Positions 1 through 64,000 of a DNA stretch of 64,000 nt are shown in pieces. This DNA comes from Microbacterium oleivorans NBRC 103075 (GTDB lineage: Bacteria; Actinomycetota; Actinomycetes; Actinomycetales; Microbacteriaceae). The first letter of the stretch is position 1. Every line of letters begins with the position of its first letter. The notes under the pieces are model-generated. The model saw only the letters and a list, made by a program, of their open reading frames with translations. It did not search any database and was not told the origin of the DNA. The stretch lies in the NCBI RefSeq assembly GCF_001552475.1, contig NZ_BCRG01000002.1, positions 248,001 to 312,000 of the forward strand, written 5' to 3'. A program made the position numbers and the translations under genes.

Positions 1-28
1 CTCCCAGTCATCGCGCGTTCCGGTCGCG

Positions 29-1348
29 TCACTCACCGAGGAGCTTCCGGATCTTCTCGAGTCGAGCGGAGATGTCACGCTCGACGCCACGCCCCGTGGG
101 CTCGTAGTACCGCCGGCCGCGCAGTTCGTCGGGGAGGTACTGCTGCGTCGCGACGCCGACCTCCAGATCGTGCGGGTAGATGTAGCCCTTGCCGTGGCCG
201 AGACGCTTCGCGCCGGCATAGTGGGCGTCACGCAGGTGCACCGGAACCCGCCCGAAGCCGCCCGCCCGCACGTCCGCGATCGCGGCATTGATCGCGTTGT
301 AGGCGGCGTTCGACTTGGCGGTCGTCGCGAGGTAGGCGGTCGCCTCCGCGAGCGGGATGCGGCCCTCCGGCATCCCGATGAAGGCCACGGCGTCAGCCGC
401 GGCGACGGCGATCTGCAGCGCCTGAGGATCAGCGAGCCCGATGTCCTCCGCCGCAGAGATCACGAGGCGCCGCGCAATGAAGCGCGGATCCTCACCCGCC
501 TCGATCATGCGCGCGAGGTAGTGAATGGCGGCATCCGGGTCAGACCCGCGAATGGATTTGATGAACGCGCTGATGACGTCGTAGTGCTCATCACCCTGTC
601 GGTCGTAACGCAACAACGCTCGATCGACCGCTTGAGCGACGTGCTCGGCCGTGATGACCGGGGCGTCGTCGCCGGGCTCCGCCATGGATGCTGCTGCCTC
701 GAGCGATGTCAGCGCGCGACGCGCGTCACCCGAGGCGAGGTGCACGAGAGCCGCCCTGGCGTCGTCGGAGAGCTCCACAGCACCGGCGAGGCCCCGCGCA
801 TCGCTGACCGCGCGGTCCAGCAGCATCCCGAGGTCCTCATCGGTCAAGGGCTGCAGCGTGAGAAGGAGGGAGCGCGACAGCAGCGGGGAGATCACCGAGA
901 ACGACGGGTTCTCGGTCGTGGCGGCGATGAGAATGACCCACCCGTTCTCGACGCCGGGCAGCAATGCGTCTTGCTGCGCCTTCGTGAAGCGGTGGATCTC
1001 GTCGAGGAAGAGGATCGTGGAGGCACCGTAGAGGTCGCGCTGCGTCATCGCCTCCTGCATCACCTCACGGACGTCCTTCACGCCGGCGGTCACCGCGGAG
1101 AGTTCGACGAATCGCCGACCGGACGTGCGAGCGATCGCTTGGGCGAGCGTCGTCTTACCCGTACCGGGCGGCCCCCACAGGATGACGGACACCGCGCCGG
1201 TCGTGGCGCGACCGGGGTCCGCGAGTGCGACCAGCGGCGAGCCGGGCTTGAGCAGGTGAGTCTGACCGGCGACCTCGTCGAGGGAGGCGGGACGCATCCT
1301 CACGGCCAGAGGCGTCGCTCCACGGAAAAGCGCGTCACTCTGTGCCAT
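29..1348 (-). CDS. rarA: Replication-associated recombination protein A (RarA/MgsA), AAA+ ATPase
   Basis: Cytoplasmic AAA+ ATPase of the clamp-loader/RuvB clade that acts at stalled replication forks. Of 439 residues, Walker A (GPPGTGKTT) is at about 59-67, Walker B (LFLDEIHRF) at 113-121 and sensor 1 (AATTENPSF) at 142-150. The C-terminal half carries the MgsA-type tetramerisation region, including the GYIYPHD segment. Length is normal for the family. The ATG is preceded by TAGCCT and six bases with no ribosome binding site, so the mRNA is probably leaderless. The gene ends 28 bases from the left window edge, so its downstream neighbour is unknown. The family assignment is firm; the fork-repair role is from family knowledge. 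Confidence 0.96.
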
Positions 1349-1354
1349 TCGTCC

Positions 1355-1360
1355 AGGCTA
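1355..1360 (-). promoter_or_regulatory. -10 element of rarA (leaderless)
   Basis: On the minus strand TAGCCT is followed by six bases and then the rarA ATG. There is no Shine-Dalgarno sequence between them, so transcription should begin at or next to the start codon. Confidence 0.55.
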
Positions 1361-1475
1361 ATCGCCCGCGCCGACATCCCGGGTTCCCGGAGCTTCGACG
1401 GGTTTGTTCCGAGCAGGTCAGCCGAATAATGTGCAGGTGGCTGCGCTCATGCTCAGCCTCGACGGAAGGATCGCC

Positions 1476-1778
1476 GTGGCAGTGAGCAAAGGCAGGGGGC
1501 GCGAGAGCGCACAGGAGCGCGAGCGCGCCCGGGTCTATGAAGCACGTCGCCGCTTCCACGCGTCGGTGATCAGTCGTCGCCGCCGCGACAACGTCATCGC
1601 GGGCGTCGCGGGTGGAGCGCTCCTCCTCGCGATCCTGGGCGGCCAGGTGGCTTATTACACCGTCGGCCCCGGCACGCCCGACCCCGCGCCGTCGCCCACA
1701 CCCGCGCCCAGCGCAGGCCTGACGCCGCCCCTCGCCCCCAGCCCGTCGAGCTCGCCGACACCGACCCCGACCCCGTGA
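1476..1778 (+). CDS. Small membrane-anchored protein with basic N-terminus and proline-rich tail
   Basis: Predicted 100 residues. A very basic, Arg/Glu-rich cytoplasmic stretch (1-38) ending in SRRRRDN is followed by one membrane segment (about 40-62) and then only a Pro/Ser/Thr tail (64-100) ending in PTPTPTP. GTG 1476 was chosen because GGAAGGA lies five bases upstream; the upstream ATG would add 24 unlikely residues. The basic stretch plus single anchor resembles the N-terminus of actinobacterial membrane-anchored cyclophilin-type isomerases often found near rel, but the catalytic domain is absent. It may be a shortened remnant or a separate small envelope protein. It sits divergently from rarA and upstream of the DUF349 gene. 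Function unknown. Confidence 0.7.
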   Translation: MAVSKGRGRESAQERERARVYEARRRFHASVISRRRRDNVIAGVAGGALLLAILGGQVAYYTVGPGTPDPAPSPTPAPSAGLTPPLAPSPSSSPTPTPTP

Positions 1779-1847
1779 CCGCCGCGTACTAGGCTGAGTC
1801 ACTAATCCGACCCCCATGCGGCGCATGCCGCCGACGAGGTGACCCCC

Positions 1848-3101
1848 GTGAGTTCCGCCACCCCCGAATCCGCCGAGACCCAGCCCTGGGGCCGAGTCGA
1901 TGACGACGGCACCGTCTCCGTCCGTGAGGGCGAAGAGTGGCGTGTCGTCGGTCAGTACCCTGACGGCACTCCCGAAGAGGCCCTCGCCTACTTCGAGCGC
2001 AAGTACGCCGACCTCGCCTCCGAGGTCACCCTCCTCGAGGTGCGGCACCGTCGCGGTGGCGCGTCGGCATCCGATCTGCGCGGCACCGCCCGCACCATCC
2101 GCGAGCGCCTCGACGGGGCCGCTGCCGTGGGCGACCTGGCGTCGCTCGAAGCGCGGGTGACCACGCTCGAGGGTGCTCTGTCCGAAGCGAGCGCCGAGGA
2201 GGCGCAGGCGCAGCGCGCAGCAGTGGATGCCGCGGTCGCCGAGCGCGAGGGCATCGTCGCCGAGATCGAGGCGATCGCCGCGAAGGACCCGCGTTCCATC
2301 CAGTGGAAGCAGACCACAGCAGACGTCGCGGCTCTCTTCGCCCGCTGGCAGGAGCACCAGAGCACCGGTCCCCGTCTGCCCAAGGCGGTCGGTCAGCAGC
2401 TCTGGAAGCGATTCCGTGACGCGCGCGCCGTCATCGACAAGAACCGGCGCGAGTTCTACTCCAGCCTCGACGACCAGCACAAGGCCGCACGCGACGCCAA
2501 GACGCGTCTCGTCGAGCGTGCCGAAGCCCTCGCCCCTCAGGGTGAGGACGGCATCACGTCCTACCGGAGCCTCCTCGACCAGTGGAAGTCCGCCGGCCGC
2601 GCAGGCAAGAAGGCCGACGACGCCCTCTGGGCACGCTTCAAGGCCGCGGGCGACGTCTTGTACGGGGCGCGCATCGAACGTGAGAGCGCCGATGTCGAGG
2701 CCTCCAAGGAGAAGATCGAGGCAAAGCGTGCTCTGCTCGACGAGGCCGCCGGCGTCGCGAAGGAGAAAGACAACGCCAAGGCACGTTCTCTCCTGACGAA
2801 CATCCAGCGCCGCTGGGATGAGATCGGCCGTGTCTTCCCGCGCGACACCGAGCGTGGGCTCGACGACCAGCTCCGCAAGGTCGAGACGGCCCTGAAGGCA
2901 CGCGAGGACGAAGACTGGAAGCGCAACAACCCGGAGACCAAGGCACGTCAGAACGACATGACGAGCCAGCTTCAGGACGCGATCACCAAGCTCGAAGACG
3001 AACTGACCGCCGCAGAAGCAACGAAGGACAAGGCAGCCATCGCCCAGGCGAAGGACGCGCTCGACGCACGCAAGAGCTGGCTGCGCGCGCTGGGCGGCTG
3101 A
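1848..3101 (+). CDS. DUF349 domain-containing protein
   Basis: About 417 residues, highly charged and predicted largely helical, with repeated W..R/K..W-type modules (QWKQTTADVAALFARWQ, YRSLLDQWKSAGRAGKKAD, IQRRWDEIGRVFPRDTER) that mark the DUF349 repeat. GTG 1848 is preferred over GTG 1839 because GACGAGG lies about eight bases upstream of it, overlapping the earlier codon. There is no signal peptide or membrane segment, so it is cytoplasmic. In actinobacteria this gene is commonly found beside rel, as here. Its biochemical role is not established, and I infer none beyond a coiled-coil structural protein. Confidence 0.88.
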   Translation: MSSATPESAETQPWGRVDDDGTVSVREGEEWRVVGQYPDGTPEEALAYFERKYADLASEVTLLEVRHRRGGASASDLRGTARTIRERLDGAAAVGDLASLEARVTTLEGALSEASAEEAQAQRAAVDAAVAEREGIVAEIEAIAAKDPRSIQWKQTTADVAALFARWQEHQSTGPRLPKAVGQQLWKRFRDARAVIDKNRREFYSSLDDQHKAARDAKTRLVERAEALAPQGEDGITSYRSLLDQWKSAGRAGKKADDALWARFKAAGDVLYGARIERESADVEASKEKIEAKRALLDEAAGVAKEKDNAKARSLLTNIQRRWDEIGRVFPRDTERGLDDQLRKVETALKAREDEDWKRNNPETKARQNDMTSQLQDAITKLEDELTAAEATKDKAAIAQAKDALDARKSWLRALGG

Positions 3102-3188
3102 GTACCCGCACGGCGACCCGCGCGCCGCGTTGTCCACAGAGTGGGCTGAGTCGGCGCGCGGGTGTCTGCCGTGTCGCAGACTGCCCTC

Positions 3189-3740
3189 ATGTGGCCGTTC
3201 CTCTACTTCGCCGATGATCGACTGTCGACAGCGGAACTGACCGCCGCCCGATTGGACGGCGATCTGGTCGAGATCGGCGACGCGTTCATGCCCGCGGATG
3301 CCGTAGAGACCAGGGAGCTCCGTGCGGCATCGTTTCGATCCGTTGCGGGGCCACATCGAGCCGTCACGCATGTGAGTGCCGCCTGGGTGCACGGCGCGGT
3401 TCCCGAGCCGCCCCTCGTTCACAGCCTCCAACGGGCGGGGCGACGCCGCGCGACGTTCCCCGTCGACGCCCGCATCCGGTTCCGCGACGTCGCGCTCCCG
3501 GCTGAGGACGTCGCCCTGATCAGCGGTGTCGCCGTGACGACGCCCGTTCGGACGCTCGTCGACCTCGTCCGAGAATCGATCGCGGATGCGTCACCGGGGC
3601 ACGTCGTCGACGCGATGACCGCCTGGCGACCAGACTTGGTCGAGGCGGCTCTCACGTGGCTCGGACGAGCAGGACCCGTCCACCACAAGCGCGCCGCTGT
3701 CGCGGAGTTCCGGCGCCGTCAGGAAGAGGTGACGCGGTAG
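3189..3740 (+). CDS. AbiEi-like (type IV toxin-antitoxin antitoxin family) protein, lone
   Basis: About 183 residues. The central part ([17 protein letters not shown], then [34 protein letters not shown]) follows the AbiEi/transcriptional-regulator-like fold: the SAAWVHG helix, the R..L..ED core and the [10 protein letters not shown] motif. Such proteins usually act as antitoxin and repressor for a nucleotidyltransferase toxin (AbiEii), but no such toxin gene is adjacent. ATG 3189 is preceded by CAGACT and six bases, close to the leaderless pattern seen elsewhere here; there is no good ribosome binding site. Its last 22 bases overlap the convergent end of rel. The family call is moderate and any antitoxin role is inference. 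Confidence 0.65.
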
Positions 3741-5986
3741 ACGTCGTAGACGGCGTCGATGCGCCGAACCGCATTCAGCACACGGTCGAGGTGGACGGTG
3801 TCCCCCATCTCGAAGACGTATCGGCTGAGAGCGAGTCGGTCGTTGGTCGTCTGGACGGATGCCGACAGGATGTTCACGTGGTGCTCACTGAGCACGCGCG
3901 TGATGTCGCTGAGCAGCCCCGAACGGTCGAGGGCCTCGACCTGGATGTGCACGAGGAAGACGCTCTTCGAGGTCGGTGCCCATGACACGTCGATGAGCCG
4001 GTCGGGCTGATCGCGGAGGGACCCCACGTTCGTGCAATCGTGCCGGTGCACCGACACACCGCTCCCGCGAGTGACGAATCCGACGATCTCGTCTCCGGGG
4101 ACCGGAGTGCAGCATTTTGCGAGCTTCACGAGGATGTCGGGAGCGCCGCGGACGAGAACGCCCGAATCGCCACCGCGGGGGGCCTTCGAGCGGCCGACGG
4201 CAGGGAGGTCGATCGGCCCCGTGGAGGCCTCTTCCTCCTCGGAACGGACGAGAGCCGTGACCTTCTCGATGACGGACTGGGTCGAGACGTGCCCCTCGCC
4301 GACGGCAGCATAAAGGGCAGTCACGTCTTCGTAGCGCAGTTGCTGAGCGACCGCCGTGAACGAATCCTGGTTCATCAGACGCTGAAGGGGCAGGTTCTGT
4401 CGTCGCATCGCACGGGCGATGGCGTCCTTGCCCTGCTCGACGGCCTCGTCGCGACGTTCCTTCGTGAACCAACCGCGGATCTTGTTGCGCGCTCGAGTGC
4501 TCTTGACGAACGCCAGCCAGTCCTGGCTCGGCCCGGCATCCGGATTCTTCGAGGTGAACACCTCGACGACGTCACCGGAGTGAAGTTCTGATTCGAGCGG
4601 CACGAGCCTGCCATTGACCTTCGACCCCATCGTGCGGTGGCCGATCTCGGTGTGCACGGCGTAGGCGAAGTCGACCGGGGTCGCACCCGCCGGAAGCCCG
4701 ACGACGCGTCCCTTCGGCGTGAAGACGTAGACCTCTTTCGCACCGATCTCGAACCGGAGGGAGTCGAGGAACTCACCGGGATCAGCGGTCTCGGCCTGCC
4801 AGTCGGAGATGTGCGCGAGCCAAGCCATGTCCTGGTCGATCGACTTCGAGTCGACCTTCCCGCCGGCGACCTGCTCCTTGTACTTCCAGTGCGCCGCCAC
4901 GCCGTACTCGGCCTGCTGGTGCATCTCGTGGGTGCGGATCTGGATCTCGACGGTCCGGCCACCCGGGCCGATCACGGTCGTGTGGAGCGACTGGTAGAGG
5001 TTGAACTTCGGAGTCGCGATGTAGTCCTTGAACCGCCCCGGGATCGGGGTCCACCGCGCGTGTATCGCTCCCAGCACGGCGTAGCAGTCACGCACCGTTC
5101 CGACCATGATGCGGATGCCGATGAGGTCGTAGATGTCGTCGAACTCGCGCCCGCGGATGACCATCTTCTGATACACCGAGTACAGCTGCTTCGGCCGGCC
5201 CATGACGCGACCACGGATACGCAGATCGCGCAGATCCGACTCCACCGCATCGATGACGGTGTGCACGTACTGCTCGCGCTGCGGGGTGCGCTGCTTCACG
5301 AGCGAGTCGATCTCGGCGTAGAGCTTCGGATGCAGCACGGCGAAGGAAAGATCCTCGAGTTCGCTCTTCGCCATCTGGATGCCGAGGCGGTGCGCCAGCG
5401 GCGCGTAGATCTCGAGCGTCTCGCGGGCCTTCTTCGCCGCCTTCTCGGGCGGGACGAAGCCCCACGTGCGCGCGTTGTGCAGGCGGTCAGCCAGCTTGAT
5501 GAGCAGCACGCGGATGTCTTTCGACATCGCGACGATCATCTTGCGGACGGTTTCGGCCTGCGCTGCGTCGCCGTACTTGACCTTGTCGAGTTTCGTGACG
5601 CCGTCGACCAGCATCGCGACCTCGTCACCGAAATCTGACGTCAGCTGGTCGAGCGAGTAGTCGGTGTCTTCGACCGTGTCGTGCAGCAGCGCCGCGGCGA
5701 TCGCACGCGGACCGAGTCCGAGCTCCGCCAGGATCTGGGCGACAGCGAGCGGGTGGGTGATGTACGGCTCACCACTCTGCCGCTTCTGCGACGCATGCGC
5801 CTTCGCGGCGGTGCGATACGCACGCTCGACGATCGCGATGTCACCCTTGGGGTGGTGGATCCGCACCGTTCGCATGAGCTCTTCGAGAGCGTCGCGGGAG
5901 GGGGCGCGCGAGAAGATGCGCGGGACGAGCCGCCGGAGCGATTGACCGCCCGTCGCGGATCCCGTGGGGGTGACCGCTTCAGCCAT
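3719..5986 (-). CDS. rel: Bifunctional (p)ppGpp synthetase/hydrolase, long RSH (Rel)
   Basis: Cytoplasmic enzyme of the stringent response that makes and degrades (p)ppGpp. Of 755 residues, the N-terminal HD hydrolase domain is intact (H78 in YITHPL; H102-D103 and E106-D107 in LHDTVED), unlike the degenerate domain of E. coli RelA, so hydrolysis is expected. The synthetase domain follows ([20 protein letters not shown], then EIQIRT with [15 protein letters not shown]), then TGS ([27 protein letters not shown]), the zinc-finger-like [11 protein letters not shown] region and a C-terminal ACT domain. The ATG has a strong GGGGAGG upstream. It follows secF by 69 bases, the conserved actinobacterial order. 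Confidence 0.97.
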
Positions 5987-6055
5987 GCGATCGCCTCCCC
6001 TCAGTGCACACGCGCGCGGAACTGGAGGTCAATCCTACGCCCGCGCGCATCCGGC

Positions 6056-7045
6056 TCAGACCGCGGTGACAGCGGCCGAACGGGACTCGACGACACGCGT
6101 GTCACGCGTCTTGAGGTCGCTTTCGTTCTCGCGCAGGAGCGAGTACAGCGGCGCAGCGACGAACAGGGTCGAGTATGCCGCCACGATCGTTCCCACGAAG
6201 ATCGACAGCGAGATGTCGGTGAGTGTCTGGGCACCGAGCCAGAGGGCACCGATGAAGAGGATGGCGCCCGTCGGGAGAACGGCGACGACGGTGGTGTTGA
6301 TCGACCGGACGAGGGTCTGGTTCACCGCGAGGTTCACCGACTCTCCGAAGGTCCGGCCGGATTTCTCCCCGTCCTCGAAGGTGTTCTCGCGGATCTTGTC
6401 GAACACGACCGTGGTGTCGTAGAGCGAGTAAGAAAGGATGGTCAGGAAGCCGATGACGGCTGCAGGCGAGATCTCGAAGCCGAACAGCGCGTACACGCCG
6501 ACGGTCACGACGAGCACGTCGACGAGTCCGATCATCGCCGCGACGGACATCTTCCAGGTGCGGAAATAGAGCGCCAGGATGAGGAAAGTCAGGACCAGGA
6601 AGATCGCCAGACCCCACAGGGACTGACGGGTCACACTCTCTCCCCAGCTCGGACCGATGAACGACGAGCTCACGCTGTCGTCTTTTACGCCGTAGGCGTC
6701 GACGAGAGCGGCGGTGACGTCACGCGTCTCGATCTCCCCCAGCTGATCGGTCTGGATGCGGAGGCTGTCGTCGCCGACGGTCGTCACGCGGGTCGCGGCA
6801 TCCGGGACCACCGACTGCACGGCCTGCGTGGCGAGAAGCTGGTCGGGCTTCGTGACGTCGTTGACGGTGAACTGCGAGCCGCCGGTGAACTCGATCGAGA
6901 ACTGGACAGGACGGATGACGGGAACCAGAGCCGACGCGATCACCAGGATCGCGGCGATGAGGAACCACAGGCGACGGCGACCGACGAACGGGAAGGAGAC
7001 CTTCCCGGTGTAGAGGTCGTTACCGAAATCACTCATGGAACGCAT
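6056..7045 (-). CDS. secF: Protein translocase subunit SecF
   Basis: Integral membrane partner of SecD that uses the proton motive force to pull exported proteins out of the SecYEG channel. 329 residues with a first membrane segment near 24-44, a short exported loop (SIEFTGGSQF motif) and five C-terminal membrane segments with the RND-like SYSLYDTTVVFDKIRE motif. ATG 7045 overlaps the secD stop codon by one base (TGATG), and GGGGAGGGG lies about seven bases upstream, so translation is coupled to secD. The charged tail (about 300-329) is cytoplasmic. Confidence 0.96.
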   Translation of the reverse strand: MRSMSDFGNDLYTGKVSFPFVGRRRLWFLIAAILVIASALVPVIRPVQFSIEFTGGSQFTVNDVTKPDQLLATQAVQSVVPDAATRVTTVGDDSLRIQTDQLGEIETRDVTAALVDAYGVKDDSVSSSFIGPSWGESVTRQSLWGLAIFLVLTFLILALYFRTWKMSVAAMIGLVDVLVVTVGVYALFGFEISPAAVIGFLTILSYSLYDTTVVFDKIRENTFEDGEKSGRTFGESVNLAVNQTLVRSINTTVVAVLPTGAILFIGALWLGAQTLTDISLSIFVGTIVAAYSTLFVAAPLYSLLRENESDLKTRDTRVVESRSAAVTAV

Positions 7046-8760
7046 CAGTCGTTCCCCTCCCCTGCCGAGCGGGTATTGCCGCTCTGCTCCGCGAGCTTGC
7101 GCTCTGCGATGGTCTGTCGCCGGACGGCTTCATTGCGTGACCGCGCCGAGCGCTTGTCGGCCTGCGACGTGCCGCCTGCGGCGACGGGTGCGCGGAACTG
7201 CGCACGACCGCGGTAGACGGCACCGAGCGCCGTCGGGTCGAGACCCGAGAGCGGATGCCCCCCGCCGAAGAACGAGGTCCGTGCGAGCAACTGCATGACG
7301 GGGTGCGTGAACAACACGAAGATCAGCACGTCGATGACCGTGGTGAGACCCAGCGTGAACGCGAAGCCCTTCACCGTCGAGTCGGCGAGGATATACAGGA
7401 CGACGGCCGCGAGGATGTTGATCGACTTAGAGATGTAGATCGTGCGCTTGGCCCGATCCCAGCCGTCCTCGACGGCTCCCGTGATCGACTTGCCGTCACG
7501 GAGTTCGTCTCTGATGCGCTCGAAGTAAACGATGAAGGAGTCGGCAGTGAAGCCGATCGTCACGATGAGGCCGGCCACACCCGCGAGCGAGAGTCGGAAC
7601 CCCATCCGCCACGCGAGGATGCAGAGGGTGATGTAGGTCAGGACGCCCATGACTGCGAGCGAAGCAATGATGACCGAGCCGAGGGCCCGATAGACCGTCA
7701 GCGAATAGATCGCCACCAGGGCGAGACCGATGAGTCCGGCCACGAGACCGATGAGCAACTGCTGCGATCCTAGCGTCGCCGAGATCGAGTTGCTGCTCTG
7801 GACCTCGAAGCTCAGCGGAAGAGCTCCGTACTTGAGCTGGTCGGCGAGCGTCTTCGACGTCTCCTGGTCGAAGTTGCCGGTGATCTGCGGCTTGCCGTCC
7901 GTGATCACGGCGTTCATCGAGGGAGCGGAGATGACCTCGCCGTCGAGGACGAAGGCGAACTGGTTCTGCGGCGACTGCAGGTTGAACAGTCGCTGGCTGA
8001 TGTCGCCGAAGGTCTTGGTACCGGCACCGTTGAAGACGATGTTCACGGCCCACTGGCCGTTCTGCGAGTTCAGACCGTTCGTCGCGTCGGAGATCGCGGA
8101 GCCGGTGAGCTCGACGGGCCCGAGGAGGTACTTGGCCGACCCATCCGTGTCACAGGTGATAAGCGGCTGGTCCGCGGGCTCCTGAGCCGGATCGTTCGCG
8201 GGCTTCGCGCAGTCGTAGGCGAGGAACTTGGCCTGTACCTCTTCCGTCGCCCACGACAGGTCGCTGCCGTTGGTCGGCGCCGGAGTCGGAGTCGCGTTGA
8301 GCGACGGACCAGGCGTCGGGTACGGGGTCTGCTTGCCGTCGTCACCGACGAACGTGTTGCTGGGAGCCGCCGTGTAGAGGACGGCCCGCAACTGCATCTG
8401 CGCCGAACGGCCGATGCGGTCGCGCGTCTCCTCGTCGGCGATGCCCGGGAGCTGCACCACGATCTGGTTGCCCGCCTGCGTGGTGATGTCGGTCTCGCCG
8501 ACACCCGAGGCATCCACGCGCTGCCGGATGATCGACACGGCCTGCTGCATCTGGTCCGCGGTGGGCTGAGCGCCCTCCCGCGTCTGCGCCTGCAGGATGA
8601 TCTGCGTGCCGCCCTGGAGGTCGAGCGCCAGCTCGGGAACCCACGAGCTCTTCTCGAAGAGGATCACACCCGCAGCATTCACCCCGAAGAGCACAGCCGT
8701 CAGGGCGAGAAGTCCGATGAGTGCGCGCCAGGCGCGGCGGACGGGAGTGGATGAAGCCAC
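7045..8760 (-). CDS. secD: Protein translocase subunit SecD
   Basis: 571-residue membrane subunit of the SecDF accessory complex. A first membrane segment near 12-32 is followed by the LDLQGGTQIILQ motif and a large exported domain with an actinobacterial insertion rich in Pro/Thr/Asn/Ser (TPAPTNGS region). Five more membrane segments carry GFTADSFIVYFERIRDE and the TVVIDVLIFVLFTHP stretch. A basic cytoplasmic tail ends the protein. GTG start at 8760. Order yajC-secD-secF is the usual operon; yajC lies 39 bases upstream. Confidence 0.96.
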   Translation of the reverse strand: MASSTPVRRAWRALIGLLALTAVLFGVNAAGVILFEKSSWVPELALDLQGGTQIILQAQTREGAQPTADQMQQAVSIIRQRVDASGVGETDITTQAGNQIVVQLPGIADEETRDRIGRSAQMQLRAVLYTAAPSNTFVGDDGKQTPYPTPGPSLNATPTPAPTNGSDLSWATEEVQAKFLAYDCAKPANDPAQEPADQPLITCDTDGSAKYLLGPVELTGSAISDATNGLNSQNGQWAVNIVFNGAGTKTFGDISQRLFNLQSPQNQFAFVLDGEVISAPSMNAVITDGKPQITGNFDQETSKTLADQLKYGALPLSFEVQSSNSISATLGSQQLLIGLVAGLIGLALVAIYSLTVYRALGSVIIASLAVMGVLTYITLCILAWRMGFRLSLAGVAGLIVTIGFTADSFIVYFERIRDELRDGKSITGAVEDGWDRAKRTIYISKSINILAAVVLYILADSTVKGFAFTLGLTTVIDVLIFVLFTHPVMQLLARTSFFGGGHPLSGLDPTALGAVYRGRAQFRAPVAAGGTSQADKRSARSRNEAVRRQTIAERKLAEQSGNTRSAGEGND

Positions 8761-8799
8761 GGAGGGAACTTTCTTCAGGGACCGCCGAAGCGGAAGAGA

Positions 8800-9249
8800 T
8801 CAGGCCTTGGGCTTGTCGTCCGCGTCGGGCGCGGCCTCGGCGGGGCGCGAGTCGAGGATCGTCTCGTCGCGGGTCACGATGACGTCATCACCGGCGACCT
8901 GCTCGTCCTCGTCGACGACGGGCTCCTCATCCTCGACGATGCGAAGGATCGCCTGGCTGTGCACCTCGACGACCATGCCCGGGGCGAGCTCGACGTGAGC
9001 GGCCTTGGAGAGGTCGGTCGGGTCGTACTCGACGATCGTCCCGTAGAGGCCGCCCTGGAGAAGCACCTTCACACCCGGAACCATCTGCTGAGCCTTCTGC
9101 TCCTGCTGCTCCTTCATCTTCTTGGTCCGACGACGCGAGCTGACGAACATGAAGACCAGCAGAGCCGCCAGCAGGATCAGGAGACCGTAGTCCGTGAAGA
9201 AGTTTCCTCCGGTGGCCTGCTGGGCGTTCTGCTGGGAGAGAAGCAACAT
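8800..9249 (-). CDS. yajC: Preprotein translocase subunit YajC
   Basis: 149 residues: one membrane segment (about 20-38, YGLLILLAALLVFMFVSSRR) followed by the RRTKKMKEQQEQKAQQMVPG linker and a YajC core (GVKVLLQGGLYGTIVEYD), then an acidic C-terminal extension typical of actinobacterial members. It associates with SecDF in the membrane. It is encoded between ruvB and secD; the 76 bases upstream separate it from ruvB, and I see no clear terminator there, so read-through from ruvB is possible. Confidence 0.93.
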   Translation of the reverse strand: MLLLSQQNAQQATGGNFFTDYGLLILLAALLVFMFVSSRRRTKKMKEQQEQKAQQMVPGVKVLLQGGLYGTIVEYDPTDLSKAAHVELAPGMVVEVHSQAILRIVEDEEPVVDEDEQVAGDDVIVTRDETILDSRPAEAAPDADDKPKA

Positions 9250-9325
9250 GGAGGAGGGTCCGCCTTTCGGGAGGGCACACCGCAGCGATGCGGCGAAGAG
9301 GGTGGGAGGCCGGAGCCTTCAAGGA

Positions 9326-10357
9326 TTATAGGTCATCGAGGGTGAGCGCCCCGTCGTGCCGGGGGATCCCCAGGTGGGCGTATGCCTCGGGCGTCGCAAC
9401 CCGGCCTCGGGGCGTTCGGCCCATGAACCCGATCCGCACGAGGTACGGCTCGACGACGGACTCGATCGTGTCCGCCTCTTCGCCCACGGTCACCGCCAGC
9501 GTGTTGAGACCGACGGGACCACCGCGGAAGCGCCGGACGACGGCATCCAACACGGCACGGTCCAGTCGGTCGAGGCCGAGATCGTCGACGTCGTAGAGCT
9601 CGAGAGCGGCGGACACATCACTCGTGGACGCCTGGGTCGACGACCCGCCGTGCACGATGACGTAGTCGCGCACCCGTCGCAGCAACCTGTTCGCGATGCG
9701 GGGTGTTCCCCGCGACCGCCGTGCGATCTCGGCACGGGATGCCGCCGGCACATCCACGTCGAGCATCACCGCCGAGCGGGCGATGACCTGCTCGAGTTCG
9801 CTCGGCTCGTAGTACTCGAGGTGTGCCGTGAATCCGAACCGGTCACGGAGCGGGTTGGGGAGCAGGCCCGACCGGGTCGTGGCGCCGACGAGGGTGAACG
9901 GGGCGAGGTCGAGCGGGATGCTGGTGGCCCCCGCGCCCTTGCCGACCATGATGTCGATCCGGAAGTCCTCCATCGCGAGATAGAGCATTTCCTCGGCCGA
10001 GCGCGCCATGCGGTGGATCTCGTCGATGAAAAGGACTTCACCCGGCACGAGGCTCGACAAGAGCGCGGCGAGGTCACCGGCGTGCTGGATCGCGGGGCCG
10101 CTCGACATCCGCAGCGGCCGCTCGCTCTCGTGCGCGACGATCATCGCGAGGGTCGTCTTGCCGAGTCCGGGCGGACCGGAGAGGAGGATGTGGTCGGCAG
10201 GACGCTGTTGGATGCGGGCGGCATCCAACAGCAGCTGCAGCTGCGCGCGGACCTTCATCTGCCCGATGAACTCCGCGAGCGAGCCGGGACGCAGGGCACC
10301 CTCGACCGCGAGTTCGGTCTCGTCCTCGGGCAGGCGCTGGTCGCGGGCGTCAGACAC
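9326..10357 (-). CDS. ruvB: Holliday junction branch migration helicase RuvB
   Basis: 343-residue AAA+ motor that drives branch migration with RuvA. Walker [10 protein letters not shown] is at 61-69, Walker [10 protein letters not shown] follows, with sensor [18 protein letters not shown] and a C-terminal winged-helix DNA-binding domain ending in [13 protein letters not shown] 10357 is chosen because the known family N-terminus ([12 protein letters not shown]) starts there. The longer reading frame upstream only runs back through ruvA in another frame. The start lies inside the end of ruvA (8-base overlap), so the two are translationally coupled. Confidence 0.97.
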
Positions 10358-10961
10358 CGGTGCGCTCCGCGCGGGACGGGCCGAGCTGGGCGAGGGCGAG
10401 CTTGAGGAGAGCCGGCACCGTGGCGCCCGCGGGAGCATCGGCGAGCACCGTCTCGGCGGTGTCGACCGCGACGCGCTCGCTCCACCCGAGGGCGACGAGT
10501 GCGGCGGCGACCTGAGCGCCCAGCCCCTGCGGGAGGGGTGCGCCCGAGGCCGCGCGCGTCGGAGCAATGAGCTTGCCGGCCAACTGAACGACGATGAGCT
10601 TCGCCGTTTTCGGGCCGATGCCCGACACGCGACGGAACGGAGCATCGTCCTCGTCGGCGACCGCCGTCGCGATCTGGTCGACGGAGAGAGCAGACAGCAC
10701 GCCGAGCGCGGACTTCGGGCCGACCCCGGAGACGCTCAGGAGCTGCCCGAAAACATCGAGCTCGGAGCGCTCCTCGAAGCCGAACAGCGACATCGCATCC
10801 TCGCGGACGATCATCGCCGTGTGGACGAAGACCTCGTCGCCGAGGTGCAGCTGCCTCGCGTGCTGCGCGGTGACGGCGACCGCGTAGCCGACACCGTGCA
10901 CGTCGATGACGACGGAATCGGGCTCGAGGTGCAGCACGCGCCCGCGGAGGGAGGAGATCAT
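10350..10961 (-). CDS. ruvA: Holliday junction DNA-binding subunit RuvA
   Basis: 203 residues: N-terminal OB fold ([26 protein letters not shown]), helix-hairpin-helix pairs ([17 protein letters not shown] and [19 protein letters not shown]) and a C-terminal RuvB-contact domain after a flexible linker. It targets RuvB to four-way junctions. The ATG is preceded by TAGGCT plus six bases without a Shine-Dalgarno sequence, so ruvA probably has its own leaderless promoter although ruvC lies only 47 bases upstream. A LexA-type box overlaps the expected -35 region, which fits SOS control. Confidence 0.96.
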
Positions 10962-10967
10962 GCGATG

Positions 10968-10973
10968 AGCCTA
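10968..10973 (-). promoter_or_regulatory. -10 element of ruvA (leaderless)
   Basis: TAGGCT on the minus strand followed by six bases and the ruvA ATG. The -35 position falls inside the LexA-type box at 10983-10998. Confidence 0.55.
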
Positions 10974-10982
10974 CGGGAGCGT

Positions 10983-10998
10983 TCGGAGGTATGTTCGA
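10983..10998. promoter_or_regulatory. Candidate LexA (SOS) box upstream of ruvA
   Basis: TCGGAG-GTAT-GTTCGA compared with the actinobacterial/Bacillus-type SOS consensus TCGAAC-N4-GTTCGA: the right half matches fully and the left half in four of six positions. It lies between ruvC and ruvA, over the likely -35 of the ruvA promoter, where LexA binding would block polymerase. ruvAB is a known SOS target in related bacteria. Confidence 0.65.
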
Positions 10999-11008
10999 GC
11001 GACACGCA

Positions 11009-11569
11009 TCAGCGTCGCGCCGCCTTCTCGGCGTCCGCCCATGCGCGCTGAGCGGGCGTCAGCGCACCGCCTGTCGCCACCGCAGAACCCCGCCGCCACG
11101 CGTGGCAGAGCGCGATAGCGAGAGCGTCCGCCGCATCTGCGGGTTGCGGCAGCGCGTCGAGTCGGAGAACGCGCGCCACCATGGTCTGCACTTGGAGCTT
11201 CTCGGCGTTGCCGTACCCGGTGATGGCCGCCTTGACTTCCGACGGGGTGTGCGTCGCGGCGGGCAGCCCGTGCTCCGCCGCCAGGAGAAGCGCGATGCCG
11301 CTCGCCTGCGCGGTGCCCATGACCGTGCTGCGGTTCTGCTGCGCGAACACCCGCTCGACGGCCACCACATGCGGGTCGTGCTCGGCGAGAACGAGCCGGA
11401 TGCCGGCTGCGATTGCAGCGAGCCGCTGCTCGATCGGCGCGTCAGGGGACGATCGGACGACCCCCACATGCACGAGCGACGCGGAGCGATCGGCTCGCAC
11501 ATCGACGACGCCGACACCGCACCGGGTCAGGCCGGGGTCGATGCCGAGAACGCGAAGAGCGGATGCCAC
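11009..11569 (-). CDS. ruvC: Crossover junction endodeoxyribonuclease RuvC
   Basis: 186-residue Holliday junction resolvase with an RNase H-like fold. Acidic catalytic residues are visible: D11 in [13 protein letters not shown]72 in [10 protein letters not shown] and the C-terminal pair in [17 protein letters not shown] start; TAGCGT plus six G-rich bases precedes it, so it may be leaderless. yebC lies 55 bases upstream and ruvA 47 bases downstream, the standard yebC-ruvCAB order. Confidence 0.96.
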
Positions 11570-11575
11570 TCCCCC

Positions 11576-11581
11576 ACGCTA
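11576..11581 (-). promoter_or_regulatory. -10 element of ruvC (leaderless)
   Basis: TAGCGT on the minus strand, six bases (GGGGGA), then GTG of ruvC. The G-rich spacer could also be read as a weak Shine-Dalgarno, but it abuts the start codon too closely. Confidence 0.5.
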
Positions 11582-11624
11582 GGCGGGGGTTGCGGCATCC
11601 GCTCGTCGGCGCGCCCGGTGGGGC

Positions 11625-12383
11625 TTACTCGTCCTGCTCGAGTTCGGCCTGCACGTCCGCGGTCAGGTCGAAGTTGGCGTAGACGTTCTGCACGTCCTCA
11701 CTGTCCTCGAGCGCGTCGATGAGGCGGAAGATCTTGCGCGCCGTGTCGGCGTCGATCTCGACCTTGAGGTTGGGGACGAACTCGACGTCGGCGGACTCGT
11801 ACTCGATGCCTGCGTCGGTGAGTGCGGAGCGAACCGAGACGAGATCGGATGCCTCGGTCACGACCTCGAAGCCCTCGGAGTGAGGTTCGATCTCCTCGGC
11901 ACCGGCCTCGAGGGCCGCGAGCATGACGTCATCCTCGGTCGTGCCCTCGCTGGAGACGACGATGACGCCCTTACGCGCGAAGTTGTAGGCGACCGAGCCC
12001 GGGTCGGCGAGGGTGCCGCCGTTACGGGTGAGGGCGGTCCGGACCTCCGCGGCGGCACGGTTCTTGTTGTCCGTCAGACACTCGACCATGAGCGCCACAC
12101 CGTTCGGGCCGTACGCCTCGTACATGATCGAGGTGTACTCGACCGACTCGCCGCCGATGCCCGCACCGCGCTTGATCGCGCGGTCGATGTTGTCCTTCGG
12201 GACCGACGTCTTCTTGGCCTTCAGGACGGCGTCGAACAGCGTCGGGTTGCCCTGCAGGTCGGCACCGCCGAGCTTGGCCGCGACCTCGATGTTCTTGATG
12301 AGCTTCGCCCACGACTTCGCGCGACGCGAGTCGATGATGGCCTTCTTGTGCTTGGTGGTTGCCCACTTGGAATGTCCGCTCAC
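11625..12383 (-). CDS. yebC: YebC/PmpR family DNA-binding or translation-associated regulator
   Basis: 252 residues with the family hallmark N-terminus [20 protein letters not shown], the middle motif [16 protein letters not shown]-like ([17 protein letters not shown]) and the [13 protein letters not shown] segment. Members were annotated as transcriptional regulators, and some paralogues are now linked to relieving ribosome stalling; the sequence alone does not settle which. GTG 12383 is preceded by GAGAGGAG. It heads the ruv block and follows the pdxST genes on the same strand. Confidence 0.94.
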
Positions 12384-12441
12384 GGGACTCCTCTCGGAAA
12401 AAGCGCAGGGTCCAGTCTAGGACCGCGGCCACGCCCCTCCG

Positions 12442-13032
12442 CTACGCGTCGCCGACGCTCGCGAGCAGGAGGGCGTGGAAGCGGGTCTCGTCGTCGAGTT
12501 CGGGATGGAACGACAGACCGATCAGCCGACCCTGCCGAACTCCCACCACCGTGCCGTCGGGCAGTCGGGCGATCACTTCTGCTGACGGTCCCACATCATC
12601 GACGACAGGCGCCCGGATGAAGGTGGCCCGAACGGGCGGCTCCCCCACGGCGGGTACGTCGAGTTCGGTCTCGAACGATTCGGTCTGCCCGCCGAACGCG
12701 TTCCGCCGTACCGTCACGTCGAGTCCGCCGAACGTCTGCTGACCGGCGATGCCGTCGACAAGGCGATCCGCGAGCAGGATGAGGCCGGCACAGGTGCCGA
12801 GCACCGGCATCCCCTCGGCGATCGCAGCCTGCAGGGGCTCACGCATGTCGAACGCACGCGCGAGTTTGTCGATGACGCTCGACTCACCGCCGGGGAGGAC
12901 GAGTCCCGAGACGGCGGCGAGGTCCTCGGGTCGTCGCACCGGACGGACATCGGCGCCGAGGTCCGTGAGCACGCGCGCGTGCTCACGGACGTCACCCTGG
13001 AGGGCGAGGACGCCGATCTGCGGCCTCGTCAC
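12442..13032 (-). CDS. pdxT: Pyridoxal 5'-phosphate synthase glutaminase subunit PdxT
   Basis: 196-residue class I glutamine amidotransferase that feeds ammonia to PdxS in the DXP-independent vitamin B6 pathway. It has LPGGESSVI at 47-54, nucleophile C81 in [11 protein letters not shown] and the H176/E178 pair in [12 protein letters not shown] 13032 overlaps the pdxS stop by four bases (GTGA), so the two subunits are translationally coupled and probably made in fixed ratio. Confidence 0.96.
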
Positions 13033-13919
13033 CAGCCCCGCTCGGCGAGGCGGTGAGGAGCGGCGAGGTCGGACACGTTGATCCCGACCATTGCCTCACC
13101 GAGACCGCGCGACACATCCGCGACGACCTTCGGGTCGTCGAAGAACGTGGTCGCCTTCACGATCGCGGCCGCGCGCTCGGCGGGGTTGCCGCTCTTGAAG
13201 ATTCCCGACCCGACGAACACGCCATCGGCACCGAGCTGCATCATCATGGCCGCGTCGGCGGGAGTGGCGACGCCACCGGCCACGAAGAGGACCACGGGGA
13301 GGACACCCGTCTCGGCGACCTCGGCGACGAGGTCGTACGGCGCCTGCAGCTCCTTGGCGGCGACGTAGAGCTGGTCCTTCGAGAGCGCGGACAGCGCGGC
13401 GATCTCGCCGCGGATCTTGCGGATGTGCTTCATCGCCTCCGAGACGTCGCCCGTACCGGCCTCGCCCTTGGAGCGGATCATCGCCGCACCCTCAGTGATG
13501 CGACGGAGGGCCTCACCGAGGTTCGTTGCGCCGCAGACGAAGGGGACGGTGTAGCCCCACTTGTCGATGTGGTTCACGTAATCGGCGGGCGAGAGGACCT
13601 CGGACTCGTCGATGTAGTCGACGCCGAGCTCCTGGAGGATCTGCGCCTCGACGAAATGCCCGATGCGCGCCTTCGCCATCACAGGGATGGACACGGAGGC
13701 GATGATGTCGTCGATCAGGTCGGGGTCGCTCATGCGCGCGACCCCGCCCTGCGCACGGATGTCGGCAGGGACGCGCTCGAGCGCCATGACGGCGACGGCT
13801 CCCGCGTCCTCGGCGATCTTGGCCTGGTCGGCGGTGACGACGTCCATGATGACGCCGCCCTTGAGCATCTCGGCGAGGCCCCGCTTGACGCGGGCGGATC
13901 CGGTTGTGTTCGTTGGCAT
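13029..13919 (-). CDS. pdxS: Pyridoxal 5'-phosphate synthase lyase subunit PdxS
   Basis: 296-residue (beta/alpha)8 synthase that builds PLP from ribose 5-phosphate, glyceraldehyde 3-phosphate and ammonia. It contains [40 protein letters not shown], the first catalytic lysine K83 in [10 protein letters not shown] and the phosphate loop [13 protein letters not shown]...GSGIFKS. ATG 13919 gives the family-like start MPTNTTGS; the open frame continues upstream but only through the divergent pdxR. It is probably leaderless (TAACTT plus seven bases). Fully conserved enzyme. Confidence 0.97.
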
Positions 13920-13959
13920 AGGCCAAAAGTTAGCATGACACGGACATAGACTCGTCGGC
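13920..13959. promoter_or_regulatory. Overlapping divergent leaderless promoters of pdxS and pdxR
   Basis: Only 40 bases separate the two start codons. On the plus strand TAGACT (13947-13952) is followed by seven bases and the pdxR ATG. On the minus strand TAACTT (13932-13927) is followed by seven bases and the pdxS ATG. Each expected -35 falls on the other promoter's -10, so the two should exclude each other, and any PdxR operator must lie in the same space. Confidence 0.6.
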
Positions 13960-15312
13960 ATGACGAACGATGTTCTGGCGATCAGCGGCGACACCGCCGC
14001 GGAAATCGCGGACAGCATCCGTTCGCTCATCGACCGCGGCGATCTCGCCCCGGGGGCAGCGCTCCCCCCGGTGCGAACGCTGGCTGACACGGTCGGTGTC
14101 AACCGCAACACGGTCGTCGCGGCCTACCGACAGCTCGCCGCTGCCGGCGCCGTCGAGACGGCAGGTCGCGCCGGCACGCGCGTCGCACCCCGCTCGGACC
14201 CGGCTCAAGAGGGTTTCGCCGCCGACACGGTCCTCCGCGACATCGCCACCGGCAACCCCGACCCCGCTCTCATCCCTGATCCGTCGCACGCACTCTCTAG
14301 CCTCGCGGGGCGCCCCGTGCTCTACGGGGAGCCGACGATCGACCCCGACCTCGAGGCATGGGCAGCCACCTGGATCGAGAACGATCTACCCGGGCGGAGC
14401 GACCTCCGCCTCACGATCACCGGCGGGGCTGTCGATGCACTCGAGCGCCTCTTCGCCGACGCCCTTACCCGCGACGACGCCGTCGGCCTCGAGGATCCCT
14501 GCTTCCTTTCCGCCCTCCGGACCGTCAGGATCGGCGGCTACCGCCCCGTTCCCATCGCGGTCGACGAACACGGGATGACCGTGGCCGGCGTGCAGGCCGC
14601 ACTCGACGCGGGCGTGCGCGCGATCGTCTGCACGCCACGCGCGCAGAACCCGACCGGTGCGAGCCTGACCGCGGAACGGGCGGCGGAGCTCCGTGACGTG
14701 CTGGCGCGGCATCCGTACGTCCTCGTCATCGAGGACGACCACTTCTCGATGCTCTCTCGGGAGCCGTACCACTCGATCATCGGGCCGGATCACCGACGTT
14801 GGGCTCTGATCCGCTCGGTTTCGAAGTTCCTGGGGCCGGACATGTGCCTCGCGGTGACCGCGAGCGACCGGGAGACCGCCGAGCGTCTCGCGCGTCGACT
14901 GAGCCCGGGTTCCACGTGGGTGAGCCACCTGCTGCAGCGACTCGTGCTCGCGCTCGTCGCGGACTCCGCGGTGGTGGCGGACGTCGAGCGCGCTGCTCGC
15001 CACTACCGGTCACGGAATGAGGCTTTCGCAGCGGCGTTGACCGCGCAGGGCATCCCGACCATCGCCGTCGACGGCCTGAGCCTGTGGGTTCGTGTGCCCG
15101 CTCCTGCGCGCGCCGTCGCCGAGCAACTCATGCGTCGCGGCTGGCTCGCACGGCCGGGCGACGAGTTCGTCCTCGCCGACGACGATGCCTCCCGCCGCCT
15201 GCGCATGACCGTCCATGATCTGTCCGACACCGACATCTTGCGGCTCGCCGCCGATGTCGCCGCCTCGGCGCGAGCAGTCGCGCCCTCACCGGAAGCGAGC
15301 ACCGCCCCGTGA
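13960..15312 (+). CDS. pdxR: MocR-type PLP-binding transcriptional regulator PdxR
   Basis: 450 residues: a GntR-type winged helix-turn-helix at the N-terminus (about 12-75; [26 protein letters not shown]) fused to a fold-type I aminotransferase-like domain. The PLP-binding lysine is K289 in [14 protein letters not shown], with NPTG and DDHFS motifs before it. Such regulators sense PLP and control vitamin B6 genes; divergence from pdxST and overlap with pdxY support this. No ribosome binding site; a leaderless start is likely. Activator or repressor action cannot be read from sequence. Confidence 0.93.
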
Positions 15313-16160
15313 AGATCCTCTCCATCCAGTCCGCCGTCGCCTATGGGCACGTCGGGAATTCCGCTGCCGTCTTCCCGCTTCAGCGCATCGGCGTCGAGGT
15401 CTACCCGGTCTACACGGTGAACTTCTCGAACCACACGGGCTACGGCGCGTGGCGCGGCCCGCTCATCAGCCCGCAGGACGTTGCCGACGTCATCACGGGA
15501 ATCGAGGAGCGCGGCGCGTTCGGCGAGATCGACGCCGTCCTCTCGGGCTATCAGGGCGGCGAGGGCATCGGCGATGTCATCCTCGACGCTGTCTCCCGCG
15601 TGAAAGCCGCCAACCCCTCGGCGATCTACGCCTGCGACCCGGTCATGGGAAACGCGAAGAGCGGATGCTTCGTCGCCCCCGCCATCCCGATCCTCCTGCG
15701 CGAGCGCGTGGTTCCCGCCGCAGACCTGATCACCCCGAACCAGTTCGAGCTGGGTTTCCTCACGGGCACCGAGCCGACCGATCTGCAGTCGACGCTCGAC
15801 TCGGTGGATGCCGCCCGGTCGACGGGCCCGTCGACCGTCCTGGTCACGAGCGTCGAGCGTCCGGATCGCCCCGAGGGAACCATCGAGATGCTGGCCGTCA
15901 CCGACGGCGGCGCGTGGATCGTGCAGACCCCGCACATCCCGATGAAGGCGAACGGATCCGGTGATGTGACGGCCGCCCTGTTCACGGCCCACTTCCGCGA
16001 CAGCGGCGATGCCGCAGAAGCACTCGCGAAGACGACCTCGAGCGTCTTCGATCTTCTGCAGAACACCTACGACGCAGGCACCCGGGAGCTGCAGCTCATC
16101 GAGTCGCAAGAGGCGTACGCCCACCCGCGGATGCAGTTCGAGGTCACGCAGGTCCGCTGA
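15309..16160 (+). CDS. pdxY: Pyridoxal kinase PdxY
   Basis: 283-residue ribokinase-like kinase of the B6 salvage pathway that phosphorylates pyridoxal with ATP. It has the N-terminal [19 protein letters not shown] motif, GYQGGEGIGDVI, CDPVMGN, the TPNQFELGFLTG segment and the catalytic loop NGSGDVTAALF. GTG start overlaps the pdxR stop by four bases (GTGA). Placing salvage beside the regulator of de novo synthesis suggests joint control of PLP supply. Confidence 0.95.
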   Translation: MKILSIQSAVAYGHVGNSAAVFPLQRIGVEVYPVYTVNFSNHTGYGAWRGPLISPQDVADVITGIEERGAFGEIDAVLSGYQGGEGIGDVILDAVSRVKAANPSAIYACDPVMGNAKSGCFVAPAIPILLRERVVPAADLITPNQFELGFLTGTEPTDLQSTLDSVDAARSTGPSTVLVTSVERPDRPEGTIEMLAVTDGGAWIVQTPHIPMKANGSGDVTAALFTAHFRDSGDAAEALAKTTSSVFDLLQNTYDAGTRELQLIESQEAYAHPRMQFEVTQVR

Positions 16161-16166
16161 TCCGCC

Positions 16167-16208
16167 GCAGGAGGGCTGGTCCGTCAGAGGACGGGCCAGC
16201 CCTCCTGC
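16167..16208. terminator. Bidirectional hairpin embedded in the 3' end of the HIT gene
   Basis: Arms GCAGGAGGGCTGG (16167-16179) and CCAGCCCTCCTGC (16196-16208) pair fully, with an inner CCGTC/GACGG stem and AGAG loop. It lies between convergent pdxY and the HIT gene and includes the last codons and the stop of the HIT gene. No long T tract follows on either strand, so efficiency is uncertain. Confidence 0.7.
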
Positions 16209-16732
16209 ACGGCCGTGCGCACGTCACCGAGAAGCTGAGGCAGCGCCTTCGTCTTCGCGATGATCGGAAAGAAGTTCGCGTCGGTCGCCCAACGGGGAAC
16301 GACATGCTGGTGCAGGTGCTCGGCGACGCCGGCTCCCGCGACGGCACCCTGGTTCATCCCCAGGTTGAAGCCATCGCAGTTCGCGACCCGGCGGAGGACC
16401 CGCATCGCCACCTGCGTAAGGGCACCGATCTCGGCGACCTCTTCGGGGGTCGCCTCGTCGTACGTGCCGAAGTGGCGGTACGGGCACACCAGGAGGTGAC
16501 CGGAGTTGTACGGGAACAGGTTCAGCAGCACGTAGGCCGTCTCGCCGCGTGCGACGATCAGGCCGTCCTCATCGGACTTGTCGGGCGCGGCGCAGAACGG
16601 GCAGTCGTGCTTCAACGGCTCGGGACCTGCCTGGATGTACGCCATCCGGTGAGGGGTCCAGAGACGCTGGAACTCGTCCGGGACACCGGCGAGCTCGCCG
16701 GCATCCTCCACGCGCGGAGCGCCCCCCGTCAT
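16184..16732 (-). CDS. HIT family protein, Ap4A phosphorylase type
   Basis: 182-residue nucleotide-binding hydrolase/transferase. The histidine triad H139-L-H141-Q-H143-V-V is intact, and an N-terminal CPFC pair (44-47) with HDCPFC context matches the zinc-binding actinobacterial Ap4A phosphorylase group (Rv2613c-like). Expected activity is splitting of diadenosine tetraphosphate, a by-product of aminoacyl-tRNA synthetases. This fits its four-base overlap (ATGA) with the end of thrS. Its 3' end doubles as one arm of a terminator hairpin. Confidence 0.92.
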
Positions 16733-18738
16733 GCCAGGTCCGCTGCGGTGTTGACCAGGAGCCGGTCGGCGATCGCCGAGACGATCTTGTCGATGGCGTC
16801 ATCGACAGGGATGCCGTTGGTCTGCGAGCCGTCACGGAACCGGAACGACACCGTGCCGCCGGAGCGGTCCTGCTCCCCCGCGATCAGCTGCACGGGAACC
16901 TTCTGCGTGGTGTGCGTGCGGATCTTCTTCTGCATGCGGTCGTCGGAGTGGTCGACCTCGGCCCGCACGCCCTTCGCGCGGAGCCGCGCGACGATGTCCG
17001 CGAGGTAGTCGCCGTACTGCTCGGCGACGGGGATGCCGACGACCTGCACGGGCGAGAGCCACACCGGGAACGCGCCCGCATAGTGCTCGAGCAGGATCGC
17101 GAAGAAGCGCTCGATCGAACCGAACAACGCGCGGTGGATCATGATGGGCCGGTGCTTCTCGCCGTCGGGTCCGGTGTACTCGAGTCCGAAACGCTCCGGA
17201 AGGTTCGGGTCGACCTGCACGGTGGACAGCTGCCAGGTGCGGCCGATCGCATCCTTCGTCTTCAGGTCGATCTTCGGACCGTAGAACGCCGCCTCACCGG
17301 GAACCTCGGTCAGTTTGAGCCCACTGGCCAGGGCGACGTTGCGGAGCGCGTCGGTCGAGTACTGCCAGAACTCGTCGCTGCCGATCCACTTCTCCTTCTC
17401 GTCGTCGCGCATCGAGAGCTCGAGTTCGAAGTCCTCGAGTCCGAAGTCGCGGAGCATGGAGATCACGAACTCGAGAACGCGAGTCGCCTCGGTTTCGAGC
17501 TGCTCCGGGGTGACGAACAAGTGGGAGTCATCTTGAGTGAAACCGCGCACGCGGGTGAGCCCGTGCAGCGCTCCGGAGAGCTCGTTGCGGTAGACGGTGC
17601 CGTTCTCGGCGAAACGCAGCGGCAGGTCACGGTAGCTGCGCGCACGCTCCTTGTAGATCAGGATGTGCATCGGGCAGTTCATGGGCTTCAGGTAGTAGTC
17701 CTGGCCCTGCTTCGTGATGTTGCCATCCGCATCCCGCTCCTCGTCCATGACAATGGGCGGGAACATTCCGTCCTTGTAGGTCACGAGGTGGTTCGACGTG
17801 AGGAACAGGTCCTCCTTCGAGATGTGCGGCGTGTACACGTAGGTGTAACCGCCCTCGATGTGTCGACGGCGCGCGTGCTGCTCCATCTCGCCGCGGACGA
17901 TGCCGCCGCGCGGGTGCCAGACGCTCAGGCCCGAGCCGATCTCCTCCGGGAACGAGAAGAGGTCCAGTTCCTTGCCGAGCTTGCGGTGGTCGCGCTTGGC
18001 AGCTTCTTCGAGGCGGTGCTGGTACGCCCGCAGCTCGTCCTTGGATGGCCAGGCGGTGCCGTAGATGCGCTGCAGCTGGGGGTTCTTCTCGCTGCCGCGC
18101 CAGTACGCGCCGGCCATGCGGGTGAGGTCCCAGCCGTTGCCGACCATTCGGGTGTTCGGTACGTGGGGTCCGCGGCAGAGGTCCTTCCACGCGGTCTCCC
18201 CGTCGCGGGTGACGTTGTCGTAGATGGTCAACTCGCCGGCGCCGACCTCGACCGACGCGCCCTCGGCGGCCTCTTTCGTGCCGCCTTTCAGACCGATGAG
18301 TTCGAGCTTGAACGGCTCGTCGGCGAGTTCGGCGCGCGCCTCGTCGTCCGTGACGACACGGCGGACGAACCGCTGGCCTTCGCGGACGATCCGCTCCATC
18401 TCCTTCTTGATCGCCTTCAGGTCCTCCGGGGTGAAGGGCTCCTCGACGCCGAAGTCGTAGTAGAAGCCGTCGGTGACGGGAGGGCCGATGCCGAGGTTGG
18501 CCTGCGGGCGGATGCGTTGCACCGCCTGGGCGAGGATGTGGGCGGTCGAATGCCGCAGGATGTTCAGTCCGTCGGGGCTCGACACGGTCACGGGCTCGAC
18601 GCCGTCGACGGTGCCGACCACCGTCGCGAGGTCCTTCAACTCACCGTCGATACGGAGGGCGATGACAGAGCGGTCAGGGAACAGGGCGAAACCATCGGCG
18701 GGAAGTTCGACGTCCGCCGGGGCGATCAGATCAGACAA
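16729..18738 (-). CDS. thrS: Threonine--tRNA ligase
   Basis: 669-residue class II synthetase. An N-terminal TGS domain is followed by the editing domain ([14 protein letters not shown]), class II motifs ([57 protein letters not shown]; motif 3 in [13 protein letters not shown]) and the anticodon-binding domain ([18 protein letters not shown]). The start is TTG 18738 with GGAGAT six bases upstream, giving the expected [13 protein letters not shown]-terminus. I looked for a T-box leader in the 154 bases upstream and saw none. The HIT gene is coupled downstream. Confidence 0.97.
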
Positions 18739-18892
18739 GGGAGGATCTCCAGGAAGTGGCTCGGATCAGGGTAGTCAGCTTCGAGCGCACGACGCGCTCC
18801 GCCCGCTCAGGCCCGCGGCGTTCGCGTACCGGCGAGGTGGGAAGACCGGCCGTTCTGCATCCTGCGAGTCTACTGGGCGCCCGACAGGCGCG

Positions 18893-20059
18893 ATGATGGA
18901 TGCCGTGAAGCTCGCTCTCGCGGGACTCGTCCTGCTCCTGGGGGCGATCGCCGCTCTCGTCACCGGCATCCTGCCCCTCGCCGACCTCGGCGTCGTCGCG
19001 GAACGGGTGCTCCCGATCCTCGCCTTCGTGGTCGCGGTGACGATCGTCGCCGAGCTCGCTGCGAAAGCGGGCGTGTTCGATGTCACCGCGTCGTGGCTCG
19101 CACGCCTCTCCCGTGGCCGGACGGCACTGCTCTGGGTGCTCGTCATGGTGCTCGCGGTCGTCACGACCGCGTTCCTCTCGCTCGACACGACGGCCGTCCT
19201 GTTGACCCCCGTGGTGATCGCCGTGGCGCGTGCCAACGGGCTCCCCCCGCTGCCGTTCGCGCTGACCACCGTCTGGCTCGCGAACACCGCATCGCTCGTG
19301 CTCCCGGTGTCGAACCTCACCAACCTGCTCGCGCTCGCACGCATGGAGGGGTCCGCGAACCCGGCATCCTTCCTCCTCCTGCTCGGTCCGTCGGCGGCGA
19401 TCGCGATCCTCGTCACGGTCGCGCTTCTCTGGGCGTTCCATCGCAGGTCGCTCGTCGGCATGTTCACCGTCGCGGCGCCGCCGCTCGTGAGCGACCGCGC
19501 GCAGCTCGTCGTGGCATCCGTCGTGGTCATCGCCCTCCTCCCGCTCCTCGTGAGCGGACTGGAGCCCTGGATCCCCGCGACCGTCGCGGCCGCCGTCCTG
19601 CTCGGCCTCTTCGGATGGCGCTCGCCGAAGGCGCTGACGATCCGCCTGGTGCCGTGGTCGCTCCTCGTCTTCGCGGCAGGCCTCTTCTCCGCGGTCGCGG
19701 CGCTCGAAGCATGGGGGTCCGGCCAGCTGGCGACAGCCATCGCAGGCGCCGGGTCCCAGCCCCTCGATCTGCTCCGCATGTCGGGCACCGCCCTCGTCAC
19801 GGCCAACGCGCTCGACAATCTGCCTGCGTACCTGCTCCTCGAGTCGACGGCCGACACGCCTCGGCGCCTAGCCGCTCTCCTGATCGGCGTCAACGCGGGT
19901 CCTCTGATCACTCCCTGGGCGTCGCTGGCGACCCTCCTCTGGCATCAGCGCCTCGTGGCCGCAGACGTGCACCTGCCGTGGAGCCGTTTCATCCTCTGGG
20001 GTCTCGTCGCGGCACCTCTCGTCGTCGGTGCGGCGACGATCCCTCTCCTCCTCGGGTGA
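18893..20059 (+). CDS. SLC13/ArsB-NhaD-like membrane permease
   Basis: About 388 residues and roughly ten hydrophobic segments. LSLDTTAVLLTPVVIAVA and NTASLVLPVSNLTNLLALARM in the first half and ANALDNLPAYLLLES in the second half match the paired conserved loops of the ArsB/NhaD ion-transporter superfamily. The substrate (arsenite, citrate-like anions or Na+/H+) cannot be assigned; there is no arsR or arsC nearby. ATG 18893, ATG 18896 or GTG 18902 are possible starts and none has a convincing ribosome binding site. Divergent from thrS. Confidence 0.8.
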   Translation: MMDAVKLALAGLVLLLGAIAALVTGILPLADLGVVAERVLPILAFVVAVTIVAELAAKAGVFDVTASWLARLSRGRTALLWVLVMVLAVVTTAFLSLDTTAVLLTPVVIAVARANGLPPLPFALTTVWLANTASLVLPVSNLTNLLALARMEGSANPASFLLLLGPSAAIAILVTVALLWAFHRRSLVGMFTVAAPPLVSDRAQLVVASVVVIALLPLLVSGLEPWIPATVAAAVLLGLFGWRSPKALTIRLVPWSLLVFAAGLFSAVAALEAWGSGQLATAIAGAGSQPLDLLRMSGTALVTANALDNLPAYLLLESTADTPRRLAALLIGVNAGPLITPWASLATLLWHQRLVAADVHLPWSRFILWGLVAAPLVVGAATIPLLLG

Positions 20060-20087
20060 GGACGATCCGCAGGTCTCCGGAGGCGCG

Positions 20088-20600
20088 TCAGGCGACGGAG
20101 AGGTCCACCTGGATCTCGCCCGCGAGTTCCTCCAGCGCCGCCGTCACGGGCGCGGCATCCGCTCCCGCCGGGACGCGGAACGCGACGGTCGCCTCGAAGA
20201 GCGTGCCGCCCGCCATGGGCGCCTCGAGCGTGCGACTTCGGAATGTGTCGATACTCAGTGCGTGAGCGGCGATGGCGGCCGTGACATCGCGGACGATGCC
20301 AGGACGGTCGTTGCCGAGAACGGTCACCTCCAGCGCGCGTTCGACGGCGACGGAGGCCGGGGCGACGCGGCCGCCGTGCACGGTGACGCGCAGCATCCCG
20401 TCGAGTCCTTCGAGGGCGGCGATCAGGTCGGCCTCGCTCTCGTCGTCGATCGAGACGAGCACGATGCCGGCGAAGGCGCCGGCGAGTTCGGCGAGTTCGC
20501 TCCGCTCCCAGTTGCCGCCGGCGGCGGACACCTGCTCGGCGAGGGCGTTGACGAGTCCGGGACGGTCGTCGCCGACCACGGTGAGTACGAGGTGGGCCAT
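20088..20600 (-). CDS. ACT-domain protein (GcvR-like), two ACT repeats
   Basis: 170 residues made of two ACT domains: HLVLTVVGDDRPGLVNALAEQVSAAGGN (about 3-30) and LEVTVLGNDRPGIVRDVTAAIAAH (about 88-112). The DRPG loops are the ligand-binding signature. The arrangement resembles the glycine cleavage regulator GcvR, but no gcv genes are present and there is no DNA-binding domain, so it is best called an amino-acid-sensing ACT protein of unknown partner. Start preceded by TAGGAT plus six bases, no ribosome binding site. Confidence 0.85.
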   Translation of the reverse strand: MAHLVLTVVGDDRPGLVNALAEQVSAAGGNWERSELAELAGAFAGIVLVSIDDESEADLIAALEGLDGMLRVTVHGGRVAPASVAVERALEVTVLGNDRPGIVRDVTAAIAAHALSIDTFRSRTLEAPMAGGTLFEATVAFRVPAGADAAPVTAALEELAGEIQVDLSVA

Positions 20601-20606
20601 GGCGGG

Positions 20607-20612
20607 ATCCTA
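20607..20612 (-). promoter_or_regulatory. -10 element of the ACT-domain gene (leaderless)
   Basis: TAGGAT on the minus strand followed by CCCGCC and the ATG. Confidence 0.55.
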
Positions 20613-20663
20613 TCGTCCGTGCTGCGCGCACGCAGGGCCCTGCCCTGAGCGCGGACGGCTGCG

Positions 20664-20669
20664 TAGCGT
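20664..20669 (+). promoter_or_regulatory. -10 element of the alcohol dehydrogenase gene (leaderless)
   Basis: TAGCGT followed by seven bases and ATG 20677; no Shine-Dalgarno sequence. It diverges from the ACT gene promoter about 55 bases away. Confidence 0.55.
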
Positions 20670-20676
20670 GGCGACC

Positions 20677-21720
20677 ATGAAGGCACTCCAGTACACGAAG
20701 ATCGGATCCCACCCCGAAGTCGTCGAGATCGAGAAGCCCTCGCCGGGTCCCGGGCAGGTGCTGCTCAAAGTCACCGCCGCCGGCGTCTGCCACTCGGACG
20801 AGTTCGTCATGAGCCTCAGCGAGGAGCAGTACACCGCTGCCGGTTACCCCCTGCCGCTCACCCTCGGGCACGAGGGTGCCGGCATCGTCGAGGAACTCGG
20901 CGAGGGGGTCGAGCACCTGAGCATCGGTGACGCGGTCGCCGTCTACGGCCCGTGGGGATGCGGACGGTGCCGCAATTGCGCGCAGGGCAAGGAGAACTAC
21001 TGCACGAACGCACAGGCGGAGGGGATCATGCCTCCGGGTCTCGGCGCCCCCGGCTCGATGGCCGAATACATGATCGTCGACAGCGCGCGACACCTGGTGC
21101 CGCTCGGCGACCTGGACCCCGTGCAGAACGTCTCCTTGACGGATGCCGGCCTGACGCCGTACCACGCCATCAAGACGTCCCTCCCGAAGTTGGGTGCCGG
21201 GACGACAGCCGTCGTGATCGGCACCGGGGGCCTCGGACACGTCGCGATTCAAATCCTGCGGGCGGTGTCGGCCACGACCGTGATCGCATTGGACGTCAAC
21301 GACGAGAAGCTCGCGCTGGCGAAGGAGGTCGGCGCCCACCACACCGTCATGAGCGACGGCGGCGCCGTCGACGCGATTCGCCAGCTCACCGACGGCCTGG
21401 GCGCGAATGCCGTCTTCGACTTCGTCGGTGCGGATCCGACCATCGCGACGGCGATCGGAGCAGCCGCACTCGACGCGGACATCACGATCGTCGGCATCGG
21501 GGGCGGAACGGCTCACGTCGGTTTCGGGACCGTCGCATACGACGCGACGCTCCGCATCCCGTACTGGGGCTCGCGCAGCGAACTGATCGAGGTGCTCGAC
21601 CTCGCGCGCTCGGGGCAGGTGGGTGTCGAGATCCAGCGCTATTCACTCGACGACGGCCCGAAGGCGTACGAAGCGCTCGCCGCGGGCAACGTCCGCGGCC
21701 GCGCCGTCATCGTCCCCTGA
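20677..21720 (+). CDS. Zinc-dependent NAD(P) alcohol dehydrogenase
   Basis: 347-residue medium-chain dehydrogenase. Catalytic zinc ligands C38 and H65 (GHEGAG) and structural zinc cysteines C95, C98, C101 and C109 (GCGRCRNC...NYC) are present. The Rossmann motif GTGGLGHVAIQIL is followed by an acidic residue after beta-2 (ALDVNDEK), which favours NAD. Substrate range unknown. ATG 20677 starts the conserved MKALQYTKIG N-terminus; the open frame upstream overlaps the divergent ACT gene and is not coding. Ends 15 bases from convergent ynfA-like gene. Confidence 0.93.
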   Translation: MKALQYTKIGSHPEVVEIEKPSPGPGQVLLKVTAAGVCHSDEFVMSLSEEQYTAAGYPLPLTLGHEGAGIVEELGEGVEHLSIGDAVAVYGPWGCGRCRNCAQGKENYCTNAQAEGIMPPGLGAPGSMAEYMIVDSARHLVPLGDLDPVQNVSLTDAGLTPYHAIKTSLPKLGAGTTAVVIGTGGLGHVAIQILRAVSATTVIALDVNDEKLALAKEVGAHHTVMSDGGAVDAIRQLTDGLGANAVFDFVGADPTIATAIGAAALDADITIVGIGGGTAHVGFGTVAYDATLRIPYWGSRSELIEVLDLARSGQVGVEIQRYSLDDGPKAYEALAAGNVRGRAVIVP

Positions 21721-21735
21721 CGTTTCGGGTCGCGG

Positions 21736-22086
21736 TCATCCCTCTGTCGCGTCGGTGAAGACCGGCGCGAAGATGATGATCGCGGCCCCCAGAAGTGCCA
21801 CCCCCGACCCGACGTAGTCCCACGTGGTGGGCCGGAAGCCGTCGACGACGATCCCCCAGGCGAGCGATCCGGCGACGAAGACTCCCCCGTACGCGGCGAG
21901 GACCCGCCCGAAGTTCGCATCGGGCTGGAACGCGGCAATGAAGCCATACGCTCCCAGGGCGACGATCCCCAGCAACGCGAACCACCAACCGCGGTTCTCC
22001 CGCACCGCCTGCCAGATGAGCCACGCTCCGCCGATCTCGGCGACGGCGGCGATGACGAACAGGACGACGATCCGCGCGGTGGTCAT
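21736..22086 (-). CDS. YnfA family (UPF0060) small membrane protein
   Basis: 116 residues with four hydrophobic segments (about 6-24, 33-51, 59-80, 93-111) and the family signatures [42 protein letters not shown] and [17 protein letters not shown]. YnfA is a small-multidrug-resistance-like fold; efflux has been suggested for some members, but no substrate can be inferred here. ATG 22086 is the family start; earlier ATG codons would add unrelated residues. Confidence 0.9.
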
Positions 22087-22223
22087 GAGGCCAGTGTGCC
22101 AGCGCGAGATAACGGATCCGCGACACATCGGGTGTGTAGACGGCCTAGACAGCCTCGGATGAGAAGATGACGACGGAGACCGCAGCTCCGCGCTTTGTTT
22201 CGCCTAGACCTGGGTCGGTTTCC

Positions 22224-22538
22224 ATGGGACTTCTCTCCTACAACGCCACGACGCGATTCGACATCGACGATCGCACGCTCGCACACCTCGAGGCCGTGAT
22301 CTACGCCAAGCTCCGCCGCGGTGAGTCTTTCCTCTTCACATGGTCCCGCGCTCCGGGAGAGGGCGTGGGGCGAACGACCGTATGGATGAATCGCGCCGCG
22401 CGTCTGGCGTTCCGGCGTCGGGTCGACTCCCGCATCGCCATCAATCCGGAATGGGTCGCTCGGTTGATGTCGCTCGCTAATTCGCCCGCCGGCCTCCACG
22501 AACTCGCGGAGTCGCAGGACGCGGAAGCTCTCCGCTGA
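22224..22538 (+). CDS. DUF7882 family small protein (Microbacteriaceae)
   Basis: 104 residues beginning MGLLSYNATTRFDIDDRTLAHLE, then AKLRRGESFLFTW and TTVWMNRAARLAFRR. This is the compact family widespread in Microbacteriaceae that databases often mislabel as ATP-dependent DNA ligase; no ligase motif is present. ATG 22224 matches the conserved start; ATG 22167 would add 19 residues and cannot be excluded. No ribosome binding site is evident at either. Function unknown. Confidence 0.78.
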   Translation: MGLLSYNATTRFDIDDRTLAHLEAVIYAKLRRGESFLFTWSRAPGEGVGRTTVWMNRAARLAFRRRVDSRIAINPEWVARLMSLANSPAGLHELAESQDAEALR

Positions 22539-22613
22539 CGAAGAGCTCTGCGCGCGCATCATCGCCGAATCCGGTGTGACGGAAATTTCCGCGCAGGGCA
22601 CACACGCGCCAAA

Positions 22614-22643
22614 CAAAAAACCCCCGGATAACCGGGGGTTTGT
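22614..22643 (-). terminator. Rho-independent terminator of the tRNA Gly-Cys-Val operon
   Basis: On the minus strand AAACCCCCGG and CCGGGGGTTT form a ten-pair stem with a TTAT loop, followed by a run of T. It lies four bases past the tRNA-Val(GAC) 3' end. The 75 bases between this and the DUF7882 stop hold only a GGAAATTTCC palindrome. Confidence 0.88.
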
Positions 22644-22646
22644 CTG

Positions 22647-22718
22647 TGCGCGATACTGGGATCGAACCAGTGACCTCTTCCGTGTCAGGGAAGCGCGCTA
22701 CCGCTGCGCCAATCGCGC
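22647..22718 (-). tRNA. tRNA-Val(GAC)
   Basis: 72 bases. Acceptor GCGCGAT pairs with ATCGCGC, D stem GCGC/GCGC, anticodon stem CTTCC/GGAAG with loop CTGACAC giving anticodon GAC, T stem ACTGG/CCAGT with TTCGATC loop, discriminator A. CCA is not encoded. Last gene of a three-tRNA minus-strand operon. Confidence 0.96.
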
Positions 22719-22742
22719 CTGTAAAGGCTGTTGAGTTGTGAG

Positions 22743-22816
22743 TGGAGGTGGCGACGGGATTCGAACCCGTGTGGACGGCTTTGCAGGCCGCTGCCTAGCC
22801 ACTCGGCCACGCCACC
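22743..22816 (-). tRNA. tRNA-Cys(GCA)
   Basis: Acceptor GGTGGCG pairs with CGCCACC; anticodon loop CTGCAAA gives GCA; discriminator U73 is the cysteine identity base. The 3' CCA is encoded (22743-22745), unlike its neighbours. Middle gene of the Gly-Cys-Val operon. Confidence 0.96.
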
Positions 22817-22871
22817 GTGTGTGGTTTGACCCACGTGACGTGATCTCCCCGGAGGAAGATCCCCACACTCG

Positions 22872-22943
22872 AGCGGATGACGAGATTCGAACTCGCGACC
22901 CTCACCTTGGCAAGGTGATGCGCTACCACTGCGCTACATCCGC
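22872..22943 (-). tRNA. tRNA-Gly(GCC)
   Basis: 72 bases. Acceptor GCGGATG/CATCCGC, anticodon stem TCACC/GGTGA with loop TTGCCAA giving GCC, T stem GCGAG/CTCGT (one wobble), discriminator U. CCA not encoded. First gene of the operon. Confidence 0.96.
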
Positions 22944-22975
22944 ATTTCGTTCCGGATCTCTCCGGCACTCGTTAA

Positions 22976-23004
22976 ACATTAGACGATCCTCGCGCCAGCG
23001 CCAA
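22976..23004 (-). promoter_or_regulatory. Promoter of the tRNA Gly-Cys-Val operon
   Basis: Minus strand -35 TTGGCG (23004-22999), 17-base spacer, -10 TAATGT (22981-22976). The expected start is about 25 bases before tRNA-Gly. Confidence 0.65.
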
Positions 23005-23072
23005 ACTGAGACGACCCCGCGCGTGTCTCACGGGCGCGACCTCCTTGGTTCGGCCGCCGCGCCCGGATCCGG

Positions 23073-23078
23073 TATGCT
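23073..23078 (+). promoter_or_regulatory. -10 element of tRNA-Val(CAC)
   Basis: TATGCT, 24 bases before the tRNA. A weak -35 (TTCGGC, 18-base spacer) lies upstream. Confidence 0.5.
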
Positions 23079-23102
23079 CAGTCACCGGCCCGAGTGTCAT
23101 TC

Positions 23103-23175
23103 GGGCGATTGGCGCAGTTGGTAGCGCGCTTCCTTCACACGGAAGAGGTCGTCGGTTCGAGTCCGGCATCGCCCA
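23103..23175 (+). tRNA. tRNA-Val(CAC)
   Basis: 73 bases. Acceptor GGGCGAT/ATCGCCC, anticodon stem CTTCC/GGAAG with loop TTCACAC giving CAC, T stem GTCGG/CCGGC, discriminator A, no encoded CCA. Its D and anticodon arms closely match tRNA-Val(GAC) on the other strand, showing common origin. Confidence 0.96.
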
Positions 23176-23179
23176 CCGC

Positions 23180-23205
23180 AAAGCCCCCGGAAATCCGGGG
23201 GCTTT
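23180..23205. terminator. Terminator after tRNA-Val(CAC), shared with the MazF-like gene
   Basis: AAAGCCCCCGGA and TCCGGGGGCTTT form a 12-pair stem with a two-base loop. It lies between the tRNA and the convergent mazF-like gene and can serve both directions. Confidence 0.85.
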
Positions 23206-23219
23206 CGTCGTCTGCGGGG

Positions 23220-23693
23220 TCATCTCGACCAGCCGTACCGAGCCTTCAGCGCCGCTGTCACGCGATCGAACCGAGCGCGGTCGAGTGCGGCACCCTCCCG
23301 ACGCATCGCCGCCCGGGGCACGCTGTAGAGGTGACCGAGATCGACCCACGAGGGCCGGCCGGCGGTATCCCACTCCCCCGGTCCGAGGGCGAGATGCTCG
23401 CCGTCGCGGTCGTGCGGCTTACTCGTGAGTCGCAGGGCGTACAGCCGGTCCCGGCCGTGCTGACCGATGACGAGGACAGGACGATCCTTCCCGCGACCAT
23501 CCGCTTCGTCGTACGGGACCCACGTCCACACGATCTCCCCCGCGTCGGGGTCGCCGTCGGCCTCCGGTCGGTAGGTCAGACGCAGACCACGGACGTCACC
23601 GGGCATCACTCGTTCGGTGGCCGACGAGGTCGGCGTGAGGCGTGACGCCGGCCGCAGCAGGCGGACGAGGGCGGAGATCAGGCGTGAGGACAC
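23220..23693 (-). CDS. PemK/MazF-like toxin family protein, lone
   Basis: 157 residues. After a divergent N-terminus it contains GEIVWTWVPYDEADGRGKDRPVLVIGQ, the MazF/PemK core in which the RPVLVI strand and the preceding acidic/Gly loop are typical, then LTSKPHD and a C-terminal helix. Members are usually mRNA interferases, but here no antitoxin frame lies upstream or downstream, and the E/V-W-W-x-P start of the fold is preceded by about 30 extra residues. Toxin activity is therefore unproven. GTG start preceded by TAGGGT plus six bases, no ribosome binding site. Confidence 0.8.
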   Translation of the reverse strand: MSSRLISALVRLLRPASRLTPTSSATERVMPGDVRGLRLTYRPEADGDPDAGEIVWTWVPYDEADGRGKDRPVLVIGQHGRDRLYALRLTSKPHDRDGEHLALGPGEWDTAGRPSWVDLGHLYSVPRAAMRREGAALDRARFDRVTAALKARYGWSR

Positions 23694-23699
23694 GCCGTC

Positions 23700-23705
23700 A
23701 CCCTA
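23700..23705 (-). promoter_or_regulatory. -10 element of the MazF-like gene (leaderless)
   Basis: TAGGGT on the minus strand, GACGGC, then GTG. Confidence 0.55.
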
Positions 23706-23723
23706 ACCCTCGTCCGGCCACGA

Positions 23724-25007
23724 TCAGTCGTTCAGGATGACGTCCGCTTCGGCGAAGAACTCGCTCACCGCGGCATCCACATTCTTCGTTCCGAGCCCGA
23801 GCTCCTTGCCCAGGTCCCAGAACTTCTGCTCGAGGGACCCGTAACCGACCACCGCGGGAGGCGGGGCGTCACCGATGCGGTCCGCGACCGAATCGATGTA
23901 GTCCGCCACCTGCTGATCGGGGCCCTCGAGCGTGGCACCCTCGAGCTTGCTGCTGGATGCCGGGAATCCGAGCGTCGTGCCGAAGATCTCGCCCGCCTCG
24001 GGGCTGTTGACGACGAAGTCGAGGAAGATCGCTGCGGCCTCGGGGTGCTTCGTGCGCGAGGAGATGGCCACCTGGAGCCCGCCCTGCCGATACAGGTCTT
24101 TCGCCCCGGCATCCGTCGTCGGCGGGGCGACGATCGCGATCGATGATGCCCCCGAATCGGCGAGGTAACCGCCGAGGAAGTTGCTCCAGCTCATCTCGCT
24201 GATCGTGCGCGTCGCGCCGAAGCCGGAGATCGGGCTGATCTCCTCGAGTTGCTGCTGCGGGATCGTCACGCCGTCGCGGAGGTCGGCTCCGGATTGCCAG
24301 AAGTCTGCCAGCTCGTCCTTCGTGAAACCGAGTTCGCCCTCCGCCGTGTAGAGCGACTTGCCCTCGGCGCGAAGCTGGAGTTCGAATGCTTGGATGCGCT
24401 GCGTGTAGTCCGTCCCGCCGAAGGGCTTGCCTCCCGTCTTCTGCGTCACGTCGGCCAGCCAGTCGTCGAACTCATCGAATGTCGACCCTGCCGCGGGCAA
24501 CTCCAGCCCGTGCTCCTTCAGGAGGTCCTCGTTCACGAAGTTCGCCCAGAGGCTGAAGCCGGTCGGGAGTGAGTACTGGGTGCCGTCGAGCCGTCCGGTG
24601 CCGAGGAGGCTGTCGTCGAACGTGGTGAGATCGATGTGGTCGGCCACATCGTTCAGATCGAGGATGGCGCCGCTTTGGCCGTACTGGCGCAGGTAGCTGT
24701 CGGAGAACTGGAAGACGTCGGGCAGGCTGCCGCTGGCAGCCTCGACCTGGCGCTGTTCCCAGTAGCTCGGGAAATCGGTGAAGGTCGTCTTGATCGTGAT
24801 GTTGGGGTGCTCTTCGTTGAACGCCTCGATGAGCTTCGTGTACCGGGCAGCCCGATCATCATTGCCCCACCATGCGAAATCCAGCGACACCTTCTCGTCG
24901 GGGTCGAAGGAGCCGCCTGAGTCGGAGGCACCGGGACTGCACCCGACCAGCGAGACAGTGAAAGCGGCGGCGGCCACCCAGGCGGCGGTCGTACGGATGT
25001 GGGACAT
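23724..25007 (-). CDS. ABC transporter extracellular sugar-binding lipoprotein, lone
   Basis: 427 residues of the family 1 solute-binding proteins. A lipoprotein signal peptide ends in VSLVGC, so the mature protein is lipid-anchored outside the membrane. The mature start ISLDFAWWGNDDRAARYTKLIEAFNEEHPNI-type segment (LDFAWWGNDDRAARY) and NEDLLKEHGLELP, MSWSNFLGGY and HPEAAAIFLDFVVNSPEA are typical of carbohydrate binders. ATG 25007 is preceded by AGAAAGGA at five bases. No permease or ATPase genes adjoin it, so it must work with a transporter encoded elsewhere. Two LacI-type operators upstream indicate sugar-responsive repression. Confidence 0.92.
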   Translation of the reverse strand: MSHIRTTAAWVAAAAFTVSLVGCSPGASDSGGSFDPDEKVSLDFAWWGNDDRAARYTKLIEAFNEEHPNITIKTTFTDFPSYWEQRQVEAASGSLPDVFQFSDSYLRQYGQSGAILDLNDVADHIDLTTFDDSLLGTGRLDGTQYSLPTGFSLWANFVNEDLLKEHGLELPAAGSTFDEFDDWLADVTQKTGGKPFGGTDYTQRIQAFELQLRAEGKSLYTAEGELGFTKDELADFWQSGADLRDGVTIPQQQLEEISPISGFGATRTISEMSWSNFLGGYLADSGASSIAIVAPPTTDAGAKDLYRQGGLQVAISSRTKHPEAAAIFLDFVVNSPEAGEIFGTTLGFPASSSKLEGATLEGPDQQVADYIDSVADRIGDAPPPAVVGYGSLEQKFWDLGKELGLGTKNVDAAVSEFFAEADVILND

Positions 25008-25046
25008 CGTCGTCCTTTCTCGTCCAGCACTGGACGGAGACAGAGG

Positions 25047-25060
25047 GGAAAGCGCTTCCC
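25047..25060. promoter_or_regulatory. LacI-type operator O1 (promoter-distal side of solute-binding gene start)
   Basis: GGAAAGCGCTTCCC is palindromic about a central CG with one mismatch in seven pairs, the form bound by LacI/CcpA-type sugar regulators. It lies just downstream of the -10 element, where a repressor would block initiation. Confidence 0.75.
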
Positions 25061-25064
25061 GCTC

Positions 25065-25094
25065 AACGTAGACCAGCGCCGCGAAGCCTCGCAA
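25065..25094 (-). promoter_or_regulatory. Promoter of the sugar-binding lipoprotein gene
   Basis: Minus strand -35 TTGCGA (25094-25089), 18-base spacer, -10 TACGTT (25070-25065). Bracketed by the two operators. Confidence 0.6.
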
Positions 25095-25101
25095 GGAGAA
25101 A

Positions 25102-25115
25102 GTGAAACGTGTCAC
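25102..25115. promoter_or_regulatory. LacI-type operator O2 (upstream of -35)
   Basis: GTGAAACGTGTCAC is palindromic about a central CG with six of seven pairs matching. Its centre is 55 bases from that of O1, close to five helical turns, so one tetramer or two dimers on the same face could bind both. Confidence 0.65.
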
Positions 25116-25120
25116 GGACG

Positions 25121-25164
25121 ACGACGGAGGGCGCCGCGGGTGATCCCGCGACGCCCTCCGTCGT
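25121..25164. terminator. Strong hairpin terminator after amtB
   Basis: Arms ACGACGGAGGGCG (25121-25133) and CGCCCTCCGTCGT (25152-25164) with an inner CGCGGG/CCCGCG stem. It insulates amtB from the adjacent solute-binding promoter. Confidence 0.8.
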
Positions 25165-25174
25165 GACTGTCGGG

Positions 25175-26443
25175 TCAGGCCTTGGCGTCCTCCAGGACGT
25201 AGCCGGCCTCACCGTGGACGATCGTGTCGATACCGGCGATCTCGTCCTCGTTCTTGACGCGGAAGCCGATCGTCTTCTCGATCGCGAAGCCGATGACGAA
25301 GGCGAGCACGAAGGAGTAGATCAGGACCGCGAAGGCGGCGATCGCCTGCACGATCAGCTGCGAGGCATCCCCTCCCATGAACAGGCCAGTGCCGCGAGCG
25401 AAGAAGCCCAGATACAGGGTTCCGATGAGACCACCGACGAGGTGGATTCCAACCACGTCGAGGGAGTCATCGAAGCCGAGCTTGTACTTCAGCTCGATGG
25501 CGAGGGCGCAGACGGCACCGGTGATGAGGCCGAGGACGATCGCCCAGACCGGGTCGAGCGACCCACAGGCCGGCGTGATCGCGACGAGGCCCGCGACAGC
25601 ACCGGAGGCGGCCCCGACCGACGTGGGCTTGCCGTCCTTGATCTTCTCGACCAGGAGCCAGGAGAGAAGCGCGGCGGCAGGAGCAGCGATCGTGTTGACG
25701 AAGGCAAGAGCCGCCGTGTTGTCCGCCGCGAGCTCGGAGCCGGCGTTGAAACCGAACCAGCCAAACCACAGGAGGCCTGCGCCGAGGAGGACGAACGGCG
25801 GGTTGTGCGGGACGTGGACGCCCTTCTGGAATCCGACGCGCTTACCGAGGACGAGCGCCAGGGCGAGGGCGGCAGCACCGGCATTGATGTGGACCGCGGT
25901 TCCACCGGCGAAGTCGATCACGCCGACGCCGAAGACATCCTGCAGGCCGTGGGTGATCCAGCCGCCGTACTCGAAGGAACCGTCGTCGGCGAGACCGAAG
26001 TTGAAGACCCAGCTGGCGACGGGGAAGTAGACGACCGTGGCCCAGACCCCGGCGAAGATCATCCATGCGCCGAACTTCGCGCGGTCGGCGATGGCGCCGG
26101 AGACGAGGGCGACGGTGATGATCGCGAAGGTCGCCTGGAACGCGACGAACGCCAGCGGCGGGTAGGTCGCGTCAGCACCCGGCTCGAGGACGCTCGTCAA
26201 ACCGACAGCGCTCCAGTCGATCGCCCAGGGCGCGAGGGTGCCGCTGCTTCCCGGGAACGCGATCGCGTAGCCGTACAGCACCCACAGGACGCCGATGAGG
26301 CCGAGCGCGCCGAAGGACATCATCATCATGCTGATGACGCTCTTCGCCTTGACGAGGCCGCCGTAGAAGAACGCCAGGCCGGGGGTCATCAGCAGGACTA
26401 GTGCGGCCGCGATGAGTATGAATGCGGTGTTGCCTTGATCCAT
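25175..26443 (-). CDS. amtB: Ammonium transporter AmtB
   Basis: 422-residue trimeric membrane channel with about 11 membrane segments. The twin pore histidines are in FAGGTAVHINAG and DVVGIHLVGGLIG; the Amt signature is in AFFYGGLVKAKSV and the outer Phe gate region in AFQATFAIITVALVSGAIADR. The start MDQGNTAFILIAAALVLLM lacks a cleavable signal. glnK (PII) and glnD, which often follow amtB in actinobacteria, are absent; the gene is monocistronic, ending at a strong hairpin. In the 165 bases upstream I could not identify a convincing GlnR or AmtR box. Confidence 0.96.
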   Translation of the reverse strand: MDQGNTAFILIAAALVLLMTPGLAFFYGGLVKAKSVISMMMMSFGALGLIGVLWVLYGYAIAFPGSSGTLAPWAIDWSAVGLTSVLEPGADATYPPLAFVAFQATFAIITVALVSGAIADRAKFGAWMIFAGVWATVVYFPVASWVFNFGLADDGSFEYGGWITHGLQDVFGVGVIDFAGGTAVHINAGAAALALALVLGKRVGFQKGVHVPHNPPFVLLGAGLLWFGWFGFNAGSELAADNTAALAFVNTIAAPAAALLSWLLVEKIKDGKPTSVGAASGAVAGLVAITPACGSLDPVWAIVLGLITGAVCALAIELKYKLGFDDSLDVVGIHLVGGLIGTLYLGFFARGTGLFMGGDASQLIVQAIAAFAVLIYSFVLAFVIGFAIEKTIGFRVKNEDEIAGIDTIVHGEAGYVLEDAKA

Positions 26444-26608
26444 CTCGAAGGGAACCTCTCTGCAGGGACGCAGGTGTAGCGTCGGGTGCCCCCAGTGTCG
26501 ACGTCCGCGGTTTCGCCCGAAGGCGCGCGCGTGTTTCGCGTCGGTTACGAGGGTGCCGAGGAGGTAAACAACAGGTTTCCCACTCCCCCGAAAACGGAGT
26601 GATGCCGC

Positions 26609-27640
26609 TTACGAGTGGGTGAGAGCGACCAGACGCGACACGGCGCGCAGGTACTTCTTGCGGTAACCGCCCTCGAGCATGTCCGCGCGGAACACCTGAT
26701 CGACGGGAACCCCGGTCGCGCGGATCGGGATCTGCGCGTCGTACGCGCGATCGACGAACGCCACGAAGCGAAGGGCCGCCGCCTGGTCGTCGAAACCGAC
26801 GACGTCGCGGAGCCCGATCGTCCCGATTCCTTCGATGAGGCGGATGTAACGGGATGGGTGAACCGACGCGAGGTGACGGATGAACGCTCCGAAGTCGTCA
26901 TCCGAGACGAGGGTGGATGCCGCGGCATCCGTCATCGCGCTCTCGTACGCGGCATCGTCGAGCACCACCGCGTGACCGTCGACGGCGCGCTGGCGATAGT
27001 CCGTGCCGTCGATGCGGATGGTCTGGAAGTGCTCGGCCATCGCCTGGATCTCGCGGAGGAAGTCCTGCGCGGCGAAACGACCTTCACCGAGGGCGTTGGG
27101 CGGAGTGTTCGAGGTCGCGGCCAGCTTGGTGCCGGTCGGGACGAGCTCCGCAATGAGGCGCGTCATCACCATCGTGTCACCCGGATCGTCGAGTTCGAAC
27201 TCGTCGATGCAGAGGAGGTCCGCGCCGCGGAAGAGCTCCACGGTCTTCTGATAACCGAGCGCGCCGACCAGGGCGGTGTACTCGATGAACGAGCCGAAGT
27301 ACTTCCGACGTGCGGGCATGTCGTGGTAGATCGCCGCGAGGAGGTGCGTCTTGCCCACACCGAATCCGCCGTCGAGGTACACACCGGGCTTGAGAGGGGC
27401 CTCACGCTTGCCACGCCGGAAGAACCCACCGCGGGATGCCGGCGCCGACCGCTTCGAGCTGAACACCTCGAGCAGGTCCTTGGCTTCCTGCTGCGACGGG
27501 TACGCGTCATCCGTCCGGTACGTCGCGAAGGTGGCGCCGTCGAACTGCGGCGGCGGAACGAGCGCGGCCACCATCTCGGCGCCGCTCACCTTCGGGTCGC
27601 GTTCGCTCAGATGAGTGGTTCCGGCGGAGGTGAGGGACAC
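26609..27640 (-). CDS. zapE: Cell division protein ZapE (AFG1-like ATPase)
   Basis: 343-residue P-loop ATPase. Walker A is in DGGFGVGKTHLLAA, Walker B in LLCIDEFELDDPGDTMV, with TSNTPPNALGEGRFAAQDF and FRRG- and FLREIQAM-type motifs and the late RFVAFVDRAYDAQIPI segment of the AFG1 family. In proteobacteria ZapE destabilises FtsZ polymers; the actinobacterial role is assumed, not shown. GTG start preceded by TAGGCT plus six G-rich bases, suggesting a leaderless mRNA. Transcribed alone. Confidence 0.92.
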   Translation of the reverse strand: MSLTSAGTTHLSERDPKVSGAEMVAALVPPPQFDGATFATYRTDDAYPSQQEAKDLLEVFSSKRSAPASRGGFFRRGKREAPLKPGVYLDGGFGVGKTHLLAAIYHDMPARRKYFGSFIEYTALVGALGYQKTVELFRGADLLCIDEFELDDPGDTMVMTRLIAELVPTGTKLAATSNTPPNALGEGRFAAQDFLREIQAMAEHFQTIRIDGTDYRQRAVDGHAVVLDDAAYESAMTDAAASTLVSDDDFGAFIRHLASVHPSRYIRLIEGIGTIGLRDVVGFDDQAAALRFVAFVDRAYDAQIPIRATGVPVDQVFRADMLEGGYRKKYLRAVSRLVALTHS

Positions 27641-27646
27641 TCCCCC

Positions 27647-27652
27647 AGCCTA
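27647..27652 (-). promoter_or_regulatory. -10 element of zapE (leaderless)
   Basis: TAGGCT on the minus strand, GGGGGA, then the GTG of zapE. Confidence 0.5.
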
Positions 27653-27706
27653 ACCGCCGAGACGATGACTCCCTCCCGAGGCTGAGCGGCGTGCGAGGAT
27701 GGCCGC

Positions 27707-28411
27707 GTGTGGGTGACAGAGGTGCTGCCGTCGTCCGGTGAGCGTGTGGACGCCGCGAGTCCGGAGGGACGCCGTTGGCTCGCCCACCGCTACGCGCCCG
27801 CCGAGGAGAACTGGGTTCGCCTCAACATGATCACGTCCCTGACAGGCTCCGCCGTCGGGCCCGACGGCACCAGCAACACCCTGACGAACCGAGCCGATCG
27901 AGCGATCCTGGGAGTCATCCGGGCCGGCGCCGATGCCATCATCGTCGGTGCGGAGACCGTACGCGCCGAGGGCTACCTCCTGCCGCGCCGCTCACGTTTG
28001 GCGGTCATCACCGGGTCGGGCAACCTCGCGGGCCACCGCCTCGACCCCGATCCCGACGGACCGGACGATCAGGTCCTTCTCGTCATGCCGCCCGACGTCG
28101 AAGCGCCCCCGACATCTCATGGGGTCACCGTCGTCCGCGTCGCGGCTCCCGACGGACGGATGACGGCGACCGGCATCCTGTCCACCCTCACCACGCGTGG
28201 CCTCCGCCACATCGTCTGCGAGGGCGGTCCGATGCTGGCGGCGCAGTTCGCCGCCGACGACCTCATCGATGAGTACTGCGTCACGGCGGCACCGCACCTG
28301 GTCCCGACAGCGGGACCGTTCCTTCCGCTCCGACGGCCGATCGACACGTGGCCCGCCGGCGTCCTCGTCGATGACGACGGGTTCAGTTACCTGCGGCTTC
28401 GACGACGCTGA
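27707..28411 (+). CDS. Pyrimidine reductase family protein (RibD C-terminal, DHFR-like fold)
   Basis: 234 residues. VRLNMITSLTGSAVGPDGTSNTLTNRADRAILGVIRAGADAIIVGAETVRAEGY is the RibD C-terminal/dihydrofolate-reductase-like NADPH-binding core (positions about 38-90), and CEGGPMLAAQFAADDLIDEYCVTAAPHLV is the matching C-terminal motif. It could reduce the ribosylamino-pyrimidine of riboflavin synthesis or another pteridine-like substrate; no rib genes adjoin it. GTG start with GAGGAT and six bases before it. Its last 29 bases overlap the convergent broken hydrolase gene. Confidence 0.88.
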   Translation: MWVTEVLPSSGERVDAASPEGRRWLAHRYAPAEENWVRLNMITSLTGSAVGPDGTSNTLTNRADRAILGVIRAGADAIIVGAETVRAEGYLLPRRSRLAVITGSGNLAGHRLDPDPDGPDDQVLLVMPPDVEAPPTSHGVTVVRVAAPDGRMTATGILSTLTTRGLRHIVCEGGPMLAAQFAADDLIDEYCVTAAPHLVPTAGPFLPLRRPIDTWPAGVLVDDDGFSYLRLRRR

Positions 28412-29620
28412 GTCCCTGGGCGTCGAGCCACTCGCGGACCCGCGAGGTCCACCGCTCCTCGTCGTAGTTCCAGAGCTTGGTGTGCCGAGCTCCGTCGAAC
28501 ACTTCGAGATCGATGAGGTCGGGTCGCAGGTCCCGCAGTGCGCGAGACGCCTCCGAGGGGACGAAGTCATCACCGTCGCTGTGGAGGATCAGGGTCGGGA
28601 TGACCAGCTCCGTCGCACGAGCCAGGACATCGAGCCTGCCCCAGACGATCGGGTCGGCCGCCCGGTCAGCGGTGACGCCCATGTGCGGGTCAGCGCGCCG
28701 AGGGCGGCCCGCGTCAGGGGGCGGGGGATGCGGCTCGCGTCCGCGTGATGTGTGAGGACCTGCCGCCAGTCGACGACCGGCGAATCGAGTACGACGCCCT
28801 CGATGAGGTCGCGATGAGCGGAGTTCACTGCGAGTTGCATCGCGATGGCACCGCCCATGGACCAGCCCATCAAGACGATGCGGCGCGCGCCGGCACGGCG
28901 GGCGTACCCGATCGCTCGGTCGACGTCGCGCCACTCCGTCCCGCCGAGCGCCGACGTGCCGCCCCTGCTCCGCGGGGCATCGTCGTCGTTCCGGTAGGAC
29001 GTCAAGATCGACGTGATCCCTGCCGCGTGGAACACCGGCACGGCCCGGAGCGTCTCGGCACGCGTGGTGCCCCGCCCGTGGATGTGCACCGCCCAGATAT
29101 CCGTGGGCTGATTGGCATCCGTCGGCTGGCCGGCCGGGAAGACCCAGGCCGGGCACGGGCCGAGGGCTGTCGGCACCGACACACGCTCGAACGGGAGGTG
29201 CAGCTCGGCGGGGTCGGCGAAATACCATCCGCTGAAGGCCGCGGCAGAATCCAGTCGATCGCTCTCGTCGATCTCGGTCAGCAGCTTGCGGGTGACGGTG
29301 TCTCCCCGGGCCGACAGCACCGTGCCGAGCTTGATGTAGCGCTGCGTACCCGTCGTGAAGAGTCCGTACCGCCCCGGCAGAACCGTGTCGTCCGAGCGAG
29401 AGAGAGTGATGGTCTGCGCAGCGGTGTCGACGTCGACGATCGTCGTGTCCGGCGTGCGAACGGAGAGTGTCACGACGCGCCGTGCGACACGCCCGGCAAG
29501 GAGCGCGAGCAGACCCGTCGCGCTCACGAAAGCGGTCGCGAGGGCGACGATCGTGCTGCGGAGAGCGACCACGGCTCCCGACCGGGCGTCGCGCGGAACG
29601 GCGCGCCTGGAAGCCTTCAT
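28383..29620 (-). pseudogene. Alpha/beta hydrolase gene broken by a frameshift
   Basis: The first frame (29620 to about 28690) encodes an N-terminal membrane anchor (about 18-45) and a hydrolase core with VHIHGRGTTRAETLRAVP and the nucleophile elbow VLMGWSMGGAIAMQ. The second frame (about 28690 to 28383) supplies the missing C-terminal third: PTLILHSDGDDFVPSEASRALRDLRPD with the acid residue and ARHTKLWNYDEERW with the catalytic His. One base is missing (or two gained) near 28684-28700 around an ACCCG. Read unshifted, the first frame ends at 28589 in nonsense. Either a recent pseudogene or a sequencing error; repaired, it would be about 412 residues with a full Ser-Asp-His triad. Confidence 0.85.
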
Positions 29621-29633
29621 GGTGCCCTCACTC

Positions 29634-29639
29634 TAGTCT
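29634..29639 (+). promoter_or_regulatory. -10 element of the DUF3000 gene (leaderless), overlapping the hydrolase promoter
   Basis: TAGTCT followed by GTCGCC and GTG 29646. On the other strand the same bases contribute to TAGAGT nine bases before the hydrolase ATG; only 25 bases separate the two start codons. Confidence 0.55.
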
Positions 29640-29645
29640 GTCGCC

Positions 29646-30227
29646 GTGACCGAACCCCCGTCCGGGACGCCGGAATTCCTCGCCGTCAGCGATGAGCTGC
29701 GCGAGCTGCGCTTCCGCGACGACTTCATCGTCCGCGAGATCGCGGCCCCCTCCTCCCTCGCGCCCGACGCGATCGCCTTCGCCGGAGATGTCCGGCCAGA
29801 GGAAGACGGGGAGTCGCCCTACGGCACGGGACGGATCGTCATCCTGCACGACGCGTCCGAGCCGGATGCCTGGGGCAGCGCCTGGCGGATCGTCTGCTTT
29901 GCGCAGGCACCGCTCGAACCGGAGATCGGTACCGACCCGCTCCTGGCCGACGTAGCCTGGTCGTGGCTGGTCGATGCCCTCGCCGCTCGCGGAGCGACGT
30001 TCCATGCGGCATCCGGCACGGCGACCAAGACCCTGTCGAAGGGATTCGGGACGCTGGCAGCGGAAGGCGACGGCGCGCAGATCGAGCTTCGCGCATCGTG
30101 GTCTCCCGAAGGAAACCTGACCAGTCACATGGACGCCTGGGGTGAGCTGGTCTGCATGCTGGCCGGTCTTCCCCCGGGCTCGGAGAACATCGCCGTTTTC
30201 GGCGGGCAGCGGAGTACACGTGGCTGA
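29646..30227 (+). CDS. DUF3000 family protein
   Basis: 193 residues of an actinobacteria-specific family; recognised motifs are GTGRIVILHDASEPDAWGSAWRIVCFAQAPLE, DPLLADVAWSWLVDAL and SWSPEGNLTSHMDAWGELVCMLAGLPP. No signal peptide or membrane segment. The fixed position just upstream of the RNase D gene (8-base overlap) is conserved in actinobacteria and suggests an RNA-related role, but none is established. GTG start, probably leaderless. Confidence 0.9.
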   Translation: MTEPPSGTPEFLAVSDELRELRFRDDFIVREIAAPSSLAPDAIAFAGDVRPEEDGESPYGTGRIVILHDASEPDAWGSAWRIVCFAQAPLEPEIGTDPLLADVAWSWLVDALAARGATFHAASGTATKTLSKGFGTLAAEGDGAQIELRASWSPEGNLTSHMDAWGELVCMLAGLPPGSENIAVFGGQRSTRG

Positions 30228-31416
30228 ATACGAGGTCATCGCCGATCAGGATGCGGCGGCGGCAGCAGCGTCGCGCTTGGCGGCGGGCAAGGGTCCCGTC
30301 GCCGTCGATGTGGAGCGAGCATCGGGTTTCCGATATTCGCAGCGTGCGTACCTGATCCAGGTGTACCGACGCGGAAGCGAGGCGTTCCTCTTCGACCCTC
30401 CCGCAATCGGTGACCTTTCAGCGCTTCAGGCGGCGATCGGCGACGAGGAATGGGTTCTCCACGCAGCGAGCCAGGATCTCCCCTCGCTCCGAGAAGCCGG
30501 ACTCGAGCCGCCTCGAATCTTCGACACCGAGCTCGCCGCCCGCCTGCTCGGCCACGAGCGCGTCGGACTCGGAGCCGTCGTCGAGCAGACCCTCGGGATC
30601 TCGCTCGCGAAGGCGCACTCGGCCGCAGACTGGTCGACGCGCCCGCTCCCGCAGGGCTGGTTGGAGTACGCCGCTCTCGACGTACTGCACCTCATCGACG
30701 TTCGAGATGCACTCGCCGCTGAACTCGAGGAGCAGGGCAAGACCGCGTTCGCCGAGGAGGAGTTCGATGCCGTTCGCACGCGCGCACCAAAGCCGCCGCG
30801 CGAGGAACCGTGGCGGCGTCTGAGTGGTCTTCACACGGTGCGGGGGCGTCGCGCGCTCGCTGTCGCGCGAGCGCTGTGGGCCGCTCGTGAGGACTTCGCC
30901 CGGGAGGAGGATGTCTCCCCCGGCCGCTTGGTGCCCGACCGCTCACTCGTGGCTGCCGTCATCGCCGATCCGGTCACCAAGCAGGACCTCGCTCGCGTCA
31001 AGGACTTCACCGGACGGGCGAGCCGCAGCCAGTTGGACCGCTGGTGGGCGGCGATCGAGGCGGGACGAAACGACCCCGCTCTTCCCCCCGAGCGCGGCAC
31101 CGGCGACGGGATGCCGCCGCCCCGGGCGTGGGTGGACCGAAACCCCGCGGCGGATGCACGGCTGAAAGCCGCGCGGCCCGTCGTGGAGGCACGTGCGGAG
31201 GAACTCCACATGCCGACGGAGAACCTCCTCACGCCCGATCTCCTGCGTCGAGTGGCCTGGAGTCCGCCTGCCGAGATCGACGCGGCATCCGTGGGAGAGG
31301 CGCTTCGCGAGCTGGGTGCCCGGTCGTGGCAGGTTGAACAGACTGCACAGGTGATCGCCGCAGCCTTTGTGGATTCCGTGCAGACCCCGGACGAAGCGTC
31401 GGAACCTGCTTCGTAG
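30220..31416 (+). CDS. Ribonuclease D-like 3'-5' exonuclease with HRDC domain
   Basis: 398 residues. The DEDD exonuclease core is visible: D-x-E in AVDVERASGFRYSQRAYLIQV, D in LHAASQDLPSL, and Y-x3-D in YAALDVLHLIDV; an HRDC domain follows (about 208-290). Expected to trim 3' ends of tRNA and other stable RNAs. GTG 30220 lies five bases after GGAG and inside the end of the DUF3000 gene, so the two are coupled. The C-terminal region after the HRDC is the usual actinobacterial extension. Confidence 0.93.
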   Translation: MAEYEVIADQDAAAAAASRLAAGKGPVAVDVERASGFRYSQRAYLIQVYRRGSEAFLFDPPAIGDLSALQAAIGDEEWVLHAASQDLPSLREAGLEPPRIFDTELAARLLGHERVGLGAVVEQTLGISLAKAHSAADWSTRPLPQGWLEYAALDVLHLIDVRDALAAELEEQGKTAFAEEEFDAVRTRAPKPPREEPWRRLSGLHTVRGRRALAVARALWAAREDFAREEDVSPGRLVPDRSLVAAVIADPVTKQDLARVKDFTGRASRSQLDRWWAAIEAGRNDPALPPERGTGDGMPPPRAWVDRNPAADARLKAARPVVEARAEELHMPTENLLTPDLLRRVAWSPPAEIDAASVGEALRELGARSWQVEQTAQVIAAAFVDSVQTPDEASEPAS

Positions 31417-31425
31417 GTTCGAACC
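31416..31425. promoter_or_regulatory. Palindromic operator candidate upstream of fadA
   Basis: GGTTCGAACC is a perfect ten-base palindrome over the RNase D stop codon, just upstream of the -35 position. A related copy, GGTGTGAACC (31462-31471), lies past the -10, with an 11-base CCAAT-C-ATTGG dyad (31471-31481) touching the fadA ribosome binding site. Confidence 0.45.
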
Positions 31426-31454
31426 AACCGATTTTCGCGGCTCGACCGCCTCCC

Positions 31455-31460
31455 TAGGCT
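31455..31460 (+). promoter_or_regulatory. -10 element of the fadAB operon
   Basis: TAGGCT, about 28 bases before the fadA GTG, giving a short leader that includes GGAGG. The -35 (TTTTCG) is weak, in keeping with a regulated promoter. Confidence 0.5.
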
Positions 31461-31488
31461 GGGTGTGAACCCAATCATTGGAGGCAGT

Positions 31489-32694
31489 GTGGCCGAGCTT
31501 TCGGACGTCTATTTCGTCGACGGAATACGCACCCCGTTCGGGCGTGCCGGCGAAAAAGGCATGTATTGGAACACCCGGGCCGACGACCTCGCCGTCAAGG
31601 CGACCATCGGCCTGATGGAGCGCAACCCTGGGGTCCCGGCTGAGCGCGTCGATGACGTCGCGATCGCCGCGACCAGCCAGACGGGAGAGCAGGGCCTGAC
31701 CCTCGGCCGTTCGGTTGCGATCCTCGCAGGTCTCCCGCAGACCGTCCCCGGCTTCGCGATCGACCGCATGTGCGCCGGCGCCATGACGAGCGTCACGACG
31801 ATGGCCGCATCGATCGGCGTCGGGATGTACGACGTCGCCCTCGCCGGCGGTGTCGAGCACATGGGCCACTATCCGATCGGTGGCAACGCCGACCCGAACC
31901 CGCGCTTCGTCGCGGAGAAGATGGTCGACCCGGGCGCGCTGAACATGGGCGTCACGGCCGAGCGCATCTTCGACCGCTACCCCCAGCTCACGAAGGAGCG
32001 CTCCGACCGCTTCGGCATGCTCAGCCAGCACAAGGCGCAGGCCGCCTACGAGGCCGGCAAGTTCCAGCCCGACCTCGTCTCCGTGGCCGTTAAGGATGCC
32101 GCCGGCGCGTGGGGACTCGCGACCGAGGACGAGGGGCGCCGTCCGCAGACGACGATGGCCGACCTTGCCGCTCTGAAGACCCCGTTCCGCCCGCACGGAC
32201 GGGTCACGGCCGGCACCTCGTCGCCGCTCACCGATGGGGCGACGATGTCGCTGCTCGCCGGCGGCGGTGCCGTCAAGGACCTGGGGCTTGCCCCCAAGAT
32301 GCGGCTCGTCTCGTTCGCGTTCGCGGGCGTGCAGCCCGAGATCATGGGCATCGGTCCGATCCCCTCGACCGAGAAGGCGTTGAAGAAGGCCGGCCTGAAG
32401 ATCAGCGACATCGGCCTGTTCGAGCTGAACGAGGCGTTCGCTGTGCAGGTGATCTCGCTGCTCGACCACTTCGGCATCGCCGACGACGACCCGCGGGTCA
32501 ACCCCTGGGGCGGTGCCATCGCGCTGGGCCACCCGCTCGCGGCATCCGGTGTCCGGCTCATGATCCAACTGGCGGCCCACTTCGCGGAGCACCCCGACGT
32601 GCGTTACGGCCTCACGGCCATGTGCGTGGGACTCGGTCAGGGCGGCTCCGTCATCTGGGAGAACCCGCACTACAACGGCAAGAAGAAGAAGTGA
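31489..32694 (+). CDS. fadA: Acetyl-CoA C-acyltransferase (3-ketoacyl-CoA thiolase), beta-oxidation
   Basis: 401-residue thiolase that cleaves 3-ketoacyl-CoA with CoA. Nucleophile Cys is in DRMCAGAMTSVTTMAA, catalytic His in ALGHPLAASGVRLM and the second Cys in CVGLGQGGSVIWEN; ELNEAFAVQVIS is also present. GTG 31489 follows GGAGG by four bases and starts the family-like AELSDVYFVDGIRTPFG; the earlier GTG 31465 would add eight residues. fadB follows after 11 bases, forming the trifunctional beta-oxidation pair. Confidence 0.95.
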   Translation: MAELSDVYFVDGIRTPFGRAGEKGMYWNTRADDLAVKATIGLMERNPGVPAERVDDVAIAATSQTGEQGLTLGRSVAILAGLPQTVPGFAIDRMCAGAMTSVTTMAASIGVGMYDVALAGGVEHMGHYPIGGNADPNPRFVAEKMVDPGALNMGVTAERIFDRYPQLTKERSDRFGMLSQHKAQAAYEAGKFQPDLVSVAVKDAAGAWGLATEDEGRRPQTTMADLAALKTPFRPHGRVTAGTSSPLTDGATMSLLAGGGAVKDLGLAPKMRLVSFAFAGVQPEIMGIGPIPSTEKALKKAGLKISDIGLFELNEAFAVQVISLLDHFGIADDDPRVNPWGGAIALGHPLAASGVRLMIQLAAHFAEHPDVRYGLTAMCVGLGQGGSVIWENPHYNGKKKK

Positions 32695-32705
32695 GGCCGC
32701 CGACG

Positions 32706-34847
32706 ATGACCAACTACGACCAGATCGACTTCTCGCCCCTGCTCGCCCTCTCCGATACCGAGGTCGTGACGAACTCGCCCGTGCGTCACGTCACCCTCGC
32801 CAGCGGCAAGGTGCTCGCCCTGATCACGCTGGACAACGGCCGCGATCACACCCGTCCCAACACGCTGGGGCCCGCGACGTTGACCGCTCTGAACGCGACC
32901 CTCGACACGCTCGCCGCTCGGGCGCGGGCCGGCGAGATCCAGGCCGTCGGCATCACCGGCAAGCAGTACATCCTTGCCGCCGGCGCCGACCTCAGCGAGG
33001 TCAGCAACGTCGGCTCCATCGAGAACGCGCGACTGATCGCCCAGCTCGGTCACCACGTCCTCGGCAAGCTCTCCGACCTGGGTGTTCCGTCGTTCGCGTT
33101 CGTGAACGGTCTCGCCTTGGGCGGGGGCCTCGAGATCGCGTTGAACTCCACGTACCGGACGGTCGATTCCTCGGCCGCGGCGATCGCGCTGCCTGAGGTG
33201 TTCCTCGGCATCATCCCCGGGTGGGGCGGCGCGTATCTCCTCCCCAACCTGATCGGAATCGAGAACGCTCTCGAGGTCGTCATCTCCAACCCGCTCAAGC
33301 AGAACCGGGTGCTGAAGCCTCAGCAGGCCTTCGATCTCGGCATCATGGACGCGATCTTCCCGGCCTCGAACTACCTCGAGGCGTCGTTACGCTGGGCGGA
33401 CGGCGTGCTGAGCGGTTCGGTGAAGGTCGAGCGGAAGAACGCCCCCGGCAAGATCGAGCGACTCACCAAGTGGCCGATCGCGGTCAAAATGGCCCGCGGG
33501 ATGCTCGAGTCCAAGATCGGCACCGTTCCCCGCTCCCCCTACGTCGCGCTCGATCTGCTCGACAAGGCCAAGAGCGGCACGAAGGCCGAGGGGTTCGCAC
33601 GCGAAGACGAGGCACTGGCCTCGCTCGTCACGGGCGACCAGTTCGCGGCATCCATGTACGCGTTCGATCTGGTGCAGAAGCGTGCGAAGCGCCCCGTCGG
33701 CGCGCCTGACAAGGCGCTCGCCAAAAAGGTGACGAAGGTCGGTGTGATCGGCGCGGGCCTCATGGCGAGCCAGTTCGCACTGCTGTTCGTGCGCCGGCTG
33801 CAGGTCCCCGTGTTGATCACGGACCTCGACCAGGCCCGTGTCGACAAGGGCGTCGCCTACATCCACGACGAGATCGGCAAGCTCGAGGCGAAGGGCCGGA
33901 TTGACGGCGACTCCGCCAACAAGCTCCGCGCGCTCGTGACCGGCACGACCGACAAGTCGGCCTACGCGGAGTGCGACTTCGTGATCGAGGCCGTCTTCGA
34001 AGAAGTCGGCGTCAAGCAGTCCGTCTTCGCGGAGATCGAGGCCGTCGTCGCCGAGGACGCGATCCTCGCGACGAACACGTCGTCGCTCTCGGTCGAGGAG
34101 ATCGGCGCGAAGCTCGCGCACCCCGAGCGCCTCGTCGGCTTCCACTTCTTCAACCCTGTCGCGGTCATGCCGCTCATCGAGGTCGTGAAGACGCCGAAGA
34201 CATCGGATGCCGCACTGTCGACGGCCTTCGTCGTCGCCAAGGGGCTGGGCAAGAACGCGGTCCTCACCGCCGATGCCCCCGGGTTCGTCGTCAACCGTCT
34301 CCTCGCGAAGGTCATGGGCGAAGCGGCACGCGCCGTCTACGAAGGCACGCCGGTCGCCGACGTCGAGAAGGCGTTCGGCCCGCTGGGCCTTCCGATGGGG
34401 CCGTTCCAACTCATCGACCTGGTCGGCTGGAAGGTCGCGGCCCACGTGCAGGACACCATGGTCGGTGCCTTCCCCGAGCGGTTCTACGCGAACGAGAACT
34501 TCCACGAGCTCGCCGCACTGGATGAGGTCGTCGAGAAGGACAAGGGCGGCCGGGTCACAGGATTCACGAAGGCCGCCGAGAAGGTCGCGAAGAAGGCGAC
34601 GGGATCGACACCGGCATCCGCCGACGAAATTCTCCGCCGTGTTCAGGACGGCCTCGCTCAGGAGATCAAGCTCATGCTCGAGGAGGGTGTCGTGCCCGAG
34701 GTCGAAGACATCGACCTCTGCCTCATCCTCGGCGCTGGATGGCCGTTCATCGACGGCGGCGCGACACCGTACCTCGACCGCGAGGGCGCGAGCGACCGTG
34801 TGTTCGGCGACACGTTCCACCACCCGCCGATCCGCGGGATCGCCTGA
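32706..34847 (+). CDS. fadB: 3-hydroxyacyl-CoA dehydrogenase / enoyl-CoA hydratase, multifunctional
   Basis: 713 residues. N-terminal crotonase domain (about 1-200) with oxyanion loops GITGKQYILAAGADLSEV and NGLALGGGLEIAL and catalytic Glu residues in GGGLEIAL and LPEVFLGIIPGWGG. The NAD-binding hydroxyacyl dehydrogenase domain begins at KVGVIGAGLMASQFALLF (about 340) with TNTSSLSVEEIG and FHFFNPVAVMPLIEVV, followed by two C-terminal helical domains. It performs hydration and oxidation steps before FadA. ATG 32706 follows GAGG by nine bases; the open frame extends back into fadA but is not coding there. Confidence 0.96.
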   Translation: MTNYDQIDFSPLLALSDTEVVTNSPVRHVTLASGKVLALITLDNGRDHTRPNTLGPATLTALNATLDTLAARARAGEIQAVGITGKQYILAAGADLSEVSNVGSIENARLIAQLGHHVLGKLSDLGVPSFAFVNGLALGGGLEIALNSTYRTVDSSAAAIALPEVFLGIIPGWGGAYLLPNLIGIENALEVVISNPLKQNRVLKPQQAFDLGIMDAIFPASNYLEASLRWADGVLSGSVKVERKNAPGKIERLTKWPIAVKMARGMLESKIGTVPRSPYVALDLLDKAKSGTKAEGFAREDEALASLVTGDQFAASMYAFDLVQKRAKRPVGAPDKALAKKVTKVGVIGAGLMASQFALLFVRRLQVPVLITDLDQARVDKGVAYIHDEIGKLEAKGRIDGDSANKLRALVTGTTDKSAYAECDFVIEAVFEEVGVKQSVFAEIEAVVAEDAILATNTSSLSVEEIGAKLAHPERLVGFHFFNPVAVMPLIEVVKTPKTSDAALSTAFVVAKGLGKNAVLTADAPGFVVNRLLAKVMGEAARAVYEGTPVADVEKAFGPLGLPMGPFQLIDLVGWKVAAHVQDTMVGAFPERFYANENFHELAALDEVVEKDKGGRVTGFTKAAEKVAKKATGSTPASADEILRRVQDGLAQEIKLMLEEGVVPEVEDIDLCLILGAGWPFIDGGATPYLDREGASDRVFGDTFHHPPIRGIA

Positions 34848-34852
34848 CCGGC

Positions 34853-34905
34853 GACGGACACGACGACGGCCCCGGGTGATTCCCGGGGCCGTAGTCGTGT
34901 CCGTC
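34853..34905. terminator. Long bidirectional terminator between fadB and pepN
   Basis: Arms GACGGACACGAC and GTCGTGTCCGTC, then ACGGCCCCGGG and CCCGGGGCCGT, give a stem of about 23 pairs with one mismatch and a five-base loop. It includes the first bases of the pepN stop codon, so it serves both convergent genes. Confidence 0.85.
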
Positions 34906-37426
34906 AGAGGTCCGAGACCCCCGGCTGAGCGGCGCGGACCCGCAGGTCACGCGCGAGGTGGTCACGCTGCTCGATGACGATTCGGCGAAGCGAACCGGGG
35001 GCATCCGGGTTCGTCTCGAGCCACGAGTCGACCGCCGACGTGTCCGGCGTGGCCGGGAAGAGCCCGCGCACGAGGCGAGCAGCGATCTCGATGCTCCGTG
35101 ACCGCCACACCGGGAGGATCCGGTCGAAGTAGTCGCCGTCGCGGTCCGCGATGAGGCGGCGGCTCTCCCCCGCCCGCACACCGCGGATCGTCGCGTCGAG
35201 GTGATCGTTCGTGAGGGAACTGTCGTCCCACGCCGCGAGCCACCCCTCACGACGGACGGATGCCTCGGGCCGTGCCGCGAGTGCGGCGAGGCGCGCCGTC
35301 CGGCCCGACGCCGTGGCGTCGCGTTCGGCTTCGGCCTCGATCTGATCCACACCGGCAGCGCCGGAGGCGACGAGACCGAACAACCAGCCCCACCGGAGCT
35401 CGGGGTCGAACGGAAGCCCCTCAGGGGCAGATGACGCACTGGCAAGGATCGCCGTCATCTCGGATGCCCGGTCGGCGCAGAGCTCCGCCGCACCTCCGAC
35501 GGCGCGTGCCCAGATCAGCTGGGCGTCCGAGCCCGGCTCTGCCTCACTCATCGCGCTCCACGCACCTTCCAGCCACGCCGCGGCCGTCGCGACCCGCTCC
35601 GCGTCGGGGACGTAGTGACGGACGGCGAACGCCGCATGGGCCAACACGTCGGCGAGCAGGGCCGGGTGAGCCTCCCGCGGCGCGTGCCGCGCGGCGATGG
35701 CGAGGTAGGCGGATGCTGCAAGCTCACCGTCGCGGGCCGCGTTCCAGAGCGCTGCCCACACGACACCCCGCGCAACCGCATCGGGCATGGTCGAGAGCCC
35801 ACCGGCCACGGCCGCGAGCGAACGGTCGTCGAGACGCACCTTCGCGTACGAGCGGTCGTCGATGTTCGGGATGATGAGGGCGACGTCCGGGAGGACCGGA
35901 GCGTCGGCGACCGTACGTTCGCCGAACAGGTCGACGACCACGTCACCCCGGGCCACGAGGCGGCCGCCTTCGTCGTCCCACAGGCCGGTGCGAACGGTGT
36001 AGGGGCGCGCGACGTCCTGGACGAGGGCGAGCGGTGCGCGTTCGGCGGTGAGCGTGGGAAGTCCCGTTGTCTCCAACCAGGCTGCACTCCAGGAGCGGAG
36101 GTCGCGGCCGGACGCCTCTTCGAGAGCCGACAGGAGGTCGGCGAGCGTCGTGTTGCCGTACGCGTGCGTCGCGAAGTACCGCTGAGCACCGCGGAAGAAG
36201 GCATCTTCGCCGACGAACCCGACGAGCTGCTTGAGGACGGATGCGCCCTTCGCATAGGTGATCCCGTCGAAGTTCAGCTTCGCCGCTTCGAGATCGGGGA
36301 TGTCGGCGACGATCGGATGCGTCGTCGGGAGCTGGTCCTGAACGTAGGCCCATCCCTTGCGCCGACTCGCGAACGTGACCCAGGCATCCGGGAACAGACC
36401 GGTTGCGACGTTCGCGTGAGTCCCCATGAAGTCGGCGAATGACTCCTTGAGCCACAGGTCGTCCCACCACCGCATCGTCACGAGGTCGCCGAACCACATG
36501 TGCGCCATCTCGTGGAGGATGGTGTTCGATCGCGCCTCGCGCTGCGCGACGGTAGCCGCGCCGCGGAAGACGTACGCCTCGGTGAAGGTCACCAGGCCGG
36601 GGTTCTCCATCGCTCCGATGTTGTACTCGGGGACGAAGATCTGGTCGTACTTGCCCCAGGGGTAGTCCTGATCGAACGCCGAGGTGAAGAAATCCAGACC
36701 CCGGCGGGTGATGTCGAGAATCTCCTCGGCGTCGAGGTGTTCCGCCAGCGATGCCCGGCAAAGGACACCGAGGTCGACGGTCTGACGCGCTCCGCGCCAC
36801 ACGCCGTCCACCCGGTGGTACGGACCGACCGCAACGGCCGTCACATAGCTCGAGAGCAGCGGTGTCTCGGCGAACGAGACTCTCACGCCGTCGTCCACCT
36901 CCGCACGGGACGTTTCTGCCCCACCGGAGAGCACGACCCCGGCGGAGGACGCCGTGACGTGGAAGGTCCAGCGCGCCTTCAGATCGGGCTGCTCGAAGCA
37001 CGGGTACACGCGTCGGCTGTCCGCGGGCTCGTACTGCGTATAGAGGTAGACGGCGCCGTCGACGGGGTCGGTGAAGCGGTGCAAGCCCTCACCCGAGCGG
37101 CTGTAGCAGCCACGAGCACGGATGCGCACGGTGTTCTGCGCGCCGAGCCCGGTGAGTCGGACTCGTGCGCCGTCCCAGTCCACAGCGTGCGGCTCGCCGT
37201 TGATCTCGACCTCGTCGACCGCGGCGCCGAGGAAGTCGACCCAGGTCTCCTCGACGCTCGATGCGAAGCGGAGGGTGCTCTGCGTCGTGAAGTCCTCACG
37301 GGAAGGATCGGATGCCGATCGTACGTCGAGGTCGACCTCGATCGTGTCGAGATCGATGGCGGACGCACGGACCGCGGCATCCTCTCGACTCAGGTTCTCG
37401 TCGCCGGAATGCTGCGGTGTCTCCAT
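34904..37426 (-). CDS. pepN: Aminopeptidase N (M1 family)
   Basis: 840-residue zinc metallopeptidase that removes N-terminal residues from peptides in the cytoplasm. The substrate motif GAMEN is at about 271-275, HEMAH at 305-309 with the third zinc ligand E328 in WLKESFADF, and the ERAP1-like helical domain fills the C-terminal half. Length is normal. ATG start with GGAGGG directly upstream. Monocistronic and convergent with fadB. Confidence 0.96.
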   Translation of the reverse strand: METPQHSGDENLSREDAAVRASAIDLDTIEVDLDVRSASDPSREDFTTQSTLRFASSVEETWVDFLGAAVDEVEINGEPHAVDWDGARVRLTGLGAQNTVRIRARGCYSRSGEGLHRFTDPVDGAVYLYTQYEPADSRRVYPCFEQPDLKARWTFHVTASSAGVVLSGGAETSRAEVDDGVRVSFAETPLLSSYVTAVAVGPYHRVDGVWRGARQTVDLGVLCRASLAEHLDAEEILDITRRGLDFFTSAFDQDYPWGKYDQIFVPEYNIGAMENPGLVTFTEAYVFRGAATVAQREARSNTILHEMAHMWFGDLVTMRWWDDLWLKESFADFMGTHANVATGLFPDAWVTFASRRKGWAYVQDQLPTTHPIVADIPDLEAAKLNFDGITYAKGASVLKQLVGFVGEDAFFRGAQRYFATHAYGNTTLADLLSALEEASGRDLRSWSAAWLETTGLPTLTAERAPLALVQDVARPYTVRTGLWDDEGGRLVARGDVVVDLFGERTVADAPVLPDVALIIPNIDDRSYAKVRLDDRSLAAVAGGLSTMPDAVARGVVWAALWNAARDGELAASAYLAIAARHAPREAHPALLADVLAHAAFAVRHYVPDAERVATAAAWLEGAWSAMSEAEPGSDAQLIWARAVGGAAELCADRASEMTAILASASSAPEGLPFDPELRWGWLFGLVASGAAGVDQIEAEAERDATASGRTARLAALAARPEASVRREGWLAAWDDSSLTNDHLDATIRGVRAGESRRLIADRDGDYFDRILPVWRSRSIEIAARLVRGLFPATPDTSAVDSWLETNPDAPGSLRRIVIEQRDHLARDLRVRAAQPGVSDL

Positions 37427-37472
37427 CCCTCCATGCTGTCACGCGGACAGCGAGAGGGCGGGCGGAGGCGGC

Positions 37473-39440
37473 TCAGTTGGAGCCGGCGTCGGACGGACCA
37501 CGGAGCTCGATCTCGTGCGAAGCCCAGCCGTCGTCGTCACTGGGCTGGCGCGCGACGGGAACCCGCGTACCGAGCACCTGCGAAACGACGTCCTGGGCGA
37601 TCTTCGGCGCAGTCAAGCCGGCGTCGGCGAGAATCTGCTCCCGCGTCGCGTGATCGATGAACTCGTCCGGCAGGCCCAGCTCGTCCACCGCCGTGGAGAC
37701 ACCCGCCTCGCGGAGGACCTGGCGCACGCGCGTACCGACGCCGCCGACACGGATCCCGTCTTCGATCGTGATCACGAGGCGATGGGATGCCGAGAGCTCG
37801 ACGATCGCGGGCTGGATAGGCACCGCCCACCGGGGGTCCACGACGGTCGCGCCGATCCCCTGTGCCCGCAGCCTCTCGGCGACGTCGACCGCGAGATGGG
37901 CCATCGGGCCGATGCCCACGATCAAGACGTCCTCGGAACCGCTGCGATAGAGCACGTCGGTCCCGTCGCTGAGACGCTCGAGTGCGTCCAGCGCCGCAGG
38001 GACGGAACCTTTCGGGAAGCGCACGACGGTCGGGGCGTCCTCGACGGTCACCGCCTCATCGAAGAGCTCGCGGAGCCGCTCGCCGTCACGCGGCGCCGCG
38101 ATGCGGATACCGGGGACGAGCTGCAGCATCGCGAGGTCCCAGATGCCGTGGTGGCTCGGACCGTCTGGCCCCGTCACTCCGGAGCGGTCGAGCACGAAGG
38201 TCACGCCCGCCTTGTGCAAGGCGACGTCCATCATGACCTGGTCGAACGCGCGGTTCATGAACGTCGCGTAGATCGCCACGACGGGATGGATGCCACCGAA
38301 AGCCAGACCGGCTGCCGAGGCGACGGCGTGTTGCTCGGCGATGCCGACGTCGTACACGCGGTCGGGGAATCGCTGGGCGAACGCCTGCAGACCCGTGGGG
38401 CGGAGCATCGCAGCGGTCATGGCGATGATGTCCTCTCGGCGATCGCCGGCGGCCACGAGCGCCTCCGAGAAGACATCCGTCCACGCCACGGCATCGGACG
38501 AACCGATCGGCTCCCCCGTGACGGGGTCGATCTTGCCGACCGCGTGGAACTGGTCCGCCTCATCGCGACGCGCGGGCTCGAACCCTCGGCCCTTGTCGGT
38601 GATGGCGTGCACGATGACCGGGGCACCGTAGGCCTTTGCCAGGCGGAGAGTCTCCTCCATGGCGTCGAGGTCGTGGCCGTCGACCGGACCGAGATACTTG
38701 ATGTCGAGGTTCGAGTACAGCGCGACGTTGTTCGTGAACCGCGAGAGGAAGCCGTGCGTTCCGCCGCGAACCCCGCGATAGATCGCCCGCCCGATGGGAC
38801 CGAAGAGCCGCGAGACGTGCGCCGAACTCTGGCGCAGGGTCTTGTAGCTGTCGGCCGTGCGCACCCGGTTGAGATAGCGCGCCATGCCGCCGATTGTCGG
38901 CGCATACGAGCGACCGTTGTCGTTGACGACGATGACGAGGTTGCGGTCGTTGTCGTCGGAGATGTTGTTGAGGGCCTCCCACGTCATCCCGCCCGTGAGC
39001 GAGCCGTCGCCGACGACCGCGACGACGTGCCGATCCTTGCGCCCGGTACGCGTCAGCGCGCGTGAGACCCCGTCTGCCCAACTCAGCGAGCTCGAGGCGT
39101 GCGACGACTCGACGACGTCGTGCGAGCTCTCGGAACGCTGCGGGTATCCGGCGAGGCCGCCGCGGGAGCGCAGCTTCGAGAAGTCCTGGCGCCCGGTCAG
39201 CAGCTTGTGGACGTACGACTGGTGACCCGTGTCGAAGATGATCGGGTCGTTCGGTGAGTCGAAGACCCGGTGGAGGGCGATCGTCATCTCCACGACGCCG
39301 AGGTTCGGTCCGAGGTGCCCGCCTGTGCGGGACACGTTCTCGACGAGGAAGGTGCGGATCTCGTCGGCCAGGATGTGGAGTTCCTCGCTCGAGAATCGAT
39401 CGAGGTCGCGCGGACCGGAAATTCCCTCGAGAAGACTCAT
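37473..39440 (-). CDS. dxs: 1-deoxy-D-xylulose-5-phosphate synthase
   Basis: 655-residue thiamine-diphosphate enzyme that condenses pyruvate and glyceraldehyde 3-phosphate, the first step of the MEP isoprenoid pathway. The TPP motif GDGSLTGGMTWEALNN...NDN, the HLGPNLGVVEMTIALH start, DTGHQSYVHKLLTGR and the transketolase segment VLDRSGVTGPDGPSHHGIWDL are all present. In this organism PLP is made from ribose 5-phosphate by PdxST, so DXP is not drawn into vitamin B6. The ATG is preceded by TAGACT plus six bases, probably leaderless. Confidence 0.96.
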   Translation of the reverse strand: MSLLEGISGPRDLDRFSSEELHILADEIRTFLVENVSRTGGHLGPNLGVVEMTIALHRVFDSPNDPIIFDTGHQSYVHKLLTGRQDFSKLRSRGGLAGYPQRSESSHDVVESSHASSSLSWADGVSRALTRTGRKDRHVVAVVGDGSLTGGMTWEALNNISDDNDRNLVIVVNDNGRSYAPTIGGMARYLNRVRTADSYKTLRQSSAHVSRLFGPIGRAIYRGVRGGTHGFLSRFTNNVALYSNLDIKYLGPVDGHDLDAMEETLRLAKAYGAPVIVHAITDKGRGFEPARRDEADQFHAVGKIDPVTGEPIGSSDAVAWTDVFSEALVAAGDRREDIIAMTAAMLRPTGLQAFAQRFPDRVYDVGIAEQHAVASAAGLAFGGIHPVVAIYATFMNRAFDQVMMDVALHKAGVTFVLDRSGVTGPDGPSHHGIWDLAMLQLVPGIRIAAPRDGERLRELFDEAVTVEDAPTVVRFPKGSVPAALDALERLSDGTDVLYRSGSEDVLIVGIGPMAHLAVDVAERLRAQGIGATVVDPRWAVPIQPAIVELSASHRLVITIEDGIRVGGVGTRVRQVLREAGVSTAVDELGLPDEFIDHATREQILADAGLTAPKIAQDVVSQVLGTRVPVARQPSDDDGWASHEIELRGPSDAGSN

Positions 39441-39446
39441 GACGAG

Positions 39447-39452
39447 AGTCTA
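39447..39452 (-). promoter_or_regulatory. -10 element of dxs (leaderless)
   Basis: TAGACT on the minus strand, CTCGTC, then ATG of dxs. Confidence 0.55.
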
Positions 39453-39466
39453 CGTCCCCCCAAACG

Positions 39467-39503
39467 AGAGGACCCCGGCTCCACGCGGGAGCCGGGGTCC
39501 TCT
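39467..39503 (-). terminator. Terminator of acnA
   Basis: AGAGGACCCCGGCTC (39467-39481) and GAGCCGGGGTCCTCT (39489-39503) pair over 15 bases with a seven-base loop, 12 bases past the acnA stop and just upstream of the dxs promoter. Confidence 0.85.
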
Positions 39504-39514
39504 TGACAATCGGG

Positions 39515-42379
<2,865 letters not shown>

Positions 42380-42485
42380 GTGTGCTCTCCTTCGTCGGCG
42401 GGCGCGGCATAAGCCGGCCCTCCCATCTTCGCCCCGCGAGGTCCCGGCGGCTAGTGAGGCGCGCCTTACCCTGACGGGCGAAATT

Positions 42486-42503
42486 TATCTTGATATCAAG
42501 ATA
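42486..42503. promoter_or_regulatory. Perfect MarR-type palindrome upstream of acnA
   Basis: TATCTTGATATCAAGATA reads identically on both strands. It stands out as an AT-rich island in the 149-base gap between acnA and the LON-domain gene. The form (18-base dyad with TTGA/TCAA core) is that of MarR-family operators. A second, imperfect dyad GTGAGGCGCGCCTTAC lies at 42454-42469, closer to acnA. Confidence 0.75.
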
Positions 42504-42528
42504 CTCTACCGCGTCGGATGCCGCTTAC

Positions 42529-43170
42529 TCAGGCGTCGTCGTCTTCGGGGTCGACCGTGTCGGCCGCACGGGCGACCAGGACGGGTTCCTCTTCGAGGCA
42601 CAGCTCCGTCAGCGTGGTCAGGAGTTCCTGAAGGTTCGCTGCTCCGAGCAGGCGGAACCTGTCGTAGTCCCCCAGGGGGGCGATGGCTGCCAGCTGCCAC
42701 GCGGCTTCCACCGGATCGTCCGACACCTCCGTATCGGGGTCCCATCGGGCCTCGTCGAGGACCGACGCGAGCGTGGCGACCCGCCGCACGACGCGCTCCG
42801 CCTCTCGCCGGAGCGAGGACAACGCCTCATCCCAGACCAGCGGCGGCAACGGCGAGACATCGGCGATCGGATGAGGATCGTCGTCACGCCACCGGTCGAC
42901 GGCGATCCGTTCTCCTCCGACAGCGACGACGAAGAGGTCGGCGCTGCCCGCTTCGACCTTCACGATGCGCGCCATGGTTCCGAGCGAAGCGCGTTCGTCT
43001 CCCCCACCCGATTCGAGGCCGCGTTCGATCAGGACCACACCGAACGACGGATCATCCTCGTCGAGCAGTCGCCCCACCATCGTGAGGTAGCGCGGCTCGA
43101 AGATCCGCAGCACGAGAGGAGTGTGCGGAAAGAGCACGCTCCCGAGTGGGAACATCGGAACGGCGTCCAT
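42529..43170 (-). CDS. LON peptidase substrate-binding (N-terminal) domain protein
   Basis: 213 residues containing only the Lon N-terminal domain: VPMFPLGSVLFPHTPLVLRIFEPRYLTMVGRLLDEDDPSFGVVLIERG at the start, then GTMARIV and GGERIAVDRW. There is no AAA+ or protease domain, so it is a stand-alone substrate-recognition-like protein of unknown partner. ATG 43170 starts the conserved N-terminus; no strong ribosome binding site is seen. Downstream of the DUF3159 operon on the opposite side of a 43-base gap, same strand. Confidence 0.9.
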   Translation of the reverse strand: MDAVPMFPLGSVLFPHTPLVLRIFEPRYLTMVGRLLDEDDPSFGVVLIERGLESGGGDERASLGTMARIVKVEAGSADLFVVAVGGERIAVDRWRDDDPHPIADVSPLPPLVWDEALSSLRREAERVVRRVATLASVLDEARWDPDTEVSDDPVEAAWQLAAIAPLGDYDRFRLLGAANLQELLTTLTELCLEEEPVLVARAADTVDPEDDDA

Positions 43171-43213
43171 ACCGCTCAGTCAACCAGGCGCAAGGCCCCA
43201 TCGGGTCGGTCGA

Positions 43214-43990
43214 TCAGCTCTCGCCCGGCACATCTGCACGCCGCGGGTACAGGGCTCGTACGGCGAGCCAGGTGACCGCGACGAGCGGAGCGAACAGCGG
43301 CAGTCCCATGACGAGCTTGAGGGTCCCGAGCGCCGCCGTCTGATCCGTGAGGTACAGCGGCAACTGCACGGCGAGGCGGGCGAAGAACAACGCAGACCAT
43401 GCGATCGTCAGCCAGAAGAACGCGCGTCGTTTGCGGCGATCCGCTCGCCACGCCGTTCCTTCGTTCATGAGGAATCCGACGGCGACGCCGATGAGAGACC
43501 ACCCCACGAGGGCGGAGATCAGCAATCCCGTGCCGTACGCGGCGTTGGTGATGAGGCCCGGGACGAAGTTGTCGACTCCTCGACCGGTGAACAGTGCGAG
43601 AGCCGCGGCGACTCCGGTCGCCACGAGTCCGCCGAAGGCCGCGGCCACGGGTGAGCGCTGTATGAGACGGATGACCGTGAAGACGGCTGCGAGGCCGACG
43701 GAGGCGACGAGCGAGAGAACGAGGTCCTGCGCGGTGACCGTGAACAGCACCACGAAGACGAGACCGGGCAGGACCGATTCGGCGATGCCCCGCCATCCGC
43801 CCATCGCGCGCCAGACCACGTGGCCGGTCGTCGCGTCTTCGGCCGGATCGAGACCGGCACGCTTCGCCGCACCGCCGAGGGCCTGTCCGATCAGATCGGA
43901 TGCCTTGGGTTCCTCGGGCGTCGGGGGGACGAGGTCCGAGCGCGCCGGCTGCGATGCGCCGGGCACCGGGAGGTCTTCCGACGTGCTCAT
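43214..43990 (-). CDS. DUF3159 integral membrane protein
   Basis: 258 residues with about six hydrophobic segments in two clusters (about 75-145 and 150-245) after a proline-rich cytoplasmic N-terminus. GGWRGIAESVLPGLVFVVLFTVT, FVPGLITNAAYGTGLLISALVGWSLIG and RADRRKRRAFFWLTIAWSALFFARLAVQLPLYL are hallmarks of this actinobacterial family. Start overlaps the DUF3710 stop (ATGA), so it belongs to the dut-DUF3710-DUF3159 operon. Function unknown. Confidence 0.9.
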   Translation of the reverse strand: MSTSEDLPVPGASQPARSDLVPPTPEEPKASDLIGQALGGAAKRAGLDPAEDATTGHVVWRAMGGWRGIAESVLPGLVFVVLFTVTAQDLVLSLVASVGLAAVFTVIRLIQRSPVAAAFGGLVATGVAAALALFTGRGVDNFVPGLITNAAYGTGLLISALVGWSLIGVAVGFLMNEGTAWRADRRKRRAFFWLTIAWSALFFARLAVQLPLYLTDQTAALGTLKLVMGLPLFAPLVAVTWLAVRALYPRRADVPGES

Positions 43991-44571
43991 GCGCTGCCGG
44001 GAGACGCCGGCATCTTGAGCGGGATGAGATCACGCGGCGGCATGGGCGTCGTCCCACGGACCACGACGATCGAACGGAACAGATCCTCGACCTGTTCGGC
44101 GGCGGCGACATCGCTTGCTGCCGCACCGCCGATCACACCGCGGAGGAACCAGCGCGGTCCGTCGACGCCGACGAATCGAGCGAGGCGCTTGCCTGCCGCA
44201 CCGTCCGCGCCGGCTACCGGAACCTCGGCGAGGAGCTCCGGCCCGAGAGGACCCTCGCGCTCTTCGACGCGACCGCCCTGCTGGCGAACCTGCTCGCGGA
44301 TCTGCTCGCGCGTCTCCTCCCAGAGACCGCTCGAGCGAGGCGCGGCGAACGGCTGCACCTGCAGAGTCGAGCCGGCGTAGTCGAGACCCACGGCGACGAT
44401 GCGCTTCGTCTGCTCCTCGACCTCGAGCCGGAGGTTCAGCCCCTCACGCGGAAGAACCTTCACCCCGCCGAGATCGATGTACGGGCGGACGGGGTTCGCC
44501 TCCGCCTCGTCGAAGGGGCCGTTCTCGGACCGATTGATCGGTGCTGACTTGGGTGCGAGCTCGTCGCTCAT
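43987..44571 (-). CDS. DUF3710 family protein
   Basis: 194 residues, cytoplasmic, with YIDLGGVKVLPREGLNLRLEVEEQTKRIVAVGLDYAGSTLQVQPFAAPRSSGLWEETREQI and the later GVDGPRWFLRGVIGG signature of DUF3710. Actinobacterial family of unknown function, always near dut. ATG 44571 overlaps the dut stop by four bases and its own stop overlaps the DUF3159 start, so the three genes are one translationally linked unit. The open frame upstream of 44571 overlaps dut and is not coding. Confidence 0.9.
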   Translation of the reverse strand: MSDELAPKSAPINRSENGPFDEAEANPVRPYIDLGGVKVLPREGLNLRLEVEEQTKRIVAVGLDYAGSTLQVQPFAAPRSSGLWEETREQIREQVRQQGGRVEEREGPLGPELLAEVPVAGADGAAGKRLARFVGVDGPRWFLRGVIGGAAASDVAAAEQVEDLFRSIVVVRGTTPMPPRDLIPLKMPASPGSA

Positions 44572-45017
44572 GCGGGTCGTCCTGTCGTGTAGCCGGTGGA
44601 TCCGAATCCGCCGTCGCCGCGCACGCTGTCGGGGAGCGCGTCGACGGGGAGGAAAGTCGCCCGCGAGACGGGCATGACGATGATTTGGGCGATGCGGTCG
44701 CCCGGGGCGACGTCGAAGGAGTGAGAGGCATCCGTGTTCAGCAACGTCACCTTGATCTCGCCCCGGTAGCCGGCATCCACCGTCCCAGGCGAGTTCACCA
44801 CGGTGATGCCGTGTTTCGCGGCCAGCCCGCTGCGGGGAACCACGAAGGCGACGTACCCGTCGGGCAGCGCGATGCGCACGCCCGTGCCCACGAGCGCGCG
44901 CTGACCTGGCTCGAGCCGAACCTGCTCCGTCGAGACCAGGTCGGCACCGGCGTCCCCGGGGTGCGCGTAGACGGGCACATGAGCCGAGATAATGGGAACG
45001 TCCACGGTATCCATCAC
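44568..45017 (-). CDS. dut: dUTP diphosphatase
   Basis: 149-residue trimeric dUTPase that keeps uracil out of DNA. Motifs in order: AHPGDAGADLVS (1), PRSGLAAKHGITVVNSPG (2), GTVDAGYRGEIKVTLLN (3), RIAQIIVMPV (4) and the C-terminal RGDGGFGSTGY (5). GTG 45017 is chosen because TAGCCT plus six bases precede it (leaderless pattern); ATG 45014, one codon later, is the alternative. Heads the dut-DUF3710-DUF3159 operon and diverges from DUF3093 with only 12 bases between start codons. Confidence 0.95.
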   Translation of the reverse strand: MMDTVDVPIISAHVPVYAHPGDAGADLVSTEQVRLEPGQRALVGTGVRIALPDGYVAFVVPRSGLAAKHGITVVNSPGTVDAGYRGEIKVTLLNTDASHSFDVAPGDRIAQIIVMPVSRATFLPVDALPDSVRGDGGFGSTGYTTGRPA

Positions 45018-45023
45018 CCCCCG

Positions 45024-45029
45024 AGGCTA
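45024..45029 (-). promoter_or_regulatory. -10 element of dut (leaderless), abutting the DUF3093 start codon
   Basis: TAGCCT on the minus strand then six bases and GTG of dut. The element touches the ATG of the divergent DUF3093 gene at 45030, so the rest of the dut promoter lies inside that gene. Confidence 0.5.
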
Positions 45030-45503
45030 ATGCACAACACCGACCGAACCGTCCCGCCGTCGTCGTACCGCGAGCGGTTGAGCCCATCACTGTGGCTGCT
45101 GGTGAGCGCCGCAGTGTGCGCCCCCATGGCGGCCGTGGTGTTCTCCCCCATCGACACGACACTCGCACTCGTGATCGGTCTCGCCGTGGGCGTCGTCCTC
45201 GTATCCTCCCTGATCATCGCCGCCCCGGTCGTCGCGGTACGCGATGGCGTCCTGCACGTGGGACGGGCTCACATCCCCGTCGCGGAGCTCGGCGATCCCG
45301 AGATCTTCACAGGTGAGGCGGCACGGTCCGCTCGTGGGGGCGAACTCCGTGGCGATGATTGGCACCTGATCCGAGGGGGGATCGATGGTGTGGTCCGGGT
45401 TCCCGTCTCAGACGACGACGACCCCACGGCGCGGTGGGTGTTCTCGTCCCGCACACCCGATCGGGTGGCGGCGATGATCACCCGCGCGCAGCGGGGGCGC
45501 TAG
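45030..45503 (+). CDS. DUF3093 family membrane protein
   Basis: 157 residues: YRERLSPSLWLLVSAAVCAPMAAVVF and a second membrane segment (about 42-66), then a soluble domain with RVGRAHIPVAELGDPEIFTGEAA-type motif (VGRAHIPVAELG) and a C-terminal ARWVFSSRTPDRVAAMI typical of DUF3093. ATG 45030 matches the family start, but the 15 bases before it hold no promoter or ribosome binding site I can recognise, so expression signals must lie in the dut coding region. Function unknown. Confidence 0.87.
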   Translation: MHNTDRTVPPSSYRERLSPSLWLLVSAAVCAPMAAVVFSPIDTTLALVIGLAVGVVLVSSLIIAAPVVAVRDGVLHVGRAHIPVAELGDPEIFTGEAARSARGGELRGDDWHLIRGGIDGVVRVPVSDDDDPTARWVFSSRTPDRVAAMITRAQRGR

Positions 45504-45534
45504 GTCTCGCAGCAGTCGCTGTGGTCGGCGCGGC

Positions 45535-45828
45535 TTACGCGGCGCACTCGGTGCAGATGGCACCGATCGAGGTCTGGTGATCGATCTGGGTCCGGTGCTT
45601 CACGAGGAAGCACTCGACGCAGGTGAACTCGTCCTCCTGCGGAGGCAGGACGACGACGTCGAGGTCGACGTCGGAGAGGTCTGCGCCGGGAAGCTCGAAC
45701 CCACTCGGGTTGTCAGAGTCCTCGACGTCGACCGAGCCGGACATCTTGTCCGGGACGCGTTCCTTGAGAGCCTCGATCGACTCGCTGTCGTCTTCGGTCT
45801 TGCGGGGGGCGTCGTAATCCGTGGCCAT
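45535..45828 (-). CDS. DUF4193 family zinc-ribbon-like protein
   Basis: 97 residues, acidic, with two CxxC pairs (FTCVECFLVKHRTQI and AICTECAA) that probably bind one zinc. The core LEERVPDKMSGSVDVED-like region (LKERVPDKMSGSVD) and ELPGADLSDVDLDVVVLPPQEDEFTC are hallmarks. ATG 45828 gives the conserved MATDYDAPRKTEDDS start. It diverges from sepH across a 217-base gap holding a long dyad. Function unknown; conserved beside sepH in actinobacteria. Confidence 0.9.
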   Translation of the reverse strand: MATDYDAPRKTEDDSESIEALKERVPDKMSGSVDVEDSDNPSGFELPGADLSDVDLDVVVLPPQEDEFTCVECFLVKHRTQIDHQTSIGAICTECAA

Positions 45829-45887
45829 TCGAGAACGTCTCAACTTTCGGGTGGTGCAATGGGGGCGGCCCGTTCGGGCGGCCATAG

Positions 45888-45915
45888 TTTGCATCACCTG
45901 TCGGTGAATCGCAAA
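45888..45915. promoter_or_regulatory. Interrupted inverted repeat between DUF4193 and sepH
   Basis: TTTGCATCACC, TGTC loop, then GGTGAATCGCAAA; arms match except for a two-base bulge and extend outwards through GGCCAT and ATGGGCC. It could be a regulator site or an RNA hairpin in the leader of either gene. The rest of the 217-base gap shows no other clear element. Confidence 0.4.
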
Positions 45916-46045
45916 TGGGCCGTCGGGCCGTCGCTCCCTTTCGGAGGTGCCCCACCGCAAACTCGCGGCGCGCCCCGGATATTCCCGCCGGTCGCGCTAC
46001 GCCGTGACAGCATGAACGCACACGCTGGATCTGGAGGACGTCCGC

Positions 46046-47071
46046 ATGGAACAGCTCAAAGTGATCGGCACCGAGGACGGTCGCCTCATGCTCGCGACCG
46101 ACGCCGGCGACCGCTTCTCGCTCGCCGTCGATGAGGCTCTGCGCACCCACTTGCGCCGCCTGCAGCGGGATGCCGAACCCCGCACGACCCGCCCGAACCC
46201 TCGCGACATCCAGGCGCACATCCGCGCCGGAATGACCGCGGAGGACGTGGCCCAGCTTCTCGGCGTCCGCGTCGAGGACGTTCAGCGCTTCGAGGGCCCG
46301 GTTCTCGCCGAGCGCGAGCACGTCGTGGGTCAAGCCCTCGCCGTCACGGTGCTGATCGGCGGCGAACTCGATCCGGGGGCACAGCCCACCTTCGGCAATG
46401 CCGTCCGCGCCAAGCTCACCGAGGCGGGCGCCACCGGTGAGCGCTGGACGAGCTGGAAGGACCAGAACGGCTGGACCGTCAAACTCGAGTTCGCCGTCGG
46501 TGACGTCGAGCACGACGCACGGTGGTCGTTCGACCCGCGCCGCTCGTCGCTCGCTCCGCAGAACTCCGACGCCACCCAGCTCTCGCGCCAGGGCTCGCTC
46601 CCCGAGGGGCTCATCCCACGCCTGCGAGCACTCGACTCCTCGCCGCAGAAGGACGCGACGCGCTTCGACAGCGGCACGTTCGGTCCCCGCTTGGTCACGG
46701 AGCCCGAGGCCGACCTCGAATCGCCCGAGCCCCGCGCGTCGTCTTCGGACGCCGTGCAGAAGGCCGCGATCAAGCGCGCGCCCGATGCCCCGGTGACCTC
46801 TGCCGAGACCGCTGACCTTCTCGAGGCTCTGCGGCGTCGACGCGGTCAGCGTGAGCCCATGCCCGGCGAGCAGACGGACGAGCGCACCTCGACCCCGGTC
46901 GCCCTCTTCGACGCCCTGGAAGCGGACGAAGAACCCGCTGCGTCGGACGCGGAGACCGCAGAGCCCGAGAAGGGCTCGGACCCTGCCCCGGACCAGGGAC
47001 GCCGACGCGGTCGCACCTCGATGCCGTCCTGGGACGAGATCGTCTTCGGTGCGCGCACCGAAGACGGCTGA
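46046..47071 (+). CDS. sepH: Septation protein SepH
   Basis: 341 residues. The N-terminal DUF3071 domain (EQLKVIGTEDGRLMLATDAGDRFSLAVDEALR, then DIQAHIRAGMTAEDVAQLLGV and EGPVLAEREHVVGQAL) contains the helix-turn-helix-like core that in Streptomyces binds and stimulates FtsZ assembly. The C-terminal half is disordered, acidic and proline-rich. ATG follows GGAGGA by about eight bases. Assignment is firm from the N-terminal domain; the FtsZ role is from family knowledge. Confidence 0.93.
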   Translation: MEQLKVIGTEDGRLMLATDAGDRFSLAVDEALRTHLRRLQRDAEPRTTRPNPRDIQAHIRAGMTAEDVAQLLGVRVEDVQRFEGPVLAEREHVVGQALAVTVLIGGELDPGAQPTFGNAVRAKLTEAGATGERWTSWKDQNGWTVKLEFAVGDVEHDARWSFDPRRSSLAPQNSDATQLSRQGSLPEGLIPRLRALDSSPQKDATRFDSGTFGPRLVTEPEADLESPEPRASSSDAVQKAAIKRAPDAPVTSAETADLLEALRRRRGQREPMPGEQTDERTSTPVALFDALEADEEPAASDAETAEPEKGSDPAPDQGRRRGRTSMPSWDEIVFGARTEDG

Positions 47072-47074
47072 CAC

Positions 47075-48205
47075 TCAGCCGAACGCTCCGAGCCGCACCA
47101 GGGGCACGACGCGCTCCTGATCGGTGAGCGAGCCATGCTGGCCGATCATGTTCTGCGGCTTCTTGTCGGGTTCTCTGTCGTCGTAGTAGGCGACCGTGGT
47201 CCGTGCGGCGACGAGGACGTCACCGATGCGCAGGAGCACGTCCGAGTCGGGCGACGGCCCGAACAGACCGGCGCTCACCGCCTCGTCTCGTGACATCACC
47301 CACGCACGGGAGGACTCGGCATCCTGCCATCGGCGAAGAACGTCGTCGGCACGTCCGTCCTCCGCGTAGAGGTGCAGCATGCGCGGCTCTCCTCCGACGA
47401 TCCGGACACCCTCGACGAGGTCGTCCCCGCCCTGCAGCAGGATGTGGCGGTGCCGCGGGACGTCGACGATGCCGTGATCCGCAGTGACGATCGCGCCGGC
47501 GTGGGAGCCGATCGCGGCGTCCAAGCTCCGTGCTGCTCCGTCGACGAGCTCCAATCCCGCCGCCCACTCGTCACTCTCCCAGCCGCGGGCGTGAGCGATC
47601 GTGTCCAGTTCGGGCACGTAGGCGTAGACGAGTGCACCAGGATGCCGCAGCGCAAGGTCCGCGGCACGCTCCACCCGCTCGGCGACGGTCGATGCGCCGA
47701 TGAACTCCGCGCCGCGCTGGAGCGCCCGGGTGAACCCCGTCGCGGCGTACCGCGGCTGGGAGACAACGAAGCAGGGACGACCCGCAGCAGCCTCCCGCTC
47801 GAGGAGCGGAATGCTCCGCTGCCATGTGAGCGGGTCAAGGCCGTCGCTCTCCCACCCCTTCAGTTGGTTGGGAGCGACGTCGGTTCCCGGCACCCGCACC
47901 CGATAACCCACGAGACCGTGTTGCCCCGGCATCTCACCCGTGAGGAGACTCGCGAGGGCGACCGCTGTCGTGGAGGGGAAGACGGTGCGCGCGGCATCCT
48001 TCTTCGTCATCCGCCCCGTGAGGAAGCGGGCGTAACCGGACCGTGCCGTCAGGTTCGCCCGACCCAGCCCGTCGACGAGGAGAACGACCGCGGAACGGGC
48101 GCCCGGGAACCAGTCTCCCCGACCCTCCAGCGACGCCAAGATCTGCGGTACGACATCGGTGAGGCTCCGGGCCGACGGCGGGTCCACGGGTAGGCTGAGA
48201 GTCAT
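47075..48205 (-). CDS. Alkaline phosphatase superfamily (nucleotide pyrophosphatase/phosphodiesterase-like) protein
   Basis: 376 residues. [23 protein letters not shown] gives the first metal-binding Asp, [28 protein letters not shown] the Thr nucleophile region, [16 protein letters not shown] the middle Asp/His and [16 protein letters not shown] the final Asp-His pair, so the two-metal site is complete. No signal peptide is visible, so it is probably cytoplasmic. Substrate unknown. Ends three bases from convergent sepH and diverges from parC. Confidence 0.9.
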
Positions 48206-48291
48206 CCGGGTCAGTCTTCCACACGGTGCTCCGCCGCCGATCTGGCCCCTCGCAGCATCACCGCAGCATCACCCGAAGACCGATCGAGGCC

Positions 48292-50745
48292 ATGGCATCG
48301 CGCACTCCCCCTCCCCCGCCCGCCGTTGAACGCATCGAGGACGTCGACCTCGCCGATGAGATGCAGGGCTCGTTCCTGGAGTACGCGTACTCGGTCATCT
48401 ACTCCCGTGCGCTCCCCGATGCTCGCGATGGCCTGAAGCCGGTCCAGCGCCGCATCCTGTTCCAGATGTCGGAAATGGGGCTCCGCCCCGACCGCGGTCA
48501 CGTCAAGAGCGCGCGCGTCGTCGGCGACGTGATGGGAAAGCTGCACCCCCACGGCGACTCTGCGATCTACGACGCTCTCGTCCGCCTTGCGCAGGAGTTC
48601 GCGCTCCGCGTGCCGCTCGTCGACGGTCACGGAAACTTCGGTTCGCTCGACGACGGGCCCGCCGCGGCTCGATACACCGAGGCTCGACTCGCGGCATCCG
48701 CTCTGGCTCTCACGGAGAACCTCGACGAGGACGTCGTCGACTTCATCCCGAACTACGACGGCCAGTTCCAGCAGCCCGAAGTGCTCTCGGCGGCCTTCCC
48801 CAACCTGCTCGTCAACGGCGCGACGGGCATCGCCGTCGGTATGGCGACCAACATGGCGCCGCACAATCTCATCGAGGTCGTATCCGCCGCCATTCACCTG
48901 CTGGAGAACCCGGGGGCGACCCTCGAGGAGCTCATGGAGTTCGTCCCGGGGCCGGACCTCCCCGGCGGCGGCGTGATCGTCGGACTCGATGGCATCAAAG
49001 AGGCCTACGAGACCGGGCGCGGGTCATTCCGTACCCGCGCGAAAACCTCCATCGAATCCCTCGGGCCGCGCCGAACGGGCATCGTCGTCACGGAGCTCCC
49101 GTACATGGTGGGTCCCGAACGCGTCATGGAGAAGATCCGCGACGCCGTCTCGGCGAAGAAGCTGACCGGCATCTCGGACCTCACCGACCTGACCGATCGC
49201 AACCATGGGCTTCGGCTCGTGATCGGCATCAAGACCGGCTTCGACCCGAACGCCGTGCTCGAGCAGCTCTATCGGCTGACTCCCCTCGAGGACTCGTTCG
49301 GCATCAACAACGTCGCCCTCGTGGGCGGCCAGCCTCAGACGCTGGGCCTCAAGGAGCTGCTGCGGGTCTACCTCGACCACCGCGTTCAGGTCGTCACGCG
49401 TCGCAGCCGGTACCGCCTCGCGCGAAAGCAGGAGCGCCTGCACCTCGTCGAGGGTCTGCTCATCGCGATCCTCGACATCGACGAGGTCATCCAGGTCATC
49501 CGCACCTCGGACGACGGCGAGCAGGCGCGCGCCCGACTGATGGACGTGTTCGACCTCTCCCAACCGCAAGCCGAGTACATCCTCGAGCTTCGCCTCCGGC
49601 GCCTGACGAAGTTCTCCCGCGTCGAGCTCGAGAGCGAACGCGACACCCTGAAGGCCGACATCGCGTCGCTCGAGGAGCTCCTCGGCAGCGCTGTCCTTCT
49701 CCGTCGTCAAGTGGCGACCGAGCTGGATGCTGCCGCAGAAGCGTTCGGCACACCACGGCGCACTCTGCTCATGAACGGCGGGCCCGTCGCTCCCCGGGGT
49801 CGCGCTGCCGCTCCTGCGGATCTTCAGATCGCCGACGCCCCCTGCCGCGTCTACCTGTCGGCGACCGGACGGATGGTCCGCGCGGAGCTCATCGCCGACG
49901 CTCCTGGAGGCGGAGTCGTTCCCCCGGCACGCCGATCGAAGCACGACGCCATCCGCTCCTGGGTGAACGGCACCACTCGCGGCGACCTCGGCGCGGTGAC
50001 CACCCTCGGCCGCCTCGTCCGCTTCACGCCCGTCGACCTGCCCTCCGTGCCGGCGAACTCCGTGCAACTCGCCGCCGGTACCCGCGCAGACCAGTACCTG
50101 GGGCTCGGCGTCAACGAGCACGTCGTCGCGATCGTCCCCCTCAGCGCAGACGCGCCGATCGCCCTCGGCACCACGCAGGGTGTCGTGAAGCGCGTGGCCG
50201 CGACCGAGCTGCCGCCGGGCAAGCCCGACGTCGAGGTCATCTCCCTGAAGCCGGGCGACGCGGTGGTGGGCGCTGCCCTCGCTGCTGACGGCGCGGAGCT
50301 CGTCTTCGTGACGAGCGACGCGCAGCTGCTTCGCTTCGACGCGTCCGCCGTTCGGCCGCAGGGCCGCTCCGCGGGCGGAATGGCCGGTATCCGACTCTCG
50401 GACGACGCGCGAGTCATCGCGTTCACCGCTCTCACGGCGACCGACGGCACGGTCGTGGCGACGATCGCCGGATCGACGGCAGCCCTCCCCGGAACGGATG
50501 CCGGATCAGGCAAGGTCTCACTGTTCACCGAGTTCCCCGCGAAGGGCCGGGCGACCGGTGGCGTGCGCGCGCAGCGTTTCCTCCGCGGCGAGGACGCGCT
50601 GGCATTGGCTTGGGTGGGCGATGAGCCTCGCGCCGTCGGCTCGGACGGCGCCGTGCGCCAGCTCCCTGAAGCGGGGGCCAAGCGGGATGCATCCGGACAG
50701 CCCCTCGATGCGGTGATCGGCGCCATCGGCACCGTGGTGGCCTGA
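48292..50745 (+). CDS. parC: DNA topoisomerase IV subunit A
   Basis: 817-residue type IIA topoisomerase cleavage subunit. Catalytic tyrosine is Y128 in AARYTEARL; the quinolone-determining stretch is [14 protein letters not shown] with S90 and D94, the sensitive-type residues. I find no QRRGGKG-type GyrA box in the C-terminal beta-pinwheel domain, which favours ParC over GyrA. The open frame begins earlier, but ATG 48292 starts [10 protein letters not shown] before the conserved [20 protein letters not shown]. Its partner parE lies downstream on the opposite strand. Confidence 0.9.
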
Positions 50746-50755
50746 GGCGGCGGAC

Positions 50756-51364
50756 GTGGCTCGGCGCGGCATTCACGTGGAGATCGACATCGCCGCGTCG
50801 ATGGAGCGGGTGTGGTCCCTGACGCAGAATCCCGCCTCTCACCCGCGCTGGGATCTTCGCTTCTCGGCGATCACACCGGCAGAGCCGGCCCCCGATGCCG
50901 TCCAACGCTTCACGTACGAACGCTCCGTTCTCTTCCACACCGTCGAAGGAACAGGCGTCAGCCTCGGGGAGCTGATCAGACCCGACGGTACCCGGACTTC
51001 CGCGCTCCGTTTCTCGACGACCGACCGGCTGTCGCCCCTGCGAAGCGGTCGCGGCTACTGGCGCTACACGCCGCTGCCGAACGGCGGCATCCGTTTCGTC
51101 ACCGGGTACGACTACGACCCCGGCTGGGGACCGATCGACGTCATCGTCCGCCCGATGATCGGATGGGCGACTGCGTGGAGTTTCGACCGTCTGCGCATCT
51201 GGGCCGAGACCGGGATTCCGCCGGAGAGGTGGCCACTGAGTTCCGTCTTGGCGTGCTGGCGCACAGACCGGCCACGAGCCGCCCGGTGCAGACGACGGCC
51301 CCCGACACGGCACGCCCTCGACAGCGCACCCGCGACCCTCGCATCCCTGGAGGAACCCTCGTGA
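50756..51364 (+). CDS. SRPBCC (START-like) family protein
   Basis: 202 residues. VEIDIAASMERVWSLTQNPASHPRWDLRFSAI is the typical beginning of an SRPBCC ligand-binding fold, followed by beta strands (YWRYTPLPNGGIRFVTGYDYDPGWG) and a terminal helix with IVRPMIGWATAWSFDRLRIWAE; an Arg-rich tail follows. It probably binds a hydrophobic or lipid-like ligand. GTG 50756 is eight bases after GAGG and ten bases after parC. Its stop overlaps the next gene (GTGA), tying it to the DUF4166 protein. Confidence 0.85.
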   Translation: MARRGIHVEIDIAASMERVWSLTQNPASHPRWDLRFSAITPAEPAPDAVQRFTYERSVLFHTVEGTGVSLGELIRPDGTRTSALRFSTTDRLSPLRSGRGYWRYTPLPNGGIRFVTGYDYDPGWGPIDVIVRPMIGWATAWSFDRLRIWAETGIPPERWPLSSVLACWRTDRPRAARCRRRPPTRHALDSAPATLASLEEPS

Positions 51365-52029
51365 CCTCGCTCTTCCGCGCTGCCATGGGCGCCGACTTCG
51401 ACAAGCTGCACCCTCAACTGCAACGCCGATTCGACGTCGGTCTCGACACCGGCACCGCGTGCGTCGGCCGCGGGACCATGTCCGAGATCCGACGCGGCCC
51501 CTGGTGGACCGTTCCGTTCCTGCAGATCGGACGGCTCCGGAACATCCTCATCCCCGACGTCGGCACTGATGTGCCTTTCACGATCGCCAACTATCCCTAC
51601 CGTGATCCGCACGGCCGTGAAACGGTCACCTTCGTCCGGGAGTACCGGATGGGCGGTCGACAGCGTCGCTTCGACGCGACCATGGTCGCCGGCCGCGGAG
51701 GAATCGTCGACTACCTCGGGACGCACCAGCATCTCGCCGTCGACCTGGACGTGCGCGCCGAATCAGACGGTTCGCTGGTCCTGCGCAGCGGTGCGCAACG
51801 GTTCCACGAAGGACCCCTCTCGTTCCGCTTCCCGATGATCTTCAGCGGGTCCGCCACCCTCCGCGAACGGTACGACGAATCGGACGGCCGATTCCACGTC
51901 GACTTGCGCGTGGAGAACACCCGACTCGGCTTCCTCTTCGGATATCGCGGCAGCTTCACGTGCGAATGGATCCCGGCATCCGACTCCCCAGAGAGCTACA
52001 AGCCCCGCCGACACGAGAGACGACTCTGA
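51361..52029 (+). CDS. DUF4166 family protein
   Basis: 222 residues containing SLFRAAMGADFDKLHPQLQRRFDV, the DUF4166 start in which a small helical segment precedes the beta-rich core, and later REYRMGGRQRRFDATMV, LSFRFPMIFSGSATLRERYDE and GFLFGYRGSF. GTG 51361 overlaps the SRPBCC stop by four bases. In other genomes DUF4166 is found fused or next to epimerase/saccharopine-dehydrogenase-like or SRPBCC proteins; here the SRPBCC partner is upstream. Function unknown. Confidence 0.85.
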   Translation: MTSLFRAAMGADFDKLHPQLQRRFDVGLDTGTACVGRGTMSEIRRGPWWTVPFLQIGRLRNILIPDVGTDVPFTIANYPYRDPHGRETVTFVREYRMGGRQRRFDATMVAGRGGIVDYLGTHQHLAVDLDVRAESDGSLVLRSGAQRFHEGPLSFRFPMIFSGSATLRERYDESDGRFHVDLRVENTRLGFLFGYRGSFTCEWIPASDSPESYKPRRHERRL

Positions 52030-52030
52030 G

Positions 52031-52200
52031 TCAGGACTCGAGCTTCGCCTTGACGTAGGCGACGATCGCGTTCGCGTGATGTCGAGCCAATGCTGCATCG
52101 GTTGCCCGTAGGTCTTCTCGATGCTCGGGAAGTACGACGCGGGACCGCGGTGCTTCTCCCCGGCGGCGATGACAGGGGCGACGACGCGGTGCGGGCTCAT
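52031..52200 (-). pseudogene. Remnant of a DUF4287 gene with internal deletion and frameshift
   Basis: The first part reads MSPHRVVAPVIAAGEKHRGP then ASYFPSIEKTYGQPMQHWLDI, the conserved start of DUF4287. In the next frame the end reads HHANAIVAYVKAKLES then stop, the conserved C-terminus (usually ...GHGHANAIVAYV). The middle (normally roughly 20 residues with K.HMELV.WLK..H) is missing and the frame is shifted near 52087. The unshifted frame runs through the DUF4166 gene and is not coding. A decayed copy wedged between DUF4166 and parE. Confidence 0.82.
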
Positions 52201-52225
52201 GTCCGCAGGCTACCGCGCGGTCGCA

Positions 52226-54298
52226 TCACGCGTCGATGCGCTCGCGGTCGAGGCGCTCGCTGGACGTGACGATGAAGTCGCGACGCGGGGCGACCTCGGA
52301 GCCCATCAAGAGCTCGAAGACCGACGACGCGGCTTCGGCGTGCTGCACCCGAACTCGGCGAAGCGTGCGGCCCGCGCGGTCCATCGTCGTCGTGGCGAGC
52401 TGGTCGGCATCCATCTCACCGAGACCCTTGTAGCGCTGCACCGGTTCTTGCCACCGCTTGCCGGACTTGGTGAGCTTCGCGAGGAGCGTGTGCAGCTCCT
52501 GCTCGCTGTAGGTGTAGACGGTCTCGTTCGGCTTCGTGCCCGGATTCATGACGACGACACGGTGAAGGGGCGGAACCGCCGCATACACCCGACCTGCCTC
52601 GATGAGCGGGCGCATGTACCGGAAGAAGAGGGTCAGCAACAGCGTACGGATATGGGCGCCGTCGACATCGGCGTCGCTCATGAGGATGATCTTCCCGTAG
52701 CGGGCCGACTCGAGGTCGAACGACCGACCCGAGCCGGCGCCGATCACCTGGATGATCGCCGCGCACTCGGCGTTCGACAGCATGTCGCTGACCGAGGCCT
52801 TCTGCACGTTCAGGATCTTGCCGCGGATCGGCAGCAGCGCCTGGTACTCGCTGTTGCGGGCGAGCTTCGCCGTGCCGAGTGCTGAATCACCCTCGACGAT
52901 GAACAGTTCCGACTGCTCGACGTCGTTCGTGCGGCAATCCGCGAGCTTGGTCGGCAGCGACGACGACTCGAGGGCGTTCTTCCGGCGCTGGGTCTCCTTG
53001 TGCGTGCGCGCAGAGATGCGCGCCTTCATCTCCGAGACGACCTTCTCGAGCACGAGCGCCGTCTGCGCCTTGTCGTCCCGCTTCGAGGACGCGAACTTCG
53101 CGGCCAACTCCTTCGAGACCACGGATGCCACGATGTTGCGGACCGCGGGCGTTCCCAGGATCTCCTTGGTCTGCCCCTCGAACTGCGGCTCGGGAAGACG
53201 CACGGTGAGCACCGTCGAAAGCCCCGCGAGAATGTCGTCTTTCTCGATTTTCTCGTTCGCGCCGACCTTCAGCTTGCGGGCGTTCGTCTCGATCTGTCCG
53301 CGGATCGTCTTCATGAGGCCCTGCTCGAAGCCCTGCTGGTGCGTACCGCCCTTGGGCGTCGAGATGATGTTGACGAACGAGCGAGCGACGGTCTCGTAGC
53401 CGGTCCCCCAGCGCAGCGCGATGTCGACCTCGCACTCGCGCTCCACCTCGGTGGGGACCATCGCGCCGGTCGGCTGGAGGACCGGCACCGTTTCGGTGAA
53501 GGTTCCCGTCCCCGTCAGACGCCAGGTGTCCGTGATCGGCGCGTCGGGCGCGAGGAAGTCGGCGAACTCGGAGATGCCACCGTCGAACCGGTAGCTCGTC
53601 TCGATCGGCTCTTCGCCGCGCTGATCGACGATCACGATCTCGAGTCCCGGCACGAGGAACGCGGTCTGTCGAGCGCGCTGCTCGAGCTCACCGAGGTCGA
53701 AGGCGGCGTCCTTCGTGAAGATCTGCCGGTCCGCCCAGTAGCGGATGCGGCTTCCCGTCACTCCTCGGGGGGCTTTGCCGACGACCGTGAGTTCGCTGGA
53801 CTTCTCGAACGGCCGGAACTGGGACGACGGGCCGTCTCCGTCGAACGTTCCCGGCTCGCCGCGGTGGAACGACATCGCATAGGTCTTGCCGCCGCGGTCG
53901 ACCTCGACATCCAACCGCTCGGACAGCGCGTTGACGACGGACGCACCGACACCGTGAAGACCGCCGGATGCCGCATAGGAGCCGCCGCCGAACTTTCCAC
54001 CGGCGTGCAGTTTCGTGAAGACGACCTCGACGCCCGAGAGCCCGGTGCGAGGTTCGATGTCGACCGGGATGCCGCGAGCACGATCGCGGACTTCGACGCT
54101 CCCGTCGGCGTGCAGCACGACGTCGATACGGTCTCCGTATCCGCCGAGCGCCTCGTCGACCGAGTTGTCGATGATCTCCCAGAGGCAGTGCATGAGGCCG
54201 CGGGAGTCGGTCGAGCCGATGTACATGCCGGGCCGTTTGCGAACGGCTTCGAGCCCTTCCAGGACCTGGAGATGATGGGCGGAATACTCGGCTGTCAC
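52226..54298 (-). CDS. parE: DNA topoisomerase IV subunit B
   Basis: 690-residue ATPase subunit. GHKL motifs: EIIDNSVDEALGGYGDRIDV, GIPVDIEPRTGLSG and GGLHGVGASVVNALS; transducer domain; TOPRIM with EGDSALGTAKLARN and the metal-binding DADVDGAHIRTLLLTLFFRYM. The EGDSA-L-GTAK variant (instead of EGDSAGG) is usual in actinobacterial ParE rather than GyrB. GTG start has TACGAT eight bases upstream, so the leader is very short. parC lies on the opposite strand about 1.5 kb away. Confidence 0.93.
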   Translation of the reverse strand: MTAEYSAHHLQVLEGLEAVRKRPGMYIGSTDSRGLMHCLWEIIDNSVDEALGGYGDRIDVVLHADGSVEVRDRARGIPVDIEPRTGLSGVEVVFTKLHAGGKFGGGSYAASGGLHGVGASVVNALSERLDVEVDRGGKTYAMSFHRGEPGTFDGDGPSSQFRPFEKSSELTVVGKAPRGVTGSRIRYWADRQIFTKDAAFDLGELEQRARQTAFLVPGLEIVIVDQRGEEPIETSYRFDGGISEFADFLAPDAPITDTWRLTGTGTFTETVPVLQPTGAMVPTEVERECEVDIALRWGTGYETVARSFVNIISTPKGGTHQQGFEQGLMKTIRGQIETNARKLKVGANEKIEKDDILAGLSTVLTVRLPEPQFEGQTKEILGTPAVRNIVASVVSKELAAKFASSKRDDKAQTALVLEKVVSEMKARISARTHKETQRRKNALESSSLPTKLADCRTNDVEQSELFIVEGDSALGTAKLARNSEYQALLPIRGKILNVQKASVSDMLSNAECAAIIQVIGAGSGRSFDLESARYGKIILMSDADVDGAHIRTLLLTLFFRYMRPLIEAGRVYAAVPPLHRVVVMNPGTKPNETVYTYSEQELHTLLAKLTKSGKRWQEPVQRYKGLGEMDADQLATTTMDRAGRTLRRVRVQHAEAASSVFELLMGSEVAPRRDFIVTSSERLDRERIDA

Positions 54299-54491
54299 GA
54301 TCTCCCATCGTATTCGGCCCCGCCGTCACCGGACCGACCGACACACTCGCCGGGGCCAGGTCCGCGCTCGGGCAGGCGCATACCGTACGCGCACAGCGAA
54401 ATGTCACGCAATGGCGGCATACCCACAACATCCGCGTGGTTGTATGACATGACAGTTCACCCGTCTTGAGCAGTACGAGGAGGCACCTGAC

Positions 54492-54710
54492 ATGAGCACG
54501 TCGACCACCACCGAGCCAGCCGTCCTCGAACACCGCCTGACGGCGATGGATCGCTGCGACTCCTGCGGAGCCCAGGCCTACATCGCCGCCGAGGTCAACG
54601 GGAGCGAGTTGCTCTTCTGCGCCCACCACGGTCGCAAGTACGAGGAGAAGCTCCGCTCCATCGCAACGTCTTGGCACGACGAGACCGCGCGCCTGACCGA
54701 ATCGGTCTGA
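54492..54710 (+). CDS. DUF7455 small zinc-ribbon-like protein
   Basis: 72 residues: LTAMDRCDSCGAQAYIAAEVNGSELLFCAHHGRKYEEKL contains C-x2-C and C-x2-H, a probable zinc site. Conserved small actinobacterial protein encoded near sigA; function unknown. GAGGAGG lies seven bases before the ATG. The 193 bases upstream, shared with parE, hold a TATGAC-like -10 and nothing else obvious. Confidence 0.9.
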   Translation: MSTSTTTEPAVLEHRLTAMDRCDSCGAQAYIAAEVNGSELLFCAHHGRKYEEKLRSIATSWHDETARLTESV

Positions 54711-54732
54711 GCCGCAGCGTCTCGATCCACGA

Positions 54733-54764
54733 CGAAGGCCCCCTGCTTCTGCAGGGGGCCTTCG
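54733..54764. terminator. Bidirectional terminator between DUF7455 and the ATP-grasp gene
   Basis: CGAAGGCCCCCTGC and GCAGGGGGCCTTCG pair perfectly over 14 bases with a TTCT loop, 22 bases after the DUF7455 stop and 15 before the end of the convergent ATP-grasp gene. Confidence 0.88.
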
Positions 54765-54779
54765 CGTGTGTCAGACGAC

Positions 54780-55793
54780 TCAGAAGCCGACTGCCGCCTG
54801 GTAGACGGGCAACAGTCCCGTACGGACCCCCGACGCGGACGGCTTCGGCTGGAAGACGCTCGAGTTGTGGTTGCCCTCGATCACGACGGGACCGTTCGCG
54901 GTGATCGCGATGTCCCACCCCACGTACGGGGCTTCCGGCGTCCGCCGTGCAAGTGACGCGACCAGATCGAGTACGCGGTCGTACTGCGGCACCTGGAACC
55001 CCACGATGGGCGTTCCGGTCACGGGGTGCTCCCGGTAGACATTGCTGTTCTTGTCGACGCCCGGGTACAGGGCGACGCCGTCGTCGTCGAGCATGGTAAA
55101 CATCCCGCCCGACGCGAAGTTGTCGATGACGTCGCCGTTGCCGATGCGCAGGACCGACGCGAGCAGGTGCACGCGATCCTCACCGTCGAGGAACGTGATC
55201 AGGCGGATCGTGTTGACCGCGTCCGGGTACATCGCCGACATCTCGGGATGCTGCACGATGAACTCGTCGAGGACCGTCTGCCCCTTCGCGGTCACGTCAG
55301 CGCGGAATGCCGACGCGTCGACATCCGATCCGACCTCGTGGAGGTCGATTCCGCCACCACCGTGCCCCTCGTTGGGCTTCGCGAGAACGCGGGGGTGCCG
55401 GGCGAGGAACGCAGCGAGCTCCGTGTCGTCGACGTCGCGGAGATCGATCGTCTCCCGACCGAGCAGGTCCGCGTACTCCCGGGAGAACCGGCGCTTGTCC
55501 TCGAGCTTGGAGCGCCCCTCCGGGGTGTTGTACATCTTCGTGATCCGGAACGACTTGGGGTGGGTCATCCAGGTCTTCCGCTCCCGCGCGTTGAGCAGAC
55601 GGATGTCCCACACCGCGTAGTCGCGGAATGCCATGTCGTAGCGCAGCGAGCACCACAGCATGTCGACGATGATCACCGGCACGGGCGCCTTCGAAACCCG
55701 CTGGACGGTGCGGGCGAATTCGACCAGGTTGCCGGGCCGGATCTTGCGTGCACGTCGGAGGAGGTACTGCAGGCGGACGCGGATGCGACGCAT
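54780..55793 (-). CDS. Sugar-transfer-associated-type ATP-grasp protein, copy 1
   Basis: 337 residues. A basic N-terminal helix region is followed by VLAKPNEGHGGGGIDLHEV (ATP-grasp glycine loop), NTIRLITFLDGEDRVHLLASVLRIGNGDVIDNFASGGM and WDIAITANGPVVIEGNHNSSVFQPKPS, where Glu and Asn form the metal site of an ATP-grasp ligase. The motifs match the sugar-transfer-associated ATP-grasp group. ATG 55793 has GAAGGGA upstream. It is a tandem paralogue of the next gene (25-base gap) and the last gene of the sigA transcription unit. Likely forms an amide or ester bond on an unknown acceptor. Confidence 0.85.
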   Translation of the reverse strand: MRRIRVRLQYLLRRARKIRPGNLVEFARTVQRVSKAPVPVIIVDMLWCSLRYDMAFRDYAVWDIRLLNARERKTWMTHPKSFRITKMYNTPEGRSKLEDKRRFSREYADLLGRETIDLRDVDDTELAAFLARHPRVLAKPNEGHGGGGIDLHEVGSDVDASAFRADVTAKGQTVLDEFIVQHPEMSAMYPDAVNTIRLITFLDGEDRVHLLASVLRIGNGDVIDNFASGGMFTMLDDDGVALYPGVDKNSNVYREHPVTGTPIVGFQVPQYDRVLDLVASLARRTPEAPYVGWDIAITANGPVVIEGNHNSSVFQPKPSASGVRTGLLPVYQAAVGF

Positions 55794-55818
55794 GGCGGTC
55801 CCTTCGGATTCGAGTCGG

Positions 55819-56841
55819 TCAGAAACGCATGGCAGCGCGGTACCGCGGCAGAAGGCCACGGCGGATGCCGGAGACCGACGGCTTCGACTGGAACACGCCG
55901 GAGTTGTGGTTGCCCTCGATCACGACGGGTCCCTGGGGCGTGATCGCGATGTCCCACCCGATGTACGGGAAGGCCGGCACGCGGCGAGCGAGGCGGTCGA
56001 CGAGCGCGAGCACCTCGTCGTAGAGGGGAACCTGGAAGCCGGTGATGGGCGTACCCGTGGCCGGGTGCTCCGCGAACGGTCGCCCTTCCTCGTCGCTGGC
56101 CGCGTGGATGGCGCGTCCCCGCTCGTCGAGCATGGTGTACATGCCGCCGTTGCTGAAGTTGTCGATGACTCCGCCGTTGCCGATCTTCAAGACGCCTGCG
56201 AGCACGTGCACCTCACCGTCGGGGTCGAGGTACGACACCATGCGGAGAGAGTTGACGCTCCCCGGGTAGAGGGCTGCCATGTCGGGATGCTGAACCAGCA
56301 CCTGCTCGACGAGGGTCTGCCGATCGGCGAGCAGCCGCCCGCGGAACGCGGCGGCGTCATCGATCTCCACGGAGTCGACCAGCGTGATGCCATTACCGCC
56401 GACACCGCCGGGGTTCTTAGCGATGATGCGCGCGTGGCGTCCGACGAAGTCGGTGAACTCCGCCGCATCCGTCTTGTCCAGGTCGATCCACTCGCGCCCG
56501 AGTTCGGGGCCGAAACGGGTCGCGAACTGCAGCTTGTCGTCGAAGATGGCCCGTTGCGCGTCGTCATTGAGGCGGCGCGACAGGTGGAACGACTTCGGGT
56601 CGGTCATGTAGGTCTTGCGCTCGCGTCCCTTGAGGATGCGGAAATCCCACTCCGAGTAATTCTCGAACGTCGTCTCGTAGCGGACGGAGCACCAGACCAT
56701 GTCGGCGACGACCCACCACAGCGGCGCCTTCGATAACCGCGCAGACTGTCGAGCGAACTGCAGGACGCGCTCGCTGTCGAAGTTGACGACACGCCGAACG
56801 AAGAAGCGGGCGCGTCGGTAGAGCCTGTTGACGGCGCTCAT
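55819..56841 (-). CDS. Sugar-transfer-associated-type ATP-grasp protein, copy 2
   Basis: 340 residues with the same layout as copy 1: IIAKNPGGVGGNGITLV, NSLRMVSYLDPDGEVHVLAGVLKIGNGGVIDNFSNGGM and GWDIAITPQGPVVIEGNHNSGVFQSKPSVSG. Shared blocks such as GWDIAIT, PVVIEGNHNS and GTPI.GFQVP show tandem duplication, but the N-terminal halves have diverged, so the two probably differ in acceptor or added group. The N-terminus is very basic. Starts two bases after the CofE-like stop, so translation is coupled to that gene. Confidence 0.85.
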   Translation of the reverse strand: MSAVNRLYRRARFFVRRVVNFDSERVLQFARQSARLSKAPLWWVVADMVWCSVRYETTFENYSEWDFRILKGRERKTYMTDPKSFHLSRRLNDDAQRAIFDDKLQFATRFGPELGREWIDLDKTDAAEFTDFVGRHARIIAKNPGGVGGNGITLVDSVEIDDAAAFRGRLLADRQTLVEQVLVQHPDMAALYPGSVNSLRMVSYLDPDGEVHVLAGVLKIGNGGVIDNFSNGGMYTMLDERGRAIHAASDEEGRPFAEHPATGTPITGFQVPLYDEVLALVDRLARRVPAFPYIGWDIAITPQGPVVIEGNHNSGVFQSKPSVSGIRRGLLPRYRAAMRF

Positions 56842-56843
56842 GG

Positions 56844-57548
56844 TCAGACCTTCGATGGACGGATGATGCCGAGCGGAGTGGACTGGTGGCCCTGACCGAG
56901 CGGGTTGTCCGAGAGGATGCGGACCAGCCGCTGCTCCCCCGCCTTGTCGAGCGTCGACCCGAGAATGTTGCCGCCGATGTCGTTGATGTCGACGACGGCG
57001 ACCTCGTTGGTGCCGCCCAGCTTCTGCTTCAGACCAGACGCGACCCCGGCGGGGTCCTTCGGTCCGAGCACGACCGCCTTGTTGTACGGCGGGATCGTGT
57101 GCGGTGTCGGCCCGTCGATGGAGCGCGCCTTATCGCCGGCGATCCGGTAGAAGTCTCCGCGGCGACCGAAGAGCTTCGTCACCGCAGCGACGCCGGCAGC
57201 GAACACGATGCGGGGCGTCCCGCATTCGCGCAGAGCCATCTCCATCGTCTCGGGCATGCCAAGGCCGATGCCGTATCTCGTCTTCACGACGTAGCGCGAC
57301 AGGAAACGGGCAAGCGGGCGCGGCGTGATGTCCTCGACCAGGTACGACCGTCCCTGCGTGATCGCGACGATCTTCTCCGTCACGAACAGCAGGTCACCCG
57401 GCTGAAGCTCGGCGGCCGCGTAGGTCGCGACGATCTCGTCGATGTCCTCGCCCGGCATGACGACGTGCGTCCGGATCGGAATCCGGGCGTACGTCGCCCC
57501 GTCGACCGCTCGCGTGAGCTCCTTGCCCTCGTTCGCGGCGTCGCTCAT
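56844..57548 (-). CDS. Coenzyme F420-0:L-glutamate ligase (CofE)-like protein
   Basis: 234 residues of the F420 ligase fold: [96 protein letters not shown] and [18 protein letters not shown]. CofE adds gamma-glutamyl units to F420-0 with GTP. None of the F420 genes (cofC, cofD, fbiC) is nearby; instead two ATP-grasp ligases follow. It may therefore act on another acceptor. Its start overlaps the sigA stop by four bases (ATGA). Confidence 0.82.
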
Positions 57549-58867
57549 TCGAGGTAGTCCCGGAGCGACTGCGACCGCGACGGGTGCCGCAGCTTCGCCA
57601 TCGTCTTGGACTCGATCTGACGGATCCGCTCGCGCGTCACGCCGAACGTGTCGCCGATCTGGTCCAGCGTCTTGGGCTGGCCGTCCCCGAGACCGAATCG
57701 CATCCGGATGACGCCCGCCTCACGCTCGCTGAGCGAGTCGAGGAGCGACTCCAGCTGCCGCTGCAGCATCGTGAAGCCGACGGCGTCGGCCGGGACGACC
57801 GCCTCAGTGTCCTCGATGAGGTCGCCGAACTCGCTGTCGCCGTCTTCGCCGAGCGGGGTGTGCAGGGAGATGGGCTCGCGGCCGTACTTCTGGACCTCGA
57901 TGACTTTCTCAGGCGTCATGTCCAGCTCGCGGCTGAGCTCTTCGGGAGTGGGCTCGCGACCCAGGTCCTGGAGCATCTGCCGCTGCACACGGGCGAGCTT
58001 GTTGATGACCTCGACCATGTGGACCGGGATGCGGATCGTGCGCGCCTGGTCGGCCATGGCACGCGTGATCGCCTGACGGATCCACCAGGTGGCGTACGTC
58101 GAGAACTTGAAGCCCTTGGTGTAGTCGAACTTCTCGACGGCGCGGATGAGGCCGAGGTTGCCCTCCTGGATGAGGTCCAGGAACTGCATGCCGCGGCCGG
58201 TGTAGCGCTTGGCGAGCGACACGACGAGGCGGAGGTTCGCGCCCAGCAGGTGGCTCTTGGCGCGCTGACCGTCGCGGGCGACCCACTGCAGGTCGAGACC
58301 CAGCTGAGCCGACTTCTCGGCAGCAGTCATGTGCGAGAGCTTCTCTTCGGCGAACAGACCCGCCTCGATACGCATCGCAAGCTCGACCTCTTCGGCCGCG
58401 TTCAGCAGCGGCACCTTGCCGATCTGCTTCAGGTAATCCTTGACCGGGTCGGCCGTCGCACCCGTGATCTGGGTGGAGTAGACGGGGACCTCGTCGTCGT
58501 CGGACGACGAGATGACGATCGCGCCGGTCGGGAGGGGCTCGCTGAAGGCGGGCTTCGCCGGCTCGTCCTCATCGTCTCCGTCCGCCTTCTCGGCATCCTT
58601 CTTGGTGTCGTCGTCGGACGCGTCGTCCGTGGCTTCGGCGTCGATCTCGGTCTCATCGACCTCGCCGTCTTCCTCGTCGTCGTCCGTTGCCTTCTTGGCG
58701 GCGCGGGCCTTGGCTGGGGAAGCCTTCGCGGCGGCCGGCTTCTTCGCCGCGGCCTTCCGAGCGGGCGCCTTCTTGGCGGGGGCGGCGACTGCCGCGGGCT
58801 CGACGGTTTCGGCCTCGTCGACCGTGTCGGCCGCTCGTGTACGGGTGGTCCTCGTGCTCGAAGTCAC
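57545..58867 (-). CDS. sigA: Principal RNA polymerase sigma factor (SigA/RpoD/HrdB type)
   Basis: 440 residues. An Ala/Lys-rich then Asp/Glu-rich N-terminal tail (1-110) precedes region 1.2 ([25 protein letters not shown]), region 2 ([61 protein letters not shown]), region 3 and region 4 ([41 protein letters not shown]), so promoter recognition is of the housekeeping type. GTG 58867 has AAAGG six bases upstream; the ORF extends 20 codons further without support. A SigR/SigH-type promoter lies about 160 bases upstream. Confidence 0.97.
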
Positions 58868-59027
58868 GTCTCGCCTTTCACCGACGGCACTCCGCCGGGT
58901 TTCGGACACTAGTAAGACCCTTGTCAAGTCCCGCGGAGTCGCTCACCGGCAATCCCTCGGACCAGACAACGGGTCATTTCGTCCATTCTCTCACACGTGT
59001 CGGATGCATGAAGGACGTACCCGTGTC

Positions 59028-59053
59028 AACACCGAAAACGGTATGCGCATTCC
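59028..59053 (-). promoter_or_regulatory. GGAAT-N18-GTT (SigR/SigH-type) promoter upstream of sigA
   Basis: Minus strand GGAAT (59053-59049), 18 bases, GTT (59030-59028): an exact match to the ECF SigR/SigH consensus. TTGACA overlaps the GTT but has no matching -10 downstream. It lies about 160 bases before the sigA start in a 224-base gap otherwise free of genes. Confidence 0.6.
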
Positions 59054-59091
59054 CTCGAGGAGGGCGATAAGAGCAGTGATCGAACGGCGTG

Positions 59092-60021
59092 TCAGCCGAG
59101 CCCCGGACGCCGGTCGTCGTCGCCCGAGGGCCGGTTCGCAAGGAACCGCTCCAATTCGGCCGCCAGTTCGTCCGCAGACGGAAGATCACCCGTATGGATG
59201 ATCGGCTGCGCGTTCGTCGAACCGGCCATGTAGGCGTCGTACCGCGCCTCGAGGTTGTGCAGCATCGTGGTCAGCTCTTCGCTCCCCGAGACCTGACCGT
59301 CCACCTTCTCGAGGTACTCGCGGTTCTCCTCCCGCAGCGTGTCGCTGTCGAAGACGAGCCCCGTCGCGATCGAGACGCTGTCGAGGGCGGCGATCGCCGC
59401 CGCCGGGAAATCGGTCTCGGCGAGGTAGTGCGGAATGAGAAGGGCGAAGCCGGAGACCGAGACCCCGGCATCCGACAGGCGGTATTCGAGAAGGTGACCC
59501 GCGGTCGCGGGGATCTGCGTGCGCGGCTTCCACACCGAATGCGCCTCCGCGAGGTCCGCGCGGTTGCCGCTGACGGTCGTCCCGAGCGGTCGGGTGTGCG
59601 GAACGGGCATGGGGATCGCGTGGACCCACGTCACCGACCGGACCTGCAGCCCCTCGGCGAGACCGACAACCGTGTCGACGAACGCCTCCCAGGCGAAGTC
59701 GGGCTCATATCCCGAGAGCAGAACGAAGGGCTGGCCGAGCGTGTCGTGCACCAGCGCGAGATCGAGCCGAGGCGCCTGGTAGTCGGTCAGGTGATCGCCG
59801 TCGAAAGTTATGACAGGCCGACGGGCGCGGTAGTCGAAGAGAACATCCGGGTTGAAGGTCACGACGGGTGCCGGGTCGTGCTCGGCGAGCAGGTGGTCGA
59901 CGACACGCGTCACGGCGGACCCGGCGTCCGTGAAACCGGTCAACGCGACGACGAGGGGAAGGCCCGCCGGAACGGGCGGCGCGGTCGTGATGCGCTCGTA
60001 GAGGGGACCAGACAGGGGCAT
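59092..60021 (-). CDS. PAC2 family protein (proteasome-assembly-chaperone-like)
   Basis: 309 residues of the PAC2 fold: PLVVALTGFTDAGSAVTRVVDHLL, VTFNPDVLFDYRARRPVITFDGDHL, FVLLSGYEPDFAWEAFVDTVVGLAEGL and RADLAEAHSVWKPRTQIPATAGHLLEYRL. Conserved in actinobacteria beside pepA; relation to the proteasome is by fold only and no proteasome genes are in the window. The ATG is preceded by TACAGT plus six bases, suggesting a leaderless mRNA. Confidence 0.9.
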   Translation of the reverse strand: MPLSGPLYERITTAPPVPAGLPLVVALTGFTDAGSAVTRVVDHLLAEHDPAPVVTFNPDVLFDYRARRPVITFDGDHLTDYQAPRLDLALVHDTLGQPFVLLSGYEPDFAWEAFVDTVVGLAEGLQVRSVTWVHAIPMPVPHTRPLGTTVSGNRADLAEAHSVWKPRTQIPATAGHLLEYRLSDAGVSVSGFALLIPHYLAETDFPAAAIAALDSVSIATGLVFDSDTLREENREYLEKVDGQVSGSEELTTMLHNLEARYDAYMAGSTNAQPIIHTGDLPSADELAAELERFLANRPSGDDDRRPGLG

Positions 60022-60027
60022 GGTTCC

Positions 60028-60033
60028 ACTGTA
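60028..60033 (-). promoter_or_regulatory. -10 element of the PAC2 gene (leaderless)
   Basis: TACAGT on the minus strand, GGAACC, then ATG. Confidence 0.5.
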
Positions 60034-60094
60034 GAAGCAGCGTCAGAGGGCTCGGCGCGCCAACCGTCCCGCTCTGAGCGAACGCCACTCTCCA

Positions 60095-60100
60095 TAGGAT
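60095..60100 (+). promoter_or_regulatory. -10 element of pepA (leaderless)
   Basis: TAGGAT, seven bases, then ATG 60108. The spacing places the transcription start on the A of that ATG and argues against the in-frame ATG 60099, which overlaps the element. Confidence 0.55.
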
Positions 60101-60107
60101 GGAGACC

Positions 60108-61580
60108 ATGCCGTACCCCGAGCTGACCGTGTCCACCTCTCCTGCACGCGACGGCGGCGCCGACGCGATCGTCCTGGCCCTTCCGCCTCTCGACGAAGCG
60201 ACGACGGTGCTCACGCAGTGGCCCGGGGTCGAGGACGTCCTCCGCGGTGTCGGATTCACCGGCTCGGCGGGCACCTCGGTCCGCGTGTTCGCCCCCGCAT
60301 CCACCGACCTCCCCCTCTTCGTTGTCGGAACCGGTGCGTCGCCGACGGCGACCGCGATCCGGGATGCCGTCGGCGCCGCCGTGCGCACCACGACCGGCTT
60401 CGCACACCTCGCCGTCGCCGTGCCCCATGCAGAGGAGCACTGGCGTGCGGCCGCGGAGGGCGCGGTGCTCGGCGGGTACCGCTTCGAGGGGTACAAGACA
60501 GGTGAGCCCACCAAGAACCGCGCGTCGACGGTGACCCTCCACGTGGCGACGGATGTCGATGCTCAGGACCTGAAGGCCGTGCATGTCGCAGGGTCGGCCG
60601 TCGCCCTCGTGAAGGACCTCGTCAACATCCCCGCGGAGTGGCTCGGCCCCGCAGATCTCGCCGAGCGCGCGATCGAGGCGGTGGCAGGCCTTCCGGTCGA
60701 CGTCGAGGTCCTCGACGAGACCGAGCTCGAAGCCCAGGGCTACGGCGGCATCCTCGGCGTCGGCAAGGGCTCGGACCGCCCTCCGCGCCTCGTGCGACTC
60801 ACCTACTCCCCCGTCGACGCCTCACGGCGCATCGCCGTCGTCGGCAAGGGCATCACGTTCGACACCGGCGGGCTGTCACTGAAGCCCCCGGCATCCATGA
60901 TCGGGATGAAGTTCGACATGGCCGGCGCCGCGACGGCCCTCGCGGTCGTCCGCGCCGCGGCTCAGCGCGAACTGCCCGTCGCCGTCACCGCCTGGCTCTG
61001 CATCGCCGACAACATGCCATCCGGGCGCGCGACCCGCCCGGGTGACGTGCTCCGGATGCTCGACGGCACGAGCGTCGAGGTCCTCAACACGGATGCCGAG
61101 GGTCGCCTCGTCCTGGCCGACGGCCTCGTCGCGGCGAGCCGCACCCGCCCTGACGTGATCGTCGACGTCGCGACACTGACGGGCGCCGTCATCGTCGCCC
61201 TCGGCAACCGCCACACGGGTGTCATGGGTGACGACGCCACCGTCGCGCGGTACCTGGATGCTGCGGCATCCGTCGGCGAAGCCGCCTGGCAGTTGCCGCT
61301 CCCCGACCACATGGAGGACGAACTCGACTCCCCCATCGCCGATCTCCGCAACGCCAAGGTCGGCGATCCCGCTGGCGGCACGATGTTCGCCGGTCTGTTC
61401 CTCCGGCGCTTCGTCGGACGGACGACGGAGGATGCCGACGCCCCCCGTATTCCCTGGGTCCATCTCGATATCGCCGGAAGCGGCGAGAACAAGGCGTCGC
61501 CGTTCGGCCCGACCGACAAGGGCCCGACGGCGGCCGCCGTGCGCTCCCTCCTCGCCTTCCTCGAGGCGGAGTCGCGATGA
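60108..61580 (+). CDS. pepA: Leucyl aminopeptidase (M17 family)
   Basis: 490 residues. Catalytic C-terminal domain motifs: GKGITFDTGGLSLKPPASMIGMKFDMAGAA with the metal-binding Lys and Asp, and the signature NTDAEGRLVLADGL. The N-terminal domain is typical. Hexameric, two-zinc, cytoplasmic peptidase. The start was set by the leaderless -10 spacing. lpd begins inside the pepA stop (ATGA overlap), so the two are coupled although functionally unrelated; this order is common in actinobacteria. Confidence 0.94.
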   Translation: MPYPELTVSTSPARDGGADAIVLALPPLDEATTVLTQWPGVEDVLRGVGFTGSAGTSVRVFAPASTDLPLFVVGTGASPTATAIRDAVGAAVRTTTGFAHLAVAVPHAEEHWRAAAEGAVLGGYRFEGYKTGEPTKNRASTVTLHVATDVDAQDLKAVHVAGSAVALVKDLVNIPAEWLGPADLAERAIEAVAGLPVDVEVLDETELEAQGYGGILGVGKGSDRPPRLVRLTYSPVDASRRIAVVGKGITFDTGGLSLKPPASMIGMKFDMAGAATALAVVRAAAQRELPVAVTAWLCIADNMPSGRATRPGDVLRMLDGTSVEVLNTDAEGRLVLADGLVAASRTRPDVIVDVATLTGAVIVALGNRHTGVMGDDATVARYLDAAASVGEAAWQLPLPDHMEDELDSPIADLRNAKVGDPAGGTMFAGLFLRRFVGRTTEDADAPRIPWVHLDIAGSGENKASPFGPTDKGPTAAAVRSLLAFLEAESR

Positions 61581-62947
61581 CCCGCCACGAATTCGATGTC
61601 GTCGTCCTGGGCGGCGGCAGCGGCGGATACGCCGCAGCGATCCGGGCCACGGAGCTCGGCAAGACGGTCGCCCTCATCGAGAAGGACAAGGTCGGCGGCA
61701 CGTGTCTGCACCGCGGATGCGTCCCGACGAAGGCGCTCCTCCACACGGCGGAGATCGCCGATCACGTGCGGGAGGCCGCATCCGTCGGTGTCGATGCGGC
61801 GCTGTCGGGCTTCGACACCGCGCGCATGGCCGCCTACCGCGAAGGAATCGTGGCGAAGAAGTACCGCGGGCTGCAGAGCCTCCTCTCGACACGAGGCATC
61901 ACCGTCGTCGGAGGCGCAGGCCGCTTGGGTACGGATCGGACCGTGCTCGTGGGCGAGGACGAGTACGTCGGAGCCGATGTCATCCTGGCCACCGGCTCCC
62001 AGACGCGCGTGCTCCCCGGGATCGAAACGGGGCCGCGAGTCCTCACGAGCGAAACGGCCCTGACGCTCGACGTCATCCCGTCGTCGGTCGTCGTCCTCGG
62101 CGGCGGCGTGATCGGAGTCGAGTTCGCCAGCGCATGGCGTTCACTCGGCAGCGACGTCCTCATCGTCGAGGCGCTGGATCGCCTCCTCCCCGCAGAGGAT
62201 GCTGCGTCGAGCAAGGCTCTCGAGCGGGCGTACCGCAAGCGCGGCATCCAATCGGCGCTTTCGACACGGTGCGAGGGGGTCGCCGAACGCGAGGACGGCG
62301 TGAGCGTCAGCCTGTCGGACGGTCGCACCGTCGAGGCCGACTTCGTCCTCGTCGCGGTCGGTCGAGGACCCGTCACCGAGGGGCTGGGCTTCGACGAGGC
62401 CGGGGTCACGAGAGACCGCGGCTTCGTGGTCGTCGACGCCGACCTGCAGACCAGTGCGCCCCACGTCTGGGCCGTTGGCGACATCGTGCCCGGACTCCAG
62501 CTCGCGCATCGGAGCTTCCAGCAGGGCATCTTCGTCGCTGAGCGGATCGCCGGCCTGTCGCCCATCCCCGTGCCGGAGTCCACGATCCCCCGGGTGTCCT
62601 ACTCGCACCCCGAGGTGGCCTCCGTCGGACTTACCGAGGCCCAGGCGCGCGAAGCCCACGGCGAACGCGTCGTGTCCTTCGAGTTCAACCTGGCGGGCAA
62701 CGCCAAGAGCGAGATCCTCGGAACCGCGGGCTTCGCCAAGATCGTGCGGATCGCTGACGGCCCTGTCGTGGGCGTTCACCTCGTCGGTGACCGAGTCGGC
62801 GAACTGATCACCGAAGGACAGCTCGCCATCGGGTGGGAAGCCCACCCCGAGGACATCGCACCGTTCGTGCATGCCCACCCGACGCAGAGCGAAGCTCTGG
62901 GCGAGGCATTCCTCGCCCTCGCGAGCAAGCCCCTCCATACCATCTGA
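61577..62947 (+). CDS. lpd: Dihydrolipoyl dehydrogenase
   Basis: 456-residue flavoprotein E3. FAD motif DVVVLGGGSGGYAAAIRATELG; redox disulfide in GGTCLHRGCVPTKALLH; NAD motif VLGGGVIGVEFASAW; second FAD motif VWAVGDIVPGLQLAH; catalytic His-Glu in HAHPTQSEALGEAF. It reoxidises the lipoyl groups of the 2-oxo acid dehydrogenase complex encoded in part by sucB, 63 bases downstream. Confidence 0.96.
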   Translation: MTRHEFDVVVLGGGSGGYAAAIRATELGKTVALIEKDKVGGTCLHRGCVPTKALLHTAEIADHVREAASVGVDAALSGFDTARMAAYREGIVAKKYRGLQSLLSTRGITVVGGAGRLGTDRTVLVGEDEYVGADVILATGSQTRVLPGIETGPRVLTSETALTLDVIPSSVVVLGGGVIGVEFASAWRSLGSDVLIVEALDRLLPAEDAASSKALERAYRKRGIQSALSTRCEGVAEREDGVSVSLSDGRTVEADFVLVAVGRGPVTEGLGFDEAGVTRDRGFVVVDADLQTSAPHVWAVGDIVPGLQLAHRSFQQGIFVAERIAGLSPIPVPESTIPRVSYSHPEVASVGLTEAQAREAHGERVVSFEFNLAGNAKSEILGTAGFAKIVRIADGPVVGVHLVGDRVGELITEGQLAIGWEAHPEDIAPFVHAHPTQSEALGEAFLALASKPLHTI

Positions 62948-62967
62948 CCGCGTCGCAGTCGCGACAC

Positions 62968-62973
62968 TAAGCT
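62968..62973 (+). promoter_or_regulatory. Candidate -10 element of sucB
   Basis: TAAGCT with CTGACC 18 bases upstream over the lpd stop codon. With an AAGGAGA ribosome binding site ahead of sucB, this would give a leader of about 35 bases and expression independent of pepA-lpd. Confidence 0.4.
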
Positions 62974-63010
62974 AGACAGCACATCGCTTTTTCTTGAAGG
63001 AGACACAGTC

Positions 63011-64000
63011 ATGAGCACATCCGTGGTCCTCCCCGCGCTCGGTGAGAGCGTCACCGAGGGAACGGTCACCCGCTGGCTCAAGAAGGTCGGTGATTCGGTC
63101 CAGGCCGACGAAGGTCTCCTCGAGATCTCGACCGACAAGGTCGACACGGAGATCCCCTCGCCCGTCAGCGGCGTCATCGAAGAGATCCTCGTGGACGAGG
63201 ACGAGACCGTCGAGATCGGCGCCGTCCTGGCGAAGATCGGTGACGGATCGTCCGCCCCCGCCGAAGAGCCGGCCGCCGAAGAGCCTGCCGCTGAAGAGTC
63301 GGCCGCCGACGAGCCTGCCGCCGACGAGCCTGCCCAGCAGGAGGCACCGGCCGCGTCGGCGTCCGCAGCACCTGCGGCATCCGGTGACGCGAAGGACGTC
63401 GTCCTCCCCGAGCTCGGTGAGAGCGTCACCGAAGGCACCGTCACGCGGTGGCTGAAGCAGGTCGGTGACGACGTCGCCGTCGACGAGCCGCTCCTCGAGA
63501 TCTCGACCGACAAGGTCGACACCGAGATCCCGTCGCCCATCGCCGGCACGCTGACCGAGATCCTCGTCCAGGAGGACGAAACCGTCGAGGTCGGCGCCGT
63601 CCTGGCCCGCGTGGGCTCCGGAGCCCCTGCCGCGCCGGCAGAGCCGGCCCCCGCCGCACCCGCCGAGGAGAAGGCACCTGAGCCCGAGGCCCCGAAGGCC
63701 GAGGAGCCCAAGGCCGAGGAACCCACGCCCGCTCCCGCCGAGGCCCCGAAGGCCGAGGAGCCGAAGCCGGCCGCGACCCAGGCTGCCGAGGCCGCACCGG
63801 TCGAAGACGGCGTGACGTACGTCACCCCGCTCGTTCGCAAGCTCGCGCAGCAGCACAACGTCGACCTGTCGACGATCACGGGAAGTGGCGTCGGCGGTCG
63901 GATCCGTAAGGAAGACGTCCTCAAGGCAGCCGAGGCGCCGAAGGCAGAGGCCGCTCCGGCCGCTGCAACAGCGGCTCCCGCGCCGGCCGCCGTCGAGGTC
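63011..64000 (+). CDS. sucB: 2-oxoglutarate dehydrogenase E2 (dihydrolipoamide acyltransferase), partial at right edge
   Basis: The first 330 codons of an E2 acyltransferase; no stop before the window ends. Two lipoyl domains (about 2-75 and 130-205), each with the lipoylated lysine in [14 protein letters not shown], are joined by flexible Ala/Pro/Glu linkers. The E1/E3-binding domain [33 protein letters not shown] starts near 275. The catalytic domain lies beyond the window. Assignment as SucB rather than pyruvate dehydrogenase E2 follows the usual actinobacterial order lpd-sucB-lipB-lipA and is likely but not certain. AAGGAGA nine bases before the ATG. Confidence 0.93.
63014..63615 (+). repeat. 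Tandem lipoyl-domain repeat within sucB
   Basis: Two copies, about 63014-63235 and 63398-63615, of the same roughly 74-codon lipoyl module; the stretches encoding [15 protein letters not shown] and [16 protein letters not shown] are nearly the same in both DNA and protein. The intervening linker is made of short [10 protein letters not shown] units. Confidence 0.85.

Follow-up and report, generated by a model that had tools for sequence, protein, structure and literature searches.

In Corynebacterium glutamicum, aconitase is controlled by AcnR, a TetR-family regulator encoded next to the aconitase gene (acn), and by RipA. For Streptomyces coelicolor, the consulted passages of a review describe TamR as a repressor of multiple citric acid cycle genes including that of aconitase, whose DNA binding is weakened by citrate and trans-aconitate, compounds that may rise when the Fe-S cluster of aconitase is damaged (PMC5487221). 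TamR (SCO3133) and its targets are attributed to Huang and Grove (2013) and Huang et al. (2015) in excerpts of PMC5487221, PMC6391409, and PMC9739823. Here, we describe an 18-bp palindrome upstream of the aconitase gene acnA in a stretch of 64,000 nucleotides (the window) from the genome of Microbacterium oleivorans NBRC 103075. As in S. coelicolor, a MarR-family regulator with an aconitase target is indicated, and as in C. glutamicum, an actinobacterium would have transcriptional control dedicated to aconitase, with a link to iron; unlike AcnR, the candidate regulator belongs to the MarR family and is encoded elsewhere. At a probability of about 0.9, we take the palindrome to be the operator through which a TamR orthologue, encoded away from the locus, controls acnA. 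The original prediction had suggested a MarR/TamR-type site for this gene, and its interpretation is supported in its core by the copies of the site at isocitrate dehydrogenase and sucC genes, by the TamR orthologue encoded in the genome, and by the way the site tracks TamR across genomes. A known citric acid cycle switch would thereby be extended well beyond Streptomyces.

The perfect 18-base dyad announced before the aconitase gene was confirmed (Table 1), and at up to three mismatches it is single-copy both in the window, 100 shuffles of which gave none, and in the whole 2.98-Mb genome. Its GC content is 22%, as against 68% for the window. Perfect symmetry was rejected as proof of function: the window contains five perfect 18-base palindromes where base composition predicts 0.7, and the four besides TATCTTGATATCAAGATA are GC-rich. 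Symmetry being weak evidence, the palindrome was judged to be real and under selection because it is conserved. The gap between the stop codon of the upstream LON-domain gene (42529) and the GTG start codon of acnA (42379) measures 149 bp, and the start codon is 106 nt downstream of the operator. Because the LON-domain gene, on the same strand, faces this gap by its stop codon only, acnA is the sole gene that the operator can serve, as originally stated. The absence of an adjacent marR gene likewise holds, since none of the 22 matches to PF01047 (MarR) in the genome, 19 of them over the cut-off, is on the acnA contig (C2).

Table 1 Features of the acnA upstream region (window positions) and related features elsewhere in the genome of the window (G000; contig and position).
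Feature	Location	Strand	Details
Putative TamR-type operator TATCTTGATATCAAGATA	42486..42503	.	Perfect 18-bp dyad (9 + 9)
acnA, aconitate hydratase, 954 aa	39515..42379	minus	TIGR01341 1281.5 bits, PF00330, PF00694
LON substrate-binding-domain gene, upstream of acnA	42529..43170	minus	PF02190 92 bits; not a target
Candidate -10 hexamer TAGAGT	42503..42508	minus	Abuts the operator with a one-base overlap, on the acn strand
Second element TAAGGCGCGCCTCACTAG	42451..42468	minus	17 nt downstream of the operator; covers GTGAGGCGCGCCTTAC (42454-42469)
TamR orthologue	G000:C3:277060-277545		65% identical over 160 aa to the protein beside tam in G480
icd site (monomeric isocitrate dehydrogenase)	G000:C5:11503		
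sucCD site, before sucC	G000:C15:27208		

Conservation was assessed in 80 named loci best matching AcnA, fetched with their upstream DNA and nearly all titled Microbacteriaceae, the nearest AcnA among them being from Microbacterium oleivorans (97%). A version of the operator (up to five mismatches) was present within 450 nt upstream of acn in 79 of the 80 loci, at a fairly constant place, with the consensus TATCTYGAYRTCRAGATA. Locus L087 was rejected as a true absence, as its acn upstream region contains 46 Ns, and it was excluded from the site matrix and the leader statistics. In the aligned close leaders, the operator varies mainly at the symmetric positions 6 and 13 and at the two central bases. 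A site with up to two mismatches was found anywhere in the genome in 143 of 149 genomes of the genus, with none for the reversed-pattern control; 26 of the 30 site loci fetched in this genus survey are at acn, the second sites of the scan being sampled among the matches listed. In five of the six other genomes, acn is preceded by a consensus site; the sixth, 87% complete, gave no acn. One record among the loci, L079, is titled Planococcus sp. APC 4015 and combines an aconitase 87% identical to that of the window with a Microbacterium-type promoter; it is probably mislabelled.

Across the actinobacteria surveyed, genomes nearly always had both the site and the repressor or neither of them. In this class survey, 138 genomes were searched for acn and TamR, a TamR orthologue being taken as a match with E ≤ 1e-45 and at least 56% identity (83 genomes; the distant relatives had E ≥ 3e-38). 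Of the 129 genomes that matched acn, 128 provided upstream DNA, which was scored by a matrix made from the 79 close sites; present sites scored at least 22, all others below -4, and shuffled upstream regions at most 12. The site preceded acn in 81 of 82 TamR-positive genomes, four surveyed genomes being from the window's own genus or family, the source of the matrix, and in 3 of 46 TamR-negative genomes (Fisher p = 3e-29, a value that ignores relatedness); in the other 43 of these 46 the site was missing although acn was present. Similar contrasts were seen inside two genera. In one, G568 has neither the site nor TamR and G529 has both; in the other (g240, 1.3–1.4 Mb), G555 and G575 have neither, and G512, G527, G542, G566, and G598 have both, TamR being the only homologue at E ≤ 1e-20 in these five. 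At the usual place before acn in G575, which gave no TamR hit, the best remnant is TATCTTGACGCTCAAGAA (L284), readable as a decayed operator into which a single base has been inserted.

Among the exceptions, G594, 86% complete, has TamR and no site; contamination is suspected because of this incompleteness and because six examined family mates have neither. G570 (77% complete) and G586 (82% complete) carry the site and no TamR; both have TamR-positive family mates. The third exception of this kind, G509, has no TamR at orthologue level and carries a 52% identical relative beside acn; two sites, with one and two mismatches (positions 159 and 193 of L401), were observed between acn and this divergent gene. 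Within the genus of the window, an orthologue-level TamR match was obtained in 146 of 149 genomes, and the three genomes without one (G039, G046, and G090; 44%, 81%, and 68% complete, respectively) have the acn site.

The original prediction had called for a TamR homologue, and the genome indeed encodes an orthologue of the MarR protein found beside tam, the gene for trans-aconitate methyltransferase, in Streptomyces-like genomes. Both PF12802 and PF01047 are over the cut-off in this protein, and its recognition segment, SGTMTNRIDRL, is identical to that of the protein beside tam in G480; the form SGTMTNR[ILV]DRL is found in 60 of 60 aligned TamR orthologues. The corresponding segment is SGTMTHRLDKL in the relative from G509 and SSAVAQRLNRL in L013, a MarR paralogue in the genome of the window that is 44% identical to the TamR of the Streptomyces-like genus. 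The nearest solved structures by sequence include 8ylf/8ylh and 2fbk (E values of 1e-33, 8e-29, and 4e-10), which we take to be PecS-like and HucR proteins; these resemble the M. oleivorans TamR in sequence, but they are not TamR and have other targets and ligands.

That the palindrome is instead the operator of another MarR regulator, for example L013, its link with TamR being a phylogenetic coincidence, is highly improbable, even in a genome with as many as 19 PF01047 matches over the cut-off and for a family whose sites resemble one another. The surveyed genomes are not independent samples, but the presence of the site goes with that of the orthologue class (E ≤ 1e-45), within two genera as well, and in g240 TamR is the sole homologue at E ≤ 1e-20 where it is present, G555 and G575 lacking both the site and TamR. 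The recognition segment of L013, moreover, differs from that of TamR, and the site stands beside tamR and tam in the Streptomyces-like genus and in G233, as follows.

The Streptomyces-like genus (g8), which we take to be Streptomyces, comprises nine genomes of 7–10 Mb. In the phylum scan, TATCTCGACATCGAGATA was found before acn in all nine, and the exact consensus in none of the 314 genomes of the phylum outside the class. A search of 21 genomes with the profile NF010703 (trans-aconitate methyltransferase) gave matches over the cut-off in ten, namely these nine and G156, with G233 just below the cut-off. At all nine Streptomyces-like loci, tam is separated by a site with up to two mismatches from a divergent MarR-family gene, which we take to be tamR from this neighbourhood. 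In G233, a perfect palindrome is located 33 bp from tam, beside the TamR orthologue. G156 possesses tam, without a TamR homologue at E ≤ 1e-20, and has no site at up to three mismatches near tam and none before acn. In G454, a site at position 1384 of L209 was observed directly before a gene for a class I methyltransferase, weakly Tam-like (50 bits) and possibly a non-orthologous Tam.

The window's genome thus shares with the Streptomyces-like genomes the same site before acn and a protein 65% identical to the one encoded beside tam, and differs from them in gene organisation. The operator is at both the aconitase gene and the tam-tamR region in all nine Streptomyces-like genomes and in G233, and in the window's genome at the first of these two places only. 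Here, tamR is unlinked to acn; its neighbours, judged by eye, are an RluA-like gene and a tRNA gene followed by a glmU-like gene. No site was found upstream of tamR, the best match having seven mismatches; a copy at a marR gene, originally named as informative, was found at tam-tamR in the Streptomyces-like genomes and in G233. Nor did any tam exceed the NF010703 cut-off in this genome (best, 33.5 bits). The hallmark arrangement, with tamR divergent from tam and carrying its own site, is therefore absent here, a difference that concerns gene organisation and not the identity of the protein.

Further copies of the dyad had been proposed as informative, and two near-consensus ones were found in the genome, before the genes for monomeric isocitrate dehydrogenase (icd) and for sucC (Table 1); malate synthase, also named, adjoins none of the genome's three sites at up to two mismatches. 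With the degenerate consensus, there was one site at zero mismatches, two at one, and none at two. At three mismatches, ten matches on the forward and seven on the reverse strand were obtained, versus three and five in the reversed-pattern control. The idea that the site family is unspecific was rejected, as the genome's sites at up to two mismatches are found only at acn, icd, and sucCD.

In 17 genomes of the genus, TMTCTYGANRTCRAGAKA without mismatch gave 44 sites (control, 0), the genes being assigned by tblastn and by reading of the translated frames. Of these, 43 precede acn (17 sites, in 17 of 17 genomes), icd (11), sdh (8), or sucCD (7, before sucC), and the remaining one lies beside a glyoxalase-fold gene; the assignment to sdh is indirect, as the site is about 1.0 kb upstream of sdhA with other genes between. 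In three Streptomyces-like genomes scanned, sites with up to one mismatch were confined to acn and tam-tamR, and G233 has an icd site besides these two. Since multiple repressed cycle genes are reported in the cited passages on S. coelicolor, and near-consensus sites in the three Streptomyces-like genomes scanned were seen only at acn and tam-tamR, weaker sites may serve there.

Two observations on the genes beside such sites are added here. In L458 (G104:C27), a site at position 602 lies 62 nt before an icd of the dimeric type, as judged by reading, whereas the gene behind the remaining icd sites observed is that of the monomeric enzyme. Two Microbacterium genomes encode a small glyoxalase-fold (VOC) protein with its own TamR-type site (L165:2613-3011 in G074 and L426:1406-1804 in G005); in G276, the gene for a 42% identical relative (L420:2380-2763) is a neighbour of tam, and VOC relatives adjoin tam in four of the nine Streptomyces-like loci.

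In 80 aligned close leaders, TGnTAnATT is found directly 5' and AAT directly 3' of the operator, with column counts of 53/80 for T-9, 59/80 for G-8, 63/80 for T-6, 57/80 for A-5, 73/80 for A-3, and 67/80 for T-1. TGnTAnATT can be read as an extended -10 element next to the operator; alternatively, the dyad may extend outwards into the ATT and AAT flanks. The hexamer TAGAGT in the window is shifted by one base relative to the relatives, and CGG stands where these have TGn. With the -10 element abutting it, the operator is predicted to lie over the transcription start, as expected for a repressor. Such a position, abutting a -10-like hexamer at a fairly constant place upstream of acn, would also suit a conserved element without regulatory function, for example an RNA hairpin or a part of the core promoter. 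This explanation is the least probable of those considered, because the variation at symmetric positions 6 and 13 and at the two central bases is that of a dimer site, because further copies stand at icd, sdh, sucC, and tam, and because the dyad is absent from 43 of the 46 TamR-negative genomes that have acn.

Under the preferred reading, a TamR dimer would sit over the start of the promoter beside the candidate -10 element and block transcription. When citrate or trans-aconitate accumulates, for example on damage to the Fe-S cluster of aconitase, TamR would leave the DNA, allowing more aconitase and neighbouring cycle enzymes to be made; by analogy with S. coelicolor, it would dim acn, icd, and sucCD until citrate accumulates. 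Both the sign and the ligand are carried over from Streptomyces only, and the genome has no tam over the cut-off, so that TamR might bind the palindrome and activate acnA, or answer in Microbacterium to a ligand other than citrate or trans-aconitate. We consider such a departure unlikely: repression fits an operator beside a -10-like element, the controlled enzyme has citrate as its substrate, and the review passages describe TamR as a repressor that citrate and trans-aconitate weaken (PMC5487221).

A second, weaker dyad had been noted between the palindrome and acnA. The dyad GTGAGGCGCGCCTTAC is indeed present; it overlaps a second conserved element, separate from the TamR-type operator, which is likelier to be an iron box than a weaker copy of the same signal. 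Its consensus in the close leaders is TWAGGNNNNCCTYRCTRG, located 6–67 nt downstream of the operator and matched with up to one mismatch in 72 of 80 acn leaders versus 0 of 4000 shuffles, a contrast somewhat flattered because the pattern was derived from the same leaders. In leaders of the class set, it was matched in 8 of 127 at up to one mismatch and in 46 of 127 at up to three, counts that stand without a shuffle control. The element in the window differs at two positions from the 14-bp half-site TTAGGNNNNCCTAA, proposed as the IdeR/DtxR half-site consensus in PMC8464063, and it resembles the DtxR/IdeR/DmdR1 iron boxes in this and in its position before aconitase; unlike them, it consists of the half-site only, the full site measuring 19 bp, and has a different 3' extension. 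For S. coelicolor, PMC12161575 predicts a DmdR1 site in the interval separating SCO5998 from the aconitase gene SCO5999; in co-expression data SCO5999 shows no correlation with dmdR1, and several regulators are suspected. Because the element is near the IdeR/DtxR half-site and a DmdR1 site is predicted at SCO5999, we regard acn as probably under two controls, that by iron being presumptive; the element would add iron control of the DtxR/IdeR type to that of the same iron-sulphur enzyme by TamR. An iron-box-like element beside the operator could help explain why aconitase does not follow dmdR1 in the Streptomyces co-expression data.

A full-text search for ATCTTGATATCAAGAT and TCTTGATATCAAGA returned no paper, a result of little weight, as sequences in figures are outside such a search; among the open-licence papers searched, no report was found that describes a Microbacterium TamR site or a TamR regulon spanning the class. 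Through this analysis, what began as an isolated palindrome becomes a predicted regulon for which both a regulator and a ligand can be named. The results suggest that a switch so far described in a single species of Streptomyces occurs widely in the class, in close association with the aconitase operator, and that this switch can persist without the methyltransferase from which its name is taken. Tentatively, and at somewhat less than even odds, we propose a broader picture, in which the actinomycete class possesses in TamR an ancient switch responding to citrate, retained even by genomes of 1.3 Mb. In Microbacterium, TamR would have become a tam-less, unlinked, and non-autoregulated repressor of successive steps of the cycle (acn, icd, sucCD, and sdh), with an iron box added at acn, and the VOC protein, next to tam in some Streptomyces-like genomes and with its own TamR-type site in two Microbacterium genomes, would take a hitherto unrecognised part in the handling of trans-aconitate or of its ester.

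Both the gene organisation and the set of sites differ from those in the Streptomyces-like genomes examined. Compared with the S. coelicolor TamR system, the tamR gene here is unlinked to tam, none being over the cut-off, and has no site of its own, and near-consensus sites stand at icd and sucCD, and in relatives at sdh.
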